64,000 bases of DNA. It comes from an uncultured Pseudothermotoga sp. Its GTDB lineage: Bacteria > Thermotogota > Thermotogae > Thermotogales > DSM-5069. Location of the stretch: contig CALKJI010000013.1 in NCBI GenBank assembly GCA_937995655.1, positions 1-64,000 on the forward strand, in the 5' to 3' direction. This document shows positions 1 through 64,000 of this stretch, one piece after another. The notes beneath the pieces were generated by a model. The model had not been told where the DNA came from, did not search any database, and saw only the letters and a program-made list of their open reading frames with translations. Made by a program: the position numbers and the translations under genes. Within the stretch, counting starts at the first letter, position 1, and the number at the start of each line of letters is the position of its first letter.

Positions 1-150
1 ATAACATCTATAGCCCAACAGATAGAAGAGATAACTCAAGCTATAAAACAACAAGCCGATGCAAGCCAAAGTGTCTCAAGCGCCTCTGAAGAACTCTCTT
101 CTATAGCCCAGTCCCTTGTGGAACAGGTCAGAAAGTTTAAAATAAGGTGA
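1..150 (+). CDS. Methyl-accepting chemotaxis protein, C-terminal fragment
   Basis: The open frame runs in from the left edge and stops at TGA 148-150. Its 49 visible residues are a Ser/Ala/Glu/Gln-rich heptad pattern (ASQSVSSASEELSSIAQSL) typical of the second helix of the chemoreceptor signalling and adaptation hairpin, ending in a short basic tail (VRKFKIR). A membrane-bound chemoreceptor passing signals to CheA/CheW is the likely whole protein, but the sensor domain lies outside the window. It is followed at once by a strong hairpin terminator. Confidence 0.8.
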   Translation: MTSIAQQIEEITQAIKQQADASQSVSSASEELSSIAQSLVEQVRKFKIR

Positions 151-165
151 TGGAGTTTTGCAAAC

Positions 166-191
166 AAAGAGGGGTACGCACCCCTCTTTTT
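166..191 (+). terminator. Intrinsic terminator after the chemoreceptor fragment
   Basis: A stem AAAGAGGGG / CCCCTCTTT with a six-base loop (175-180) is followed by a T-run, 16 bases after the stop codon. The reverse strand also gives a hairpin followed by TTTG, so it may terminate the converging cobO transcript as well. Confidence 0.75.
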
Positions 192-233
192 GTCCAAACA
201 GCTTTACAATAGCATATGAATACTCTATGAACT

Positions 234-743
234 TCAAAATTCTATACCCTTTCTCGCTTGAACACCTTTTTGATAGTAATGCTTCACTTCCAAGATCTCT
301 GAAACTAAATCAGCGCATTCTACAAATTCTTGTGGTGCATACCGACCAGTCAAGACTATCTCAGGCCTTTCGCTCCTGTTGTTCAATACCTGTAGAACCT
401 CATCGACCGTAAGAAGTTTTAGATAAACTGCAATATTGATCTCGTCTAAAACTATGAGATCAAAGGCGCCTTCCAGGATATAACGTGAAACTTTCTCAAA
501 TCCTCTTTTGGCGGCATCAATATCCTCTTGAGAAGGAGCACCTTTTATGAAACAACCCCTTCCATATTGTTCAACGATGATACTGGGTATGTACCTTGGC
601 ACATCCAACTCGCTGTATCTCATTCCTTTGATGAACTGACCAATGTACACAGTTTTCCCTGCACACGCTGCTCTGAGTGCAAGACCGAAGGCTGCCGTTG
701 TCTTACCTTTTCCATTGCCTGTGTAAACGTGAATATAGCCCAT
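234..743 (-). CDS. cobO: Cob(I)alamin adenosyltransferase, CobA/CobO/BtuR type
   Basis: About 169 residues, the usual length of the family. It transfers the 5'-deoxyadenosyl group of ATP to Co(I) of corrinoids, a prerequisite for nucleotide-loop assembly. The N-terminal glycine-rich phosphate loop (GNGKGKTT, near residue 10) and the downstream IVLDEINIAV Walker-B-like strand are clear. ATG 743 is preferred over GTG 752 because an AAGGGAG Shine-Dalgarno lies about eight bases upstream of it. It is the last gene of the cobamide group and is separated from cobS by about 275 bases, so it could have its own promoter. Confidence 0.9.
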   Translation of the reverse strand: MGYIHVYTGNGKGKTTAAFGLALRAACAGKTVYIGQFIKGMRYSELDVPRYIPSIIVEQYGRGCFIKGAPSQEDIDAAKRGFEKVSRYILEGAFDLIVLDEINIAVYLKLLTVDEVLQVLNNRSERPEIVLTGRYAPQEFVECADLVSEILEVKHYYQKGVQARKGIEF

Positions 744-816
744 TGAGTTCACTCCCTTTCGTACATATACTATTGAGAGATTTCACCATTTCACTGATCC
801 AATAAGTCCATACCTT

Positions 817-966
817 CTAATCAACGAATTCGTGTCTATTTCTTTTGCGTTCAGGGATCATCCTGCTTAAGAAGTTGATTATCTTGGAAGTTGTCTCCCT
901 ATTGAGAAATTTGTCAAAGACCTTGCCCCATCTTCCCAAAAAACTTGATGCACAAACTGTGGACAT
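817..966 (-). CDS. Possible small ORF (49 aa) or gene remnant between cobS and cobO
   Basis: Reading the minus strand from ATG 966 to TAG 817 gives a basic, protein-like 49-residue product (central stretch FLGRWGKVFDKFLNRE, tail ERKRNRHEFVD) with GGTGA directly before the ATG. I recognise no family. It could be a small gene of the cobamide operon, a leftover C-terminus, or chance in a gap of about 275 bases. Nothing else was seen in this gap. Confidence 0.25.
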   Translation of the reverse strand: MSTVCASSFLGRWGKVFDKFLNRETTSKIINFLSRMIPERKRNRHEFVD

Positions 967-1018
967 TCACCAAAAAAGATATCAACAAATGTGACAAGGT
1001 TTCAAATCAGTACTCCAT

Positions 1019-1744
1019 TCATAGCCTCATACCTACCATGAAGAGTAAAATAAACAACTGTGTTAGCATCGCCGCTGCACCCATCACATCACCTGTGACA
1101 CCATCAATCTTTCTTTCCGATACCAACTTAACTAAAAAGGCAGTTAAGAGACAGATGAACAAAGAAATAAGATACTTCAACCAACTGAAAAACAGAAAGG
1201 GGGTTGAAAACAGTATTCCTATCAATGGACAGAGTTTGCAAGGTGGAAAAAGAATGGCACCAAGGCCGGTACTCTTTGCAGGTTTTGAGATCTTCAATAA
1301 AATCGTCATTGAGTATCTAGCAAAGACCGATGCATATACAAAATCGATTGGATCTAGGATGGAAAAGGTGTTGTAAAAGGCTATAACATAGAGGGTGCCG
1401 TAGAAAACTGCAAAGGGTCCCACATTACCCTTAGCCATTATCTCAAGCCGCCTGTCTTTATCAGACTGATTTAAAAAACCGTCCAACATATCAAGGAGAC
1501 CATCAAAATGAAACAGGTCGAACAGGTAAAAACCAACGGCTATTCCAAGTGTTCTGAGAGCCATGTTCTTACTCAAGACAGTAGTGAAAAAATAGATTAA
1601 CCCTGGGAAGTATCCCACTAAAGTGAAGTAGCAAGATATTCTTTTGACTCGTAGATCGAAATCTTTTGAATAACGATAAGTAATAGGTATTCTTGAGATG
1701 AAGGACAAGGTAACCAAAAGATCTTTTATCATGCGGCAGTTCAC
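1019..1744 (-). CDS. cobS: Adenosylcobinamide-GDP ribazoletransferase (cobalamin synthase)
   Basis: A polytopic membrane protein of 241 residues, the usual CobS length. It joins AdoCbi-GDP to alpha-ribazole (phosphate), the last step of nucleotide-loop assembly. Family marks are the acidic stretch FDLFHFDGLLDMLDGF (metal/substrate site), KGNVGPFAVFYG, and the C-terminal GVTGDVMGAA motif. The GTG start (1744-1742) overlaps the upstream cbiR-like stop by four bases (GTGA), indicating translational coupling; an internal ATG four codons on is an alternative start. Confidence 0.93.
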   Translation of the reverse strand: MNCRMIKDLLVTLSFISRIPITYRYSKDFDLRVKRISCYFTLVGYFPGLIYFFTTVLSKNMALRTLGIAVGFYLFDLFHFDGLLDMLDGFLNQSDKDRRLEIMAKGNVGPFAVFYGTLYVIAFYNTFSILDPIDFVYASVFARYSMTILLKISKPAKSTGLGAILFPPCKLCPLIGILFSTPFLFFSWLKYLISLFICLLTAFLVKLVSERKIDGVTGDVMGAAAMLTQLFILLFMVGMRL

Positions 1745-2403
1745 CTTTTCATCAGGAAATCTCTTAGGACCTCTAGAGACTCGATCATGACTCTAAAATC
1801 AAAGACCTCTATGCACAAAAGTTGAACCCTTTTGAGGTCGTCACCAAAGATCTCCCACACCTTATGCAAAGTTGGTTCATCAATTTTGAGGTGATCTAAA
1901 CCTCTTTCAACACCCATCAAATGTATCTCTTTCACGTTCTTGATGTATTTTTTATCGAAGTTCTTACCCAGTAGATGGTGACCCACATCGAAGACCATGT
2001 GTTCATGGTAGAAGATCTCTTCCTTTAGATTTTCCAAAGATATCTCTGCCCCGTTGAAAGATAGAAATTGTTCGATCCCTGGCATTGGGTGAAGGATATA
2101 GTTTAGTATTTGTAATTTGGAACTCTTGAAATATGCATAAGTTGCAGAAACGTTTTTAATGTTATCCGTTGGGAGATGAAGGGTGTACAGTAAACCATAC
2201 TCTTGCGTCAAATGATGGAGTTTGTCGAGCTCTGTACTGACAAGATCATGGGTCTGTTCATCCCACGTATAAACAAGTAACTCAACAAAATCAACCTTCC
2301 CAGCCACAAGTTTTGCATTCTCATAATATGTACCTGGTACCAACCAGGAGGTTGTACCAACGAGTTGTTTTTTTGATAGATGTTTTGTCATAGTTTTTTG
2401 CAT
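1741..2403 (-). CDS. cbiR: CbiR-like cobamide-remodelling phosphodiesterase (AP-endonuclease-2 / TIM-barrel superfamily)
   Basis: The 220-residue product has the look of a xylose-isomerase-like TIM barrel: strands ending in metal-ligand-like residues (TLHLPTDN, MVFDVGHHLLG, EIHLMGVERG). It lies inside a cobT-cobU-?-cobS operon, eight bases after cobU and overlapping cobS by four. CbiR of Akkermansia muciniphila is an AP-endonuclease-2 superfamily enzyme that hydrolyses the phosphoribosyl bond of the nucleotide loop so that the lower ligand can be replaced. Fold and operon position make that the best guess; I cannot confirm it by alignment. An alternative is another sugar-phosphate or phosphodiester-acting TIM-barrel protein. 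Confidence 0.65.
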   Translation of the reverse strand: MQKTMTKHLSKKQLVGTTSWLVPGTYYENAKLVAGKVDFVELLVYTWDEQTHDLVSTELDKLHHLTQEYGLLYTLHLPTDNIKNVSATYAYFKSSKLQILNYILHPMPGIEQFLSFNGAEISLENLKEEIFYHEHMVFDVGHHLLGKNFDKKYIKNVKEIHLMGVERGLDHLKIDEPTLHKVWEIFGDDLKRVQLLCIEVFDFRVMIESLEVLRDFLMKR

Positions 2404-2410
2404 ACCCCGG

Positions 2411-2917
2411 TCATTTGATTTTCACTCCTATCCCACAGATCACTACATAGACCTCATCTGCGATAGATGCAAGTTTCGAATTAGCCTTACCAAGAATTTC
2501 GATATACTTTCGGGCCAGTTCATTTTCTGGAATTACCGACCAACCAACTTCGTTTGTCACTATAACGATATCAGAACTCATATTACCAACTACCTCAGTA
2601 AATTCTGCGATGTACTTCTTTGCATCGGCGTTGTAATGGTACAGATTTCCTAAATAAGTCGTGAGACATTCAAACAAAATGACTTGGTATTTTCCATCAA
2701 TCGCTTCAATGAGCTTTGGTACGTTCAACGGTTCTTCGAAGGTATCAAACATATCTGATCTTTCAATCCTGTGTCTCTTTATTCTTTCGCTCATTTCTTC
2801 GTCGAAAGGAACTCCCGTCGCAACAAAGGCACGTTTTATATAGTTCTTGTTGAGTACATATTTCAAAGCAAAGGAACTCTTGCCAGATTTTATTCCACCG
2901 GTCACCAAGGTGATCAT
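2411..2917 (-). CDS. cobU: Adenosylcobinamide kinase / adenosylcobinamide-phosphate guanylyltransferase
   Basis: The 168-residue product carries the N-terminal P-loop GGIKSGKS, the RHRIER segment with the histidine that is guanylylated in the family, and ILFECLTTYLGN as the Walker-B region. It phosphorylates adenosylcobinamide and then transfers GMP to give AdoCbi-GDP for CobS. If the upstream neighbour is CbiR, its cobinamide-phosphate product would enter here at the guanylyltransferase step. Start ATG 2917 overlaps the cobT stop in ATGA. Confidence 0.94.
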   Translation of the reverse strand: MITLVTGGIKSGKSSFALKYVLNKNYIKRAFVATGVPFDEEMSERIKRHRIERSDMFDTFEEPLNVPKLIEAIDGKYQVILFECLTTYLGNLYHYNADAKKYIAEFTEVVGNMSSDIVIVTNEVGWSVIPENELARKYIEILGKANSKLASIADEVYVVICGIGVKIK

Positions 2918-3957
2918 CTTTGATCTTCTCCCTTTGATACTCCAGCATCTTGGAAGGTATACATTTCTCTGATCATCTTTATAGCAGCTTCGATTATAAA
3001 AATGGAAAGAACTGCACCAGTACCTTCACCAAGACGCATCTCAAGATCTAAGATCGGTCTAAGACCAAGCGTTTTCAACAGTACTTTGTGACCTTTCACA
3101 CAAGATTGATGACCTGCAAAGACATAACTCAGAACTCCCGGATCGATCTTCCATGAGAGTAACAAAGCAGCAGTGGTAGGGAAACCGTCGACAACAACAG
3201 GTACATTTCCTTCAGCTGCTTGAAGGATAAACCCTACCATTTGACCAATACAAAAACCACCAACTTTTGACAGAATATCAATAGGATCATCCTTATCTGG
3301 ACTATTGACTTTGATGGCCTTCTGTATCGCTTGCTTCTTTCTCTCTAAACCGTCCGCACTTATCGGTGTACCTATATCAAGTATTTCTTCTAACTTAAAA
3401 CCCGAGGCAACCGCGATAGCCGATGCAGTTGTCGTATTACCTATCCCCATATCACCAACGGCAAGTAAATCTGCACCTTCCTCAATAGCTCTTCTTGCTA
3501 TATCTCTGCCCCTTTCAATACACTCTCGTGCCTGTTCCCTTGTCATCGCAGGTCCTTTAGTGAAATCGTTTGTCCCATAACCGATCTTTGCGTGAATGAG
3601 ATATCTATCATCAAAAGCGAGTTCTGCGTCAACACCAGCATCAACCACATAAACACTTGCTCGAACATGCCTTGAAAAAACGTTGATTGCAGCACCCCCT
3701 TTTAAAAAATTAGTAACCATTTGGTGTGTTACTCTTTTTGGGTATGCCGATACACCATTGACGGCCACACCATGATCGGCCGCAAAAACATAAACTCTTT
3801 TATCCTTTGGTAGATCGGGGACAACTTTCCTTTGAATGAGCCCCATTTTCAAAGCTATAACTTCCAGATAACCAAGGCTTCCAACAGGTTTTGTCAAATT
3901 GTTCAACCTTTTTTGGATATCCCTTTTAAACTTTTCATCTTGCTCAGATAGAAGCAT
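2914..3957 (-). CDS. cobT: Nicotinate-nucleotide--dimethylbenzimidazole phosphoribosyltransferase
   Basis: A 347-residue, full-length CobT that makes alpha-ribazole phosphate from a lower-ligand base and nicotinate mononucleotide. Clear family blocks are LTKPVGSLG near the N-terminus, VFAADHGVA, GDMGIGNTTTASA, and the C-terminal LRLGEGTGA that holds the catalytic glutamate. It is the first gene after the cobalamin riboswitch, so its expression should fall when adenosylcobalamin is plentiful. No cobalt-corrin ring synthesis genes are visible, which fits salvage rather than de novo synthesis. Confidence 0.95.
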   Translation of the reverse strand: MLLSEQDEKFKRDIQKRLNNLTKPVGSLGYLEVIALKMGLIQRKVVPDLPKDKRVYVFAADHGVAVNGVSAYPKRVTHQMVTNFLKGGAAINVFSRHVRASVYVVDAGVDAELAFDDRYLIHAKIGYGTNDFTKGPAMTREQARECIERGRDIARRAIEEGADLLAVGDMGIGNTTTASAIAVASGFKLEEILDIGTPISADGLERKKQAIQKAIKVNSPDKDDPIDILSKVGGFCIGQMVGFILQAAEGNVPVVVDGFPTTAALLLSWKIDPGVLSYVFAGHQSCVKGHKVLLKTLGLRPILDLEMRLGEGTGAVLSIFIIEAAIKMIREMYTFQDAGVSKGEDQR

Positions 3958-4021
3958 CTGTTTATCCCACCTCCAGATGAATTTTCTTGCTGAAGGTTCA
4001 GCTCAGCCCTTTCAAGACAAA

Positions 4022-4066
4022 CCGAAAAACAAAAGCTTTCCCGATAAGCCCGAGCTTTCGGGAAAG
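4022..4066 (-). terminator. Riboswitch expression-platform terminator
   Basis: On the minus strand a nine-base stem (4066-4058 with 4044-4036, CTTTCCCGA / TCGGGAAAG) is followed by CTTTTGTTTTT. It lies between the cobalamin aptamer and cobT, the expected place for a B12-controlled attenuator. Confidence 0.75.
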
Positions 4067-4077
4067 ATAATCTGCAA

Positions 4078-4243
4078 AAAGCAGGTCTCCCGGCTTGTGG
4101 ATCATCCTACTAGCCACACCTTCCCAGCCTAACGGCCAGTGGCATTATCGTGGCTTTCGTCCCCACTCACGGTTGCTGGGCAGCCTCGGATTCTCACCGA
4201 TGTTCCCTGAACTTTCGGCAGTCGTGTATCGGTAAACCTTTTT
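4078..4243 (-). promoter_or_regulatory. Cobalamin (AdoCbl) riboswitch aptamer
   Basis: The reverse complement shows the Rfam cobalamin-riboswitch landmarks in order: GGGAACATCGGTGAGAATCC, GAGGCTGCCCAGCAAC, GACGAAAGCCACG, and the B12 box region ATAATGCCACTGG followed by GGGAAGG. It leads into the terminator at 4022-4066 and then cobT, so it probably switches the whole cobT-cobU-cbiR-cobS group off at transcription when B12 is bound. Confidence 0.92.
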
Positions 4244-4249
4244 TCATTT

Positions 4250-4255
4250 ATTATA
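4250..4255 (-). promoter_or_regulatory. Probable -10 element for the riboswitch/cob transcript
   Basis: A perfect TATAAT on the minus strand lies about 10 bases before the predicted 5' end of the aptamer. No convincing -35 hexamer is seen, so the call rests on the -10 and position only. Confidence 0.5.
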
Positions 4256-4268
4256 TCATCTGAGCTGT

Positions 4269-4430
4269 TTAAGATGCCTTGATGGTTTCAAATTCTGCAT
4301 TGGCTACTTCAAAAACTATCCTTAAAAGGTTATCCTTTCCTTTGAATATTGTATCTGAGACTTTGTTTTTGCAAACCCTTCCTGAGTCTGTTTTTTTGAT
4401 AGGGCAAAAAAGATTAGGATGAAGATTCAT
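4269..4430 (-). CDS. Possible small ORF (53 aa), unknown
   Basis: In the otherwise empty stretch 4256-4616, the minus strand from ATG 4428-4430 to TAA 4269-4271 encodes a protein-like 53-residue product (tail KGKDNLLRIVFEVANAEFE). No family is recognised and no Shine-Dalgarno is obvious. It may be a small gene or a fragment of a lost one. The rest of the gap (4431-4616) shows only the AGAAAGGAG ribosome-binding site of the next gene. Confidence 0.25.
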   Translation of the reverse strand: MNLHPNLFCPIKKTDSGRVCKNKVSDTIFKGKDNLLRIVFEVANAEFETIKAS

Positions 4431-4616
4431 GAGTTTTCAAAAATGAAGTCTAAATCCTGCAACGTCTGGCCCTCTATAATAATCGATTCATCAAAGATGA
4501 TCATTACTGAGAAATATAACAACCAACATTTCCATCAAATAACCGCTTCCATACATGGATCCACAGATGTGATAAGATAAAATGAGTAATGACATGGTCT
4601 AGAAAGGAGAAACTGA

Positions 4617-5225
4617 ATGAACCAAATGGAACTATCTGTTGTAGAACTATGCATTGAATCTTTGAAGAAAAATTGTTTTCCCGTAGGTTCGATAGTGGTC
4701 GATGAGAATCAAAAGATAATCTCCAAAGGTAGAAACATGATCAATGAGAGATCAGGTGGTTACAGGGAGATCTACGGTAATGCCATAGCACATGCCGAAT
4801 TGAACGCATTAGCAAAACTCGATGGAGAGCATCTGTACAAGTACACGATTTACTGCTCCATGGAGCCTTGCGTGATGTGCGCAGGTGCTATATACATGTC
4901 TGGTATCAGAAAGATCGTCTATGGTATGAAAGATTATTTGGCAGGTGGGTTGGATCTCTATGGTTCAACGGAATATTACAGTTCAAAGAAGATGAAGGTT
5001 CAGCAAAGCGAAGACCTTCGAATTATCCAAGCGGTTTTGATAGGATTTTTGGAAAATACAGAGTACGCTCGTCGAGAGGCTTTTTGGGAGCCATATATAA
5101 GGCATTATGAAAAAGAGTATCTAACGGCGAAGAAGTTAATCTCTGAAGGAGTCTTAGTATCACTCATGAATTCAACAATCAGTACAGATGAGTTTGTGAA
5201 AGCCATATATAAAAACTACCGTTAG
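4617..5225 (+). CDS. Nucleoside/nucleobase deaminase (cytidine deaminase superfamily, TadA/guanine-deaminase-like)
   Basis: The zinc-dependent deaminase signature is intact: IAHAELNAL (zinc His and proton-shuttle Glu, near residues 60-66) and SMEPCVMCAGA (two zinc Cys, near 83-88), followed by IRKIVYGM. The 202-residue length exceeds typical TadA (about 150-160) through a C-terminal extension of about 50 residues. It acts in the cytoplasm on a base or nucleoside, or on tRNA adenosine; the substrate cannot be told from the sequence. AGAAAGGAG precedes ATG 4617 at good spacing. It appears to be monocistronic. Confidence 0.8.
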   Translation: MNQMELSVVELCIESLKKNCFPVGSIVVDENQKIISKGRNMINERSGGYREIYGNAIAHAELNALAKLDGEHLYKYTIYCSMEPCVMCAGAIYMSGIRKIVYGMKDYLAGGLDLYGSTEYYSSKKMKVQQSEDLRIIQAVLIGFLENTEYARREAFWEPYIRHYEKEYLTAKKLISEGVLVSLMNSTISTDEFVKAIYKNYR

Positions 5226-5236
5226 ATGATATACAA

Positions 5237-5258
5237 AGCATATGGAAGGCCATATGCT
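5237..5258 (+). terminator. Hairpin after the deaminase gene
   Basis: A perfect nine-base stem AGCATATGG / CCATATGCT with an AAGG loop lies 12 bases after the stop codon. There is no real T-run, only TATGAATATTTTA, so termination is weak or the hairpin serves mRNA stability. Confidence 0.4.
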
Positions 5259-5408
5259 ATGAATATTTTACAAAGATCTTCATCCTTAAGAAAATAGATG
5301 AGATCTGTTCCAACTATAGCTCAAAAATATTGTAAAAGATCTGACAACTTTTATCACACAAGCTCATAATCATATTTGGACACTTATAAACGATGGTGAG
5401 GCGATAGA

Positions 5409-5738
5409 ATGCTTTGGTATGTACTCATAGTTTTCTTTGCTGGATTCTTCGCTGGAAAATTCATCAGGACTCAGTGGATAGGTAAATACAAGGTTGTGCT
5501 TCTGTTCACCATCTTTCTTTTATTCACTCTTGGCTTGGAGATAGGTGCCAACGATGAACTCTTTAAAAGGATCGATGAGATTCTACTCTACGGATTGCTC
5601 ATAGCACTCTTTGGTAGCCTGGGCAGTTTCCTACTTGGTTATCTTTTTGAAAGATTTAACAGAAGATCTGATTTTAAAATGTGTGTTAAAGGGATCCCTA
5701 TCAGAGTTTTCAAAAGCGATCGAGGGGATGAAAGATGA
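5409..5738 (+). CDS. LysO-family lysine exporter, N-terminal subunit (split gene)
   Basis: A 109-residue membrane protein with about three hydrophobic segments (residues 1-20, 27-48, 60-80). It matches the N-terminal third of LysO/YbjE (Lys_export family, formerly DUF340), a lysine exporter of about 300 residues. Its stop overlaps the next gene start in ATGA (5735-5738), and the two products sum to 304 residues. The clean coupling makes this a genuine two-gene exporter rather than a sequencing frameshift. GATGGTGAGGCGATAG supplies a weak ribosome-binding site. Confidence 0.7.
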   Translation: MLWYVLIVFFAGFFAGKFIRTQWIGKYKVVLLFTIFLLFTLGLEIGANDELFKRIDEILLYGLLIALFGSLGSFLLGYLFERFNRRSDFKMCVKGIPIRVFKSDRGDER

Positions 5739-6322
5739 TGTCGGCAGTTATTCTGCTTTCTTCAGTCGTTATCGGGCTTGTAGTTGGAAGGATAACTAAA
5801 TTCGAACTTCCAGACAATGTGGTCGCACTGATACTCTATATACTGGTTTTGCTCGTTGGGCTTGACTTAAGCAAAGAGAAGATCGAAAAACGTCTGTTTA
5901 AAGATGTTTCTTTGGTGATACTTTCAACGGTTGGTGGTACTTTTTTATTCACTTTCTTGCTTTCTTTCTTCTTACCACTGAGAAAACTTGAAGTTCTAGC
6001 GGCGGCATCAGGTTTTGGCTGGTACAGCCTCTCCTCTGTTATAATCAGTACATCCTACAGTGCCTATCTTGGGAGCATCTCATTCTTTGCAAATGTTCTT
6101 AGAGAACTCTGTGCCATAGTAGTTGCCCCCTTCGGCTTGAAAAAATCAAAGTACGGGACTATATCTGTGGCAGGCGCAACGTCCATGGATACTTTACTAG
6201 GTTTAATAGCAACTTACAGTAATAGAGAAACTGCACTGCTTTCATTCGGGCATGGTTTTGTCGTTTCAATGCTTGTACCGATCTTTGTTAACCTGTTTCT
6301 GAGATTGATGAAGTCCTTTTAG
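5735..6322 (+). CDS. LysO-family lysine exporter, C-terminal subunit (split gene)
   Basis: The 195-residue polytopic membrane protein contains LVGLDLS, the ASGFGWYSLSSV block and the LGLIATYSNRE region characteristic of the LysO C-terminal domain. With its overlapped partner it should form one exporter for lysine (or toxic analogues) in the inner membrane. An in-frame second ATG (5738) directly follows the first. No downstream partner gene on this strand is within 160 bases. Confidence 0.75.
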   Translation: MMSAVILLSSVVIGLVVGRITKFELPDNVVALILYILVLLVGLDLSKEKIEKRLFKDVSLVILSTVGGTFLFTFLLSFFLPLRKLEVLAAASGFGWYSLSSVIISTSYSAYLGSISFFANVLRELCAIVVAPFGLKKSKYGTISVAGATSMDTLLGLIATYSNRETALLSFGHGFVVSMLVPIFVNLFLRLMKSF

Positions 6323-6461
6323 ATATCCTTAGATAAAGCTCACTTGGTGCATGACCAAACAGACCCAAGGCTTTTAAAATTACCAAGGAAAAGTCCATTA
6401 AATTAACAGACTCTGCTTGCTCTTGCGAATCATTTGGCTCCTTTATATTATTGTCTTCGTG
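6288..6461 (-). pseudogene. Possible coding remnant antisense to the lysO end
   Basis: The minus strand is open for 58 codons and reads like protein (for example LMDFSLVILKALGLFGHAP), but has no acceptable start codon and overlaps the lysO 3' end by 35 bases. No family recognised. It may be the tail of a lost gene or chance. Confidence 0.2.
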
Positions 6462-6485
6462 TCATCTTTCATTCATTGAACCTAT

Positions 6486-6513
6486 TTGTTCAAAACAATT
6501 CTAGTGTTATCAT
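6486..6513 (+). promoter_or_regulatory. Candidate promoter for the beta-helix acyltransferase
   Basis: TTGTTC (6486-6491), 16 bases, TATCAT (6508-6513). The expected transcription start near 6520 leaves only about five bases before ATG 6525, so the mRNA may be almost leaderless. Confidence 0.4.
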
Positions 6514-6524
6514 TTTTTAGGGTG

Positions 6525-7283
6525 ATGCATATACACATTTCATCGAAGGCCAAGATTGGTTTGAATGTCAAATTGGGTCACAATGTTGTAATCGAAGATG
6601 ATGTAGTAATCTTCGATAACGTGACAATCGGTTACAACGTAGTGATCAGAAAAGACACTCTGATCGGTGAAGGATCCATCATAGGTGATAACACTGTACT
6701 TGGCAAAGAACCATTTAGAGCAGCAATCTCTGCCACAACAGAGAAAAAAGCTCTATCGCCGCTCATTTTGGGCAAGTACGTGACGATAGGTGCCAACTGT
6801 GTAATCTATCGTGGTGCAACTTTGAAAGATCATGTTTTCGTCGGAGATCTTGCGAGTATACGGGAAGATGTACAGATAGGCGACCACAGTATTATTGGCA
6901 GAGGTGTGACCATAGAGAACAAAACGACAATAGGTAGGTATGTAAAGATAGAAACAGAAGCTTACATAACAGCCATATCAATCATAGAAGATTATTGTTT
7001 TATCGCACCAGAGGTTACCTTCACAAACGACAATTTTCTTGGCAGGACAGAAGAAAGAAAGAAATATTTCAGAGGCCCTACCCTTCGAAAAGGTGCAAGA
7101 ATCGGTGCAAATGCAACGATCCTGCCGGGTATCGAGATCGGTGAAGACGCTTTAATAGCTGCTGGTTCAGTGGTTACAAGGAATGTTCCACCCAGAAAGA
7201 TCTATCTTGGAGTGCCGGCAAAAGAATTCAAAGACGTCCCAACTGAGCAATTGCTCGAAAATCAAGATTATTACAAAGGCTAG
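6525..7283 (+). CDS. Left-handed beta-helix (hexapeptide-repeat) acyltransferase
   Basis: About 252 residues built of repeated [LIV]-G-x4 hexapeptides (AKIGLNVKLGHNVVIEDDVVI, later GKYVTIGANCVIYRG, GARIGANATILPGIEIGED) ending in AAGSVVTRNVPPRKIYLGVP, the usual end of LbH acetyltransferases of nucleotide-sugars and cell-surface glycans. It probably transfers an acyl group from acyl-CoA in the cytoplasm. ATG 6525 is preferred to the TTG at 6486, because the extra 13 residues do not fit the family and the TTG coincides with a promoter -35. Monocistronic; substrate unknown. Confidence 0.8.
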   Translation: MHIHISSKAKIGLNVKLGHNVVIEDDVVIFDNVTIGYNVVIRKDTLIGEGSIIGDNTVLGKEPFRAAISATTEKKALSPLILGKYVTIGANCVIYRGATLKDHVFVGDLASIREDVQIGDHSIIGRGVTIENKTTIGRYVKIETEAYITAISIIEDYCFIAPEVTFTNDNFLGRTEERKKYFRGPTLRKGARIGANATILPGIEIGEDALIAAGSVVTRNVPPRKIYLGVPAKEFKDVPTEQLLENQDYYKG

Positions 7284-7301
7284 TGATTAGAAGGTCTATC
7301 C

Positions 7302-7329
7302 AAAAAATGCCGGGGTGTGTACCCCGGCA
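7302..7329 (-). terminator. Intrinsic terminator of the CZB chemoreceptor gene
   Basis: The nine-base stem TGCCGGGGT / ACCCCGGCA with a four-base loop is followed on the minus strand by TTTTTT (7307-7302). On the plus strand it lacks a T-run but lies just after the acyltransferase gene, so it may work in both directions. Confidence 0.85.
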
Positions 7330-7346
7330 CGAAACCGTTAACTCAA

Positions 7347-9680
7347 TTATTCTTTCTCCAGTTGCTCCTTAATACTTCTCAGCAAATCTATAACCTCTCC
7401 TTTCGCCTTTTGAGCCTCTTTGTACAACTCCATCGCCTTGCTATAGTTTGCACTCCGCAAAGCCTTGTCTATCTCATAACCTATCCGGTGTATCCTTCCA
7501 TGAGGCTCTTCTACCTTCAACCATTTTTCCTTCACGCTGGCAGGCGGGTTCACAAAGTGATACAAAGATCCAAACGCACAGAAACGTCCATCAAGACATA
7601 CATTCAGCCTACTTACCTTCGCATCGATACTTTTACCAACTTCCTCAACCCAGCCCTCGTGTGCTTGTATGGCTTTGTCTATGATCTGTACAAGATCTTT
7701 CTTGTCGTATATGATTACCTCTCTAGAGAATGAACGTGCCAAATCATTGAATTTTTTACTTATATCTTCCAGGATCGTCTTTGCATTTTCAACGGTTTTT
7801 CTCACCTCTGAAACCTTGCTCTCATTGAATTTCATCTCTTGGTTCATCTGTTCCGCCATCTTTGCCAGTGACTCCATAGTAGAGGAAATCTCTTGAACGG
7901 AAGCCGTTTGTTCTTGTGTCACAGCAGCCAAATTCGATGCATCTTGATCTAGTTTTTCAACCTCCGTTGATATCTGCTTTAGCTCTTCACTAACTGTAAC
8001 CGCCAGTTGACCTATGGTCTTTATGCGTTCATCGAAGTCATTCAACCTTTCACTCACATTGCCTATCCCATCCTTCAGCTCCGTCAAAATAGATCCTATC
8101 TTCCCGATGGATTCCCTGGTACTCTCGGCAAGTTTTCTTATCTCATCGGCTACTACTGCAAAACCTCTCCCAGCTTCGCCAGCCCTCGCCGCTTCAATGG
8201 CAGCGTTCAGAGCAAGCAGGTTCGTCTGCTCCGCTATGTCGGTGATCGCTTTAAGTATCCCACCTATTGCCTCCGATTTGTCTTTCAAAAGTCCTGACTG
8301 CCTCACTATCTTTTCCGATTCCCCTATGACCTCCCCAACAAGATTCTTCATGGAATTTATTGAACTGTCACCCTTTTTCACAGAATGAGAAACTTTGTCC
8401 ACCGCTGCCGAAACACTCTGTGCCGAGTTTGAAATCATAGTGGTTGAAGATGTTATCTCCTCTATCGCCGCAGAGGTCTCTTTCACAGAGGAAGAGGTAG
8501 CCTCAACCATCTTCGCAGCACCAGAAAAGGTCTGCCTGAAAGATTCCACATTCTCAGTCAACATCCCAAAATCTGCCACAAGATTCCCAACTGAAATGCT
8601 CACCTGTTGATCTGCCGAGACAAAATCTTTGAATGATTTTCTAATCGATTCAATCAAGGAATTGACAGCCTTCGTGATGGTAGATGCTTCATCCCTAGAA
8701 AGTTTCATACTTACTGGCTCTGTTAAATCCCTTTGTTGCGCAATCTTGCTCGTCTGATTCGCAACAAAGGACAGCCTCTTGGTAACCGTTCTACCAATCA
8801 AGATATTGAGAAATATTATCGCACCTAGCATGGCAAAACCAAAGACAAACAGGTTGAACTGAAAACTATTTATCTGCCCAAAGATCGATGAAGCATCAAA
8901 TCTCAAGAAGACAGCAGCAAAGGCTTTCTCTTCTACATCTTTGAGCATGTAGGTAATATAGAAGTATTTACCATCGGAAAAACTTTGAGGTATACCTTTC
9001 TTTATCTTTTCTAGATCATATTTTTTCGAAAAATTCTCAACATCCTGAGGCTTTATGAGCAGTTCACTGTAGTTACCCATCTCGTCTAGAAACTGGTACA
9101 GTATCGCCTCACCAGGCAGTTGCTTCAGAAAGGGTTCCTTTATATGGTAAACAAATTCCACAGAGCCAAGTAGGTTGTTTCCTATAACAATTGGAGCAAC
9201 ATAACGTACTGCTGGCACATCCGTTCCTTTTTGATAGCAAAAGACTGCCGCCCTTGTTTCTTGCGCTTTCTTAACATCAACCCTGTAGGGAAGCATCGAT
9301 TCTCCATATTTTTCAAACTTATTTGATCTCAGAAAGGATCTGATATCGTTAGCCTCTCTCACATGAAAATGAATTTGTGTTATTCCAAATTCTTTAAAGA
9401 AAGTTTCATGGATCGGCAGTATCAATTTGTAGAGCCTTTCTCTGTCTTTATCCATGTAGGCTTTCATGATCTCTTGGTCTGACAATATTCTGTAAGCTGC
9501 TATCTTTAGAGGTAGTTCCAAACTCTCGAACTTTGTCTTTACTAGATCGTAGTAATTTTGTTCCGCATAACGAAGCCAGGTTTTCGTAGGAAGATAAGCG
9601 AAGATGATTAGAGTTACAGTCAAAACAGCTATTAAAACTGGAACTATTAACAGGTTCAAGAGTTTAATACTCATAGGCAA
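7347..9680 (-). CDS. Methyl-accepting chemotaxis protein with periplasmic Cache-type sensor and C-terminal CZB domain
   Basis: The 777-residue receptor has membrane helices at about 9-30 and 274-296 flanking a periplasmic region ([25 protein letters not shown]) resembling the dCache_3 family, then HAMP, and a cytoplasmic signalling hairpin with its conserved tip ([20 protein letters not shown], about 479-498). After residue 660 a chemoreceptor zinc-binding (CZB) domain is present: His674 (AHEGW), Cys701 (GRFCAFG), His727 and His731 (PHGRIH) fit the family 3-His/1-Cys zinc core. CZB domains sense zinc or oxidants such as hypochlorite. The GGGGGAGGAGG ribosome-binding site is very strong. Confidence 0.9.
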
Positions 9681-9738
9681 CCTCCTCCCCCAAGGTACTT
9701 AAAACAGGTTGTGATTCCAATAGCATGATTATATTCCA

Positions 9739-9766
9739 ATTATAACAGTTCACAGAGGGTTTTCAA
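9739..9766 (-). promoter_or_regulatory. Promoter of the CZB chemoreceptor gene
   Basis: On the minus strand TTGAAA (9766-9761), a 16-base spacer and TATAAT (9744-9739) make a good sigma-A-type promoter about 60 bases before the start codon. Confidence 0.65.
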
Positions 9767-10012
9767 AACTGTGTTTTTATTTTAAAACTTTATTATATTA
9801 TGATTCTTTCTAGGATATTGCTGATAAGTTTATAAAGGATCTTCGCTGATTATTTTCTTCCAAACATGATGAACAATCTTTTATGAAAAAGTATCTACCT
9901 GAGTTTGTTTAGAAAAAAGTATACATTTTAAAGATCTTGAATCAATCTTGGCTTTCTTACAACGTCTTATCAAAAGCTATCATTTTGAGATCAAATGAAG
10001 CGTCAGCAACTA

Positions 10013-10041
10013 TTGTCATTGCAATTAATTTTTGCTACAAT
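10013..10041 (+). promoter_or_regulatory. Promoter of the importer-purine salvage operon
   Basis: TTGTCA (10013-10018), a 17-base spacer and TACAAT (10036-10041) precede the GGGAGGGATGAAGG ribosome-binding site and ATG 10081. Since the next six genes overlap or nearly abut, it probably drives them all to 16167. Confidence 0.7.
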
Positions 10042-10080
10042 ATTTGCAACAAGACTAAATCCCAATGGGAGGGATGAAGG

Positions 10081-11106
10081 ATGAAAAAGATTCTCACTAT
10101 TTTTCTTCTGTTAATCCTGGCCATGATAACCTTTTGCGCTGCGAAACTCAATGTTTCCACCTGGGGCTTCAACCTTGACCTTCTGGACAAAAATATTTCT
10201 AAACCATTCCTGGAAAGGTACGGAATTGAGATTGTCAGAGAGCTTGGAAACAACTCTGTCAGGCTCACAAAACTCATCTCACAGAAAAACAATCCTGTGA
10301 TCGACGTGGTTCATTTTGCTGACTATTACGCGGTGCTTGCACTAAAAGAAGGTCTTTTGCAACCTATCGATGTGAGCAAGCTAAAGAATTATGCAGAAAT
10401 TTACGACTTTGCGAAAGACCCGATTGGCAACAACTACGGTGTTGGTTATACCGTTTACAGCATGGGTATAGTCTACCGAACCGACAAGATTAAAGGGCCC
10501 GTTACTTCCTGGAAAGATTTCTGGAACAAAGAAGTGGCTGGACATATAAGCCTGCCAGACATAACGACTACACAGGGACCTCCACTGATGATGCTTTTCA
10601 ACCAAATCTACGGTGGAAATGCCTATGATCCAGAATTGAAAGCAGCATTTGAAAGGGTGAATCAGCTCAAGAAAAACGTCGTAACTTTTTACAAAACATC
10701 CTCAGAGCTTATAAATCTGTTCAAGATGGGCGAGGTTTGGATGGCTCCCGTCCAGAGATTCTCCTGGGGTCAATTTCTCCAGACGGGTTTACCTTTGGCA
10801 TGGGTGATACCGCAGGAAGGTATGCTTGGATTTTTGAACGTTATAAGCATAGTGAAAGGAGCCAAGAACCTTGAGGGAGCTTACAAGTACATTGATTTTT
10901 TGATAAGTCAAGAAGTTCAGTATGCACAGGCCATGGACCTTGTTGATTCTCCTGTGAATGTGAATGTCATAGTTCCTCAAGAAATAGCAGAAAAGTTAAC
11001 CTATGGCGTCGATCATATAAAATCATTGATCTTTTATAGAACAGATTTCATCGTAGAAAACTACGACAGATGGATCAACAAATGGAACGAGTTGATTGCC
11101 CAATAA
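10081..11106 (+). CDS. ABC transporter substrate-binding protein, PotD/family-1-like
   Basis: A 341-residue secreted binding protein: Lys-Lys plus hydrophobic signal peptide ending near residue 20 (ITFCAA), then a typical cluster D solute-binding fold (VDVVHFADYYAVLALKEGLLQPID, GVGYTVYSMGIVYRTDKI). This layout is that of polyamine/Fe/thiamine-type binding proteins that work with PotA/B/C-like partners. Followed within two bases by the first permease. Its position in an operon with nucleoside phosphorylase and adenine deaminase suggests the ligand is a nucleoside, nucleobase or related compound, not necessarily a polyamine. Confidence 0.85.
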   Translation: MKKILTIFLLLILAMITFCAAKLNVSTWGFNLDLLDKNISKPFLERYGIEIVRELGNNSVRLTKLISQKNNPVIDVVHFADYYAVLALKEGLLQPIDVSKLKNYAEIYDFAKDPIGNNYGVGYTVYSMGIVYRTDKIKGPVTSWKDFWNKEVAGHISLPDITTTQGPPLMMLFNQIYGGNAYDPELKAAFERVNQLKKNVVTFYKTSSELINLFKMGEVWMAPVQRFSWGQFLQTGLPLAWVIPQEGMLGFLNVISIVKGAKNLEGAYKYIDFLISQEVQYAQAMDLVDSPVNVNVIVPQEIAEKLTYGVDHIKSLIFYRTDFIVENYDRWINKWNELIAQ

Positions 11107-11107
11107 G

Positions 11108-11929
11108 ATGAAAAAATATACCCTTCTCCTTCCAGCACTTGTGTTTTTGTTTATATTCTTTCTTTTACCAATTCTTTCAACGATTGTTGAAAGTGTCTAT
11201 CAACCACAAAAAGGATGGGTAGTTGGAAAATATCTTCAATTTTTCACACAGAGGGTTTCACGAATAGCTTATACGAGAAGTCTTACAATAAGCCTTCTTG
11301 TTACTATTGTTGCTTTGGCAATTGGGTATCCATCAGCCATGGCTATCGTAAGTGTGCCCAATGATTCATTGAAAAGTCTACTCATGACCTTGGTTGTCTT
11401 TCCTTTGATGACCAATCCTGTGGCAAGGACCTTTTCATGGCTTGCCGTACTTGGACGGGAAGGAATGATAAATAACCTCTTGCTTTCCTTGAGATTAATA
11501 GACAGCCCCAGAAGATTTCTTTACACCCCCGGGGCTGTCTTTTTCGGTCTTTTACAACTTTTTCTACCTTTGATGATCATCTCTCTTGTGAGTGCTCTTG
11601 AAAATCTTCCAAAGGAGGTACCACTTGCCGCAAAAAGCCTTGGAGCAAATGCCTTCAATCTTTTTACAAGAATATATATTCCGCTCACAGTTGAAGGGAT
11701 CGTCGCGGGATCTACTTTAGTTTTCACTGGATGCATAACGGCCTACGTAACACCTGCGGTGCTTGGTGGAAGCCGCGTGCTCATGCTCAGTACCTTACTT
11801 TATCAAAAAACTTCGGTTACCTTGGACTGGGGCATGGCAACTGTTATTGCGGTAGTCATGCTTTTGACAACGCTAGTTGTGAATTATTTATCAAGAAAGA
11901 TAAGCACTCTGGGAGTGAGCAAAGGATGA
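11108..11929 (+). CDS. ABC transporter permease, PotB-like
   Basis: About 273 residues with six hydrophobic segments and the EAA-loop motif AAKSLGANAFNLFTRIYIPLT that contacts the ATPase. It forms the inner-membrane channel with the next gene. ATG 11108 lies two bases after the binding-protein stop; an in-frame TTG at 11096 would overlap it and cannot be excluded, as neither has an ideal ribosome-binding site. Confidence 0.88.
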   Translation: MKKYTLLLPALVFLFIFFLLPILSTIVESVYQPQKGWVVGKYLQFFTQRVSRIAYTRSLTISLLVTIVALAIGYPSAMAIVSVPNDSLKSLLMTLVVFPLMTNPVARTFSWLAVLGREGMINNLLLSLRLIDSPRRFLYTPGAVFFGLLQLFLPLMIISLVSALENLPKEVPLAAKSLGANAFNLFTRIYIPLTVEGIVAGSTLVFTGCITAYVTPAVLGGSRVLMLSTLLYQKTSVTLDWGMATVIAVVMLLTTLVVNYLSRKISTLGVSKG

Positions 11930-12705
11930 AGATCAACAGATGGCTTATTTTCTCCTTAGTGATTGCTTTTATTATCCTGCTTGGGCCATTCTTGGTAATC
12001 TTTTTCGCCTCCTTTGAACCGTCTTCTACATTGAGGTTTCCTCCTACGGGCTTTACCTTGTCATGGTTCAAAAAGGTTATAGCCATGCCCATGTTCCAAA
12101 AGAGTTTTGTTTTCAGCCTGCAGTTGGCGTTGTACTCTTCCTTCCTTTCTTTGTTACTGGGAGTACCCGTGGCATATGTTACTGCAAGGTATGATTTCAA
12201 AGGCAAGCGTTTGGTAGAATTTGCTACAACTTTGCCTGTTATAATTCCTGGAATGGTTGCGGGACTAGCATTGCTTAGATTCTTCGTTCTTTTGAATGTC
12301 TTCTCGGTCCAGACAACCTTGTTGATCGGCCACACAGCTATTGTATTGCCATACGTCGTGCGATCGACTCTGGCGAGCCTTGTGAATTTGCCAGTTTCGG
12401 TCGAAGAAGCGGCACAGAGTCTTGGAGCAAGTCCACTGAAGAGTTTCTTTTTGGTTGTACTTCCCAATATCAGAGTTGGTATTATCTCGGCTTTCATAAT
12501 GACCTTTATCACATCCTTCAACAACGTTCCGATCTCTCTCTTTCTAACTGGACCTGGGGTTAATACCCTACCGATCGTCATGATGACTTACATGGAATAC
12601 TATTACAATCCCAGCATAGCGGCTCTTTCAACATTGCTCATAGGTGCAACATTGGCAGTCGTTCTTTTAGTTCAGAAAATCTTTGGTATTTCTAAACTCT
12701 TGTGA
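11926..12705 (+). CDS. ABC transporter permease, PotC-like
   Basis: 259 residues, six predicted membrane helices and the EAA loop AAQSLGASPLKSFFLVVLPNI. The start ATG 11926 overlaps the previous stop in ATGA, and the open frame upstream of it is only read-through of the previous gene in another frame. It is the second channel subunit of the importer. Confidence 0.9.
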   Translation: MKINRWLIFSLVIAFIILLGPFLVIFFASFEPSSTLRFPPTGFTLSWFKKVIAMPMFQKSFVFSLQLALYSSFLSLLLGVPVAYVTARYDFKGKRLVEFATTLPVIIPGMVAGLALLRFFVLLNVFSVQTTLLIGHTAIVLPYVVRSTLASLVNLPVSVEEAAQSLGASPLKSFFLVVLPNIRVGIISAFIMTFITSFNNVPISLFLTGPGVNTLPIVMMTYMEYYYNPSIAALSTLLIGATLAVVLLVQKIFGISKLL

Positions 12706-12708
12706 GGG

Positions 12709-13788
12709 ATGAAGATGGCCTTTCTTGAGATTATGGATCTGTCAGTCGCTTACCAACGTAATGTAACTGTATTGAGAAATCTCAACTTGGCTGTGGAAAG
12801 AGGGTCATTTTTATCTTTACTTGGCCCCTCAGGCTGTGGGAAAACTACAACTTTGAAGACACTGGCTGGCTTTTTATCACCAATTAGCGGCAGGATAATC
12901 GTCAACGGTAGAGATTATACGAAGATACCAGCACATAAAAGAAACATGGGAATAGTATTTCAAAATTACGCCCTCTTTCCTCATCTGAATGTCTTTGAAA
13001 ATATTGCATTTGGTCTAAAGATGAGACATATGAGCAAATCCGAGATAGAGGAAAAAGTCAAAAAATCCATAGATCTTGTGGGCCTTTCAGGCCTTGAGCA
13101 TAGATTGCCTTCACAACTTTCCGGAGGCCAACAACAAAGGGTGGGTATCGCAAGGGCTATAGTTATAGAGCCTGATCTTTTATTAATGGACGAACCACTG
13201 TCAAATCTTGACGCAAACCTAAGAACTGAGATGAGAAATGAAATAAGGAGAATTCAACAAAGCTTGGGAATAACTACAGTCTATGTCACACACGATCAGT
13301 CGGAGGCTGTCGCCCTATCAGATCAAATTGCAGTTATGAACTTTGGAAAAATAGTGCAACTTGGTACACCAAGGGATGTCTTTTCTAACCCAAAAACGAG
13401 ATTCGTAGCTAACTTCATGGGTTTTCAGGAAGTTGCCGCAGGTTACGTGGAAGGACTCCAGGACGGATACGCTGTTATAAAGATGGAGGGAAGGTCTCTC
13501 ACGGCCCGTACAACCACAAAGCTTGCAATTGGTGAGAAGGTTATTCTGTGTGCCAGGGCAAAGAAGATGCAGATTGACACGCAAAATGGTGAAAACAGAT
13601 TCTGGGTGAAGGTAGTCTCCAAAATTTTTCAAGGCGACAGTATTTCCATAGTTTTGAAAGTGCCTAGTGGTCGTACCATCAACGTTGAGATAGAGACATC
13701 TAAATTGGAGAACTTTGCCCAAGGTGATGAAGTCTTCTTGTACATACCTAAAGAGCATCTTCTAGCAATCAAGGAGGAAGAAAAATGA
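12709..13788 (+). CDS. ABC transporter ATP-binding protein, PotA-like
   Basis: A complete 359-residue ATPase: Walker A GPSGCGKTT (39-47), Q-loop FQNYALFP, signature LSGGQQQR (137-144), Walker B LLLMDEP (157-163), H-loop VTHD (His195), then a C-terminal TOBE-type regulatory domain (about 240-355). It powers import with the two upstream permeases. GAGGG precedes the ATG; the stop overlaps the phosphorylase start in ATGA. Confidence 0.93.
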   Translation: MKMAFLEIMDLSVAYQRNVTVLRNLNLAVERGSFLSLLGPSGCGKTTTLKTLAGFLSPISGRIIVNGRDYTKIPAHKRNMGIVFQNYALFPHLNVFENIAFGLKMRHMSKSEIEEKVKKSIDLVGLSGLEHRLPSQLSGGQQQRVGIARAIVIEPDLLLMDEPLSNLDANLRTEMRNEIRRIQQSLGITTVYVTHDQSEAVALSDQIAVMNFGKIVQLGTPRDVFSNPKTRFVANFMGFQEVAAGYVEGLQDGYAVIKMEGRSLTARTTTKLAIGEKVILCARAKKMQIDTQNGENRFWVKVVSKIFQGDSISIVLKVPSGRTINVEIETSKLENFAQGDEVFLYIPKEHLLAIKEEEK

Positions 13789-14534
13789 GCCTTCAAAAAC
13801 ACATCAGGTGTAAAGAAAAAGATGTAGGTAAATATGTCTTCATACCCGGCGATGAAGCCAGAGCTGCCAAGATAGCTCAAAGGCTTGAGAAGGCAAAGCA
13901 GATCTCAGCAAACAGGGCTTATCATGTTTATACAGGAAAACTTTTGGGCGAAGATGTGAGTGTGTGTTCTACGGGAATAGGAGGTCCATCAGCATCTATC
14001 GCTATTGAAGAGTTGGCAAGGGTGGGGGCAAAAATTTTGATAAGAGTCGGGTCTGCCGGCGGAAGGCAACCAGATATGCCTATCGGAAGTTTGGTGATAG
14101 CCACTGCGGCTTACAGGGGCGAAGGTACATCCCATGCCTATGCGCCGGCTCCATTTCCAGCTGTAGCTGACCTGAATGTGACGATGGCCTTGATGAAGGC
14201 TGCCCAGGAATTGAATTATCAGTTCTACCACGGGATCGTCTTTACAAGGGATGCATATTATGTGCAGGATGAACATCTTAACAAATTCTTGACCGATGCG
14301 GGTGTTGTGGCAGCAGAACAGGAATGTGCTATAGCCTTTATCTTGGGAACTCTGAGACATCTTTCAGTGGGTGCCGTACTTGCAACAGATTCGAATATCT
14401 GGTTGAATCCTCAACCAACATTGGAGGAGAAGGAAAGACTTTTCTACGAAGCGGAAAAAAAGATGATAGATGTTGCCATAAGGGCCGTTGAGATTTTGAT
14501 AGAGAGGGATCGACTTGGGCAGAAAACTTTTTAA
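13785..14534 (+). CDS. Nucleoside phosphorylase (PNP/UDP family, uridine-phosphorylase-like)
   Basis: 249 residues with family blocks FIPGDEARA (phosphate and dimer contact), GIGGPSASIAIEEL, RVGSAGG and EQECAIAF (ribose-binding glutamate region). It cleaves ribonucleosides with phosphate to base plus ribose-1-phosphate in the cytoplasm. The uridine phosphorylase-like start and general fold are clear, but the base specificity (uridine, inosine, adenosine) cannot be read. Its operon with adenine deaminase favours a purine, or broad, specificity. Confidence 0.85.
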   Translation: MSLQKHIRCKEKDVGKYVFIPGDEARAAKIAQRLEKAKQISANRAYHVYTGKLLGEDVSVCSTGIGGPSASIAIEELARVGAKILIRVGSAGGRQPDMPIGSLVIATAAYRGEGTSHAYAPAPFPAVADLNVTMALMKAAQELNYQFYHGIVFTRDAYYVQDEHLNKFLTDAGVVAAEQECAIAFILGTLRHLSVGAVLATDSNIWLNPQPTLEEKERLFYEAEKKMIDVAIRAVEILIERDRLGQKTF

Positions 14535-16167
14535 GAACGCAAAGATAGTTGATGTTCTAAGACAAAGGATTTTCGATGGATGGTTTCTCATAGAAGATGG
14601 TAGATTTAAATTTGTAGAGGAAGGAGAAGTTACAGAAAATGAGCCAGTTGATGTTATTGATTTAACGAAAAAGTATGCCGTCCCAGGATTGATCGATGCA
14701 CACATGCACGTTGAAAGTTCTCTTATCACATGTAATGGATTTGCCAAGATTGCCTTGAAACACGGAACGGTCGCGGTACTACAGGATCCCCATGAGATGG
14801 CAAACGTCTTTGGAGCAGACGGAGTAAAGTTCATGATAGAAAATGCAAAGGAACAACCTTTGGAATTTTACACCGCGATTCCAAGTTGTGTGCCTACAAC
14901 AAGAAAGAATCTCGAGACACCGAACGCTTCTATTGAACCTGACGATATTGAAAGGCTCACTAAAATGAAAAACGTCATTGCCCTTGGTGAAGTTATGGAT
15001 TACGTGGGAATAATCAACAACGACGAAAAACTGCTCAAGATCATCCAAATTGCCAAAAGGCACAATTTGCTGATCGAAGGTCACTGCCCCACCCTGAAAG
15101 GAAAAGAGCTGTCAAAGTACATAACAATAGGTGTTGGTTCGGACCACACTTTGACCTATCCAGAGAAAATTTTTGAACAGCTCTCAAAGGGTATGTACGT
15201 GATGATACAAGAAAAGTCAATCACACAAGAAAATGTTCAAGCAATCTGGAGTTTGAAAGATAGATCTCGAATACTCTTGGTTACCGATGACACAACACCT
15301 ACCAAGTTGCTCAAAGGTCATCTAAATAAGATTGTATCCTTGGCAATAAAACAAGGATGGGATATTTTAGATGCCATAGCTTCTGCTACTATCAGAGCAT
15401 CGAGTTACCTGGGCTTGAAGCATTTGGGAGCGATAGCTCCTGGAAAGTGTGCGAGCTTTTTTGTCACACAGGACCTTGAGGAATTAGTACCTGAAATTGT
15501 TTTCTGTAAAGGGATTGAATATGAAAAACTTTCCTTTGAGAAACCCTATGTGGAAAGTTTTGGAGCAATTTTTGCCAAAAAGGATCTGCTTGAGAGAGAT
15601 TTTTACCTTTCTGGAATTACAAATGGGAACAAAAGGCTGAATGTTGTCATTTGCAACGATCAGAACAGTTTTACAAGATTGAGTCAAGAATCGGTGACAG
15701 TCAAAGATGGTTTTGCAGTCGGTGATTATGTTAATGTGGCGGTATTCCATAGGAAGTCTCTCAAAGGGCACGTCGGAGTTCTGAAAGGTTTTGGCATGAA
15801 GAAAGGTGCCTTTGCATCAAGCTTTGCCCACGATTCACATAATATACTCGTGGTGGGAAAATCTTCAGAGTACATGAAAAAGGCTCTGCAGGAACTTCTC
15901 AAAATCGGTGGTATGGTTTATTGCGATGATTCTAATGTTGAAACCGTTCCGCTGGAAATCGGTGGCATAATAACAAGCCAAGAAGTTGAAATTGTTGCTC
16001 AAAAGCTCGAAAGAATCGAAATTTTACTGAAAGAAAATGGTGTCAAACATAAAAATCCTTTGACTTTTCTATCTGTGCTCTCATTAACTGTAAGCCCACT
16101 TTACAAATTCTCTGATCTTGGCATAGTGGATACAGAAAAAGCAGAGGTTCTCTCAAATATACCATAA
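14515..16167 (+). CDS. ade: Adenine deaminase
   Basis: The 550-residue amidohydrolase converts adenine to hypoxanthine and ammonia. Visible marks: metal motif DAHMHVESS (His63, His65), LQDPHEMANV, GHCP, VTDDTTP, and the adenine-deaminase C-terminal domain with HDSHNI and GGI..SQ.V. It begins at TTG 14515, with GAGAGGG upstream, and overlaps the phosphorylase by 20 bases. As last gene of the operon it would take adenine released by the phosphorylase into the hypoxanthine pool. Confidence 0.93.
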   Translation: MGRKLFKNAKIVDVLRQRIFDGWFLIEDGRFKFVEEGEVTENEPVDVIDLTKKYAVPGLIDAHMHVESSLITCNGFAKIALKHGTVAVLQDPHEMANVFGADGVKFMIENAKEQPLEFYTAIPSCVPTTRKNLETPNASIEPDDIERLTKMKNVIALGEVMDYVGIINNDEKLLKIIQIAKRHNLLIEGHCPTLKGKELSKYITIGVGSDHTLTYPEKIFEQLSKGMYVMIQEKSITQENVQAIWSLKDRSRILLVTDDTTPTKLLKGHLNKIVSLAIKQGWDILDAIASATIRASSYLGLKHLGAIAPGKCASFFVTQDLEELVPEIVFCKGIEYEKLSFEKPYVESFGAIFAKKDLLERDFYLSGITNGNKRLNVVICNDQNSFTRLSQESVTVKDGFAVGDYVNVAVFHRKSLKGHVGVLKGFGMKKGAFASSFAHDSHNILVVGKSSEYMKKALQELLKIGGMVYCDDSNVETVPLEIGGIITSQEVEIVAQKLERIEILLKENGVKHKNPLTFLSVLSLTVSPLYKFSDLGIVDTEKAEVLSNIP

Positions 16168-16204
16168 CTTGTGTATAAAGCGCTTCTAATCTTAAAGTGC
16201 TCCA

Positions 16205-16483
16205 TCATGACCTTGTCAACAATTGTGAGAAGTTGCTTAGAAGCAGCTGAAAGCTTAATTCAACAAATGTCAATGAGATAGCCTTTTGACTAAAAACTGC
16301 TACTACTTTGGGCAGTACGGATTTTTTGTTTTGAGCCCCATATGTACAGTTTTCAAAACACTCTAATATATACACAACCTGCCAGATGCTTTTTGCTCAT
16401 TCTGTATACTTTGGATCTCTTAACAGCTTTTGTAAAACTTCCACCAGCCTTTGCGGCGTTAATAGAACCTGGCGGAAAGCATG
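16205..16483 (-). pseudogene. Gene remnant with an in-frame TGA, unknown family
   Basis: One minus-strand frame is open for 93 codons except for a single TGA at 16399-16397 and reads like protein on both sides (LLTPQRLVEVLQKLLRDPK before it, IWQVVYILECFENC after it), ending at TGA 16207-16205. No start codon or ribosome-binding site is seen at the beginning. A decayed internal or C-terminal gene fragment is most likely; I recognise no family. Confidence 0.35.
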
Positions 16484-16520
16484 TCACTTGAATGTAACAT
16501 TATAGACCCTTTGAACGTCA

Positions 16521-16526
16521 TATAAT
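16521..16526 (+). promoter_or_regulatory. Candidate -10 element of the lipoprotein gene
   Basis: TATAAT 29 bases before ATG 16555, with AAGGGGGGG as ribosome-binding site between. No good -35 hexamer at the right distance. Confidence 0.45.
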
Positions 16527-16554
16527 TTCTTACAAGCATAAGGGGGGGATGAGT

Positions 16555-18233
16555 ATGAAAAGATGGTTTTTATTAGCTTCCACACTGTTTATTGCTCTCT
16601 TAGTTTCAACGTGTACAACGCCTCAGGGGCCTAACCCGCAAGAACCAGTTACCTTGGAGCCAGGTACTTTGATGGGTGTTGTAAAAGGTGACCTACAGAA
16701 CACTACAATTTATAGGGCAGAGATCATTGCGCAAGGAGGAGGAAAAACATACAAGACTCATACTGACAAAGAAGGAAAATATGCCCTACACCTACCGGCT
16801 GGAACTACAACGTAACTGCAAGCATGGAGACTTTCATCAATGCTGCTACCTCTGTGACAATTTCTGCGACGGAGACACGCATACTTGATTTCATCCTCAC
16901 CACTGGAACAGGAGGTACACCACCGCAAATCGCTGCCGATTCCATCTCTGTGCAATTGTTTACTGGCCCTAATGTCTTTAATTTACGAAGTATTGATACG
17001 AGAACTTTCATTCAGTCACCTGCTATTGTGAACAAAATTCCACAGGACAAACAAAGTGCAGCCGATTACTGGAGCTCCATGGTGGTTAGATGGGGTCTTT
17101 CATCGGCACCGCCTTGGGGCACCAAGGGGACAAGACTTTACGTTTCTGAAGAACAAGAAGGTCCATACTCTCTTTGTAATATCGCTCTTATAGGTCCCGA
17201 ACAACTGCTCCAATTTTATCCTCTAGTTCCCGAAAAAACATATTATTTCAGATTGTCCATATTTGGAACCTGGGGCGAAGTGGAGCTCACCGATGAACCG
17301 GTGCAAATAAAGACTCCAAAACCTCTGGTTCTTCTTACCCCTCAAAATGATGAACAAATCAGTGAAGAGTCTATCGAATTCAGTTGGGAACATATCTGGG
17401 AATCCTTTGACAGCGATTATTTTTACTTGATTTCAGTCTTTAACGATAATCTTGAATCTATCTATAATTATCAAACCCAAGAAGCTAGCCACACTTACCT
17501 GTCACTGAACCTTCCCTACGGGAAGGAATACTATTGGTTTGTTTACACACAAGCAAATGAAGAAATAGAAGAAGATGGAAAAAGTATATCCAAAGAACAT
17601 ATATCAATCTCCTATCTACGAAGATTCAAAATCCCTTACCAACCAGGAAATAACTTGGTGCGAAATGGTGATTTTTCAAGCGGTGAACTTCTACCCTGGT
17701 ATCACTTTGAGGAATCGGGTTTCAGTGATGACCCACCTTCTGATTACGAATGGCAGGTCAGTGCTCAGGCTTACGAACTACACTGGTATAGAAAAAACTC
17801 CTATGGAGCAGGTGGTTCTGTAGGTGTATATCAAGACTTAGGAAACTTCGATACCACTGGTGCAACTAAGGTCTATCTTGAGTTTGACGTACAAATCAAC
17901 GAACAAATTTTCAATTCTAACCAATATGGGTATCACCCGGCTCAAGTTCATATCATCTTCACAGATCAGAACGAGAATGAATTCGTTTACATAGTTGGTT
18001 TTTTGCTTGAAGGAAGTGACGATACACAGTATGAGCCGCCAGAGAATGTTAAATACGTTGTTAGAAAGATACATCAGAATAGCTGGGAACACTTTGAAAA
18101 CGATTTAATGCAAGACTCCCAAACAAGAGCCAAAGTTCAGGAGTACTCCTATATAAAGGAAATAAGATTTTTTGGTAGTGGATGGGACTTTGAGGCTCGT
18201 GTGGATAATATACGGCTAACTATTGAGTGGTAG
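16555..18233 (+). pseudogene. Surface lipoprotein with FN3-like and carbohydrate-binding-like domains, interrupted by a -1 frameshift
   Basis: The first frame (from ATG 16555) encodes a lipoprotein signal ending in VSTC and a carboxypeptidase-regulatory-like fold (KTHTDKEGKYALHLPAG) and stops at TAA 16813-16815. Shifting back one base near 16800 restores NYNVTASMETF and the frame then runs to 18233. The sensible joined product is about 560 residues with fibronectin-III-like segments and a C-terminal NLVRNGDFSSG...W jelly roll resembling CBM4/9 modules. It may be a real lesion, a base-call error, or phase variation; no classic slippery heptamer is seen. Start 16555 is better spaced from AGGGGGG than ATG 16549. 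Confidence 0.75.
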
Positions 18234-18248
18234 TGCGCTTTTTACCTA

Positions 18249-18285
18249 AAATAGGGGGGTAGAAGCCCCCCTATTCCCTATTTAA
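18249..18285 (+). terminator. G/C-stem terminator shared by converging genes
   Basis: AATAGGGGGG / CCCCCCTATT with a six-base loop (18260-18265). The T-rich tail is modest on both strands (CCCTATTT on plus, TTAGG on minus). It lies 16 bases after the lipoprotein stop and just after the minus-strand remnant stop, so it probably works both ways. Confidence 0.6.
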
Positions 18286-18528
18286 CAAATACTTGGAGAA
18301 AAATGACTCTGTGAATGTGGCCATTTTCATCCAAAATATGCATCTTTCATCCTTTGCGATACACAGTAGAGGAATTGAGAGATCCCCTCTATTTCCAGTT
18401 CTGATTCATAAATGATGACCTATCAGGCCAACTGAAAGGTCTATATCATCGTTAAAGATACCCTTAGAACAAGTGGCTCTGTCCAACAGCTTTCTTGCCA
18501 AGTACTGTGGTCTTTGTTTTCTGATCAT
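18271..18528 (-). pseudogene. Gene downstream of the TPR gene with an in-frame TGA (86 codons)
   Basis: ATG 18528-18526 overlaps the TPR gene stop in ATGA, the standard coupling arrangement here. The frame then encodes 40 residues (start MIRKQRPQYLARKLLDRAT), a TGA at 18408-18406, and 44 more protein-like residues (IPLLCIAKDERCIFW, FFSKYLLNRE) to TAG 18273-18271, which abuts a terminator. The organism uses TGA as an ordinary stop elsewhere in the window. Nonsense decay of an operon gene is most likely; recoding is possible but unsupported. No family recognised. Confidence 0.45.
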
Positions 18529-19265
18529 TTTATTTTTTCCAGCTCTTCTTGAGCTGTCTTGATTGCGTTTTGATGCGCACCGATCAATAATGGATGAGGC
18601 TCACTTTCAATAACTCTTTGAAACATCTCTCTTGCTTTATCTTTTTTACCTGTTTTTGCATATAAAGACCCCAGCTCAAGATAGATATTGGAATAATTTG
18701 GAGTCAGCTGGGCAGCAGATAGAAGCAGTTCTTCAGATTTTTTGTAATCGTACAGGGGCCATGGAACGTCTCTGTACCTCATGCCCGAAGCGATCAAAGC
18801 AAAGGTTTTGTAGAGCCTTTGTTCTTCATCATTCTCGTTCAAAAGAGATATGGCTTTGTTTATGTATTTGTCGAAATCACCAAGCATGAAAAGACTTTGA
18901 ATTATCCCTTTGTACTGAGCAAGTCTTCCAATAGACGCACCTGCTATATAGTGTGCCCTACCGTTGTTGCTGTCTAATTTTACGGCCTCTTCCGCATATT
19001 TTCTTGCTTGTTCGAGGGTTTTCTCTTTCAGCTCCTTCGAAACGCCCCAATCTCCATACTCCAAATAACAATCAGCCAATATAGTGAGCAAAAGTGCATT
19101 ACTTTTCAAGTCACCGTGAGACTCAATCGTTCTGATTAGCTCTTGAATTTTCGCCACATCTCTATCTCTTCTTGCTTGGTAAAACTGTTCGTTCATTTCT
19201 TGTTCAAAGGATGCAAAAACCAAAAGTGTCAAAACTAAAATTACCCAAACCAAAACCTTTTTCAT
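18525..19265 (-). CDS. Secreted TPR-repeat protein
   Basis: 246 residues: a signal peptide (KKVLVWVILVLTLLVFASF) then helical repeats of tetratricopeptide type (ARKYAEEAVKLDSNNGRAHYIAG; NIYLELGSLYAKTGKKDKAREMFQRVIE). It probably acts as a periplasmic protein-protein scaffold; no catalytic motif is seen. A strong AAAGGGAGGG site precedes the ATG. It appears to be first in a two-gene operon with the broken gene at 18271. Confidence 0.8.
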   Translation of the reverse strand: MKKVLVWVILVLTLLVFASFEQEMNEQFYQARRDRDVAKIQELIRTIESHGDLKSNALLLTILADCYLEYGDWGVSKELKEKTLEQARKYAEEAVKLDSNNGRAHYIAGASIGRLAQYKGIIQSLFMLGDFDKYINKAISLLNENDEEQRLYKTFALIASGMRYRDVPWPLYDYKKSEELLLSAAQLTPNYSNIYLELGSLYAKTGKKDKAREMFQRVIESEPHPLLIGAHQNAIKTAQEELEKIK

Positions 19266-19295
19266 GTCGCACCCTCCCTTTGTAGACTTTCCTAA

Positions 19296-19590
19296 GAAAA
19301 ATTCGAACCAAACTCAACCTGTGCTACCATTTCACTTGATCTTGAAACAGCCACAGTCAACTTAACGGTCTATGTAACACCCAATTTCTATTCTATCAAG
19401 TTCACAAACAAAATGTTAAAGATGAAAATATTCACACTTACAGAAGTGGTACTTTGATGATAGAAGTCCAAAGAGAATGTTAGACTTTACGATCTTAAGC
19501 AAACTCGACAGGCGTGGTGTTTTAACATAAAAATCGGTGCAGACTTTCAACCTGGGTACAGCGCGAACCTTCACAGAAAAAAATTAAAGC
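19296..19590 (+). pseudogene. Decayed gene fragment, multiple frameshifts
   Basis: Plus-strand reading is protein-like but switches frame at least twice: TATVNLTVYVTPNFYSIKF (open 19296-19457), then TYRSGTLMIEVQRE in the next frame, then IGADFQPGYSANLH up to about 19580. Beta-rich character suggests a lost secreted or surface protein. No start or promoter. This explains most of the gap of 361 bases between 19266 and 19626. Confidence 0.35.
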
Positions 19591-19608
19591 CCCCTGATGA
19601 GGGGGCTT
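19574..19608 (-). terminator. Intrinsic terminator of the 111-aa gene
   Basis: On the minus strand AAGCCCCCT, loop, AGGGGGCTT (stem arms 19608-19600 and 19595-19587) is followed by TAATTTTTTT. Confidence 0.8.
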
Positions 19609-19626
19609 AGGGAAGGATCTATATGA

Positions 19627-19962
19627 CTATGGTTGAATAAAGGGATAAAAACCAGATTCAGTACTTGAGCCAGTTGTTTTTATAAATGCTGTGTAGAAAT
19701 ATCCTCCTGTTTTACCTTTGATAGTTATCATTGGTAAGCTAAAGGTTGTGATCGTTGAATCTTGTGTTTTACCTTCCAACGCCAATATGTAAACCTTATC
19801 TACAAAGTCGGGTTTGCCACTTACAAGGTTTGGAATTTTTGTACTGTTCTCCTGTGCCGCCAACACCTTAACTTGAGTCAAAGTTGATGGCCAGGTGAAA
19901 TAGTCTAATACCCACTGAGAAATGTCCTCTAACTTTTGTTCTATATTGTACCACGTCTTCAA
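19627..19962 (-). CDS. Hypothetical protein, probably truncated (111 aa)
   Basis: The frame opens after a stop at about 19986 without any ATG; TTG 19962 is the only plausible start and has no clear ribosome-binding site. The product lacks a signal peptide and has a beta-rich C-terminus (ITIKGKTGGYFYTAFIKTTG) like the end of a surface protein. A true terminator follows, so this is likely the surviving 3' end of a larger gene. No family recognised. Confidence 0.45.
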   Translation of the reverse strand: MKTWYNIEQKLEDISQWVLDYFTWPSTLTQVKVLAAQENSTKIPNLVSGKPDFVDKVYILALEGKTQDSTITTFSLPMITIKGKTGGYFYTAFIKTTGSSTESGFYPFIQP

Positions 19963-20015
19963 ATTCCCATGCCTAAAAAGTAAGATTTAACGGCAAGAAA
20001 GAACTACTAAATTGA

Positions 20016-20021
20016 TACAAT
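20016..20021 (+). promoter_or_regulatory. Candidate -10 element of the transglutaminase-epimerase-amidase operon
   Basis: TACAAT lies 16 bases before the GTG 20038 start, with AAGGGGTG as ribosome-binding site between. The -35 is poor. Confidence 0.4.
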
Positions 20022-20037
20022 AAGAAGGGGTGATAAA

Positions 20038-21351
20038 GTGGACTTTTTGATGTGTGGTCTTCCTGAAGATATTGAAAGAGAAGAAAGAATCGGCAACTTC
20101 ACTCTGGCACTCAGACTGATTGACAAATGGTTGAAGGACCAAAGAATAACTCAGATTCAAGAAAAAAGGCTACTCTATGAAAAAGAAAGAATCAAGATGA
20201 TTTTAGAAACTTATCCCTTTGAAGAAGCTGAAGCACTCAAAAGGGCAAAGGAGAAGATACGAGATCTCACCTATGATGAGTTTTATGAACTTGTCGAAAA
20301 TGGCTATGTAGATTACATAATCGTCGATGGAAAGAGAAAGTTCCAAGAAAGATTCATTCCTAACATCGGTTTTGCATTAGCCCAATACAAAGAAAGGATG
20401 GACAAAGACAAAGATTCAGAAAAGGCAAAAGAACTTTTACACAAAAGATTGGAAGAGCTTTTGAGTGATGATGTGCCGAAAAGGTACAGAGTACGCATAA
20501 AGATGAGTGCAAAGATAGATGGTGATGGTGAATTTTTCCGCCTTTGGCTTCCCTTTCCCAAAGAAGAATTTCAAATCAGCGGTGTCAAATTGATATCTAC
20601 AAGTCATGAAGATCATTTCATTTCGCCGAACGATACGCCCCAAAGAACGATATATTTTGAATCACAGGACAAGGAGTATTCAGTGGAATTTGAATACACC
20701 GTTGGTGAATGGATCAACAAAGTAGATCCCAACAAGATTGAAAAACCAGATATCAATGAATACCTAAACGAAGAACCACCACACATAGTCTTCAGCCCTT
20801 ACCTAAAGAAATTGGCACAACAGATAGTGCAGAACGAATCAAATGACTATATCAAGGCAATGAAGATTTATGATTGGATAACGACCCATGTGAGATATTC
20901 CTATGTAAGGCCTTATGCAACCTTTGAAAATATCTCAAAGTACGTGGCAGAAAACTTGAAAGGCGATTGTGGTTTTCAAGCGATCTTGTTCATAACTCTT
21001 TGTAGGATAGTGGGCGTACCTGCAAGATGGCAATCTGGATGGTATGCAAATCCGGTCTTTGCCTCTTCCCATGACTGGGCTTTGTTCTATGTAAAGCCGT
21101 ACGGTTGGCTCCCTGTTGATCCTTCCTTTGGCGGTGCAAGGAGGGACAATGAGAGATATCGAAGATTTTATTTTGGAAACCTTGATGGTTTTAGAATGGT
21201 AGCAAACTCGGATTTCATGAAAGATTTTGAACCAAAGACCCTGTTCTATAGAGAAGATCCAACGGACAACCAAACAGGGGAAGCTGAAACAAAGGATAGA
21301 AAGGTGAAGTTACACAGTAAGATTGAAGTAATATCCTTTCAACAAATTTGA
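20038..21351 (+). CDS. Transglutaminase-like (papain-fold) protein
   Basis: 437 residues with an N-terminal helical region (1-145), a beta-sandwich-like middle (150-230) and a C-terminal transglutaminase core with catalytic Cys311 (GDCGFQAI), His345 (SSHDWALF) and Asp361 (PVDPSFGG). Bacterial members mostly act as cysteine peptidases or amidases. No signal peptide is seen, so it is probably cytoplasmic. Start GTG 20038 has AAGGGGTG upstream. It is the first gene of a three-gene operon with dipeptide epimerase and an amidase, consistent with a role in peptide breakdown. Confidence 0.82.
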   Translation: MDFLMCGLPEDIEREERIGNFTLALRLIDKWLKDQRITQIQEKRLLYEKERIKMILETYPFEEAEALKRAKEKIRDLTYDEFYELVENGYVDYIIVDGKRKFQERFIPNIGFALAQYKERMDKDKDSEKAKELLHKRLEELLSDDVPKRYRVRIKMSAKIDGDGEFFRLWLPFPKEEFQISGVKLISTSHEDHFISPNDTPQRTIYFESQDKEYSVEFEYTVGEWINKVDPNKIEKPDINEYLNEEPPHIVFSPYLKKLAQQIVQNESNDYIKAMKIYDWITTHVRYSYVRPYATFENISKYVAENLKGDCGFQAILFITLCRIVGVPARWQSGWYANPVFASSHDWALFYVKPYGWLPVDPSFGGARRDNERYRRFYFGNLDGFRMVANSDFMKDFEPKTLFYREDPTDNQTGEAETKDRKVKLHSKIEVISFQQI

Positions 21352-21364
21352 AGGAGGAATATGA

Positions 21365-22399
21365 ATGAGTAAGATCAAAGATATCCAATTCTCTATGAAG
21401 ACTTATGAATATGAGAAACCTTTTCACATAACTGGTAGTATCGCATCTTATGCTACAAACATCGAGGTAAAAGTGATGCTAGAAAATGGTGTGGAAGGCT
21501 ACGGGGAGGCTTCACCATCCTTTAGAGTCAACGGAGAAAAGCCAGAGATGATCATGGCACTGGAAAGTTTCGCCAAAGAAATGCTTACGGGTATCGATGT
21601 GGCAGAATACAGAAAGATCTTCCAAGTTACAGACAAACTCCTTGCTACACCGAGTCTAAAAGCAGCTACTCAGTATGCAGTTTTAGATGCATTGAGCCAA
21701 GAGGCAGGTTTAGAGGTGTATCAGCTACTCGGCGGAGCTACGAAACAAATAGAAACAGACAAGACCGTCGGCATAGACACCTTAGAAAACAGGGTAGCCG
21801 ATGCAAAAAAGATCTTTGAAGCTGGTTTCAAAACGATCAAGATAAAGGTGGGGGAAGATCTGAAAGAAGATATCCAAGCGATGTATGAAATTTATAAGGT
21901 CAGTAAAGGTGCCAAATACATAGTCGATGCAAATATGGGCTACACTCCAAAGCAAGCAGTTGAATTTGCAAATCAGGTTTATCAAGCTGGAATCGATATA
22001 GCCGTCTTTGAACAACCCGTTTACATGAGCGATATCGACGGACTCAGATTTGTCAGATTCAATGTACCTTTTCCCGTTGCTGCAGATGAATCAGCAAAGA
22101 CGAAGTTCGATGTCTTGAGATTGATAAAGGAAGAAGCCGTTGACTATGTGAATATAAAACTCATGAAATCAGGTGTAAGCGATGCAATTTCCATAGTCGA
22201 GCTTGTAAAGAGCGCAAATATGAAGTTGATGATCGGGTGTATGGGAGAATCGAGTGTGGGAATAAACCAAAGCGTTCATTTTGCTTTTGGGACAGGTGCC
22301 TTTGACTTCTGCGATCTTGACAGTCATTTGATGTTGAAAGAAGAAAGATTCAGAGGCAAGTTCATCCAAGATGGCTCAAAGATGATAGCAAGGAAGTGA
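21365..22399 (+). CDS. L-Ala-D/L-Glu (dipeptide) epimerase, enolase superfamily
   Basis: A 344-residue muconate-lactonizing-subgroup enolase-fold enzyme. The active site is complete: Lys159/Lys161 (KIKIKV), metal ligands Asp188 (VDANMG), Glu216 (FEQPV) and Asp241 (AADES), opposite-face Lys265 (NIKLMK), and the DLDSH motif that binds the dipeptide alpha-ammonium. Thermotoga maritima has a characterised L-Ala-D/L-Glu epimerase of this type. It racemises the second residue of murein-derived L-Ala-D-Glu so peptidases can use it. AAGGAGG precedes the ATG. Confidence 0.9.
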   Translation: MSKIKDIQFSMKTYEYEKPFHITGSIASYATNIEVKVMLENGVEGYGEASPSFRVNGEKPEMIMALESFAKEMLTGIDVAEYRKIFQVTDKLLATPSLKAATQYAVLDALSQEAGLEVYQLLGGATKQIETDKTVGIDTLENRVADAKKIFEAGFKTIKIKVGEDLKEDIQAMYEIYKVSKGAKYIVDANMGYTPKQAVEFANQVYQAGIDIAVFEQPVYMSDIDGLRFVRFNVPFPVAADESAKTKFDVLRLIKEEAVDYVNIKLMKSGVSDAISIVELVKSANMKLMIGCMGESSVGINQSVHFAFGTGAFDFCDLDSHLMLKEERFRGKFIQDGSKMIARK

Positions 22400-22403
22400 T
22401 GGT

Positions 22404-23765
22404 ATGTATATCTACGAAGCACAAAAACTTTTGAGAGAAAAGAAAACAACTCCAACCAAGATTTTGAAGCAGTGTATAGAGAAAATAGAGCAGCACAGAG
22501 ACTTAAATGCCTTTATAACTCTAAGAATCGACCAAGCAATGGAAGAGGCAAAGGAACAAGACCAAATTTTAAAGACCGCAAACACAGAAAAGTTACCACA
22601 GCTTTTTGGAATACCAGTGGCTCTGAAGGATCTTATTTATACTAAGGGCATTAAAACGACCGCTGGGAGTCTTTTTTGGAAGGATTTCGTTCCCAGTGAA
22701 GATGCAACCATTGTTAAGAAACTAAGGAAAGCCGGTGCCATAATCGTGGGCAAAACAAATATGCATGAAATAGCACTTGGTGTGACAAATAACAACACTC
22801 ATTTTGGTGCATGCAAGAATCCCTACGATCCTTCAAAAATATCTGGCGGTTCCTCTGGTGGCTCAGCCGTTGCCGTTGCAACAGGTACGGTGCTCGCGGC
22901 GATTGGAACTGATACAGGTGGATCTATAAGAATTCCTTCGGCGCTCTGCGGTGTTGTTGGTTTAAAACCCACCTACGGTCGCGTGAGTGTCAAAGGTGTA
23001 ATACCGCTTGCATGGCATTTAGATCACGTGGGGCCAATAACACGCTCTGTGAAAGACGCATGGATCGTCTTAGAAGCCATAGAAGGTTATGACTCAAAGG
23101 ATCCATTTTCTTTGAGTCACAAAAAGACAAGATCTCCAAACTTCGAGAGTTCTTTGAGTGGTTTGAAAATAATCAAAGCAACAGGAGAATTTGTGGAAAA
23201 AGCCGACCCTCAGATTTTGGAGAGGTTAGAAACCATCGTAAAATTGTTTGAAAAATCTGGCGCTGTTGTGAAAACACAGAATATGGATTGGCTAAAAGAA
23301 GCGGCAGCGGCAAATGGTTTAATGACTCAAACTGAAGCTGCAACCTTTCACAGAGAAAGACTGAAAGAAAAACCAGAATGGTTTTCCGAAGATGTGAGAC
23401 AAAGACTCACCGAAGGCTTACAAACAAGTGGTAGCGATTATGCTTGGGCTAGGTATACACAGAGTATTGTCAAACACAGATTCAAAGAATTATTCCAAAA
23501 AAACGACATCTTGTTGCTTCCAACGGTTCCCATAACGGCTCCACCTATCTCTGGCGAAGGTGCCGTGGAAATGGCGAGAAAACTTACAAGATTCACAGCA
23601 CCTTTTAATATATCTGGCATTCCGACTATTTCAATACCTGTTGGGAAAATAAATGGTCTTCCAGTTGGCATTCAATTGGTTTCAGATGCTTGGAACGAGA
23701 CTTTCTTGTTCGAGGTTGCACACCAAGTAGAGTCAATAATACAGAAAACAAGCAACCTGGTGTGA
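22404..23765 (+). CDS. Amidase, amidase-signature family
   Basis: 453 residues with the Ser-cisSer-Lys triad: Lys75 (PVALKD), Ser150 (SGGSSGGSA) and Ser174 (DTGGSIRIP). It resembles GatA, but the YGRVSVKGVIPLAWHLDHVGP region and the absence of gatB/gatC nearby favour a stand-alone amidase of peptides or amino-acid amides. It follows the epimerase by four bases. Its 3' end overlaps the converging dppF-like gene by 33 bases. Confidence 0.85.
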   Translation: MYIYEAQKLLREKKTTPTKILKQCIEKIEQHRDLNAFITLRIDQAMEEAKEQDQILKTANTEKLPQLFGIPVALKDLIYTKGIKTTAGSLFWKDFVPSEDATIVKKLRKAGAIIVGKTNMHEIALGVTNNNTHFGACKNPYDPSKISGGSSGGSAVAVATGTVLAAIGTDTGGSIRIPSALCGVVGLKPTYGRVSVKGVIPLAWHLDHVGPITRSVKDAWIVLEAIEGYDSKDPFSLSHKKTRSPNFESSLSGLKIIKATGEFVEKADPQILERLETIVKLFEKSGAVVKTQNMDWLKEAAAANGLMTQTEAATFHRERLKEKPEWFSEDVRQRLTEGLQTSGSDYAWARYTQSIVKHRFKELFQKNDILLLPTVPITAPPISGEGAVEMARKLTRFTAPFNISGIPTISIPVGKINGLPVGIQLVSDAWNETFLFEVAHQVESIIQKTSNLV

Positions 23766-24707
23766 ACCCTCAACGGCTCTTAATCCAGGTACATTCTCGT
23801 TGCACCTTTTCATAGCATATGGGCACCTAGAGGCAAACAAGCACGCCTGTGGTGGGTCTATGGGCGATGTGATCTCACCTTGAATTGGCTGGATCTTTCC
23901 AAGTTTTCTCATTTTTGGATCTGCCACAGGAACAGATTCAATCAAGGCTTGTGTATAGGGATGCAACGGTCGGTTAAAAAGTTCTCTTGAATCTGAAAGC
24001 TCTACTACTTTACCAAGGTACATGACGGCTACTCTGTCACTTATGTACTTAACAACCGCTAAATCATGAGCAATGAAGATGTAGGTGAGATTGTACTGCT
24101 CCTTGAGAGAGATCAATAGGTTGATCACCTGAGCTTGAACAGAAACATCGAGTGCAGAAACTGGCTCATCACAGATCAACAGTTCTGGTTGCATCACAAG
24201 TGCTCGGGCAATACCAATTCTCTGCCTTTGACCACCAGAAAATTCATGAGGATATCTGTAGAGATACTCGGCTCTTAAGCCAACACTCTCTAAGGCTTGT
24301 GATGCCAATCTTCTTTTCTCAGTGAATGATAAATTCGCCGATGACAATCCTTCTGTAACTATTTGTAACACTGTCAACCTGGGATTGAGTGAACTGTAAG
24401 GATCTTGAAAGATCATCTGAATCTTTTTGCGATACTTTTGAAAATCCTTCTCATTCAAAGAGAAAAGGTCAACAGAACTAACTTTATCATGAAAAACCAC
24501 CTTGCCTTGAGTAGGCTGATAGAGTCTGACGATCACCCTGCCAAGGGTAGTCTTACCACAACCCGATTCACCAACAAGGCCAAAGGTCTCGCCACGTTTG
24601 ATATCAAAAGAGACACTATCGACAGCCTTCAAGTATGATCTTTTGCCCCAGCCCTTTTTGACAGGAAACCATTTACTCACATTCTCAAGTTCAAGAATCT
24701 TGTCCAT
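23733..24707 (-). CDS. Oligopeptide ABC transporter ATP-binding protein, DppF/OppF-like
   Basis: 324 residues: Walker [10 protein letters not shown], signature [15 protein letters not shown], Walker [13 protein letters not shown], and the C-terminal oligopeptide-family block with clustered cysteines ([18 protein letters not shown]) known in Dpp/Opp ATPases, some of which bind a 4Fe-4S cluster. Overlaps the DppD-like gene by 17 bases. It is the last gene of the oligopeptide import operon. Confidence 0.93.
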
Positions 24708-25686
24708 TCAACCTTCCCTCGCCATAAAGCCAGCATTTAACCATATGATCTTGCTTAACAAAAACATTTTGTGGCTTTTGTTGTGAACAAATTTCCATTT
24801 TGAAAGGACATCTTGGATGGAATCTACAGCCGATTGGATACCTTGCAGGGTGCGGCACGACCCCCTCTATGGAAACCAGTCTCTCTTTACGTATTTCATC
24901 TTTGTGAATCTTGGGAACAGAATTGAGCAATGCTTTTGTATACGGATGCAAAGGATTTTCAAAGATTTCGTGAACCTTAGCTTTTTCTATCACCTGACCT
25001 GCGTACATGATAACTACTTTGTCACACATCTCAGCAACGACAGCAAGATTGTGCGTTATCAGCAAGACAGCCGTATTGAATCTTTCCTTGAGATCGAGCA
25101 TCAGTTTGAGCACCTGAGCTTGGATGGTGACATCGAGCGCCGTGGTTGGTTCGTCTGCGATCAAAAGTTTTGGATTACATGCCAAAGCCATAGCAATCAT
25201 TACACGTTGTCTCATCCCCCCGGAGAGCTGGTTTGGGTAATGATAGTACCTTCTATCTGGTTCTGGTATTTTCACAGCTGCCAGCATCTGTACGGCTTTG
25301 TTTTTTCTCTCTTCTTTGCTGACCTTCTCATGAAGTTCGTAGACTTCCTCTATCTGCCAACCAACGGTGTACACGGGGTTCAAGGAAGACATGGGTTCCT
25401 GAAAGATCATTGAGATCTCTTTACCCCGAATTTCATAGAGTTTCTCTTTTGGTAGATTTACAAGATCGATATTGTTGAACCATATGTGGGAATCTTGTGA
25501 AACAAAGGCATTCTTTGGTAAGAGCCTTGTGATTGCATACGCCGTGACAGTCTTACCACAACCAGATTCACCGACAACACCGAGTATTTCACCATTTTCT
25601 ACCTCGAAAGAAACGTCATCTATAGGAACTATTCTTCCCATATTTGTTTTGAAACCAACTTTGAGGTTTTCTACTTTTAAAAGCAT
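24691..25686 (-). CDS. Oligopeptide ABC transporter ATP-binding protein, DppD/OppD-like
   Basis: 331 residues with [40 protein letters not shown] and the C-terminal [16 protein letters not shown] block of the oligo/dipeptide ATPase family. It pairs with the DppF-like subunit as the motor of the importer. GAGGTG lies before the ATG. No missing catalytic motif. Confidence 0.93.
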
Positions 25687-25695
25687 TGAATCACC

Positions 25696-26622
25696 TCAAG
25701 CTTCACTGACAAATTTTGGATCAAGGGCATCACGAAGCCCATCTCCCAGAAAGTTGACGCTCAGGACCGTTATGAAGATCATGAAACCAGGAAAGAAGAC
25801 GAGCCACCATGGTACTACCTTTGAATGACCGGTAGAAAGAATATAGTTCATCGATCTTTGAAGCATGTTACCCCAAGATGGTGTTGGAGGTTGTATCCCA
25901 AGTCCAAGATAACTCAAAGAAGACTCTGAGAGTATAGCATAGGAAAGATTGAGCGTCATTGAAACGATAGTTATGGGCATCGCATTCGGCAAGATATGTC
26001 TGAACAAAACTTTTATCCTCTTTGTGCCAAGAACACGAGCTGCCATTATGTACTCGTTTTCTCTTATCGAAAGAACGACGCCCCTTACAAGCCGCGACAC
26101 TCCCATCCAGCCAAAAACGGACAGCACAAGTATCGTATTTGTCAAACCTGACCCAAAGACCATTGTCAATATGAGTAATATGGGAAAAAGTGGTATGGAT
26201 AGCATGACATCGACAAATCTCATAAGTAATCTATCGACGATACCACCGAAATATCCCGAGATCAGACCAACCAGCAATCCTATTGCCGTTGTAATCAAAG
26301 AAGACACAAAACCCACGAACAGAGAGATACGACCACCATACATGATTCTTACAAGAACATCTCTACCAAGTTCATCGGCACCAAAAAGATGACCTTCAGA
26401 AAAAGGTGGTGCAAAGATCGCGCTAAGATCAAATTCATCGTAGGTCGTTTTTACAAAAAATGGCCCAAGGAAGCTGAGTAAAGCTACAAAAACAAGGATG
26501 ATCAGTCCAACGAGTGCTAAGCGATGTTTCAAAAATCTTTTTCTTACAAGTTGCCAGTAAGTACCAATCGGTATGACTGCACTGTCTTGTAATTGTTCGA
26601 TCTTTTTTTTCATAAAGAGCAT
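25696..26622 (-). CDS. Oligopeptide ABC transporter permease, DppC-like
   Basis: About 308 residues: an N-terminal tail, membrane helix near residues 30-55, then the family block GADELGRDVLVRIMYGGRIS and EAA loop AARVLGTKRIKVLFRHILPN. ATG 26622 is preferred because the longer frame to 26646 would overlap the DppB-like gene and adds a basic non-family stretch. A second in-frame ATG at 26613 is also possible. Confidence 0.92.
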   Translation of the reverse strand: MLFMKKKIEQLQDSAVIPIGTYWQLVRKRFLKHRLALVGLIILVFVALLSFLGPFFVKTTYDEFDLSAIFAPPFSEGHLFGADELGRDVLVRIMYGGRISLFVGFVSSLITTAIGLLVGLISGYFGGIVDRLLMRFVDVMLSIPLFPILLILTMVFGSGLTNTILVLSVFGWMGVSRLVRGVVLSIRENEYIMAARVLGTKRIKVLFRHILPNAMPITIVSMTLNLSYAILSESSLSYLGLGIQPPTPSWGNMLQRSMNYILSTGHSKVVPWWLVFFPGFMIFITVLSVNFLGDGLRDALDPKFVSEA

Positions 26623-26626
26623 CTTC

Positions 26627-27613
26627 TCACACCGCCTTCGCACCAAGTCTTATTCTGGGATCCACCAAAGCATACAAGACATCTGCAAGCAAGTTCGACA
26701 GCAAGGTGATAACGGCGATGAACATCAGACAGTTTATCGCTAAGTTGTAGTCACTGGCTAAAACAGCTTCATACATCAATCTTCCCATACCGGGCCATGA
26801 AAAAACTGTCTCAACGATCAAAGCTCCACCAAAGAAGTAAGGTATATCGAGTGCAATGATGGTTATTATGGGTATCATGGCATTTCTTAGCGCATGCTTT
26901 AAAATCACTCTTCTTTCTTGTGCACCCTTTGAATAAGCTGTTCTTATATAATCTTGGTCGAGTACCTCTAAGAGCGACGTTCTTATGTACCTCACCCAGT
27001 ATGCAACCTGAACAAGACCAAGAACCAAGGCTGGTAAGGTGAGATGTTTGATTCTGTCTACAAAGATGTTCCACGTGCCAGTTACACCATAGGTTTGAAC
27101 GCCAGAGATGGGGAACCAACCAAGGACCACAGAAAATAATATTATCGCCATCAATGCAAACCAAAAGGTTGGTAAAGAGATACCGATAAAGGCAAGAACA
27201 GTGAAAAAATAATCAAAGAACGAGTACTTCTTTATTGCAGAATAAATGCCTATCGGAAAAGCCACAACGAGTCCTATCAGCCAAGCGGTTATCGTCAAAG
27301 TGAGTGTATTTGGGAGTCTTTTGAGGATAATACCCAGCACAGGTTGTTTATACATAGAAGAAAAACCAAGGTCGCCCTTTAGAAAACTGGCAAGCCAAAA
27401 ACCATACCTAACTATCAGTGGATCGTCCAAATGGTAGTATTTTCTCAATTCGGCGATCTTAGCTGGATCTCTCACAATCGCTCGAGGGTTTTCCAAACGA
27501 CTTGTCAACAATGGGTCACCGGGCATTGCATTCAAAATGATGAAAATGATCAAAGAAATGAGAAAAAATATAGGTATTAACTCAAGTAGACGTACTATCA
27601 AATATCTTTTCAA
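26627..27613 (-). CDS. Oligopeptide ABC transporter permease, DppB-like
   Basis: 328 residues with the DppB N-terminal helix, PGDPL motif, YHLDDPLIVRYGFWLASFLKGDLG block and C-terminal EAA region (KGAQERRVILKHALRNAMIP). TTG 27613 start has AGGAGG upstream. With the DppC-like subunit it forms the peptide channel. Confidence 0.93.
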   Translation of the reverse strand: MKRYLIVRLLELIPIFFLISLIIFIILNAMPGDPLLTSRLENPRAIVRDPAKIAELRKYYHLDDPLIVRYGFWLASFLKGDLGFSSMYKQPVLGIILKRLPNTLTLTITAWLIGLVVAFPIGIYSAIKKYSFFDYFFTVLAFIGISLPTFWFALMAIILFSVVLGWFPISGVQTYGVTGTWNIFVDRIKHLTLPALVLGLVQVAYWVRYIRTSLLEVLDQDYIRTAYSKGAQERRVILKHALRNAMIPIITIIALDIPYFFGGALIVETVFSWPGMGRLMYEAVLASDYNLAINCLMFIAVITLLSNLLADVLYALVDPRIRLGAKAV

Positions 27614-27627
27614 ACTCTTACTACCTC

Positions 27628-28986
27628 CTACAAGAACTGCACATATTCAGCAGTTTTCAACCCCGCCAACAACTGTATGGCAACCAAATCTTTTATAGGT
27701 ATGGCTTTGTAGTTGAGGTTCTTTTCAAGATAGTCTACCTTCTCTTCAAATTGTTTGTCAATCTTTTCTTTGGTCTCAAATAACTTCTCATCACTGTGAA
27801 TGTTGAGAATCTCACCGATCAACCTTCTGATCATACCGAGCATCAACAGTTGATAGAACTGTGTTACGCAGATGTTGTCAAAGACCTCTGCAACAGTTGC
27901 CTTTCTTTCAAGTTGCCGATCGGTTTCGATCCAATTTCTTTCTGCATTCAAGTGTTCCGGCATGATCTCAACATAATTTTTGAGGACCTCGTAGAATGGA
28001 GATTGTTCAATTGAGTATTCTTTACATCTTTCAAAGATCTCTTTGACCAATTCATATTGTTTTGCTGAACTCTCCCAAGAAATTAGTCTTGCTTCCTTCC
28101 TGGTGATCTGAGCTTCTGAAATATCTTCAATCCTGGGATCGTAATAATATGGAACTTCGCACACCAAAGAATAGGTCTTTGCCATACGATGGGCATATTC
28201 ATCGGAACTGGCGCCAGCCCTTATGATCTGTGCAGGATCAACCCTTGCATGTTTTTCAAGATAATCGTACTCTTCGGTTATCGGTGAGAGTTTATAAACG
28301 GCCTTTGAAAGAACCTTCAAATACGGGACTTCAGGCTCACCGAGAGCAAGTGGTACTTTGAATCTGCGCGGTATGGTATGGAAGTCTTCGTACAATTCTG
28401 GTGAATCATCGGATATGTAGTAATAAACTCCACCAAAGCCCGCGTTGTGCAAAGAGTACATAAAGACTGGTTTTTTTTCTTCGATGATTTTCATCAAAAC
28501 TTGTGTTTCAGGTAGTGGGTCGTGAAAATGTAAAGTTTTGTAATCCACTGGGAAGGTCCATTCCACTTGTTTGTGTCCTGGCGGTCTGTAGAAATTAGCG
28601 GCGTATGACTTGATAGATTCAGGATTAGAGAACCAGCCTTCGTTCAATTTTGTACCGTCTGGGTCTATGACCTTTATGACATACCAAGTATAATCGAAAT
28701 AAGATCTTAACTGTTCGTCCTGGGCAAGTTTCTCACAAAGAAAATCAAGCATCATGGCGCCTATTGGTTCATTGGGATGAGGGCAACCGAACATGAGCGC
28801 ATTCTTTGAACCGTTCCCTATTCTGATCACCTTTATGGAATGGCCATTTCTGGATATGCCACCCTCGTAGACTTGTACCACTTTTGGAAATCTTTTAACC
28901 AGATCATTTGTCCTTTCATCAAATTCATCTACGTAGAAAAATCTTCTATAATCTGGTATTTGATCGATTAAGTAATCAAAATTCAT
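27628..28986 (-). CDS. M14-family zinc carboxypeptidase
   Basis: 452 residues with the M14 zinc and catalytic residues: His70 and Glu73 (GCPHPNEP), His180 (YSLHNAGFGG) and Glu277 (VCEVPYYYD) as the likely general base. No signal peptide, so it probably trims imported peptides in the cytoplasm. It lies between the binding-protein gene and the permeases of the Dpp operon, which ties it to the transported peptides. A C-terminal helical extension (about 300-452) has no assigned role. AAGGAGG precedes the ATG at nine bases. Confidence 0.8.
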   Translation of the reverse strand: MNFDYLIDQIPDYRRFFYVDEFDERTNDLVKRFPKVVQVYEGGISRNGHSIKVIRIGNGSKNALMFGCPHPNEPIGAMMLDFLCEKLAQDEQLRSYFDYTWYVIKVIDPDGTKLNEGWFSNPESIKSYAANFYRPPGHKQVEWTFPVDYKTLHFHDPLPETQVLMKIIEEKKPVFMYSLHNAGFGGVYYYISDDSPELYEDFHTIPRRFKVPLALGEPEVPYLKVLSKAVYKLSPITEEYDYLEKHARVDPAQIIRAGASSDEYAHRMAKTYSLVCEVPYYYDPRIEDISEAQITRKEARLISWESSAKQYELVKEIFERCKEYSIEQSPFYEVLKNYVEIMPEHLNAERNWIETDRQLERKATVAEVFDNICVTQFYQLLMLGMIRRLIGEILNIHSDEKLFETKEKIDKQFEEKVDYLEKNLNYKAIPIKDLVAIQLLAGLKTAEYVQFL

Positions 28987-29005
28987 TCAATTGCCTCCTT
29001 AGAAG

Positions 29006-29033
29006 CAAAGCTGGGGGTCGATCCCCCAGCTTT
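29006..29033 (-). terminator. Intra-operon hairpin after the binding-protein gene
   Basis: An 11-base stem (AAAGCTGGGGG / CCCCCAGCTTT) lies just after the solute-binding protein stop and before the carboxypeptidase ribosome-binding site. It lacks a proper T-run (GCTTCT follows), so partial termination or 3'-end protection is likely, giving more binding protein than transporter. Confidence 0.6.
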
Positions 29034-29036
29034 TTG

Positions 29037-31133
29037 TCAACGTTGTTCTGTGTCTATGTACCAGTTGTATATAATCCAACCAAGACCACTGTCGTAGGTT
29101 GAATTGAAACTTTTGATGTATTTCTTGGCGAAATGTGGCGTTGGATCTGATATCAATGGAAGAACTGGTAAATCGTTCGTCCACAGAGCAAAATGCTGTT
29201 TGTAAAGTTCTACTCTCTTTGCAAAATCAATCTCTGTCGCCATTTTTGCAAGTATCTCATCATTCTTTGGATTGGACCAACCTGTATAGTTTGTACCACC
29301 CCAATTGTTCACTTCAGATGGTATCATGTCACTACCCCAATAGTTCAAAGCTTCGTCACTGACACCGTATCCCCAGCCTGTCAACCATGCATCGAACTTA
29401 CCCATCGGGGCTTCTTCCCATATTACAAGTGGCGGTTTCAATTCGATCTTCACAGAGATTCCAACTTTCTTCAGCATACCTTGTATCAACTGAGTAATCA
29501 ATTCGTTCTGGCTGCTTCCTGCGCCAGCAATCAAGGTGAACTCAAAGATTTTGCCATCTTTTTCCAGCAACCCTTGCTTATTCTTTTTCCATCCAGCCTG
29601 GGCAAGTAGTTCTTCTGCTTTCTTCAAATCGTAGGGATATTTCTTTATATGGTCTCCCTTGAGAGCGTCCCTCATCATATGTACTTCGGTGATCCAAGTG
29701 TCTACGATCTGACCCTTGCCAAAGAAAACCACGTTGTTTATCTGTTGACGATCAATTGCGTATAAAATAGCCTGTCTGACCCTTACGTCGGAGAATAGTG
29801 GGTGTGGCTTTGAAAGATCGTTGGGGTCTCTGAAATTCAAATCAATCGTCCATAAAGCGACGTTGGGAGTGAAATAAACGTTGAAGATGTCTCCTTTATC
29901 TTTTTCGAGCTGTAAACTTTGTTTGAGATCGAGTGTATAACGCCCAAAGTCTATTTCACCTTTGAGAACAGACGCAAAGATGACATCGCTGTCTGGAATA
30001 ATCCTCATCACTATCTGATCGATGTTGGGTCGGCCCATGTAATAATCATCGAAGGCTTCAAGAACTATGTATTGTCCTTCAACGTATTCCTTCAGTTTAT
30101 AAGGACCTGTCATGACTGGTTTAAAGGTGACTTTTTGAACGAACTTATCCCAATTTCCTGTCTTCTTTGCCTCTTCAAAATCTGCTCTGAAAAGATGTTC
30201 AGGTAGTTGGAACCAACCGTAGTAGTAGGCATAGACCGATGAGCCAAGTTCAGCGCCGGGTACTGGATTTGGGAAATGCACTGTAAAGGTGTAATCATCT
30301 ATAATTTCTACACGATCTACCATTTTTTCAAAGTAATTAGATGTTACAGGTGCTTGTGAGACCATGACTTCCCATTGGAATTTCGCATCGCGTGCTGTAA
30401 CTGGTTGACCATCGTGCCATTTCATTCCCTTTCTTAATTCGAAGGTCACAGACATTGAACCATCTTGATTGATCTTTATAAGGCCATTTTCAAGGGTTGG
30501 CATTCTCTTTATCATCCTTGGATGATAAAAACCACTGTCGTCGGTCCCTGTGTTTCCATCACCGATGATATTGTTGATCGTCCATGTTAGACCTGAGGAT
30601 GTAAAAAGCGTGTTGAATCCCTTGGGGTCTGTACCAACAGCAGTTACAATCCTACCACCACGTTTTGGCGGATAAAGAGCCATATAGATAGATCTTGCTG
30701 CTTCTGCCCTTGTTATGGGTGAGAATGGTTCGAGCAAGTGGCCGTAGCGATAATCAAGGAGTTGTCTGTTGCTTCTAAAGGCAAGTGTAAAGGCACCCAC
30801 GGCATCCTGTGGAACTTTATCTTCATCGTTTGCAAGTGTACAGATCTCAGTAAATCTTGCAGCCTCTTGTTCAAGTCCAAGTACCTTGACAAGCGTTACG
30901 ATGAAGTCCTTCCTTAAAACCTGATCTGAACCTTTCCTGACAAGCGACTCCTTACCGGGAAAAGCCTTTGACACAGCAGAATAAAATTCATCGTAGATCA
31001 AAGCGGAGTCATCGATTGTTTTGAGGATGCCAAGCTTCTGAATAACAGGAGCTGCTTCACTCAGACTGATCTGTGCAAAACTCAGGGAAAAGAGTGAAAA
31101 AATTCCGAGCAGGACAAGAAACCTTTTCATCAT
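29037..31133 (-). CDS. Oligopeptide-binding protein with N-terminal S-layer-homology region
   Basis: 698 residues, longer than usual Dpp/Opp binding proteins (about 550-600). A signal peptide (ending SFAQ, about 20) is followed by about 130 residues that resemble SLH modules (KDFIVTLVKVLGL; FSPITRAEAARSIYMALYP), then a full SBP_bac_5 domain from about 155 (RGGRIVTAVGTDPKGFNTL; LRKGMKWHDGQPVTARDAKF). SLH domains bind peptidoglycan or its secondary polymers, so this receptor is probably tethered to the wall under the toga. It is the first gene of the importer operon. Confidence 0.88.
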   Translation of the reverse strand: MMKRFLVLLGIFSLFSLSFAQISLSEAAPVIQKLGILKTIDDSALIYDEFYSAVSKAFPGKESLVRKGSDQVLRKDFIVTLVKVLGLEQEAARFTEICTLANDEDKVPQDAVGAFTLAFRSNRQLLDYRYGHLLEPFSPITRAEAARSIYMALYPPKRGGRIVTAVGTDPKGFNTLFTSSGLTWTINNIIGDGNTGTDDSGFYHPRMIKRMPTLENGLIKINQDGSMSVTFELRKGMKWHDGQPVTARDAKFQWEVMVSQAPVTSNYFEKMVDRVEIIDDYTFTVHFPNPVPGAELGSSVYAYYYGWFQLPEHLFRADFEEAKKTGNWDKFVQKVTFKPVMTGPYKLKEYVEGQYIVLEAFDDYYMGRPNIDQIVMRIIPDSDVIFASVLKGEIDFGRYTLDLKQSLQLEKDKGDIFNVYFTPNVALWTIDLNFRDPNDLSKPHPLFSDVRVRQAILYAIDRQQINNVVFFGKGQIVDTWITEVHMMRDALKGDHIKKYPYDLKKAEELLAQAGWKKNKQGLLEKDGKIFEFTLIAGAGSSQNELITQLIQGMLKKVGISVKIELKPPLVIWEEAPMGKFDAWLTGWGYGVSDEALNYWGSDMIPSEVNNWGGTNYTGWSNPKNDEILAKMATEIDFAKRVELYKQHFALWTNDLPVLPLISDPTPHFAKKYIKSFNSTYDSGLGWIIYNWYIDTEQR

Positions 31134-31155
31134 GATACCCCCTTTGTTTAGAATG

Positions 31156-31185
31156 ATTATAAGTGAAAACAGCTGATGCCGTCAA
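31156..31185 (-). promoter_or_regulatory. Promoter of the oligopeptide importer operon
   Basis: On the minus strand TTGACG (31185-31180), 18-base spacer, TATAAT (31161-31156), followed by AAAGGGGG and ATG 31133. Confidence 0.75.
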
Positions 31186-31225
31186 TTTGTAATAATTTTG
31201 TTAAGCATGCCATAATTGGTTAGGT

Positions 31226-32130
31226 ATGAACATAATCCAAATGAATGAAAAGTTTTTAGCTGCACTGGAATTGATTGAAAAATCAAATAAAAACATCAGA
31301 ATTCTCGATAAAATAAGAAAGGTCATGCAAATGAGACACTCTTTCAATTATCAGAAAACTTTATAAATTCCGAGCAAAGATGACAGGAAGTTTCAATGAG
31401 AATTCTTAACAGCAGATTATATAATCAAAAAGTGTGCAAATAATGATGTTGTACAACGACAACCATGGGTGTTGGGCGGACGGCTCTGTGGGAAAGGTGT
31501 TGGAGATAGATGATGAAGGTCTCGTTGAAGTCATCTTGTACGACGGAAGAGTCGAAGGGGTAATACCACATACCTGGCATCTTTCATGCAGATACGACAA
31601 GTACAAAAGGAGCATTGAAACAGAAGTAGTTGGCACTTTCACAGAGTTTCCCATGAAAGTTGCCTGGGTTGTTACTGTACACAAAAGCCAGGGGAAAACT
31701 TTGGACAATGTGATTATAGAACTATCAAAAGATCTTTTTGCACCGGGGCAGTTGTGCGTATCACTCAGTAAATGTACCAACCTAAATCATATCAGTCTCT
31801 ATGTCGCTAAGAGATATAATCTTTGATAAGAAAATCATCAAGTTCCTGGGCAGCCTTCAGTACAAATATAAAGAATATCTCTCAATGAAAAATAGTACTC
31901 ATGAACAGAGCTATAGAGTAGAAAAGATATCTCTTGATCACTTACTTGAGAAAGCATAATAAAAAATCAAAACGAATAGTGAATCAAAACAAACAGGAGA
32001 ACTTTATTGTTCTGGAAAGAAGTTCCTGGGCCTTTTTGGCTACTGTTTTGAGAGGAAAGGTGTCAGAACCTTCAGGTTAGATAGGATACTTGACATCAGG
32101 TTAATCAATGATGGGGAGGTGTCAAAATGA
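31226..32130 (+). pseudogene. Degraded PIF1/RecD-like helicase with C-terminal WYL domain
   Basis: Fragments of one gene lie in three frames. 31226: NEKFLAALELIEKSNKNI, the usual N-terminus just before the Walker A site, which is missing. 31434-31826: GCWADGSVGKVLEID and WVVTVHKSQGKTLDNVIIEL...VSLSKCT, the RecD/UvrD C-terminal helicase motifs. Then a +1 frame (DKKIIKFLGSLQYKYKEY), two TAA stops at 31957, and a WYL-domain end (LFGYCFERKGVRTFRLDRI). The final TGA overlaps the agmatinase start in ATGA, so an intact ancestor probably led that gene. Inactive as an ATPase. Confidence 0.75.
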
Positions 32131-32990
32131 AAGGATTTGATGGCTTAGTAAATCAGTGCATGTTTTTAAGATCAAGGAACGATTATGAGTCGAGCAAGGT
32201 GGTCATCTTAGGTGCACCTTTGGATCAAACAACAAGTTTTAGACCAGGAACGCGCATGGCACCAAGAAGAATCAGAGAGCTTTCATATGGTTTAGAAGAT
32301 TACAGCCCATATCTTGACATGTCGTTGAATGATAGACATTTTTGTGATATCGGTGACATAGAAATACCCTTCGGCAACCCTCGGAAGGCACTTGACTTGA
32401 TTGAAAAAGCTACAAAGAAGATAGTCCAAGACGAAAAAATACCTCTCTTTATAGGTGGAGAGCATTTGATAACATATCCCATCGTGAAACAGATTGCAGC
32501 GAAGTATCCTCGACTAAAAGTTGTTCATTTCGATGCACATGCAGACCTCAGAGATACTTTTTTTGGTGAAAAGTTTTCACATGCCACAGTTCTGAGAAGA
32601 GTTTGTGAATGTATCGAAAACAAGCATCTGTATCAATTTGGTATTAGATCTGGTGTGAAAGAAGAATTTGAATTTGCAAAGAATTACGCAAATACTTTTC
32701 CTTTCAAGGTGAGAGATCCCTTCATGAAAGCACTCGATGAACTAAAAGGTTTCCCAATTTATATTACTTTTGATATAGACGTACTGGATCCGGCTTTTGC
32801 ACCTGGCACCGGTACACCTGAACCAGGCGGATGTAACTCGCAGGAGATCTTTGAAGTGATCCAAAGATTTGGTGAACTTCATATCGTTGGGTTCGACCTG
32901 GTTGAAGTATCCCCTATGACAGATCACTCTGAAAGGACGTGCATTTTGGCGGCAAAAATAATCAGAGAAGTCCTGTTATCCATTGGCTGA
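32127..32990 (+). CDS. speB: Agmatinase/arginase-family ureohydrolase
   Basis: 287 residues with all ureohydrolase manganese motifs: GGEH, FDAHADLRD and TFDIDVLDPAFAPGTGTPEP, and the late Glu region VEVSPMTD. Members hydrolyse agmatine, arginine, guanidinobutyrate or guanidinopropionate to amine plus urea. TSFRPGTRMAP and overall length fit agmatinase, but specificity is not certain. GGGGAGGTG precedes the ATG. Its start overlaps the helicase-WYL pseudogene stop, and it converges on the deacylase with no gap. Confidence 0.85.
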   Translation: MKGFDGLVNQCMFLRSRNDYESSKVVILGAPLDQTTSFRPGTRMAPRRIRELSYGLEDYSPYLDMSLNDRHFCDIGDIEIPFGNPRKALDLIEKATKKIVQDEKIPLFIGGEHLITYPIVKQIAAKYPRLKVVHFDAHADLRDTFFGEKFSHATVLRRVCECIENKHLYQFGIRSGVKEEFEFAKNYANTFPFKVRDPFMKALDELKGFPIYITFDIDVLDPAFAPGTGTPEPGGCNSQEIFEVIQRFGELHIVGFDLVEVSPMTDHSERTCILAAKIIREVLLSIG

Positions 32991-34574
32991 TCACCTTTTT
33001 CTGAAGATCTTTCCGGCCCGAACATTGGTGTGTTCACACTCAAAGATTACAGGTTCACCGTTCACTATCACATGAACTATACCTTGGGGATACTTTTTCG
33101 GATCTTCATAGGTTGCAAGATCCTGTATTCTGTCAAAATCAAAGATCACCAGGTCTGCAGCCATTGTGGGCCTAATGATACCCCTGTCAAGTAAACCTAT
33201 TCTTCGAGCTGGCAGGGATGTCATTTTATAGATTGCTTGTTCCAGGCTTATCACTTTGAATTCTTTAACATAACGGGCGATTACCCTGGGAAAGGTACCG
33301 AAATTTCTGGGGTGTGGATGCCCATGCGAAAGAACACCTTCACCGGAAAGGGCACTACCGTCAGAACCAATCATTGAAAATGGACTCGAAATCACTTTTT
33401 TCACATCATTCTCGTCCATTGCAAACCTCATCATACCGACCTTCGATCTTTCTTCGATGATCAAATCAAAGGCTGTATCCAATGGTTCTTTGTTCAGGAT
33501 TTTAGAAATTTCCGCTATACTTTTTCCTTGAAATTGCTTGTTCTTTTCTGTGAATGTATAAGTCACATAAAGATTTTCGTATCCGCTCATCGCCTTTTGA
33601 ACTGGATCGATTTGTTCTTTAATTTTTTCTCTAATGGTTCTGTCTTTCAATCTTTCAAGCATCTTTTGAAGCCCGCCTTCATGCACCCAATCGGGCAAAA
33701 TCGCGTCCAAGTCTGTTGCCGTGGCAGTGTATGGGTAAACATCACAAGTCACATCTATGCCTTTCAATCTTGCTTCTTCTATCATCTGGAGCGTCTTACT
33801 GACCTTGCCAAAGTATTTTTTGCCGCAGGCTTTATGATGTGAGATCTGCACTGGGACCTTCGATTTTTCACCTATCTGAATTGATTCAAGTACAGATTGT
33901 TCCAAATATTCACTCTCGCTTCTCATATGAGTAGTGTATATACCGTTTCTTTTTGACACAACTTCACACAGTTCTATGAGTTCCTCTGTCCTTGCAAATG
34001 AGCCAGGAGAATATATTAAGCCTGTACTCATACCGAAGGCACCCTGCTTCATAGCCTGATCAAGTAACCTTTTCATTTGAGACAGTTCGTCCTTTGTTGG
34101 GTCTCTTTTCTCATAACCCATAACAGATTTTCTAATCGTTCCATGTCCAACTAAAGTTGCGTAATTTATAGATGGTTTTGAGCTTTCAAGTGCCTGAAGA
34201 TACTCCTCAACCGTCTGCCATCCAGCTTCTACACCATACAGTTCAAAATGAGATCTTTTGGTCTCTTCAAGTGCCTCACCAAGCAACGGAGCAAGAGAAT
34301 AACCACAGTTTCCCACAATTTCTGTTGTCACACCCTGCCTGACCTTACTTTCACACTTATAATCCGCAAGTGGGTGAAAATCTGAATGGCTGTGGATATC
34401 TATGAAACCAGGGCAAAGGAAAAAACCTTTGGCATCTATGATTTTCTTGGCTTTGCGCCCCTTCAAGTTACCTACCGCCCATATCTTTCCATTGCTGACA
34501 CCTATATCACCGTAAAACCACGGTGAAGAAGTCCCGTCAATAATCATTGCGTTTACAATCAAAAGATCAAGCAT
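32991..34574 (-). CDS. N-acyl-D-amino-acid deacylase / D-aminoacylase
   Basis: A 527-residue amidohydrolase with metal motif His61-x-His63 (IDIHSHSD), bridging Cys90 (VGNCGYSLAP), GHGTIR, GMSTGLIYSP, THMRSE, ISHHKACG and GSDGSAL: the D-aminoacylase pattern. It removes acyl groups from N-acyl-D-amino acids, in line with the neighbouring D-amino-acid peptide enzymes. GGGAGGAG precedes the ATG; a TACAAT (34604-34599) is a candidate -10. It shares a 124-base divergent region with the next gene. Confidence 0.88.
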   Translation of the reverse strand: MLDLLIVNAMIIDGTSSPWFYGDIGVSNGKIWAVGNLKGRKAKKIIDAKGFFLCPGFIDIHSHSDFHPLADYKCESKVRQGVTTEIVGNCGYSLAPLLGEALEETKRSHFELYGVEAGWQTVEEYLQALESSKPSINYATLVGHGTIRKSVMGYEKRDPTKDELSQMKRLLDQAMKQGAFGMSTGLIYSPGSFARTEELIELCEVVSKRNGIYTTHMRSESEYLEQSVLESIQIGEKSKVPVQISHHKACGKKYFGKVSKTLQMIEEARLKGIDVTCDVYPYTATATDLDAILPDWVHEGGLQKMLERLKDRTIREKIKEQIDPVQKAMSGYENLYVTYTFTEKNKQFQGKSIAEISKILNKEPLDTAFDLIIEERSKVGMMRFAMDENDVKKVISSPFSMIGSDGSALSGEGVLSHGHPHPRNFGTFPRVIARYVKEFKVISLEQAIYKMTSLPARRIGLLDRGIIRPTMAADLVIFDFDRIQDLATYEDPKKYPQGIVHVIVNGEPVIFECEHTNVRAGKIFRKR

Positions 34575-34660
34575 GAAATCTCCTCCCTTTTGTCCTCTAT
34601 TGTATCAAACAACTCTTTGCACAGCGACGAATCGTCATGTACAAAAGTAAATATTCTTTA

Positions 34661-34691
34661 TTGACTTGGTGCACTAATAACGTAGTATAAT
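34661..34691 (+). promoter_or_regulatory. Promoter with predicted leaderless start for the C26 hydrolase
   Basis: TTGACT (34661-34666) and TAGTATAAT (34683-34691), spacer 16 or 19 depending on the hexamer chosen. The ATG lies only seven bases after the -10 and no Shine-Dalgarno is present, so transcription should begin at or near the start codon. Confidence 0.6.
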
Positions 34692-34698
34692 TCAAGTT

Positions 34699-35415
34699 AT
34701 GAAACCCAAGATAGGAATAACCTGTTCGATGGACGAAGACACCATAAAACTCAACGAAGCTTATTATAAAGCATTAGAGAAAGCTGGAGCTATTCCGCTT
34801 TTGATCCCCGTGTACAGAGAAACAGACACCATAGCTGAATTGACCGAACTACTGGATGGAATACTTTTCTCTGGTGGTGTTGATCTTGATCCCCACAATT
34901 ATGGTGAAGAGCCAAAGAGAGGTCTTGGACAGATTACACCAAAGAGGGACGAATTTGAGATCAATTTGTGCCAAAACTTTTTCAAATTAAGAAAACCCAT
35001 CTTTGGTATCTGTAGAGGGATACAGCTTATCAACGTTGCACTTGGGGGTACTCTGTACCAAGATATATATAGCCAGTGTGGAAATCCGCTGAAACATTCA
35101 CAAGACGCACCGCCATACCATCCCACTCACAGAGTCTTTTTGCACAGAGATAGTCTCTTACACAATCTTTTTCAAAAAGATGAGATACTCGTCAATAGCT
35201 TTCACCACCAAGCAATCAAAGATCTTGCTCCATCGCTGAAAGCCGTTGCGCATTCACAGGATGGTGTCGTAGAGGCCGTTGAAAAAATCGACACAGAAAG
35301 TTTTGTCCTGGGAGTACAGTGGCATCCCGAAAGAATGATCGAAAAATACGAAGAGCAAATGAAATTGTTCGAGATCTTTGTAAAGCGCTGTAAAGATATC
35401 ACATGGAGGGATTAA
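34699..35415 (+). CDS. Gamma-glutamyl-gamma-aminobutyrate hydrolase family (peptidase C26)
   Basis: 238 residues of the class I glutamine-amidotransferase fold used as a gamma-glutamyl hydrolase: nucleophile Cys105 (GICRGIQ), His209 and Glu211 (WHPER), oxyanion region FSGGVDLDP. It cleaves gamma-glutamyl amide bonds, as in PuuD for putrescine degradation. Murein D-Glu is gamma-linked, and agmatinase is nearby, so either murein peptides or gamma-Glu-polyamines are plausible substrates. It is followed after one base by the D-aminopeptidase. Confidence 0.88.
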   Translation: MKPKIGITCSMDEDTIKLNEAYYKALEKAGAIPLLIPVYRETDTIAELTELLDGILFSGGVDLDPHNYGEEPKRGLGQITPKRDEFEINLCQNFFKLRKPIFGICRGIQLINVALGGTLYQDIYSQCGNPLKHSQDAPPYHPTHRVFLHRDSLLHNLFQKDEILVNSFHHQAIKDLAPSLKAVAHSQDGVVEAVEKIDTESFVLGVQWHPERMIEKYEEQMKLFEIFVKRCKDITWRD

Positions 35416-35416
35416 T

Positions 35417-36232
35417 ATGAAGATCTTTATTTCAGCGGATATGGAAGGTATATCGGGAGTGGTGTCTTCTTCTCATGTGGAACCTGATACAAAAGAATAC
35501 GAAAGATTTAGAAAAATCATGACTAAGGAAGTCAACGTTGTGGTGGAAGCGGCATATCAATTTGGTGCAACCGAAGTTGTTGTGAACGATTCACACAACA
35601 ATATGGACAACATTCTCATTGAAGAGTTACATCCAAAGGCTGTCCTGATAAGTGGCAGTCCAAAGCCGTGGAGTATGATGCAAGGCATAGATGAAAGTTT
35701 TGATGCGGTCTTTTTCGTGGGTTATCACGCCAGAGCGGGCAGCGAACAAGCCATAATGGATCATACCTACACAGGTAGAGTTTTATACGCAAAAGTAAAT
35801 GGAAAGCCAATGAGTGAAGCTGGTTTAAACGGGAGGCTTGCGGGTGTTTTCAATGTACCAGTCGCTCTCGTTACAGGGGACCAAAACACTATAAGATGCG
35901 CAAAAGAAGAGCTGAACGATTTTGTAGGTGTAGTTGTCAAAGAAGCGTGCGGTAGATACTCAGCAAAGCTTTATTCCTTCGATGTAGTAAAAGAACGTTT
36001 AACAAATGGTGTTAAACAGGCCCTTGAAAATATAAGGAACTTTAAGCCAACGATCGAAAAAGAACCAGTTGAACTAGAGATATCCTTCATAAGATCTGCA
36101 ATGACAGAGATGGTATCGCTCATACCAAATGTTATCCGCAAAGACGCAAGAACAATTTTTTACAAAGCCTCCAGCTACATAGAGGCATACAAAGTCTTTA
36201 GAATATGCGCTACACTCAGTAATATCAACTGA
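35417..36232 (+). CDS. M55 D-aminopeptidase, DppA family
   Basis: 271 residues with the family SxDxEG zinc motif at the N-terminus (SADMEGISG), NDSHNNMDN, GYHARAG, DHTYTG and GEAGLNG-like block (MSEAGLNGRLAG). Bacillus DppA hydrolyses D-Ala-D-Ala and D-Ala-Gly-Gly as a ring-shaped decamer. The gene follows the C26 hydrolase by one base, so the two are translated together. The first gene may be leaderless, while this one has GGAGGG upstream. Confidence 0.9.
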   Translation: MKIFISADMEGISGVVSSSHVEPDTKEYERFRKIMTKEVNVVVEAAYQFGATEVVVNDSHNNMDNILIEELHPKAVLISGSPKPWSMMQGIDESFDAVFFVGYHARAGSEQAIMDHTYTGRVLYAKVNGKPMSEAGLNGRLAGVFNVPVALVTGDQNTIRCAKEELNDFVGVVVKEACGRYSAKLYSFDVVKERLTNGVKQALENIRNFKPTIEKEPVELEISFIRSAMTEMVSLIPNVIRKDARTIFYKASSYIEAYKVFRICATLSNIN

Positions 36233-36270
36233 TTTTGATGATGCTTTTCGATTTCCGGAAAGACATCTTT

Positions 36271-36363
36271 TCAGATTACGAGTTTAAAGACTTGCGACTC
36301 ATACGGCCCCAAATCACCTTGGACTTTTACATTTATTGCTGTGGTATAATCTTTTTGTAACAT
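36271..36363 (-). pseudogene. C-terminal remnant of a glycoside hydrolase
   Basis: A minus-strand frame of 30 codons ends VQGDLGPYESQVFKLVI, closely resembling the final beta-domain of GH13-type enzymes (DLGPYE..VF). It has no upstream coding region left and now overlaps the promoter of the TAXI gene. Likely the last trace of a deleted glycosidase gene. Confidence 0.35.
36345..36350 (+). promoter_or_regulatory. Candidate -10 element of the TAXI-TRAP operon
   Basis: TATAAT 40 bases before GTG 36391, with AGGGGAGGGA ribosome-binding site between. The -35 is not clear. Confidence 0.5.
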
Positions 36364-36390
36364 CACACTCTTCAAGGGGAGGGATTAAAG

Positions 36391-37323
36391 GTGAGAAAAT
36401 TTGCGGTTGTTTTACTAGTTGCTGTTGTTGCGTTCGCTACTTTTGCTGCCACATTTTTGACCATAGCAACTGGTGGTACCGCAGGAGTGTATTACCCACT
36501 TGGTGCTGCACTGGCAGACATCTGGACTAGAAATCTTAAGAACGTGAACGCTTCAGCTCAATCAACAGGTGCTTCGGTCGCTAACGTAAATCTTTTGAGG
36601 AACAAAGAGGTCGATGTAATTTTCGCACAAAATGACGTGGTCTTCTATGCCTATTCAGGTATTGAATTGTTCAAAGACAAACCATTTCAAGGAATACGCG
36701 GGTTAGCCACTCTGTATCCAGAAACGATTCAGATCGTTGCCCTTGCCGACAAAGGTATCAACAGTGTTTATGATCTCAAGGGGAAGAGAGTGGCGGTTGG
36801 TGCCGCTGGCAGCGGAACAGAAGTAAATGCAAGGCATATCCTTTTGGCTGCTGGTATAACCTACAACGATATCAAAGTGCAGTACCTGAGTTTTGCCGAG
36901 GCTGCCGATAACCTGAAGAATGAAAACATCGACGCTGCCTTTGTAACGGCCGGTCATCCAACTGCTGCGATAATCGATGTGTCAGCTGTTAAGAAAATAA
37001 CAGTAGTTTCAATCGATGAAAAGATCATTCAAACCCTGCAAAGGAATTATCCATTCTATACCAAGATAATAATTCCAGCAAACACCTATAGAGGGGTCGA
37101 CAAAGATGTCCAAACAGTTGCAGTCAAGGCTATGCTTGCTGTCAGAGAAGATCTTCCGGCCGATCTTGTTTATCAAATGCTCAAAACGATGTACGCAAAT
37201 CAAAAAAGATTGATCGAGGCTCATGCTAAGGGTGAAATGATACTCCCAGAAACAGCTAAAGAAGGAATGCCAATACCACTTCACCCGGGTGCGGAGAAAT
37301 TCTTTAAAGAAATGGGCCTTTAG
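36391..37323 (+). CDS. TAXI-family TRAP transporter solute-binding protein
   Basis: 310 residues: signal peptide to about 19 (FATFAA), then the TAXI hallmark start LTIATGGTAGVYYPLGAALA and RVAVGAAGSGTEVNA. TAXI proteins capture a small organic acid or amino acid in the periplasm; characterised cases bind glutamate. GTG start with strong ribosome-binding site. First of three genes. If the ligand is glutamate it would complement the upstream peptide-degrading island. Confidence 0.92.
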   Translation: MRKFAVVLLVAVVAFATFAATFLTIATGGTAGVYYPLGAALADIWTRNLKNVNASAQSTGASVANVNLLRNKEVDVIFAQNDVVFYAYSGIELFKDKPFQGIRGLATLYPETIQIVALADKGINSVYDLKGKRVAVGAAGSGTEVNARHILLAAGITYNDIKVQYLSFAEAADNLKNENIDAAFVTAGHPTAAIIDVSAVKKITVVSIDEKIIQTLQRNYPFYTKIIIPANTYRGVDKDVQTVAVKAMLAVREDLPADLVYQMLKTMYANQKRLIEAHAKGEMILPETAKEGMPIPLHPGAEKFFKEMGL

Positions 37324-37329
37324 TATTTG

Positions 37330-37800
37330 ATGAGGCTTTTGTTCGTTGTTTTGATAGCATTTTCGGCATTCTTCATACTATTTCGTTTTGAGAACACACC
37401 TGTTTTAGTTATTACTAAGGACGAGAGAATAATATATACCAAGAGAGTTGAAGATGCAAAATTCATATTGACCTTCGTACACTCAGTAGAAAAGACACCT
37501 GTTTATGAATTCTATGAAGTATTAGCGGACGGTACTCTCTATCTTTACAAAACCCGGTACAGTTCGATGGGTGCCGGGTTACTTTTTCAAGCTGAAGGGA
37601 GCTTTGAGATAAAAGATGGGTTTTTTGAAGCAGAGATCTTCCGTAAATTTAAAGAAATCTCCCTTCGTGTTTCTCATTTAGATGGTCACGGTATAGTTTT
37701 CAACAACGGCAAAGTCATGTTTAAAGAGATAGCCCAAATAAATGACTCGCTCAAGATCTTTTGTAGATACTCCCTATTTGTTAAATTCAGATTTCAATAA
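37330..37800 (+). CDS. DUF1850 protein of TAXI-TRAP operon
   Basis: A 156-residue protein with one N-terminal membrane helix and a small beta domain (FVHSVEKTPVYEFYEV; TRYSSMGAGL; SHLDGHGI), the DUF1850 pattern regularly found between TAXI and fused-permease genes. Its role is unknown; it may be an accessory subunit. ATG 37330 is preferred over TTG 37327; both are close to the preceding stop. Confidence 0.8.
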   Translation: MRLLFVVLIAFSAFFILFRFENTPVLVITKDERIIYTKRVEDAKFILTFVHSVEKTPVYEFYEVLADGTLYLYKTRYSSMGAGLLFQAEGSFEIKDGFFEAEIFRKFKEISLRVSHLDGHGIVFNNGKVMFKEIAQINDSLKIFCRYSLFVKFRFQ

Positions 37801-37812
37801 GGGGTGACAAGG

Positions 37813-39792
37813 TTGCAAGAAGAAAAGAACTTGAACAAGAGGATGGAGGAAGAAAGGATTTCCGAAGAGGAAGTACAAAAAGTTCTTGAGAAGTACGACA
37901 AAGAATCCACCTTTAGAAGGTACAAAGGATTCTTTGCCAAGGTAGTCTCTGCAATCGCAATAGTCTTTTCGGTTTTTCAACTTTACACCGCAGCCTTCGG
38001 TGTCTTAGATGCAATGATACAGAGATCTATACACCTCACTTTTGGGTTGACGTTGATATACTTACTCTATCCGACAAGGAAGAAGTGGCCCAAGAATAGG
38101 ATCCACCCTGTGGATTTTGTCCTTGCCATATTAGCACCGATAACGACTCTCTACATCGTTTTCAATTACAAGGATTTGGTTCTAAGAGCTGGTACTGTTA
38201 CAAAGTTAGACCTCTTCATTGGTATCGTTGGGATAATTCTAGTTCTTGAAGCTGTCAGGCGCATCGTCGGTTTACCCATGGTAATCGTGGCAAGTTTCTT
38301 CATCATCTACGCGCTCTTTGGACGATACATGCCTGGAATATTGGCACATAGAGGCATATCTATACAGAGATTGGTTGGGCATTTGTTTTATACAACCGAA
38401 GGCATCTTTGGAATACCATTGGGTGTTTCGGCAACTTTTGTGTTCTTGTTCATACTATTGGCAGCTTTCCTTGAAAAGACAGGACTTGGACAACTTTTCA
38501 TAGACCTTTCGAATGCATTGGTGGGTTGGGCGTCTGGTGGACCCGCAAAAGTTGCCGTCTTCACGAGTGCCTTGGAAGGTACTATTGGTGGAAGTTCCGT
38601 TGCTAACACCGTTGGTTCTGGAAGTTTTACGATACCCATGATGAAAAAACTTGGTTATAAGCCCGAGTTTGCTGCAGCTGTCGAAGCGACTGCATCGACC
38701 GGTGGTCAGATCATGCCACCTGTTATGGGAGCAGCCGCCTTTTTGATGGCTGAATTTACAGGAATTCCCTATGGAAAGATCATCATCGCCGCGATGATTC
38801 CAGCCATCTTCTATTTCTTCGCTGTCTGGATGGCTGTTCATTGGGAAGCAAGAAAGATCGGATTGAAAGGTATGTCAAAGGAACAACTACCAAAGATCGG
38901 GAAGGTACTTTTAGAGAGAGGACATCTTTTGCTTCCTCTGATAATAGTTCTGTATCTTCTTGTGACAGGTTTCACACCAGTTCGAGCTGCTTTCTATGCG
39001 ATAGTTGTATCTGTGATAACATCTATGATAAGAAAAGGAACGAGGATGAAACTCTCCGATATTCCAGCCGCACTTGAAGCCGGCGCACGAGGAGCTTTGA
39101 GTGTCGTTGCCGCCACAGCATGTGCAGGTATAATCATCGGTGTTGTAACAGTAACAGGTATGGGTCTAAAACTTGGTACAGCACTTGTGGATCTTGCTCA
39201 AGGCAATCTGTTGATCACACTGATTTTCACCATGTTCACAAGCTTAATCTTGGGCATGGGTGTACCAACAACGGCAAACTATGTCATCACTTCTACAATA
39301 GCTGCCCCTGCGCTTTTGAGACTTGGTGTTTGGATATTACCAGCACACATGTTCGCCTTCTATTTTGGAGTCATTGCTGACATCACACCACCTGTAGCAC
39401 TCGCTGCGATGGCTGGTGCAGGTATAGCAAGATCAGACCCATTCAAAACGGGAATTACAGCAACACGGCTTGGTATTGCAGCTTTCTTAGTACCGTATGT
39501 CTTTGTCTATTATCCGCAGATACTACTCATTGGTACGAAAGATCCAATATCCCTCATCTGGCCCTTGGCAACAACGACATTGGGGTTGATAATACTTTCT
39601 GGTGGTTTGACTGGCTACTTCTTTGGACATTTGAAGAAATGGGAAGCGGTTTTTTACAGTATAGGTGGCGTTCTTATGGTCTTTCCGGGCCTTGTGACCG
39701 ATGTAACTGGATTTACTTTAGTAGGATTGGCTGCTTTGTCACAAACTATCAGAAAGGGTTGGGTTTCAAAACGCGATTTATACAAAGCGTAG
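37813..39792 (+). CDS. TRAP transporter fused small/large permease
   Basis: About 659 residues and many membrane helices: an N-terminal DctQ-like four-helix part (about 40-200) fused to a DctM-like part with GSSVANTVGSGSFTIPMMKK, GQIMPPVMGAAAFL and GMGVPTTANY. It drives substrate uptake with the sodium or proton gradient, fed by the TAXI protein. TTG 37813 is better spaced from AAGGGGTG than the GTG at 37804 that forms part of it. It lies 12 bases after the DUF1850 gene. Confidence 0.92.
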   Translation: MQEEKNLNKRMEEERISEEEVQKVLEKYDKESTFRRYKGFFAKVVSAIAIVFSVFQLYTAAFGVLDAMIQRSIHLTFGLTLIYLLYPTRKKWPKNRIHPVDFVLAILAPITTLYIVFNYKDLVLRAGTVTKLDLFIGIVGIILVLEAVRRIVGLPMVIVASFFIIYALFGRYMPGILAHRGISIQRLVGHLFYTTEGIFGIPLGVSATFVFLFILLAAFLEKTGLGQLFIDLSNALVGWASGGPAKVAVFTSALEGTIGGSSVANTVGSGSFTIPMMKKLGYKPEFAAAVEATASTGGQIMPPVMGAAAFLMAEFTGIPYGKIIIAAMIPAIFYFFAVWMAVHWEARKIGLKGMSKEQLPKIGKVLLERGHLLLPLIIVLYLLVTGFTPVRAAFYAIVVSVITSMIRKGTRMKLSDIPAALEAGARGALSVVAATACAGIIIGVVTVTGMGLKLGTALVDLAQGNLLITLIFTMFTSLILGMGVPTTANYVITSTIAAPALLRLGVWILPAHMFAFYFGVIADITPPVALAAMAGAGIARSDPFKTGITATRLGIAAFLVPYVFVYYPQILLIGTKDPISLIWPLATTTLGLIILSGGLTGYFFGHLKKWEAVFYSIGGVLMVFPGLVTDVTGFTLVGLAALSQTIRKGWVSKRDLYKA

Positions 39793-39810
39793 AGAAGCTC
39801 AAGAAATAAA

Positions 39811-39842
39811 AAAAGGGCGAGCCAGCTCGCCCTTTCTTTTTT
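39811..39842 (+). terminator. Terminator of the TAXI-TRAP operon
   Basis: AAAGGGCGAGC, loop, GCTCGCCCTTT followed by CTTTTTTG, about 20 bases after the stop. Confidence 0.9.
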
Positions 39843-39877
39843 GTATTTTTTGTCGATATATAGACTGAGGTGAAACC

Positions 39878-40843
39878 ATGAGAATAGAAACTTACTCAGT
39901 TAGTTCGAAGAGTTATTATAGCTTCGAAAAAATTTACCAGAAAACTGAAAAACTCCAAATTTGGAACAACGTACCTCAAAATAATATACAACCCCTTCAA
40001 CAGCAGAGTTATAAACCTATGTTGAAACTATCGGATGAAGAAAAGGCAAAGCTTATGATGATAAAGTACTTACTGGAAAAACTCACTGGAAAAAAGGTTA
40101 GATTACTGGCACTTGAACTTGCAGAAAGGGAAGAAGCAGTCCAGGGTCAAGGTCAGATCAATCAAACTCAATCTCAAGAGGGCTTTGGAATGATCTACGA
40201 AAACGGGGAAATGTATTCTGAATCTGAGCAGATGGCCTTTTCAACTTCTGGTATTGTCAAAACCCAAGATGGGAGAACGATCGAGTTCAGTTTATCACTC
40301 AACATAGAGAGATACTTTCAAGTAGAAAGATACTTTCAGCTGAGACTGGGCGATGCACTCAAAGATCCGCTCGTACTGAATTTTGACGGCCTACCTCCTA
40401 CTTTCTCCACAAAGAGGATAAAGTTTGATTTAGATTTGGATGGTGTCTTAGATGAATTTCGTGTTCCATCATCGAACCTTGGGTTTTTAGCTTTAGATTT
40501 GAATGGGAATGGAAAGATCGACGATGGCAGAGAGTTGTTCGGACCGACCACCGGAAACGGTTTTAAGGAACTTTCAAGGTATGATGCCGACGGAAACAGA
40601 TGGATCGATGAATCAGATCCTATCTTTGCAAAACTCAAAGTTTGGATTGTTGACGAAGGAGGAAAAGAAAAACTCCTTTCGCTCAAAGATATCAATGTGG
40701 GCGCCATATACTTGGGTTTTGTACCAACTAGGTTCACTGTCTATGACAGCCAAGAAATGTTAGGGGAAATGGCATCCAGTAGTGTGTATTTAACTGAAGA
40801 CGGCCAACCAAAGATGATTCATCAAATCAATTTGAAGGTTTGA
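39878..40843 (+). CDS. EF-hand/RTX-adjacent calcium-binding-like protein
   Basis: 321 residues without signal peptide. The first 110 residues are low-complexity and Gln-rich. The C-terminal half holds acidic DxDxDG/DxNGNG repeats: DLDLDGVLDEF, LDLNGNGKIDDGRELFG, YDADGNRWIDESDPIF followed by KLKVW. This order is common in large RTX/hemolysin-type bacterial proteins, where it binds calcium. Export route and partner are not visible. TGAGGTG lies upstream of the ATG. It has its own terminator and is not coupled to the next gene. Confidence 0.65.
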   Translation: MRIETYSVSSKSYYSFEKIYQKTEKLQIWNNVPQNNIQPLQQQSYKPMLKLSDEEKAKLMMIKYLLEKLTGKKVRLLALELAEREEAVQGQGQINQTQSQEGFGMIYENGEMYSESEQMAFSTSGIVKTQDGRTIEFSLSLNIERYFQVERYFQLRLGDALKDPLVLNFDGLPPTFSTKRIKFDLDLDGVLDEFRVPSSNLGFLALDLNGNGKIDDGRELFGPTTGNGFKELSRYDADGNRWIDESDPIFAKLKVWIVDEGGKEKLLSLKDINVGAIYLGFVPTRFTVYDSQEMLGEMASSSVYLTEDGQPKMIHQINLKV

Positions 40844-40864
40844 ACCAGAAAAATCAATGAACCC

Positions 40865-40892
40865 GGTGATTTGAAAATCACCATATTTTTTG
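40865..40892 (+). terminator. Terminator of the EF-hand-like gene
   Basis: Seven-base stem GGTGATT / AATCACC with TGAA loop followed by ATATTTTTTTG, 22 bases after the stop. Confidence 0.8.
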
Positions 40893-40895
40893 TTA

Positions 40896-40901
40896 TATAA
40901 T
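40896..40901 (+). promoter_or_regulatory. Candidate -10 element of the lipoprotein-barrel operon
   Basis: TATAAT 26 bases before ATG 40927. A TTGAAA (40871-40876) 19 bases upstream could be the -35 but sits inside the preceding terminator hairpin. Confidence 0.45.
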
Positions 40902-40926
40902 CATGACAAAGAAAGGGGCGGTTTAG

Positions 40927-41883
40927 ATGGCTGTTAGAAATCTTGTTCTACTCTGGGTAGTGGTTTTAATGAGTTTGTTCTTGTCCTCTTGCGCCTTCAA
41001 TCTTTTTGCTGGTTTTGAACTTGACAGTCTCTTGTCTTCTAATAACGTTGATCAAAAACTTGCTGCAGCAAAAAATGCACTGTCAAGTGGTGATTATGAC
41101 AAAGCTTTAGCTTTGGCGGGTTCAATTCTCAACCAACAACTTAATTTGAGCTTTACCAATGAACAACTTAAAAAATTACTAGATTCTACCAACACCGTTT
41201 ATGAATTTGCCCAAGCTTTATATGATAAGAAAGATGAGCTAACTGACAAAGCTATAGATGCCGTGAAAATATTGATTGAAGCAGCTGCAACAAAATCTGG
41301 TAAGAGTTTGACAGAGGTTACGTCCGATTTGCTAGAAATTGCTCAAGAGCTTGGATTGGACTTGTCGGAAATCTTTCCAAAATCTAAGAACGGTGGCGAA
41401 GGGAATTTCTGGCAGACCTTTGAGACTGTTGCGGGTACAGCTGTTTCTATCATTGCGTCCTTTATGGACAACGGTCAACTTCTCAAACTCTTGACCAGTG
41501 GATACTACGCGCTTGCTACAGCTACACACACTGCAGATTCAAGCCCAATGTATGCTGGCCTTTGTGCATGGTATGACTTAATGTATATCTTCAATTTGAT
41601 ACTCGACGTCAACAACGATGGTAAGGTTACAGACGAACCACTGGTCAAAGCCACAATCACGAAACCGGCCTCATTTACAGAGCTCATTTCCGAAACAAAA
41701 AGTGGTTTGTATCAAGACGAAGAAGCTTGCAATGAGTTTGTCTGGGCTTATGAAATAATGGATGATGTACTCAAAATTTTGAAAATAGACATAACTTTGC
41801 CCACAAAACCTGCCGCACATGTTTTGCACGATAAAGAAAAACTTTCAGAGCTGTTCGAACTTTTAGGGGGGGAAGGGCAATGA
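40927..41883 (+). CDS. Helical lipoprotein, partner of an outer-membrane barrel
   Basis: 318 residues with a lipoprotein signal (MSLFLSSC, Cys near 22). The mature part is mostly helical, with a TPR-like opening (DQKLAAAKNALSSGDYDKALALAGSILNQ) and one EF-hand-like loop (DVNNDGKVTDE). No family is recognised. Its stop overlaps the next gene, a beta-barrel, in ATGA, so the two are made together and may form one outer-envelope complex. Confidence 0.7.
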   Translation: MAVRNLVLLWVVVLMSLFLSSCAFNLFAGFELDSLLSSNNVDQKLAAAKNALSSGDYDKALALAGSILNQQLNLSFTNEQLKKLLDSTNTVYEFAQALYDKKDELTDKAIDAVKILIEAAATKSGKSLTEVTSDLLEIAQELGLDLSEIFPKSKNGGEGNFWQTFETVAGTAVSIIASFMDNGQLLKLLTSGYYALATATHTADSSPMYAGLCAWYDLMYIFNLILDVNNDGKVTDEPLVKATITKPASFTELISETKSGLYQDEEACNEFVWAYEIMDDVLKILKIDITLPTKPAAHVLHDKEKLSELFELLGGEGQ

Positions 41884-42938
41884 AAAGATTTTACACTGTC
41901 CTTCTTTTGATGATTACTCTGATTAGTTTTTCATACCAGTGGGAGGTGTTCCCGGGGTTTTTTAAACCAGTGGACAATCTGGCAATGGGTGGTGTTTACA
42001 CGACAACGGTTGAAGGTATAGGTGCCTTGATTCTGAATCCTGCGCTTTACACAGCTGGTTTTAATTTAATAGTTGCTCCAGGTATTTCCAACAATATTGC
42101 TGAGATTTCAAAACTTTTTCCATACATCTCTAATCCGGCTTCCCTAACCGAACTTGCAACCGATACAAATTTATTGAAAGCTATTCAAGGCGTTCACAAC
42201 TACGATCTAAATCTTGCTGCCGGATACGGTGCAAGGATAGGTAATTTTGTCATCGGTGGCATCGGGGCTTTTCAAGCAACAGCGTTCTGGGACCTTTCTT
42301 TGATGAGACTTAATGATGTGAAACTGGGTGCATGGATGGATTATTTTGGAGTCGTTGGAGGGTCAGTGAAATTTGAAAACCTCAGATTCGGTGCCTCCAT
42401 TGGTGGTGGTATGGCGGGATTCATCATACCTGCAACGGGCACAGAATTTCCAGCAACTGTTGATCTGTTGGGCTCAAATCCATTTGAAGGTATAGTTCCA
42501 GATGATCCTTCTAAAATCTTTACCAACATCAATAAACCTTTCTTCATCACGAGTGTTGGTATGGCTTACGATATAGACAATCTCAGAGTGGGTTTGAGCT
42601 TTTTTGCAAACTTCAACGATATACTCACAGGTGGTCCAAGGTATATTCTTTCAACTGGTGTTTCTTACACTTGGCAGTTTTTGACAGTAGCTGCAGAACT
42701 TGAAGATCTTTTGAACATGCAAAAGACGATTTTTAGAAAGCTCAACATTGGTTTGAAGACAGACTTTGGTTTTGTAAAACTTTACGGTGGCATGCACGCA
42801 GGATGGCTTACGGGCGGTGTCAAACTGGATATACCATTCGTCAAGATAGGTTTTGCCGCTTACGTCTATGAATATTCACCTTACGCTGGTATTGGTGGTG
42901 AACAGAGATTTGTTTTGAGTTTTGATACGAAGTTCTAG
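41880..42938 (+). CDS. Outer-membrane beta-barrel protein (PorV/UPF0164-like)
   Basis: 352 residues: signal peptide to about 19, then an N-terminal NLAMGGVYTTTVEGIGALILNPA motif typical of PorV/FadL-like barrels, alternating amphipathic strands with Gly-aromatic turns (NLAAGYGARIGNFVIGG), and a terminal phenylalanine (SFDTKF) as required for BAM-type insertion. It probably lies in the toga outer membrane. Substrate is unknown. Confidence 0.72.
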   Translation: MKRFYTVLLLMITLISFSYQWEVFPGFFKPVDNLAMGGVYTTTVEGIGALILNPALYTAGFNLIVAPGISNNIAEISKLFPYISNPASLTELATDTNLLKAIQGVHNYDLNLAAGYGARIGNFVIGGIGAFQATAFWDLSLMRLNDVKLGAWMDYFGVVGGSVKFENLRFGASIGGGMAGFIIPATGTEFPATVDLLGSNPFEGIVPDDPSKIFTNINKPFFITSVGMAYDIDNLRVGLSFFANFNDILTGGPRYILSTGVSYTWQFLTVAAELEDLLNMQKTIFRKLNIGLKTDFGFVKLYGGMHAGWLTGGVKLDIPFVKIGFAAYVYEYSPYAGIGGEQRFVLSFDTKF

Positions 42939-42951
42939 AAAAAATTTTTTC

Positions 42952-42982
42952 AATAAAGAAAGGGGACCAAATGGTCCCCTTT
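42952..42982 (+). terminator. Bidirectional terminator between barrel and M18 genes
   Basis: AAAGGGGACC / GGTCCCCTTT with an AAAT loop (stem 42959-42968 and 42973-42982). On minus it is followed by CTTTATTG and a T-run after seven A's; it overlaps the M18 stop codon. Confidence 0.75.
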
Positions 42983-44336
42983 AATCTAATCTTTCAAGTA
43001 AAACTTTGTAAGCTCTGTAGGTCTCAAATAAGTCTACTTTTGAAACCAATTCAAAAGGTGAATGCATTCCTAAGAGAGCAGGCCCCATGTCTAAAACAGA
43101 AGCACCTTTCTCGGCAAGGAACTTTGCGACCGTTCCTCCACCACCGCGATCAACCTTGCCCATCGTTGCTACCTGCCAGACAACACCCTCTTGATTCAAA
43201 ATTTTTCTGACCTTTGCCACAAATTCTGCATGAGCCTCACTTGAACCAGATTTTCCACCGCTACCTGTGTACCTAACGAGTCCAACGCCATATCCTACTC
43301 TTGCTGCATTTTCAAGATCGTGAACCTCTTTGAACATGGGATCTACTGCTGGGCATACATCTGCAGAGATGATCGATGTCTTCACAAAGAGTTCATCTAC
43401 ACACAACGAGGTGTCTGTACAACCTTGTAACTTAAGCAATTTCTTCAAGAATGCCACATAGAAGTTTGCCTTGGCTCCTGCATTACCTTCGCTTCCTATC
43501 TCTTCCCTATCAAAGAGGATAACACCGCAGCACCGTACAGGGTCTTTAAGGTCTATGAGCCCTCTCAAAGCTGTGTAACCACAAATTCTATCGTCTTGCC
43601 CATAGGCACCCAAGAGGCTTTCATCCAAGCCAACACTTCTTGTTTTCAATGCCGGTACAAGTTCAAATTCACCACTCACAAAATCTTCTTCCACCAAACT
43701 ATATCTGTCCTTCAAAATTTTGAGAATGTAAGTCTTAACTGCTTGCTTTTCTTGGCCAGAAAGAGGGATGGTACCCACGACTACTGAAAGTTTTTCGGCA
43801 TCGAACTTTTCACTCACCAGCATGTCTTTCCTGTCAAGATGTGGTAACAGATCAGGTGCAACGAAAACTGGATCGTCTTTACATTGACCAAGATGAACCT
43901 CTACAACTTCACCCGTGTCCTTCACAACATAACCGTGCAACTCTAAAGGAAGACTGAGCCATTGGTATTTCTTCACGCCGCCATAGTAATGAGTTCTTGC
44001 AAGAGCTATTCGCTCTTCTTCAAAGATAGGCTGCGGTTTAAAATCAAGTCTTGGAGCATCGATGTGTGCTGCTACCAAATTCAAGCCATCCTCGATTTTT
44101 CCAACCAATCGAACAGCTATCAAAGATTTGCCACGATTGACAGCGTAAACCTTATCTGTAGTTCCATCAAATCGTTCAATAGGTACAAAACCAGCTTCCT
44201 CAAGCATTCGTACTGACTCTTTGATAGCCATTCTCTCGGTTCTGGCCATGTCCATGAACCTTGCGTAGTCTTTGCTGAATGATTCGATTTGGTTTCGATC
44301 CCTAATGTTCCAAAGGTTTTTGGGTGAAAACTTCAC
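42981..44336 (-). CDS. M18-family aminopeptidase (aspartyl aminopeptidase-like)
   Basis: 451 residues with M18 dinuclear-zinc motifs: His91-x-Asp93 (AAHIDAPRLD), bridging Asp in YGQDDRICGYTAL, general-base Glu pair in DREEIGSEGNAGAK. These large dodecameric enzymes release N-terminal (acidic) residues from peptides in the cytoplasm. GTG start with GAGGAGGTG seven bases upstream. Monocistronic, but functionally in line with the peptide island. Confidence 0.9.
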   Translation of the reverse strand: MKFSPKNLWNIRDRNQIESFSKDYARFMDMARTERMAIKESVRMLEEAGFVPIERFDGTTDKVYAVNRGKSLIAVRLVGKIEDGLNLVAAHIDAPRLDFKPQPIFEEERIALARTHYYGGVKKYQWLSLPLELHGYVVKDTGEVVEVHLGQCKDDPVFVAPDLLPHLDRKDMLVSEKFDAEKLSVVVGTIPLSGQEKQAVKTYILKILKDRYSLVEEDFVSGEFELVPALKTRSVGLDESLLGAYGQDDRICGYTALRGLIDLKDPVRCCGVILFDREEIGSEGNAGAKANFYVAFLKKLLKLQGCTDTSLCVDELFVKTSIISADVCPAVDPMFKEVHDLENAARVGYGVGLVRYTGSGGKSGSSEAHAEFVAKVRKILNQEGVVWQVATMGKVDRGGGGTVAKFLAEKGASVLDMGPALLGMHSPFELVSKVDLFETYRAYKVLLERLD

Positions 44337-44545
44337 AATCTTTACACCTCCTCTTTCTTTACTTTTAAGATCTTACCACAGGTACTTGAAGAGCTGTGGT
44401 GCAGTTGGATGGTTCGATAAATCAAAGACTGCTCAAAGGCTTTTGAAAACTTTTTATGCCCTTTAGAAATATGCAACTTAAAAATATGTTGGCAGTAGGG
44501 GTGGATGGTGGGCAAGATTTTTTATGCACAACAGGAGGTGTGTGT

Positions 44546-45853
44546 ATGTTGAAAAAGCTTTTTGTGATTTTGGCGTTCTTGAGTTTGGGTATCTACGCAT
44601 TTGCACTCAACGTGATCCTGTTCATCGCCGATGGCATGGCAGTGAACCAGTTAGTCCTTGCAAGTATTTTAGAGGGCAAGGTATTACAGACCATGAAACT
44701 ACCCTACACAGCCGTCATACTCACCTATTCAGCGGATTCATGGGTGACGGACTCTGCACCAGCTGGGACTGCCTTAGCGAGTGGCTTCAAAACTCTTAAC
44801 AGAGCCATAGGCGTCCTTCCGAACGGCGAAATTGTTCCATCAATGATGGAGCTGGCAAGAAATTTGGGCTACAAAACAGGAATCGTCGTGACATGCAGAG
44901 TGACTCACGCAACACCGGCCGCCTTTTACGGTCATGTGACAAGCAGAGATGATGAAATTACCCTGGCAAAGCAACTCTCTCAAGCAGAAATCGATGTAAT
45001 CTTTGGTGGAGGTCATTCCTATTTCTTGCCTGAAGCTAAGGGTGGCAGAAGAAAAGATGACTTAGATCTTATTCAACAGATGGTGAATCAAGGTTATCAG
45101 TACGTAACCAAAAAGAGCGAACTTGACAAAATCACAAGTGAAAAAGTCATCGGTCTCTTTGCACCATCACACCTTGAACCTGTTAGTGATAGGCCCAGTG
45201 AGCAGCCCACTTTGGATGTAATGACAAAGAAAGCCATCGAGATTCTCTCCAAATCTGGTGAAGCTTTCATACTAATGGTTGAAGGATCTCAGATCGACTG
45301 GGAAGCCCATGCAAATGACTTCTATGGTGTGTGGAAAGAGGTTATGGAGTTCGATAATGCTGTGAAGGTTGCAATTGATTTTGCAAAGCGCGATGGAAAT
45401 ACTCTCGTAATAGTAACTGGCGATCATGAAACAGGTGGTCTGTCACTTTCAAACGGAAATTATACGATTCTTGTTGATCACGCAAGAAAGGCTAAGGGTA
45501 CAACGACGATGTTCTTGAAAAAATTCAAGGTCGAAGAAAAAGAAAAATTCATCGCTGGATTGAAAGAATGGTACTCAATAGATCTGTCCGAAAAGGAGTA
45601 TGAAATGCTTTCAAAGATACCATCCAATGCGTTGAGACGTGAACTAGCGAGATTTGTCAGTGGAAAGCTTGGTTTTGGTTGGACAACCTTTGATCATACA
45701 GCAGGTCCTGTTCCATTGTTTGCCTTTGGTCCCGGTGCACACTACTTTACCGGTGTTATGGATAACACAGATGTTGCAAAATTAATCATGAATCTATGCG
45801 GCATAACCTCGGCTATCTTTCCTAAAGTGGAATCGAAAACCAGTGGTTATTGA
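44546..45853 (+). CDS. phoA: Alkaline phosphatase, secreted
   Basis: 435 residues. Signal peptide to about 20 (LGIYAFA), metal Asp29 (FIADGMA), nucleophile Ser70 (VTDSAPAGTALASG), CRVTHATPAAFYGH, EGSQIDWEAHAND, VTGDHETGG and FDHTAGPVPLFAFGPGA with zinc/magnesium ligands. It hydrolyses phosphomonoesters in the periplasm. ATG 44546 has an AGGAGGTG site at ideal spacing; the longer open frame to 44456 has none and would hide the signal peptide. No Pho box could be recognised. Confidence 0.9.
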   Translation: MLKKLFVILAFLSLGIYAFALNVILFIADGMAVNQLVLASILEGKVLQTMKLPYTAVILTYSADSWVTDSAPAGTALASGFKTLNRAIGVLPNGEIVPSMMELARNLGYKTGIVVTCRVTHATPAAFYGHVTSRDDEITLAKQLSQAEIDVIFGGGHSYFLPEAKGGRRKDDLDLIQQMVNQGYQYVTKKSELDKITSEKVIGLFAPSHLEPVSDRPSEQPTLDVMTKKAIEILSKSGEAFILMVEGSQIDWEAHANDFYGVWKEVMEFDNAVKVAIDFAKRDGNTLVIVTGDHETGGLSLSNGNYTILVDHARKAKGTTTMFLKKFKVEEKEKFIAGLKEWYSIDLSEKEYEMLSKIPSNALRRELARFVSGKLGFGWTTFDHTAGPVPLFAFGPGAHYFTGVMDNTDVAKLIMNLCGITSAIFPKVESKTSGY

Positions 45854-45858
45854 GAACC

Positions 45859-45890
45859 CTAAGGCCCCCGTGAGGGGGCTTTAGTTTATT
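45859..45890 (+). terminator. Terminator between phosphatase and the Cys-rich gene
   Basis: AAGGCCCCC / GGGGGCTTT stem with GTGA loop, followed by AGTTTATT. It stands between converging genes. Confidence 0.7.
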
Positions 45891-45899
45891 CAACCTTAC

Positions 45900-46112
45900 T
45901 CAGGTTTGTCCCTCCAAGGTTTTTATTCTTTGCTCGATCCACTTTAGTTCTTCGTTGAGCATTTCAGCCGCATGCTTAAGATTATTGATTTCATCCTCTT
46001 TAGTTTGTGAAGTCTCACATACTTGAAATTCCCCTGGTGAGCAACAGCATCTTGGCCAAGATGCCGACTGAATTTTACTCATAAAGATCATCTTGTGTCC
46101 ATGACAGTACAT
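45900..46112 (-). CDS. Small Cys/His-rich protein with coiled coil
   Basis: 70 residues: an N-terminus with possible metal ligands (MYCHGHKM, a CCC triplet near 22-24, Cys near 32) and a charged coiled-coil C-terminus (EDEINNLKHAAEMLNEELKW). ATG 46112 is chosen because AAGGAGGTGA sits correctly upstream; GTG 46121 is part of that site. Third gene of the NifX-like/PadR mini-operon. It resembles in layout the short metal-site-plus-coil proteins found beside NifX-like genes; function unknown. Confidence 0.6.
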   Translation of the reverse strand: MYCHGHKMIFMSKIQSASWPRCCCSPGEFQVCETSQTKEDEINNLKHAAEMLNEELKWIEQRIKTLEGQT

Positions 46113-46113
46113 T

Positions 46114-46470
46114 CTACTCACCTCCTTCGCTGATATTGATGATTTTGTGTATCATCTTAACATTTTCTTTCGCATGAAAGCACCAGTTATTCAGGAAATC
46201 TTCACCAGTTTGTGTGATTGAATAGACTCTTCTTGCAGGTCCAGTCACTTGCACCTCCCAGTTTGAGCTCACCAAACCTTGTAATTCCATGGTTCTCAAT
46301 GCCCTGTAGAGAATGCTGGGATGACAACAAGAAATATTCAAACCTAATTCAGACAGTTTCTCCATCAAAGAATACCCATGATTTGGTTGTTTTTTTAAAA
46401 TAGCTAACAACGCCGGTATCAGAAGATCCATCTTTACAGCTCCGTGCATACATCTTCCAACACTTGGCAT
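46114..46470 (-). CDS. PadR-family transcriptional regulator
   Basis: 118 residues with the PadR winged helix: LLAILKKQPNHGYSLMEKL, HPSILYRALRTMELQGLV, and the wing GPARRVYSITQTGEDFL. Cysteines at the N-terminus, a CC pair before the recognition helix and a late Cys with several His could bind metal or sense redox. ATG 46470 overlaps the NifX-like stop by one base (TAATG) with GGAG before it; the longer open frame merely reads through that gene. Probably controls the operon through the palindrome in its promoter. Confidence 0.82.
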   Translation of the reverse strand: MPSVGRCMHGAVKMDLLIPALLAILKKQPNHGYSLMEKLSELGLNISCCHPSILYRALRTMELQGLVSSNWEVQVTGPARRVYSITQTGEDFLNNWCFHAKENVKMIHKIINISEGGE

Positions 46471-46874
46471 TAACTCCGGCCCTCCCCGTTTGATGAATGA
46501 GAACAACCATGATGAGCCTCTTGTTTCGAGTGGAAACACCCTTCAGTAAGCTTCTCAAGTTTATCGTCCCTATAATCTTTGATAACTTCTTCGATGGTAA
46601 GGGTATCTGTCCTAAAGACCGTAACTCCTGCTCTCTCAAAAGCTTCCAAAGCTCCAGGACCAATCTGTTGCACTATCAAGGCCGTTGGGTTGAGGGTGAG
46701 TAGCACATCTTTTGGTTTTTCAGAACCACCAAAATGATCACTCCTGTTCTGTAATTTATCGATCTTGATGATGTTGCCGTTTTCATCCAAGTCAACGACG
46801 GCAAAATAGGGTGCTCTACCAAAATGTGAAGAAATGGTAGATCCATCAAGTGTTGGTACGATTATCCTAAGCAT
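46470..46874 (-). CDS. NifX/NifB-C-like (Fe-Mo cofactor biosynthesis family) protein with His/Cys-rich tail
   Basis: 134 residues of the dinitrogenase iron-molybdenum cofactor fold: IIVPTLDGSTISSHFGRAPYF, VQQIGPGALEAFERAGV. The C-terminus is unusual (CFHSKQEAHHGCSHS) and looks metal-binding. In non-diazotrophs such proteins handle Fe-S/Mo clusters or metal in small operons. GGAGGTCGGG precedes the ATG. It leads a three-gene operon with PadR and a Cys-rich protein. Confidence 0.8.
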   Translation of the reverse strand: MLRIIVPTLDGSTISSHFGRAPYFAVVDLDENGNIIKIDKLQNRSDHFGGSEKPKDVLLTLNPTALIVQQIGPGALEAFERAGVTVFRTDTLTIEEVIKDYRDDKLEKLTEGCFHSKQEAHHGCSHSSNGEGRS

Positions 46875-46902
46875 TTACCCGACCTCCTCACTCTAACTCT
46901 AC

Positions 46903-46930
46903 AATATAGCACTTATGTGCAATTTGTCAA
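46903..46930 (-). promoter_or_regulatory. Promoter with palindromic operator for the NifX-like/PadR operon
   Basis: On the minus strand TTGACA (46930-46925), 16-base spacer, TATATT (46908-46903). The spacer contains the inverted repeat GCAC-ATAA-GTGC (46920-46909), ideally placed for a repressor, plausibly the operon's own PadR. Confidence 0.65.
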
Positions 46931-47007
46931 TATACACAAAAGTAGAAGGCAACTATCTATATTCGCGCCAAACCACACAGGATTTCCATTTTCTCTTCAA
47001 TACTCTC

Positions 47008-47035
47008 TTGCTTTTTGGTAAAATTATGGTACAAT
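47008..47035 (+). promoter_or_regulatory. Promoter of the flagellin gene
   Basis: TTGCTT (47008-47013), 16 bases, TACAAT (47030-47035), then AGGGGCGATGG and ATG 47057. It looks like a sigma-A promoter, not the sigma-28 type usual for flagellin. Confidence 0.55.
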
Positions 47036-47056
47036 TCAATTTAGGGGCGATGGTTT

Positions 47057-47863
47057 ATGAGAATAAACGACGTGACAAGTATGTGGGCAGCTAGGTATCT
47101 TGAATTCTTACAGAATAGACAGTCGGCCCTCACTCAGCAGATTGCTCAAGCCACTATGCCTTTTAATGCAAATATATCTTCATCAGCGATCTCTGAAAGG
47201 TTGCGCGCACAAATGAGAGGTTATGAAAGATCGATGTACGATGTTTACAACGCAATTGGTATGCTGAATGTAGCAGAAGGTGGTTTGAATTCAATAACTA
47301 CAAGCCTCCAGAGAATGAGAGAATTGGCTGTCCAAGCTTCAAGTTCTACGCTGAGCGAATCTGATCGAAGTGCCTTGCAAAAAGAATTTCAGCAAATGCA
47401 ACAACAAATAAATAAAACCTCTCAACAAACACAGTATAATAACATAGCAGTTATAGCTGGAGATGTTAGAAACTATCAAGTACAAACAGGGCCGAACGAA
47501 GGGCAGAACATGTCTATAACGATAGGTCCGGTCAATACACAAACTCTTGGAATTGAAAATCTGAACCTGAACAGTGTTCAAAACTCTCAAAATGCTATTG
47601 AAAAGATTGACAGAGCCTTAGAACAACTAAACAGCACAAGATCCTATATTGGTGCCACTACTAATAGACTTGTCTCCGCAGCAAGAGAGCTTTCAAACAC
47701 CATGACAAACATCACCTCGAGTGTGAGTACATTGACAGATACGGACATGGCAAGATCTATGATGGACTTTATAAGAACACAATTGTTGACTCGATCTACA
47801 ACGGCCATGATGAGTTACTCTAACCTATCCCGGTTAGCAGTACTCAGAATATTGGGCGCTTGA
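47057..47863 (+). CDS. Flagellin, short form without variable domain
   Basis: 268 residues. Conserved D0/D1 N-terminal helices (SSAISERLRAQMRGYERSMYDVYNAIGMLNVAEGGLNSI), a short central loop with TQYNNIAVIAG and the C-terminal helix (IDRALEQLNSTRSYIGA). The D2/D3 domain is absent. The N-terminal first 30 residues and C-terminal end (SYSNLSRLAVLRILGA) deviate from the usual flagellin ends, so this may be a minor filament or hook-associated variant. Monocistronic between its own promoter and terminator. Confidence 0.8.
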   Translation: MRINDVTSMWAARYLEFLQNRQSALTQQIAQATMPFNANISSSAISERLRAQMRGYERSMYDVYNAIGMLNVAEGGLNSITTSLQRMRELAVQASSSTLSESDRSALQKEFQQMQQQINKTSQQTQYNNIAVIAGDVRNYQVQTGPNEGQNMSITIGPVNTQTLGIENLNLNSVQNSQNAIEKIDRALEQLNSTRSYIGATTNRLVSAARELSNTMTNITSSVSTLTDTDMARSMMDFIRTQLLTRSTTAMMSYSNLSRLAVLRILGA

Positions 47864-47886
47864 AACCTTTGTTGTAAACAACACAG

Positions 47887-47915
47887 GGGGCAACCATCTG
47901 GTTGCCCCTTTTTAT
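47887..47915 (+). terminator. Flagellin gene terminator
   Basis: GGGGCAACC / GGTTGCCCC with an ATCT loop and TTTTTATT tail. Confidence 0.93.
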
Positions 47916-47991
47916 TGACAGAAATATCTATTAAAATAGTCATATTTATGATATCATTATTGTGAAAAACTTATCAAAAGAGGTGTTGTGA

Positions 47992-49287
47992 ATGGATATG
48001 TTCTGCTACATGTGTTCACAAGCTTTGAACAACGAAGCATGTACAAAGATTGGTGTCTGCGGAAAAAACCCAACAGTGACAAGACTTCAAGACAATCTTG
48101 TGTACATTCTAGATGGTATATCAGCTTACTACTATCATGCCAGGGAACTTGGGTACAAAGATGAAGAAATCGCTGCGTTTTTTTCAAAAGGGTTGTATTC
48201 AACTCTGACGAATGTAAACTTTGATGCTGAAAATTATATTCAGCTCTCGCTTGAAGCTGGTATGATGAATTTCAGGGTTATGCAACTTTTGAAAAAAGCT
48301 CACATCGAAACTTATGGGGAACCGACACCAACACAGGTAGAAACAGGAACAAAAAAAGGTCACGCAATCATCGTTACTGGGCATAATTTGAAAGCACTCG
48401 GAGAACTCTTGAAACAAGTAGAAGGAACTGATATCAATGTCTACACTCATTCAGAAATGTTACCTGCCCATGGGTACCCGGGATTAAGAAAATTTAGAAA
48501 TCTTGCGGGGAATCTTGGAGCGGCATGGTATGATCAGAAATCTTTGTTCGCGAAAATTCCAGCCGCGATCTTGGGAACCTCAAACTGCGTCCTCATACCC
48601 ACAGAAGCTTATAGAGACAGAATTTTCACAACCTCGATCGCCAAATTACCAAAGGTAAAACATATAGAAGGTTACGATTACTCACTTGTTATAGAGAAGG
48701 CGCTTTCTCTACCTCAGCTCGAAGAAAAGCCGGGAAATTACAAACTCACTACAGGTTTTTCGTTGAAATCAGTGTTAGATTTGAAAGACAAGATAAAGCA
48801 CTTAGTTGAACTGGGAAAGATCAGGCATTTCTTTGTAATAGGAGGATGTGATACACCGACGCATAAGGGTAGCTATTACAGAGAGTTTGCTCAAAAGCTG
48901 CCAAAGGACACAGTCATCGTAACCCTTGCGTGTGGAAAATACAGATTAAACGATATCAATTTTGGCGACATAGACGGTCTTCCAAGGCTGATAGACGTCG
49001 GACAGTGTAACGACACAATCGTTGCCATCGAAATAGCTCAAGCATTGTCAACACTCTTCAACACACCTATTAATGAATTGCCATTGACACTGGTCTTAAC
49101 ATGGATGGAACAAAAGGCAGTAGCCATTCTCTGGACTTTGTTGGCACTGGGTGTCAAAGGTATACACATCGGTCCGGTGTTGCCTGCCTGGGCTAACGAG
49201 GAAATCATAAATCTCCTGAAGATCAATTACGATCTGAGATTGATAGGTGACCCCGAGGAAGATATCAAGCGAATTTTGAAATCTTGA
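47992..49287 (+). CDS. hcp: Hybrid-cluster protein (hydroxylamine reductase)
   Basis: 431 residues, the short anaerobic form. N-terminal FCYMCSQA...ACTKIGVCG holds the cysteines for the cubane cluster; later [29 protein letters not shown] supply the hybrid-cluster ligands. Hcp reduces nitric oxide or hydroxylamine and defends against nitrosative or oxidative stress in anaerobes. TTGTGA-N6-TATCAA (about 47961-47978) upstream is a weak FNR/HcpR-like half palindrome. No hcr partner is adjacent. Confidence 0.9.
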
Positions 49288-49306
49288 ATTAGGAAAGATA
49301 GACAGG

Positions 49307-49332
49307 AAGGCGGTTTTCGCCGCCTTTGTTTT
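49307..49332 (+). terminator. hcp terminator
   Basis: AAGGCGG / CCGCCTT stem, loop TTTTCG, then TGTTTT, immediately upstream of the gntR promoter. Confidence 0.85.
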
Positions 49333-49334
49333 AC

Positions 49335-49370
49335 TTGACAGAATTGATTATAATCATTATAATGATTATA
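49335..49370 (+). promoter_or_regulatory. Consensus promoter overlapped by a perfect palindromic operator
   Basis: TTGACA (49335-49340), exactly 17 bases, TATAAT (49358-49363): a full consensus. A perfect 22-base palindrome (49349-49370, core ATAATCATTATAATGATTAT) covers the -10 completely. The GntR regulator encoded just downstream is the obvious ligand, repressing its own operon. Confidence 0.85.
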
Positions 49371-49389
49371 GTGATTGGGGGTGTGTCCT

Positions 49390-50121
49390 TTGCCTTCAAT
49401 GATTGACCCGTATTCAACAGAACCTTTGTATTATCAGCTCAAGGAAGCATTAAGGAAGAACATACTTGCAGGTGTATGGAAGTCAGGTGAAAAGATACCA
49501 ACGGAAAGACAGCTATCAGAGAACTTTGGAGTCAGTATAGCAGTTGTTAGGCAAGCTGTGTCTCTTCTTGTAGAGGAAGGGTTTCTCATTAAGAGACAAG
49601 GAAAAGGAACTTTTGTAGTTGATGCGAGAGTCAGACAAGGCCCAAGAAAACTCACCAGTTTTACCGAAGAAATGTCATCTATGGGTCTTAGAGCATCATC
49701 AATTATTCTGGAAAAAGGCATAAAACAAGCAGATGAAAAAATCTGTAACGCCCTCAAATTAGAGTTGAAAGCCAACGTAGTAATGGTTAAGCGGCTAAGA
49801 CTTGCCAACAACGAACCCCTCGGTATACAGACTTTCTATATCGCCGAATACTTGGCACCTGATTTTCTTGAAAATGATCTAACTCAATCTCTCTACAAAT
49901 TACTTGAGACGAAATATGGTGTTCGAATTGTATCAGCTCAAGAAAAATACTTTGCCACGATACTTGACAAGTACGAATGTAAACTGTTGAAAGTGAAATG
50001 GCCCTTTGCAGGTTTTATAGTTGAACGCATCACTTTTGATCCAGCTGGCAGCCCCGTTGAATATACTGAATCAGTCATCAGAAGTGACAAATACTCTGTG
50101 CAAGTCAATTTGAGGAAGTGA
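49390..50121 (+). CDS. GntR/HutC-type transcriptional regulator with UTRA ligand domain
   Basis: About 243 residues: winged helix (PLYYQLKEALRKNILAG; IPTERQLSENFGVSIAVVRQAVSLLVEEGFL; GKGTFV) and a C-terminal UTRA domain (from about 90) binding a sugar phosphate or similar. The TTG at 49390 has GGGGGTG at proper spacing; ATG 49399 is an alternative. It leads an operon of kinase, SIS protein, glycosidase and sugar importer, so its ligand is probably a phosphorylated (amino) sugar. Confidence 0.88.
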   Translation: MPSMIDPYSTEPLYYQLKEALRKNILAGVWKSGEKIPTERQLSENFGVSIAVVRQAVSLLVEEGFLIKRQGKGTFVVDARVRQGPRKLTSFTEEMSSMGLRASSIILEKGIKQADEKICNALKLELKANVVMVKRLRLANNEPLGIQTFYIAEYLAPDFLENDLTQSLYKLLETKYGVRIVSAQEKYFATILDKYECKLLKVKWPFAGFIVERITFDPAGSPVEYTESVIRSDKYSVQVNLRK

Positions 50122-50125
50122 CTAC

Positions 50126-51010
50126 ATGTTTTTCGTAGCCGATATTGGCGGTACAAACCTTAGAACAGCAATTGTCGATGCCAACGGAACAATTTTTTGC
50201 AAGTCTAAACAGATCACACCAAAAGACTATAAACAACTTTTGCAAATATTGACGACTGAATTTTACAAAAGCGTTCAAGAATTCCGGGTTTCTGAATATT
50301 GCATTTCTGTAGCGGGAGCCGTCTTCAGCGACGGCAATGTATGGCTTCCAAATGTGTTTGGTTCGAATAGATTTGACATACTGCATGATCTGAAACATCT
50401 ACTTGATAACTACAAAGGCTATGCAATCGACGATCGAGTAGCAGGACTAATGGGAGAACTGTGGAAAGGTTGTGCTGTTGGAAAGAAGGATGTACTCTAT
50501 CTTGTAGTAGGAACAGGCGTTGGGCTTGGGATATTTGCAAATGGGACACTTATTACTGGAAATCAAAATCTTTCTGGTTCTGTCGGCTGGATTAGAACCT
50601 TTGATCCGTTAACAGGCAAATTTGAGAACATGGAAGATCTCATCTCTGGCCCTGCTATTGTGAAAAAATATAAAGAAATCTCTGGCATCCAGGTTGATTC
50701 AGCACAGGATGTTTTCAATTTCTACTTCAAAAAGGACAAAGATGCAGAAAAAGTAGTTGTGAATACTTCATGGTCAATCGGTTATCTTCTGAGTATTCTT
50801 ACTAATACCTTCAATCCGGATCTGATTGTCCTTGCAGGAAGTTTGGCTCTACAATGGAATATTTTGCAGGAACATGTGTTACAAGCTTTGCAAACACATA
50901 CCAGTCCCTTCATTCAAAAGCCTCAGGTTCGAACCTCTTTTCTCGGTGAAGATGCTCAACTGATTGGCTGCGCCAGATACACTTTGATGATGCAAGAAAG
51001 GAGTGACTGA
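50126..51010 (+). CDS. ROK-family sugar kinase lacking the usual zinc motif
   Basis: 294 residues with ATP loop ADIGGTNLRTA, catalytic Asp region AIDDRVAGLMGE, and GTGVGLGIFANG. At the place of the ROK signature (GEIGH...CxCGxxGC) it has SGSVGWIRTFDPLTGKF: the zinc-binding His is Trp and no cysteine cluster exists. Zinc-less ROK kinases are known, so a working hexokinase-type enzyme (glucose, GlcNAc, ManNAc) is likely. Four bases after gntR, so in the same operon. Confidence 0.82.
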   Translation: MFFVADIGGTNLRTAIVDANGTIFCKSKQITPKDYKQLLQILTTEFYKSVQEFRVSEYCISVAGAVFSDGNVWLPNVFGSNRFDILHDLKHLLDNYKGYAIDDRVAGLMGELWKGCAVGKKDVLYLVVGTGVGLGIFANGTLITGNQNLSGSVGWIRTFDPLTGKFENMEDLISGPAIVKKYKEISGIQVDSAQDVFNFYFKKDKDAEKVVVNTSWSIGYLLSILTNTFNPDLIVLAGSLALQWNILQEHVLQALQTHTSPFIQKPQVRTSFLGEDAQLIGCARYTLMMQERSD

Positions 51011-51011
51011 G

Positions 51012-51791
51012 TTGTTGGCATTTGAGACGTACCTGGAGAAAATCGGCGAAGTTTTGAAAAGAATCAAGAATGAACAAAAAGAGAATATTCTTAAAGCATC
51101 AAACGTTATGGCAAAGTGTATTGAAAATGGTGGCCTTGTGCACTTGTTTGGTAGTGGTCACTCGGTCCTACCCGTCCTGGATGCCTTTCCAAGATATGGG
51201 AGCTTTCTTGGATTCAATCCCCTAACTGATCCGAGGCTGATGTGGTTCAGTGCTACGGGTCCCGCAAGCGCTCCTGGTCTTTTAATCATCGAGAGAAAGG
51301 AAGGATACGTTGTAGATGGCTTTCTGAGATACCAACCAATAGGTAAGGGTGATGTATTGCTCGTTTACTCTCACGGAGGAGTCAACGCCGCGCCTGTAGA
51401 AGCAGCTACCTACGCTAAGAAGGTTGGGGCAACGGTTATAGCAGTGTTGTCAATGGAAAATCAAGCCCTTGCTAATCCAACCCACAGTACTAAGAAGAAA
51501 CTATCAGATATTGCTGATATAACTATCGACAACTGTGTCCCGCCTGAAGATGCGGTGGTTCCTCTTAAAGGTAGGGAAGAGAAGATTGCAGCTTCTTCAA
51601 CTATAGCGGCAATAGCCGTAACGATGTCTTTAATAGCCCAGACCGGGACGGTTTTGAACGAGAAGGGAAAGGATCTGAAGATCTTTGTCTCCCCAAATGT
51701 TCCTGGCTTTGGTGTTGACTACAACATAAGAATCTTTGACCAACACCAGAGAATGATCTGCGATCATTACAAAAAGATTCAGAAGGAGTGA
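51012..51791 (+). CDS. SIS-domain sugar-phosphate binding protein (UPF0309-like)
   Basis: About 259 residues with one phosphosugar-binding SIS fold: GLVHLFGSGHSVLPVLD (phosphate loop), KGDVLLVYSHGGVNAAPVEAA, GATVIAVLS. The pattern resembles UPF0309 proteins and phosphosugar isomerases or etherases such as MurQ. With the ROK kinase it would process a 6-phosphorylated amino sugar. TTG 51012 is better spaced from AAAGGAG than GTG 51003. It overlaps the glycosidase by four bases. Confidence 0.8.
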   Translation: MLAFETYLEKIGEVLKRIKNEQKENILKASNVMAKCIENGGLVHLFGSGHSVLPVLDAFPRYGSFLGFNPLTDPRLMWFSATGPASAPGLLIIERKEGYVVDGFLRYQPIGKGDVLLVYSHGGVNAAPVEAATYAKKVGATVIAVLSMENQALANPTHSTKKKLSDIADITIDNCVPPEDAVVPLKGREEKIAASSTIAAIAVTMSLIAQTGTVLNEKGKDLKIFVSPNVPGFGVDYNIRIFDQHQRMICDHYKKIQKE

Positions 51792-53953
51792 GAAAGTTGA
51801 GGAACTTCTTCCCCGTTTCCGTGTGGTATGGTCCCGAAAGATCAAGAGCGCCAATGGTTGCGAAGATCAAATCTTTGAAAGATGTGGAAAAAGACATTCA
51901 GAAGATAAAATCGCTTGGTTTCAATGCTGTGAGATTCTGGTACGATTGGGCTGCAGCAGAGCCAGAGCCTGATCTTTGGGATTTTTCTACAATAGAGGCT
52001 CTTTTGTCCATAACAGATAAGTTAAAGATTCATGCAATAGTCCAAGTATACACAGATTCCGCACCAAACTGGGTAGAACGAGATCATCCAGATTCTTTAT
52101 TTGTTGACAGATCTGGTTTAGTAATTCACTCACAGGCATCGCCTGGCTATTGTTCAGATCATCCAGTGGTAAGAAGGCATATAGAACAGTTTCTTGAAAG
52201 ACTCGCCAAGGTTGTGTCTTCACATGAGTCTTTTTACGCATGGGATATTTGGTCAGAGCCCCACATTGTTCAATGGTCTTGGGTTGACTACATTAAAGAT
52301 CCCTGGTTCTGTTACTGTAAAAATTCTCAAAATAGATTTATTAGTTGGCTCAATGAAAAATACAAGACGATTGACGCATTGAATGAAGCATGGTACAGAA
52401 CACACAAAAGTTGGGAAGAGGTAGTCGCTCCAAGGTACGTTTCCTTGTCGAGTTTCAGAGACTTACTCGATTGGATTGAATTCAATATCGAAAAGATAGC
52501 ACAAGACCTTGAATGGAAGACTAAACTCCTACGCAAGGGTGACAAAGATCATTTGATATCAAGCCACGCTGCAATATCGAGCGTGTATGGAATACCAGGG
52601 ATAGGTTATGGTGCATCAGATGATTGGCGACTTTCAGAAAAGGTTGACGTGTGGGGTACATCTTTCTATCCAAAACACACAGGTTCATGGATGCCACTGA
52701 AGGCTCATCACATGGGTGTAGCATTAGATGCTAGCAGGTCTTCATGCGAAAGCCGAGGAAAACCTTTCTGGATAGGAGAACTTCAGACAGGCCACGGTGT
52801 TACGGGAATGCGGCTTGGAGAACCTGTAGATGAACTGGATGTTGAGCGTTGGGCATGGCTCGCTGTTTCGAGGAATGCAAAGGGACTGAACTATTATGCA
52901 TGGTTACCAATGAGCTGTGGCTATGAAATCTCTGGATTTGGTTTGGCAAACTATGATGGATCAGTAAATGAACGTGCTTTGGCAGCTGGTAAGGTAGCAA
53001 GAATAATCACAGAAAACATGGATATATTTATTAACTCAAAAGCTACCCCAGCACAGGTTGCAATACTTTACAATATCGAAGCTCATAAAGCTTTAGCCTG
53101 CCTTAGGGCTGAGAGCGCTGAAGTGATTCGAAAGGACATCTTTGGCATTTACAAATCTTTGATGAACCTTGGACTCAATGTTGATTTTCTGCATCTGACA
53201 GATTTTAGGGGAGATCTTTCAAGATACAAGGTCATTTTTCTTCCATTTTCAATTGCTTTGGATGAAAAGGCTGCAGAAGCAATAGATGATTATATATCAC
53301 ATGGTGGAACTGTTGTTGCAGATGGACGTCTGGCATGGATGAAAGCAGATGGAACTTTGTGCGAAAAAATTCCAGGCTTGGGGCTAGACAAAATCTTTGG
53401 TTGTGAGGAACTTTGGATGAAAGAAGTGAAAAAGCAAACAACACTTGAGTTTAACGGATTAAAGCTTTCGACATATAGATATATATCTGTTTATAAAACT
53501 CTAGGTGGTAAAACGATTGCGACGTGCGAAAACAACCCCGTGATAGTTAAGAACAATCATAACTCAGGAACGGCATTCATGATTGGGACATTGATAGGTG
53601 CTGGTTATGAAGAAACAGGGAACCTGAACAATCTTGATCTGATCAAAGAAATAATCTTAGAGTCCGGTGTAAAACAGCAGTACTACGTAGAATGTAAGCA
53701 AGGTAACTTAGAAGATATTGAAATAAGAAGTTCATCGTCTTCTGAGAATGGCTTAGTTTACCTTTTTAACCACGGAAATACAGAGTCTGTTTTTGACGCC
53801 TCTATATCGCACGATGTATTTGGCAAATCTTTCAAAGAAGCTATTTGCCTGAATCTTTCGAAAACTTTGATGTTTGAAGATGATGGAAAATCTGCAATTT
53901 TGAAAAATGTGAGCTTGAACCCAGGGCAAACAATGGTTGTTCTACTCAAATGA
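51788..53953 (+). CDS. GH42-like glycoside hydrolase (beta-galactosidase family)
   Basis: 721 residues, near the usual GH42 length. TIM barrel with acid/base Glu in WDIWSEPHIVQW and nucleophile Glu in FWIGELQTGHG; a flavodoxin-like trimerisation domain (from about 415, VAILYNIEAHKAL, FLPFSIALDEKAAEAIDDYI, GGTVVADGR) follows. No signal peptide, so it acts on oligosaccharides after import. GTG 51788 overlaps the SIS stop (GTGA); TTG 51797 would be better spaced from AAGGAG. The true linkage may be beta-galactosidic or other. Confidence 0.85.
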   Translation: MRKLRNFFPVSVWYGPERSRAPMVAKIKSLKDVEKDIQKIKSLGFNAVRFWYDWAAAEPEPDLWDFSTIEALLSITDKLKIHAIVQVYTDSAPNWVERDHPDSLFVDRSGLVIHSQASPGYCSDHPVVRRHIEQFLERLAKVVSSHESFYAWDIWSEPHIVQWSWVDYIKDPWFCYCKNSQNRFISWLNEKYKTIDALNEAWYRTHKSWEEVVAPRYVSLSSFRDLLDWIEFNIEKIAQDLEWKTKLLRKGDKDHLISSHAAISSVYGIPGIGYGASDDWRLSEKVDVWGTSFYPKHTGSWMPLKAHHMGVALDASRSSCESRGKPFWIGELQTGHGVTGMRLGEPVDELDVERWAWLAVSRNAKGLNYYAWLPMSCGYEISGFGLANYDGSVNERALAAGKVARIITENMDIFINSKATPAQVAILYNIEAHKALACLRAESAEVIRKDIFGIYKSLMNLGLNVDFLHLTDFRGDLSRYKVIFLPFSIALDEKAAEAIDDYISHGGTVVADGRLAWMKADGTLCEKIPGLGLDKIFGCEELWMKEVKKQTTLEFNGLKLSTYRYISVYKTLGGKTIATCENNPVIVKNNHNSGTAFMIGTLIGAGYEETGNLNNLDLIKEIILESGVKQQYYVECKQGNLEDIEIRSSSSSENGLVYLFNHGNTESVFDASISHDVFGKSFKEAICLNLSKTLMFEDDGKSAILKNVSLNPGQTMVVLLK

Positions 53954-53984
53954 TTCTAAAACCTTTAGTTAGGAGGGGTGAAGG

Positions 53985-55277
53985 ATGAGAAAGTCATCGA
54001 TTATTTTTTTCGTGGCAATTTTGAGTCTTCTCAGTGTTGCTGGTTTGGCAAAAAGTAAGCTGATCTTTGCCGTTCACTGGTCAGATTATCAAGTTGAAGG
54101 AGTCAAGGACGAAAACGGAAATGTGAAGGTAAAAGGACTCAGACAGTACGTTGAAGAATACCAAAAACTCAACCCGGACATCGAGATTGAGATTCAGTCT
54201 GTTCCGTTCGATGAATACCTAAAACGAATACTCATAAGCCATACCTCCGGTGTAATAGCAGATATTTATGTTCTATACTCGTTGTGGGGCGTACAATTAG
54301 TCGATTCTGGTATACTGGACCAGGTTCCGAAAGACATCATTGAAAAAATCAAGAGTGATTTTGTTAGAGCCGCCATCGACGGTGCCACAATTGACAAAGC
54401 TGTATGGGGTGTCCCAGTAGAAGTTGATAACTATGCTCTTGTGTACAACAAGAAATTACTACAGGAAGCAGGATTCAATCAGCCTCCAAAGACATGGGAA
54501 GAATTGGTTCAAATGGCACCAAAGCTCACAAAAAGAAACCCTGATGGTACAATCGCACAATATGGCTTTGCTTTCCTTTCAGGTTGGGACTCCGCCGTTG
54601 TGCATCCATACCTTGCACTTCTGTACAGCAACGGTGGAAGATTTTTCACAGACGATTTTACAGAGTGTCTACTCACATCAAAAGAGGCAGTTGAGGCTTT
54701 GGAAGCTCAATTGAAACTCTTCAAAAATGGTGCTACCGATCCAGCAGCAAGCGTATGGAACTTTCCGGCTGGTAAAATCGCCATGATGATAATGGCCCCT
54801 TGGTATGAAACATCTTTGAAATTGGGATTGAAAGATCAATATGAACAAACAGTAGGTGTGGCACCAATACCTTACTTGAAAAAACCCGCAACAACAGGAT
54901 ACACCTGGTTTATAGCAGTTGACAGTGCTTCAAAAAACAAGAAAGCAGCCTGGGATTTCATCAGATGGATGACTCTACAAAATGCAGGTGGTTTTACAAG
55001 AATGGGAGAACTGATGGCAAAGAACATAGGTGCTATTCCACCAAACAAAATGGACATTGGCTTCTTCAAAACTGAACTCGATGATCTTTACACCTCTGTT
55101 TTTGTCAAAGAACTGGACAATACCTATCAAGAACCCAACGTAGCACAAGGACAGGAGATCAAAACGATATTGATGAGAGAAATCATAGAAGCTTGGAATG
55201 GACGTAAGACTGCCGAAAAGGCACTGAGCGACGCAAAAACAAAGATAGACAAGATACTTGCTGAGTTCTACAAATGA
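53985..55277 (+). CDS. Sugar ABC transporter substrate-binding protein (family 1)
   Basis: 430 residues: signal peptide to about 22 (SVAGLA), then cluster-D fold with PDIEIEIQSVPFDEYLKRIL, DIYVLYSLWGVQLVDSGIL, NYALVYNKKLLQEAGFNQPPKTWEEL and FPAGKIAMMIMAPW. Binds an oligosaccharide in the periplasm. AGGAGGGGTG lies before the ATG. It directly follows the glycosidase in the gntR operon. Confidence 0.92.
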   Translation: MRKSSIIFFVAILSLLSVAGLAKSKLIFAVHWSDYQVEGVKDENGNVKVKGLRQYVEEYQKLNPDIEIEIQSVPFDEYLKRILISHTSGVIADIYVLYSLWGVQLVDSGILDQVPKDIIEKIKSDFVRAAIDGATIDKAVWGVPVEVDNYALVYNKKLLQEAGFNQPPKTWEELVQMAPKLTKRNPDGTIAQYGFAFLSGWDSAVVHPYLALLYSNGGRFFTDDFTECLLTSKEAVEALEAQLKLFKNGATDPAASVWNFPAGKIAMMIMAPWYETSLKLGLKDQYEQTVGVAPIPYLKKPATTGYTWFIAVDSASKNKKAAWDFIRWMTLQNAGGFTRMGELMAKNIGAIPPNKMDIGFFKTELDDLYTSVFVKELDNTYQEPNVAQGQEIKTILMREIIEAWNGRKTAEKALSDAKTKIDKILAEFYK

Positions 55278-55292
55278 AGGGAGTTCTCAACG

Positions 55293-56207
55293 TTGACCAA
55301 CAAGAAAATTTTCAGCAGGCACAGATCATTTGAAAGAAATATGGGGGCGGGGTATTTATTCCTTGCCCCTGCTTTGATCTTTTATTCTTTATTCTTTGTT
55401 TATCCAGTATTATTTTCTTTCACAGTGTCCACAAAAAGATGGAACATGTTGATTCCTCTTTCACGCGCAAGAAATGTTGGATTTTCAGAGTATGCTTATT
55501 TACTCAAGGATGAAATGTTCCTGGGAGTATTTAAGAATACGTTGTTGTATGCTATCATAACAGTTTCTTTTACGATAATTATCGCCCTTGTATTGGCTGT
55601 GTTGATAAACAACGCGAAATTTTCTGTGCTGTGGCGATTCATATACTTTGCACCGGTTGTTACTCCACAAGTCGCTATAGGTACGATCTGGGGGTATCTT
55701 TATAGGCCAAGCAATGGATTGTTGAATTCCATACTGGGTTTATTTGGTTTCAAGCCTGTGTATTGGTTAACTGATCCAAATATAGCTCTTTTTTCAATAA
55801 TGGCCACAGCAGTTTGGGCTGGTACAGGTGGTTCGATGTTGATAATCACAGCTGGTTTGAAAAATATACCTCAGGATTACTATGATGCCGCAAGAATCGA
55901 TGGAGCCGGTCCTTTCAAACAATTTCTTCATATCACTGTACCTCTTTTATCACCAACATTACTCTTTCTTACAGCAACAGGCTTTATAGGCGCATGGCAA
56001 GTGTTTGACTTACCGTTCACGATGGGGAGAAATGCACCTGCAAAAAGTGTAATGACTGTTTCTTGGTATGTCTACGAAACAGCCTTTCAATCATTGAGAA
56101 TGGGAAGAGCATCTGCAGGAGCCTTTTTGCTCTTCTGTGTAATCTTTGCCTTTACTTTGTTCATCCTCTGGATTTTCAAGCGTGGAGGTATCAAGGGATA
56201 TGAATAA
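55293..56207 (+). CDS. Sugar ABC transporter permease, MalF/UgpA-like
   Basis: 304 residues, about six membrane helices and EAA loop AARIDGAGPFKQFLHITVPLL. TTG 55293 with AAGGGAG upstream. No ATPase gene is in the operon, so a shared MsmX-type ATPase elsewhere must serve this importer. Confidence 0.92.
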   Translation: MTNKKIFSRHRSFERNMGAGYLFLAPALIFYSLFFVYPVLFSFTVSTKRWNMLIPLSRARNVGFSEYAYLLKDEMFLGVFKNTLLYAIITVSFTIIIALVLAVLINNAKFSVLWRFIYFAPVVTPQVAIGTIWGYLYRPSNGLLNSILGLFGFKPVYWLTDPNIALFSIMATAVWAGTGGSMLIITAGLKNIPQDYYDAARIDGAGPFKQFLHITVPLLSPTLLFLTATGFIGAWQVFDLPFTMGRNAPAKSVMTVSWYVYETAFQSLRMGRASAGAFLLFCVIFAFTLFILWIFKRGGIKGYE

Positions 56208-57045
56208 AAAAATGATGAGAGTCATCCTCGAGATAATAAGATACACAGTCATAGTTTTTGGTGCATTCTGGATGGTTCTACCCTTTTTCTGGCTTTTCTC
56301 GGCATCCCTGATGACACCACAAGAGTTGATGTCTGACATACCAAAGTGGTTACCTGAAAAGCCACAATGGAACAACTATCTGCAAGTTTTGAAAAGAGTA
56401 CCAATCTTTACCTATTACAAGAACAGTTTAGTGGTGGCTGGTTCCGTTACTTTTCTCGTTCTCTTCACCAGTTCGATGGCTGGTTATGCCTTTGCAAAAC
56501 TTAGATTTTGCGGAAGAAGAATTCTGTTCAATTTTGTTTTATCAACCATGATGTTTCCTGTTTTCATATTCTTGATACCTGTGTACTATCTTATGAAATT
56601 GTTTGGTTGGCTCAACAGCTATTTGGCTCTGATCGTTCCCTTTGCAGTTAGTGGTTATGGCATATTTCTTATGAGACAATTTGTCATGACTATACCTGAT
56701 GAACTTCTTGATTGTGCGAGATTGGATGGTGCGAAGGAATTCAAAATCTACTCTGTAATCATCCTGCCTTTGTTGAAACCAGCTTTAGCTACCCTGGCAA
56801 TACTCACCTTCATTGGACAATGGAATTCCTTTCTCTGGCCTCTGATAGTCACCTCTACTGCTCAGAGATTCATGACACTGCCCGTTGGGATATCCAGGCT
56901 TTCCCTTGCATTTTCTACAGCCGAGACGCAACATTTGATAATAACAGCCCTCGTCTATCAAGTTGTTCCCATGGTAATCATGTTCCTGTATTTACAAAGA
57001 TACTATGTAAAAGGCTTCGTGCTCAGCGGATTTTCAAATCTGTGA
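56200..57045 (+). CDS. Sugar ABC transporter permease, MalG/UgpE-like
   Basis: 281 residues, six helices and EAA loop CARLDGAKEFKIYSVIILPLL. ATG 56200 overlaps the previous stop by eight bases with GGAGG upstream; the longer open frame to 56146 is read-through. Last gene of the gntR operon. Confidence 0.92.
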   Translation: MNKKMMRVILEIIRYTVIVFGAFWMVLPFFWLFSASLMTPQELMSDIPKWLPEKPQWNNYLQVLKRVPIFTYYKNSLVVAGSVTFLVLFTSSMAGYAFAKLRFCGRRILFNFVLSTMMFPVFIFLIPVYYLMKLFGWLNSYLALIVPFAVSGYGIFLMRQFVMTIPDELLDCARLDGAKEFKIYSVIILPLLKPALATLAILTFIGQWNSFLWPLIVTSTAQRFMTLPVGISRLSLAFSTAETQHLIITALVYQVVPMVIMFLYLQRYYVKGFVLSGFSNL

Positions 57046-57069
57046 TCAACATCAAAACCACTCAAAGTG

Positions 57070-57075
57070 TATAAT
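57070..57075 (+). promoter_or_regulatory. Candidate -10 element of the M24-SDH operon
   Basis: TATAAT eight bases before GTG 57084. The -35 is weak. If used, the message would start at or next to the start codon. Confidence 0.45.
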
Positions 57076-57083
57076 TTACTCGG

Positions 57084-58214
57084 GTGATGATAATGTTAAA
57101 GGCTTTGTTCAGAGAAAGGGTTCAGTTAATCAGAGACTTTGTTAAAAAGAGAGGTTTCGATGGTCTTCTTCTGAGTAGGTGTGATAATTTTTCATGGTTT
57201 ACTTTTGGGGCAAGAAACCACATCACATTGAACACAGAGGTTGGTGTAGCACATATCTTTGTAAATAATGAAAGCGTTTATATCTTCACGGACAATATCG
57301 AAAGAAAGCGTATCGAGAAGGAAGAGCTTTGTGAAGATTTATTGTCTGAAATCGATTTTGGAGAATATATTTGGTCGAAAAACATGATGGATGTTTTAAA
57401 GCCGTTCATCACTGGCAAAAAGATCATTTCTGACACAGGAATGTTAGAAACAACTAACTTAGGAGACGAGATCAAGCCATTTAGGTTTGTGATGAGCACA
57501 ATAGAACTTGAGCAATACACAGATCTTGGTAGAATTTGCGATGAAGTTTTGAACAGGAAAATGAAGGAACTGAGACCTGATATGACCGAACTTGAGGTCC
57601 AGGGGATCATATACAACGCTTTGGCAAAAGAAAACATCGAACCTATCTTTGTCATGGTAAGTGGAGAAGAGAGCGCGAAACTTTATAGGCACAATCTGCC
57701 CAGAAATGTGAGGCTGGGGAAAAAGGTTTTTGTGAGTATCTGTGCGCGCAAAAAAGGTTTGGTAGTTTCCATGACAAGATCTGTACTCTTTGAAAAAGAT
57801 CAAAGTTTACTTGATCAACACAAACAAAATTGTTATGTAGATGCAATAGCAATTTCAAATTCAAAACCTGGTGTCAAGTTGAATTATGTTTTTGAAAAGA
57901 TCAAAGAAGCTTATGCCGAGGTAGGTAGACCTTACGAATGGATGCTTCACCATCAGGGTGGTCTTGCTGGTTATAAAGCAAGAGAGATAATAGCCAACGA
58001 ATCTACGATCTATGAGTTGAAGGTTGGAAATGTCCTTGCTTGGAACCCAACGATTACAGGCACAAAATCGGAAGACACCATAGCACTGACAAACGAAGGA
58101 ATGAAAATCATAAGTTATTTCGAAAACAGTGACTGGCCCTGCGTCGAGTTCAAAATGAATGGTCTGTCCATCAAAAGGCCTGATTTACTGGTTGTTTCAA
58201 AGAAGGTGATATGA
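57084..58214 (+). CDS. M24-fold (creatinase/prolidase) protein lacking metal ligands
   Basis: 376 residues: N-terminal creatinase domain (1-140; GFDGLLLSRCDNFSWFTFGARN) and a pita-bread C-terminal domain. Compared with M24 metallopeptidases the first Asp is Ser218 (VSICARKKG), the second Ser229 (VSMTRSV), His290 remains (HHQGG), the first Glu is Asn321 (WNPTITG) and the second Glu330 remains (KSEDTIAL). It therefore should not bind the two metals and may be a creatinase-like hydrolase or non-catalytic. Start may be GTG 57084, ATG 57087 or ATG 57093. Coupled to the next gene. Confidence 0.75.
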   Translation: MMIMLKALFRERVQLIRDFVKKRGFDGLLLSRCDNFSWFTFGARNHITLNTEVGVAHIFVNNESVYIFTDNIERKRIEKEELCEDLLSEIDFGEYIWSKNMMDVLKPFITGKKIISDTGMLETTNLGDEIKPFRFVMSTIELEQYTDLGRICDEVLNRKMKELRPDMTELEVQGIIYNALAKENIEPIFVMVSGEESAKLYRHNLPRNVRLGKKVFVSICARKKGLVVSMTRSVLFEKDQSLLDQHKQNCYVDAIAISNSKPGVKLNYVFEKIKEAYAEVGRPYEWMLHHQGGLAGYKAREIIANESTIYELKVGNVLAWNPTITGTKSEDTIALTNEGMKIISYFENSDWPCVEFKMNGLSIKRPDLLVVSKKVI

Positions 58215-59065
58215 TGTGGTCATCATTCATATTTGAGATATTTTGGATGGTTCTGATTCTGAGTTTCTTCATACCATTTGTTCGTGCAAATATGCAAAGA
58301 TCTACCAGAGAAGCACTTATAAGACAACTTGAAGTCAAAAGAAAGAGTCGTGTCATCACTCTGATACACAGACAAGAATCGATGAGCTTTTTCGGCTTGA
58401 CCTTTGGAAGGTACATAAACATTGAAGATTCTGAAGACATATTGAGAGCGATCAAATTGACCCCCGAAAACATGCCAATAGATATCGTTCTTCACACACC
58501 TGGTGGCCTTGTGTTGGCTGCCGAACAGATTGCAAGGGCATTGGTCAGGCACAAAGGCAAAGTAACAGTCTTTGTACCTCATTATGCCATGTCGGGTGGA
58601 ACACTCATAGCGCTTGCAGCAGATGAAATAGTTATGGATCCAAATGCCGTGCTCGGTCCACTTGATCCGCAGATTGGTGGCTATCCAGCACCGTCCATTT
58701 TAAGTGTTGTCGAAAAAAAGAGCATCAACGAAATAGACGATGAGACATTGATACTCGCAGATGTTGCCAAGAAAGCCATAGATCAAGTGAAAGATTTTGT
58801 CAGCTGTCTGCTAAAAGAAAAAATTAACGAAGAAAAAGCTAACGAACTTGCACAAATTCTGACGAGCGGAAAATGGACTCACGACTATCCAATAACTATC
58901 GAAGTTCTTAAGAGTATGGGACTGCCTGTTTCCGATCAAATGCCAGAAGAAGTGTACCAGCTCATGAATTTGTACAAACAGACCGAGCAACGAAGGCCAT
59001 CGGTACAGTATATCCCCGCGCCATATAAAAGCAGTGAGCAAAACAGTAAATCAATAAGATTTTGA
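58211..59065 (+). CDS. SDH-family ClpP-class membrane serine protease
   Basis: 284 residues: N-terminal membrane helix (about 4-24), then the ClpP/crotonase fold with IDIVLHTPGGLVLAAEQIA and nucleophile Ser128 (HYAMSGGTLIALAADEIVMD), NAVLGPLDPQIGG. This is the SDH_protease (SppA-like) family, presumed to degrade membrane or signal peptides. ATG 58211 overlaps the M24-like gene in ATGA. Its C-terminus is Ser/Gln-rich with no clear domain. Confidence 0.85.
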   Translation: MMWSSFIFEIFWMVLILSFFIPFVRANMQRSTREALIRQLEVKRKSRVITLIHRQESMSFFGLTFGRYINIEDSEDILRAIKLTPENMPIDIVLHTPGGLVLAAEQIARALVRHKGKVTVFVPHYAMSGGTLIALAADEIVMDPNAVLGPLDPQIGGYPAPSILSVVEKKSINEIDDETLILADVAKKAIDQVKDFVSCLLKEKINEEKANELAQILTSGKWTHDYPITIEVLKSMGLPVSDQMPEEVYQLMNLYKQTEQRRPSVQYIPAPYKSSEQNSKSIRF

Positions 59066-60994
59066 TCACCAAGAACGAGTGTCTTTCATTCTTTCCCAAA
59101 GATCTCGTGCAAGTTCTGGTGAACTTTGATGAAGAGCACTCAAAAGATCCAGTATCATAGAGTTGCTCATACGTTCTGTTAATTTCAAAAGAGAATCAAG
59201 TGTCAACTTTCCTTCATTGATCCATTGTAAGATTCTTTCCACATCCAAGGTTGGCATGACGTATGTGCTCTTCTTATCGATAATTGGCTGCTGAACTTGC
59301 CAATTTGGGAGAATACCTTTGTATGGATAAGAAGCAATGATCTTAGCCCAAACGGGTGCTGCATTGACACCACCAGTCAGATTCTGCCCATCCACCGCGA
59401 CAGCAAGAATGATCTGGCTGTCTCCTCCGATGAACCAGGCGGTTTTCTCAGAAGTGCCGGTCTTACCGGCAACAGGCACTTTTTGTTTTGCATAGACACC
59501 TGTACCTTGATCAACAACACGCTTCATAGTGCTGAGAAGTAAACTACTTGCAACTATCGTACTGTTCTTCCTGGCTCTAATTACATTCAAGACCTTGGGA
59601 GATGCCCTATAGATAATTCGCCCATAAGGATCTTCAATGGCGTCTATTATATAAGGTTGAAGAACTACCCCACCATTGAAAATTGCAGCGTAACACTTTA
59701 AAATCTCTTCTGGAGCACTTTCGATCGTGCCAAGAGAAATTGTCAAATCATTTGGATAATAACCATTGAGTTTCATTTCCTTTTGAAAAAACTGAACGAC
59801 CTTGTCTTTTCCCAGTTGCATGAAAAGATTCACAGAAGGTATATTTCTTGATTCTATCAATGCTTGAGCCATAGTGACCGATCCTTTGTATTGTTTATCG
59901 AAATTTTCTGGTGTCCAATCACCTATTTTGATAGGCAAATCAGCGAGCTGATTTTCCAAATTCCAACCTTCCAACAGCGCCAAGTAGTAATACAGAGTTT
60001 TTACAGCTGAACCAAGTTGTCTTTTACCTTCTGGATAGGTCAACCCGACTCCTTTGTATGCGAGTATGGCACCAGTGAAAGGATCTATAGCTTCAGCAAC
60101 GGTATTTTGCTCTAGCTGAATTGAATTTTTCATCAGCGTTGGATCAAGCGTTGTGTAGATACGATAACCTTGCCTGACTTCATCCAACCCAAAACCTATT
60201 GTCTTCAGTTCTCTTACAACTCTCCAAAAGACTTCTTCGTCCAGATTCTTCCTCGGTCTGTCAATAAAAGTTAGTTTATCTATCGCTGACAGCTCTTTTT
60301 CGTAATTTTCATGAGTCAGGTACCCTTCCCTCAACATTGCCAGCAAGACCGTCTTTGCTTTCTTTTTGGAAAGTTCAGCATCTCTAAAGGGATTATAGTT
60401 TTCGGGAGATCTTATAGTTCCCACAAGAATAGCACTTTCCTGAAGATCTACATTAGAAAGATCCTTCCCAAAATAATAACTACAAGCACTGGCGAGTCCA
60501 TACAAACCATTTCCCATGTAAACGGAGTTTAAATACATCTGCAAAATTTCATCTTTCGTACGCACTCTCTCAAGCCATAGAGCAATGAAAGCTTCTTTGA
60601 TTTTTCTCTCCCACGTTCTTTCAAAGGACAGATAGAGCGTTCTTGCAAGCTGCTGAGTGATAGTACTTGCTCCTTCATTGATTGAAAGGGTCGAAAGATT
60701 CCTAACAAGAGCCCTTACTATCCCTTCAAGATCAACACCGATATGTGACATGAAGTTTTTGTCTTCAGAAGACACAAGTGCATTGACGAGTACCACAGGT
60801 ACCTCAGACAAGTTTTTCCAGAATGTTCTTGAGAGCATTATAGGGGAACCATTATTATAGAACATGATCAAACCAGTTGGGAGATGAGATTCTGGTGAAT
60901 CAAGATCTCTTGTGATCAAGAAGTAGCACAAAAACAATCCCACTAACGATGTTGTCAAACCTATTAAAAAGGCTATTCTTCTCAAAAGTTGCAC
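59066..60994 (-). CDS. Class A penicillin-binding protein (glycosyltransferase-transpeptidase)
   Basis: 642 residues: membrane helix (8-28), GT51 domain with catalytic Glu77 (SSEDKNFMSHIGVD) and GASTITQQLAR (108-118), transpeptidase with Ser329-x-x-Lys332 (GSAVK), Ser382-x-Asn384 (SRN) and Lys511-Thr-Gly (GKTGTSEKTAWFIGG). It polymerises and crosslinks peptidoglycan. The Pro usually before the active Ser is Leu (RQLGSAVK). A helical C-terminal tail follows. It overlaps the upstream ogt by 13 bases and converges with the protease gene with no gap. Confidence 0.92.
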   Translation of the reverse strand: MQLLRRIAFLIGLTTSLVGLFLCYFLITRDLDSPESHLPTGLIMFYNNGSPIMLSRTFWKNLSEVPVVLVNALVSSEDKNFMSHIGVDLEGIVRALVRNLSTLSINEGASTITQQLARTLYLSFERTWERKIKEAFIALWLERVRTKDEILQMYLNSVYMGNGLYGLASACSYYFGKDLSNVDLQESAILVGTIRSPENYNPFRDAELSKKKAKTVLLAMLREGYLTHENYEKELSAIDKLTFIDRPRKNLDEEVFWRVVRELKTIGFGLDEVRQGYRIYTTLDPTLMKNSIQLEQNTVAEAIDPFTGAILAYKGVGLTYPEGKRQLGSAVKTLYYYLALLEGWNLENQLADLPIKIGDWTPENFDKQYKGSVTMAQALIESRNIPSVNLFMQLGKDKVVQFFQKEMKLNGYYPNDLTISLGTIESAPEEILKCYAAIFNGGVVLQPYIIDAIEDPYGRIIYRASPKVLNVIRARKNSTIVASSLLLSTMKRVVDQGTGVYAKQKVPVAGKTGTSEKTAWFIGGDSQIILAVAVDGQNLTGGVNAAPVWAKIIASYPYKGILPNWQVQQPIIDKKSTYVMPTLDVERILQWINEGKLTLDSLLKLTERMSNSMILDLLSALHQSSPELARDLWERMKDTRSW

Positions 60995-61413
60995 CCCTCA
61001 ATCTTGAGCAACATCTTCTTCCATTCTATGCCGCCAGTGAAGCCACCAATCGATTTCTTTGCGACAACTCTGTGGCATGGAAAATAGACAGGTAAAGGAT
61101 TTGCCTTCAAAGCTTGACCTATAGCTCTTGGAGAGGTTTTGAGCTTTTCAGAGAGTTGTTTATAAGTTTCAGTGTGTCCATATGGTATCTCCCTGACCAA
61201 TGTCCATACCTTTTTCTGAAAGGCTGTACCACCCAACTTTACAGGAAAATTAAAACTTTGCCTTCTACCCTGAAGATAATCTTCGATCTGAATTGCTATA
61301 TTCTGATCGATCTTTCCAAAACATTTTTCATTGAATTTTATCTGAGTGACATGACCATTTTCTTCATATACACATATATAGCCACATTCTGTTTCAAAAG
61401 ATTGACAAATCAC
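60982..61413 (-). CDS. ogt: Methylated-DNA--protein-cysteine methyltransferase
   Basis: 143 residues. The suicide cysteine sits in FPCHRVV; YGHTETYKQL and SPRAIGQALKANPLPV form the DNA-binding helix-turn-helix and arginine finger. It repairs O6-alkylguanine in one turnover. A short N-terminal domain is typical of thermophile AGT. Its start lies back-to-back with the P1 peptidase gene, 43 bases apart. Confidence 0.93.
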   Translation of the reverse strand: MICQSFETECGYICVYEENGHVTQIKFNEKCFGKIDQNIAIQIEDYLQGRRQSFNFPVKLGGTAFQKKVWTLVREIPYGHTETYKQLSEKLKTSPRAIGQALKANPLPVYFPCHRVVAKKSIGGFTGGIEWKKMLLKIEGCNF

Positions 61414-61456
61414 AACTCATATCTCCCTTCTGTCATAATATCCTTGGGGTGATCTT

Positions 61457-62464
61457 GTGCGAAAAAGATTTCGAGACTTCGGATTGAGTTTTGGCAAATT
61501 ACCTCCCGCAGAAAAGAATCTTATCACAGATGTCGGACAAATAAGAGTCGGACATGTGACACTTTGTTATGACGAGCCGTCAATAGTGAGAACTGGTGTA
61601 ACTGCAGTAGTATTCGAGGATGTTTTCGAAAAACCCTTAACTGCTGCTTGTGCCGTATTAAATGGTTTTGGAAAATCAATTGGGCTGATGCAAATAGAAG
61701 AATTAGGGCAGATACAAACCCCAATAATTTTGACAAACACACTGAGTGTTGGTACGGCTTTTCAAGGTGTAATCAGTTATATGAGCAAGAAGCATAGTTT
61801 TAGAACACTCAACCCAGTTATCTGTGAGTGTAACGATGGTTTTCTAAACGACATCCTTTACCCGTCAGTCAAAGAGGAGTATATTGAACAAGCTATAGAT
61901 TCGGCATCTGAAGAGTTTGAGCTTGGCAGTATTGGTGCAGGCATGGGAATGACCTGCTTTGGTTTCAAAGGAGGTATAGGAAGTTCATCAAGAATTTTGA
62001 AAGACAGTTTCATAATTGGGTCCTTGGTACTTGCGAACTTTGGTAGCTACGAAGACCTCTATATTTTAGGTAAGAAGGCATCAAAGTTCGTGAACCCTGG
62101 TGTAGAGAAGAACCAAGAACAAGGATCTATTATCATACTTATTGCAACCAATATACCGTTAGATTCAAGACAACTCAAAAGACTGGCAAGGCATTCCTTT
62201 CTTGCCTTAGGAATGTTGGGTGCACCGGGATATCACTCAAGTGGTGATCTGTGTATCGCCTTTTCAACAGCAAAAGGTCATACAGAGGAGACAAAAGAGA
62301 ACTTTGATTTATTCTTCAGAGCTGTCGTAGAATGCACCTACGAAGCAATATGTGACGCACTTTTTTGTGCGGAAAGTGTTGAAGGTTTTCTTGGTGTAGC
62401 AAAGGCTATGCCAGTGGAATGGGTGATAGAATCAAGCAGGAGGGATAGTGTTGAAAGATGTTGA
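61457..62464 (+). CDS. DmpA-like P1-family N-terminal-nucleophile aminopeptidase
   Basis: 335 residues. P1 blocks: LITDVGQIRVGHVTL, GVTAVVF, GSIGAGMGMTCFGFKGGIGSSSR, and the autoprocessing Gly223-Ser224 site (EQGSIIILIATNIPLDSRQ), where Ser224 becomes the nucleophile after cleavage; GHTEET follows late. Ochrobactrum DmpA releases N-terminal L-residues and D-Ala amides or esters. GTG start. GGGGTG is the ribosome-binding site. It overlaps lepA by 14 bases. Confidence 0.88.
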   Translation: MRKRFRDFGLSFGKLPPAEKNLITDVGQIRVGHVTLCYDEPSIVRTGVTAVVFEDVFEKPLTAACAVLNGFGKSIGLMQIEELGQIQTPIILTNTLSVGTAFQGVISYMSKKHSFRTLNPVICECNDGFLNDILYPSVKEEYIEQAIDSASEEFELGSIGAGMGMTCFGFKGGIGSSSRILKDSFIIGSLVLANFGSYEDLYILGKKASKFVNPGVEKNQEQGSIIILIATNIPLDSRQLKRLARHSFLALGMLGAPGYHSSGDLCIAFSTAKGHTEETKENFDLFFRAVVECTYEAICDALFCAESVEGFLGVAKAMPVEWVIESSRRDSVERC

Positions 62465-64000
62465 ATTCATAAGAAATATATGTATCATTGCACATATAGA
62501 TCATGGTAAAACCACCTTTGTTGATAGAATCCTTGAGCTCACAAAGAGCGTGGATCCACGCTTGATGCATGAGCAATTTCTCGATCAAATGGATATTGAA
62601 AGAGAACGTGGCATAACTATAAAAGCACAGCCTGTCAAGGTACTTTATGAATATGATGGCAAAGAATATGAAATAAACATCATAGACACTCCGGGACACG
62701 TTGACTTCTCATATGAAGTGAGTCGAAGCATGGCAGCATGTGAAGGTGCGGTGTTGATCGTAGATGCTTCCCAAGGGGTTGAAGCACAAACTGTGGCACA
62801 CACATATTTGGCTATCGATAACGATCTTGATCTTGTTCCAGTTTTGAACAAGATCGATTTACCCAATGCAAATATTGAGGAATCAACAAATGAATTGATT
62901 AGTCTTGTCGGAATAGATCAATCAGAAATTCTGAAAATGAGTGCAAAGACAGGTGAAGGGGTCAAAGAAGTCTTGGATGCCATAATACAAAGAATACGTC
63001 CCCCAAAGGGAGATCCAAAAAAACCTCTCAGAGCTTTGATTTTTGACGCAAAATACGATAAATACCGCGGAGTAATAGTTTATGTGAGGATCTTCGATGG
63101 TACTGTTAGAAAGAATGATAAGATCATTGTTATGTCAACAAATGAACAGTACGAGGTGGTTGAAGTTGGTATCTTCTCACCAGATATGAAGCCAGTCGAT
63201 GAACTTGGCCCCGGCGAAGTTGGTTACATTGTAGCCGGTATAAAAGAAGTGGCGCATGCGAAGGTTGGTGACACCATAACTAGTGCAAAAAATCCCTTGG
63301 ATTTTCCGCTACCTGGTTATAGGGAAGTCAAGCCAATGGTCTATGCAGGGATGTTTCCAGGATTGCCCGAATATTATGAGGAACTAAAGAAATCACTTGA
63401 AAAACTTAAGCTGAACGACTGGGCACTGAGCTTTGAACCGACTCATTCTCCGGCACTTGGTTTTGGCTTCAGATGTGGTTTCTTAGGTCTTTTACACATG
63501 GATATAGTCAGAGAAAGGTTGGAAAGAGAGTTTGAGATGGCGGTGATCTTGACAGCTCCGAACGTTGAGTACAAAGTTCTTCTGAACAACGGGACGACTA
63601 TATTGGTGAATGACCCAGCCAAATTTCCAGATGAAGATGAAATACAAAAGGTCTACGAACCTTTCGTGAAACTTTCAGTGATAACTCCTACAGAGTATGT
63701 CGGAGATATTTTCACGAATCTTCAAAATGAGAGAAGGGCAGTATTGCTCCACACAGAGAATGCCGGAAAGAACAGAGTGGTTATGGAATTCAAGGTACCA
63801 CTTGCCGAGATTATAACAGATTTCTTCGATAAATTGAAAGCGATCAGTAGGGGCTACGCCTCTATGGATTATGAATTTATAGGTTATGAGGAATCGGAGG
63901 TCGTTAAGATATCTATACTGGTCAATAAGGAACCAGTCGATGCTTTGGCTACGATAACTCATCAGAGCAAAGAGTACGCGATAGCAAAGAAACTTGTAGA
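62451..64000 (+). CDS. lepA: Elongation factor 4 (LepA), partial at right edge
   Basis: About 516 of roughly 600 residues are present; the frame leaves the window open. GTPase motifs IAHIDHGKTT, DTPGHVDF, NKIDLP and MSAKTGEG; LepA-specific GFRCGFLGLLHMDI and ISRGYASMDYE. It back-translocates or remodels stalled ribosomes. TTG 62451 has AGGAGGG at six bases; GTG 62448 is the alternative. Overlaps the P1 peptidase stop. Confidence 0.95.
   Translation, partial: MKDVEFIRNICIIAHIDHGKTTFVDRILELTKSVDPRLMHEQFLDQMDIERERGITIKAQPVKVLYEYDGKEYEINIIDTPGHVDFSYEVSRSMAACEGAVLIVDASQGVEAQTVAHTYLAIDNDLDLVPVLNKIDLPNANIEESTNELISLVGIDQSEILKMSAKTGEGVKEVLDAIIQRIRPPKGDPKKPLRALIFDAKYDKYRGVIVYVRIFDGTVRKNDKIIVMSTNEQYEVVEVGIFSPDMKPVDELGPGEVGYIVAGIKEVAHAKVGDTITSAKNPLDFPLPGYREVKPMVYAGMFPGLPEYYEELKKSLEKLKLNDWALSFEPTHSPALGFGFRCGFLGLLHMDIVRERLEREFEMAVILTAPNVEYKVLLNNGTTILVNDPAKFPDEDEIQKVYEPFVKLSVITPTEYVGDIFTNLQNERRAVLLHTENAGKNRVVMEFKVPLAEIITDFFDKLKAISRGYASMDYEFIGYEESEVVKISILVNKEPVDALATITHQSKEYAIAKKLV

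Follow-up and report, generated by a model that had tools for sequence, protein, structure and literature searches.

A conserved putative operator in the promoter spacer of an operon for NifX-like, PadR and DUF5320-like proteins in a Thermotogota genome

The window, the whole stretch of 64,000 nt that was analysed, belongs to a heat-loving host genome of the Thermotogota type (G000; 2.11 Mb, 14 contigs). It carries an operon for a NifX-like protein, a PadR regulator and a small DUF5320-like protein, and the dyad GCAC-ATAA-GTGC in the promoter spacer is a putative operator that is conserved in the clade of this PadR. PadR very probably binds the dyad inside its own promoter, and local autorepression of the operon by PadR is well supported by comparative sequence evidence. 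PadR regulators, autoregulation and the domain families are all familiar, and the operator and module described here are a new variation on them. The gene calls, the domain matches and the promoter (Table 1) confirmed the observation of the original prediction, an operon of these three genes with a palindrome in the spacer of its promoter.

Table 1. Features of the operon and its surroundings, with positions in the window.
Feature	Position	Strand	Evidence or remark
Core promoter: TTGACA (46930-46925), 16-nt spacer, TATATT (46908-46903)	46903..46930	-	11/12 consensus matches
Proposed PadR operator TGCACATAAGTGCT, a dyad of 14 bp that occupies the spacer	46908..46921	-	sole exact match in G000; kept in relatives
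NifX-like gene, single-domain Nitro_FeMo-Co (Di-Nase), 134 aa	46470..46874	-	PF02579 profile match
PadR regulator gene, 118 aa	46114..46470	-	PF03551 match; ATG start at 46470
DUF5320-like small protein gene (ORF3), 70 aa	45900..46112	-	sub-threshold PF17253 match
Terminator-like stem, 11 pairs	45859..45884		between the operon and a convergent alkaline phosphatase gene

One strong promoter precedes all three genes. The stop codon of the NifX-like gene overlaps with the ATG of padR in the sequence TAATG at 46470, and this ATG, not an upstream GTG, is likely the start of padR. Only 1 nt separates padR from the DUF5320-like gene, whose ATG, as read from the sequence, sits behind GGAGGTGAG. The terminator-like stem possibly serves both the operon and the alkaline phosphatase gene. 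On the other side, a flagellin-like gene begins at 47057 and is divergent from the operon. G000 contains a single NifX-like, a single PadR and a single DUF5320-like gene, all of them within the operon at 45900-46874.

The position of GCAC-ATAA-GTGC within the -35/-10 spacer, as originally described, was borne out: GCACTTATGTGC (plus strand) is located at 46909-46920, between TTGACA and TATATT, and is the sole GCAC-N4-GTGC in the window. Judged alone, it is a weak and unremarkable palindrome. The number of such sites expected by chance in the window was 0.39, and 33 of 100 shuffles contained at least one. Within the operator dyad of the window, 5 of 7 positions pair. Since such a palindrome is frequent by chance, the case for a real site depends on where it lies and on its conservation. 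The canonical ATGT-N8/10-ACAT operator, which is common among the PadR family but not strictly defining, was absent from the promoter sequence as read by eye; the conserved dyad there is TGCACATAWGTGCW.

We aligned six promoters of the clade (window, L003, L005, L006, L101 and L103) by anchoring on the -35 box. All six retain TTGAYA-n3-TGCAC-R-TA-nn-TG. In the spacer columns the majority letter was shared by 5.31 of the 6 promoters on average, compared to 3.31 in the upstream and 3.29 in the downstream columns. Of 129 centres scored for a 14-bp dyad, the best lay 16 nt from the T that opens the -35 box (0.72; the runner-up had 0.50), and the L006 promoter, from genome G057, holds the perfect palindrome TGCACATATGTGCA. 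The search pattern TTGAYAWWWTGCACRTANRTG was composed after inspection of the six promoters. With at most one mismatch it gave 8 matches in 103 Thermotogota genomes, and 7 of these were at promoters of PadR operons. Exact matches were present in G000, G057, G063 and G064, and matches with one mismatch in G065, G004 and G013; for G065, the matched site was verified to be the NifX promoter. The eighth match, in G039, lies inside an open frame. The reversed pattern, used as a control on the same 103 genomes, gave 0 matches. As the pattern was derived from the six promoters, the four exact matches were expected; what the search contributes is the near absence of sites elsewhere in the 103 genomes. 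The six promoters and the 7 of 8 matches at PadR operons answer the question raised in the original prediction of whether the palindrome is conserved upstream of homologues: it is. By sequence evidence, this PadR has what marks an autoregulator, a conserved putative operator in its own promoter.

The exact arms of only 4 bp and the frequency of such palindromes in shuffled sequence would also fit a binding site for a different regulator, or a palindrome that merely results from the base composition of promoters. We regard this as very improbable, since the site follows the PadR promoters through the 103 genomes, including G057, which lacks NifX, and since the dyad is specific for one position in the promoter.

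The promoter survey comprised 123 distinct PadR loci, 76 from Thermotogota and 47 from a wider scan of genome contigs. A promoter with 11-12 of 12 consensus positions was found at 22 of 33 NifX-linked PadR loci versus 10 of 90 unlinked loci. Spacer pairing at the NifX-linked loci reached a mean of 5.18/7, compared to 4.35/7 in 52 control promoters from the same loci (p = 1e-4). The PadR promoters of the more distant groups f10 and f2 contain a different spacer palindrome (consensus TGTCAATAGTGATA in the set used, 9 loci entered), but its dyad is centred as far from the -35 box as that of the window clade (0.72, next 0.53). The spacers of groups f6 and f8 are AT-repetitive (consensus TGTATATATGTGTA) and their dyad centre is ambiguous. 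Seven NifX-linked loci had no promoter with a score of at least 10 (L004, which is at a contig edge, L023, L052, L073, L082, L084 and L086), and the spacer palindromes of L070, L080 and L145 were poor. Because of these exceptions among the 33 NifX-linked loci, the spacer operator is a trait of some PadR groups and not of every NifX-linked PadR.

A wider PadR regulon in G000 was also considered and rejected. The exact 14-mer of the operator occurs once in this genome, and of three sites with one mismatch two (L093 and L095) are at the start of an ORF and one (L094) is inside an ORF. For this reason no second target is proposed, and the operon is the sole putative PadR target found. Locus L095 also harbors the tandem palindromes TGCACATTTGTGCA and TGCACGTTTGTGCA (L095:1501-1532; G000:C12:21191 and 21209) at the 5' end of an ORF, beside an ABC ATPase. 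This pair is probably the operator of another regulator.

The PadR protein matched PF03551 with 65.6 bits (cut-off 27). The nearest curated NCBIfam model was PhaQ (TIGR02719), with 66.5 bits and thus below its equivalog cut-off of 139.35, and the NCBIfam model for Rv3488 was matched with 33.9 bits, below its cut-off of 140. The AlphaFold model of the PadR monomer (pLDDT 88.3, pTM 0.79) contains helices at 17-27, 32-41 and 51-63, wing strands at 67-72 and 80-85, and a helix at 87-114, which together form a predicted winged HTH with a C-terminal dimerisation helix. PadR structures (LmrR, Rv3488 and bcPadR) were the top Foldseek matches to the model, and PDB 2esh (TM0937) was the nearest solved PadR and the best sequence match (9e-18). 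The PadRs of L067, L076 and L089, which we take to be TM0937-like, differ from the window PadR in that no NifX-like gene was found nearby and the tail Cys is missing.

The autorepressors of PadR subfamily 2, LmrR and bcPadR1, and also PhaQ are likewise short PadRs with a wHTH and a C-terminal dimer helix, and their genes likewise lie inside the operon that is thought to be the target. One report describes binding of bcPadR1 to its own promoter, a precedent for PadR autoregulation, and operators in the lmrR promoter (PMC3506622). PhaQ regulates phaQ and phaP, according to the title of a reference in PMC4947961. The operator of the window is similar to TGCACATATGTGCA, whereas the box of bcPadR1 and LmrR, as given in PMC3506622, is an ATGT/ACAT inverted repeat with a spacer of 8-10 nt. 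The targets also differ: NifX-like and DUF5320 proteins here versus transporters or phasin for LmrR, bcPadR1 and PhaQ.

The PadR family is better known for drug and phenolic ligands. In the main rival explanation, the window PadR is an autorepressor whose inducer is a small molecule, organic or hydrophobic, that occupies the usual PadR dimer pocket, as in LmrR; the metal-related neighbors would then be cargo, and the cysteine C7 would merely be part of a basic, DNA-contacting tail. The ordinary fold and the structural matches named above are in line with this explanation, as are the tail itself, which is disordered and basic around C7 (RRC, KKC), and PhaQ, a PHB-responsive repressor, as the closest curated model, albeit below the cut-off. 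Autoregulators are known among subfamily-2 PadRs, as described in PMC3506622. However, C7 is kept in the clade while most tail residues vary, the linked genes in the loci read are related to metals or Fe-S and are not drug pumps or PHB genes, and in the f2 relatives the tail gains further Cys and His. We consider an organic ligand fairly unlikely.

The window PadR has Cys and His residues at C7/H9, C48-C49/H50 and C97/H99. While C7 is invariant in 15/15 PadRs of the clade, C48-C49 and C97 vary. The tail with C7 had a pLDDT below 50 and is predicted to be disordered; C48-C49 are placed by the model before the recognition helix 51-63, and C97 on the dimer helix. Among Thermotogota, PadRs with a tail Cys were found in 23/31 NifX-linked versus 9/45 unlinked cases (p = 4e-6), a count with some flaws: the motif search parsed L077 and L014 wrongly, it leaves out one row of L108, and it includes L052 and L080 for a Cys outside the tail. 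This last error is corrected in the tree test, which counted more narrowly. The tree test used 83 rows, the Thermotogota PadRs and seven chosen loci from the wider genome-contig scan, the other rows of which were omitted. On the tree, 10 changes were needed for NifX linkage and 9 for the tail Cys, and the 4 independent pairs on supported branches gave a median p of 1 in the sign test. Since tail-Cys PadRs form few clades, the raw p value lapses after the tree test, and we rejected the association of Cys and NifX as proof of sensing. The window PadR may sense a metal or the redox state, but of its Cys residues C7 alone is conserved, in the tail predicted to be disordered.

The f2 PadRs of L074, L077, L079, L090 and L091 have a longer N-terminal tail of the type CxC...H...HxC, which looks like a metal site. 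They adjoin NifX-like proteins with an internal His-rich loop.

The PadR protein Rv3488 of M. tuberculosis has the same fold and was matched by the window PadR in both sequence and structure. Rv3488 reportedly binds cadmium, which makes it doubtful that a metal-sensing PadR would be the novelty that was first suggested.

The NifX-like protein matched PF02579 (Nitro_FeMo-Co, Di-Nase) with 75.8 bits (cut-off 26.3). For NifX proper (TIGR02663) the score was only 18.9 bits, far from the equivalog cut-off of 112, and the nitrogenase component PF00148 had 0 matches in G000, while it was positive in 4 of 14 controls. With TIGR02663 missed and PF00148 absent, the first protein of the operon is best classified as a single-domain Di-Nase protein and not as NifX proper. 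Solved structures related to the Nitro_FeMo-Co protein include MTH1175 and ORP, and for MrpORP, binding of Fe-S clusters by the Di-Nase domain was demonstrated (PMC6345978). The NifX-like protein ends in a Cys/His-rich C-terminal tail. Its GCxHS motif recurs in L003, L004 and L101 but is absent in L005, and 14 of 37 NifX tails contain at least 3 His/Cys in the last 25 residues.

The DUF5320-like protein consists of a short Cys-containing N-terminal part and a C-terminal coiled-coil-like helix. It scored 22.2 bits against PF17253 and did not reach the cut-off of 27, which was passed by the products of L003 (27.4 bits), L005 (31.3), L103 (32.7), L101 (35.9) and L102 (39.7). The orthologue of L004 stayed below the cut-off with 25.3 bits, so that two of the three proteins from the same genus passed. 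The RCCC motif of ORF3 is private to the window genome, and one Cys position is common to 7/8 aligned ORF3-type products including that of the window, as read by eye. Cys/His clusters in all three products had been part of the original prediction. This is literally correct, but most of these residues are not conserved; C7, one Cys of ORF3 and, in part, the GCxHS tail are kept. The NifX-like proteins of L008 and L010-L013 end in a coiled-coil-like helix that looks like the C-terminal half of the DUF5320-like protein of the window, as though the two proteins were fused.

Of the 76 distinct PadR genes from Thermotogota in the sampled loci, 31 have a NifX-like neighbor on their own strand at a distance of at most 1 kb, although the number of NifX-like genes per genome ranged from 0 to 4. 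The trio of NifX-like, PadR and DUF5320-like genes, which according to the original prediction should be sought in other genomes, was found in L003, L004 and L005 of the same genus and in L101; by genome, the operon is kept in G063, G064 and G065. At L102, the C-terminus of a NifX protein at the contig edge is followed by PadR, a DGC protein, two ArsP_1 half permeases and DUF5320 (the run from PadR to DUF5320 spans L102:128-2184). L103 contains PadR, DUF5320, two ferredoxin-MinD ATPases, a second DUF5320-like protein, a metallo-beta-lactamase-fold protein and an Mrp ATPase. The f6 and f8 loci combine PadR with ArsP_1-type half permeases, present as a pair in f8, and a NifX protein that has a C-terminal coiled-coil-like helix, and at L080 and L082 PadR is beside NifX and ferredoxin-MinD-type ATPases. 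These neighbors of PadR (ferredoxin-MinD and Mrp ATPases, DGC, ArsP_1 and, in G057, an 18-Cys peptide) support a role in metal or metallocluster handling. Together with the domain content they make a role in metal or Fe-S homeostasis plausible. Of the self-regulated metal or Fe-S module that was originally proposed, self-regulation with a spacer operator was upheld, and the metal or Fe-S part is plausible from domains and neighbors.

The ORP and MrpORP proteins of Desulfovibrio contain the same Nitro_FeMo-Co (Di-Nase) domain, and relatives of the window PadR adjoin ferredoxin-MinD and Mrp ATPases. According to a reference title in PMC6345978, the orp operons of Desulfovibrio depend on sigma54 and a cognate regulator, whereas the operon described here has PadR and a TTGACA/TATATT promoter. 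Unlike the Desulfovibrio ORP systems, the window operon has no ATPase gene; the Mrp-type ATPase matches of G000 are on other contigs.

We also considered that the NifX-like protein is the sensor, which would bind or deliver a metal cluster and act on a ligand-free PadR as co-repressor or anti-repressor. The NifX-like gene and padR are translationally coupled here and overlap in several relatives, and in a MAG (L015:955-1881, G014) PadR and NifX-like domains are read as one frame of 309 aa. Nevertheless, a NifX-like gene was sought and not found in G057, which retains PadR, the operator and the Cys-rich peptide. Moreover, the L015 frame retains a ribosome-binding site and an ATG between the two domains, and a lost stop codon or an assembly error is therefore likelier than a true or young fusion; as Rosetta-stone evidence, the fusion was downgraded. 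Sensing by the NifX-like protein is in our view clearly improbable. The Cys-rich peptide of G057 is metallothionein-like and 81 aa long, and its first half holds 18 Cys, as counted by eye (L006:1242-1484, minus strand). Its gene directly follows padR, and it also has a DUF5320-like helix.

In the explanation that we favor, a PadR dimer would occupy the 14-bp dyad between -35 and -10 and would shut RNA polymerase out of the near-consensus promoter, and the nifX-like gene, padR and the DUF5320-like gene would be repressed together. The grounds for this repression step are the conservation of the site, its position and its single occurrence. As family and neighborhood suggest, the NifX-like domain would carry or buffer an Fe-S or other metal cluster, and the DUF5320-like protein may be its helper or partner. 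Induction would most likely act on C7 of both PadR subunits, through a thiophilic metal, the loss of a cluster or oxidation of the thiol; this is the weakest step, and a single Cys on each subunit offers little for metal binding. The promoter would be freed when more carrier or buffer is needed. Taken as a whole, a local, autorepressed operon for metallocluster handling, with PadR released by a signal at C7, appears reasonably probable to us.

More tentatively, and with more doubt than confidence, this PadR clade of Thermotogota and a few other lineages might be metal or cluster sensors. The two N-terminal Cys of the dimer would hold an Fe-S cluster or a thiophilic metal next to the DNA, switch the promoter with its spacer operator and so tune the NifX-like/DUF5320 metallocluster module. 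The tail of the f2 PadRs would have grown into the CxC...H...HxC site, and in one relative the same switch would drive the 18-Cys metallothionein-like peptide.

In the open-access literature searched, we recognised no publication in which a PadR is linked to NifX-like or DUF5320 proteins or to the operator of the window. Although many anaerobes have NifX-like (Di-Nase) and DUF5320 proteins, little is understood about them. If they have a repressor of their own that acts at a known site, this would give a handle on when cells need these proteins; the operator is short, unique in G000 and readily testable. If PadR is indeed responsive to a metal or cluster, an Fe-S or metal sensor would be added to a family better known for drugs and phenolic compounds.
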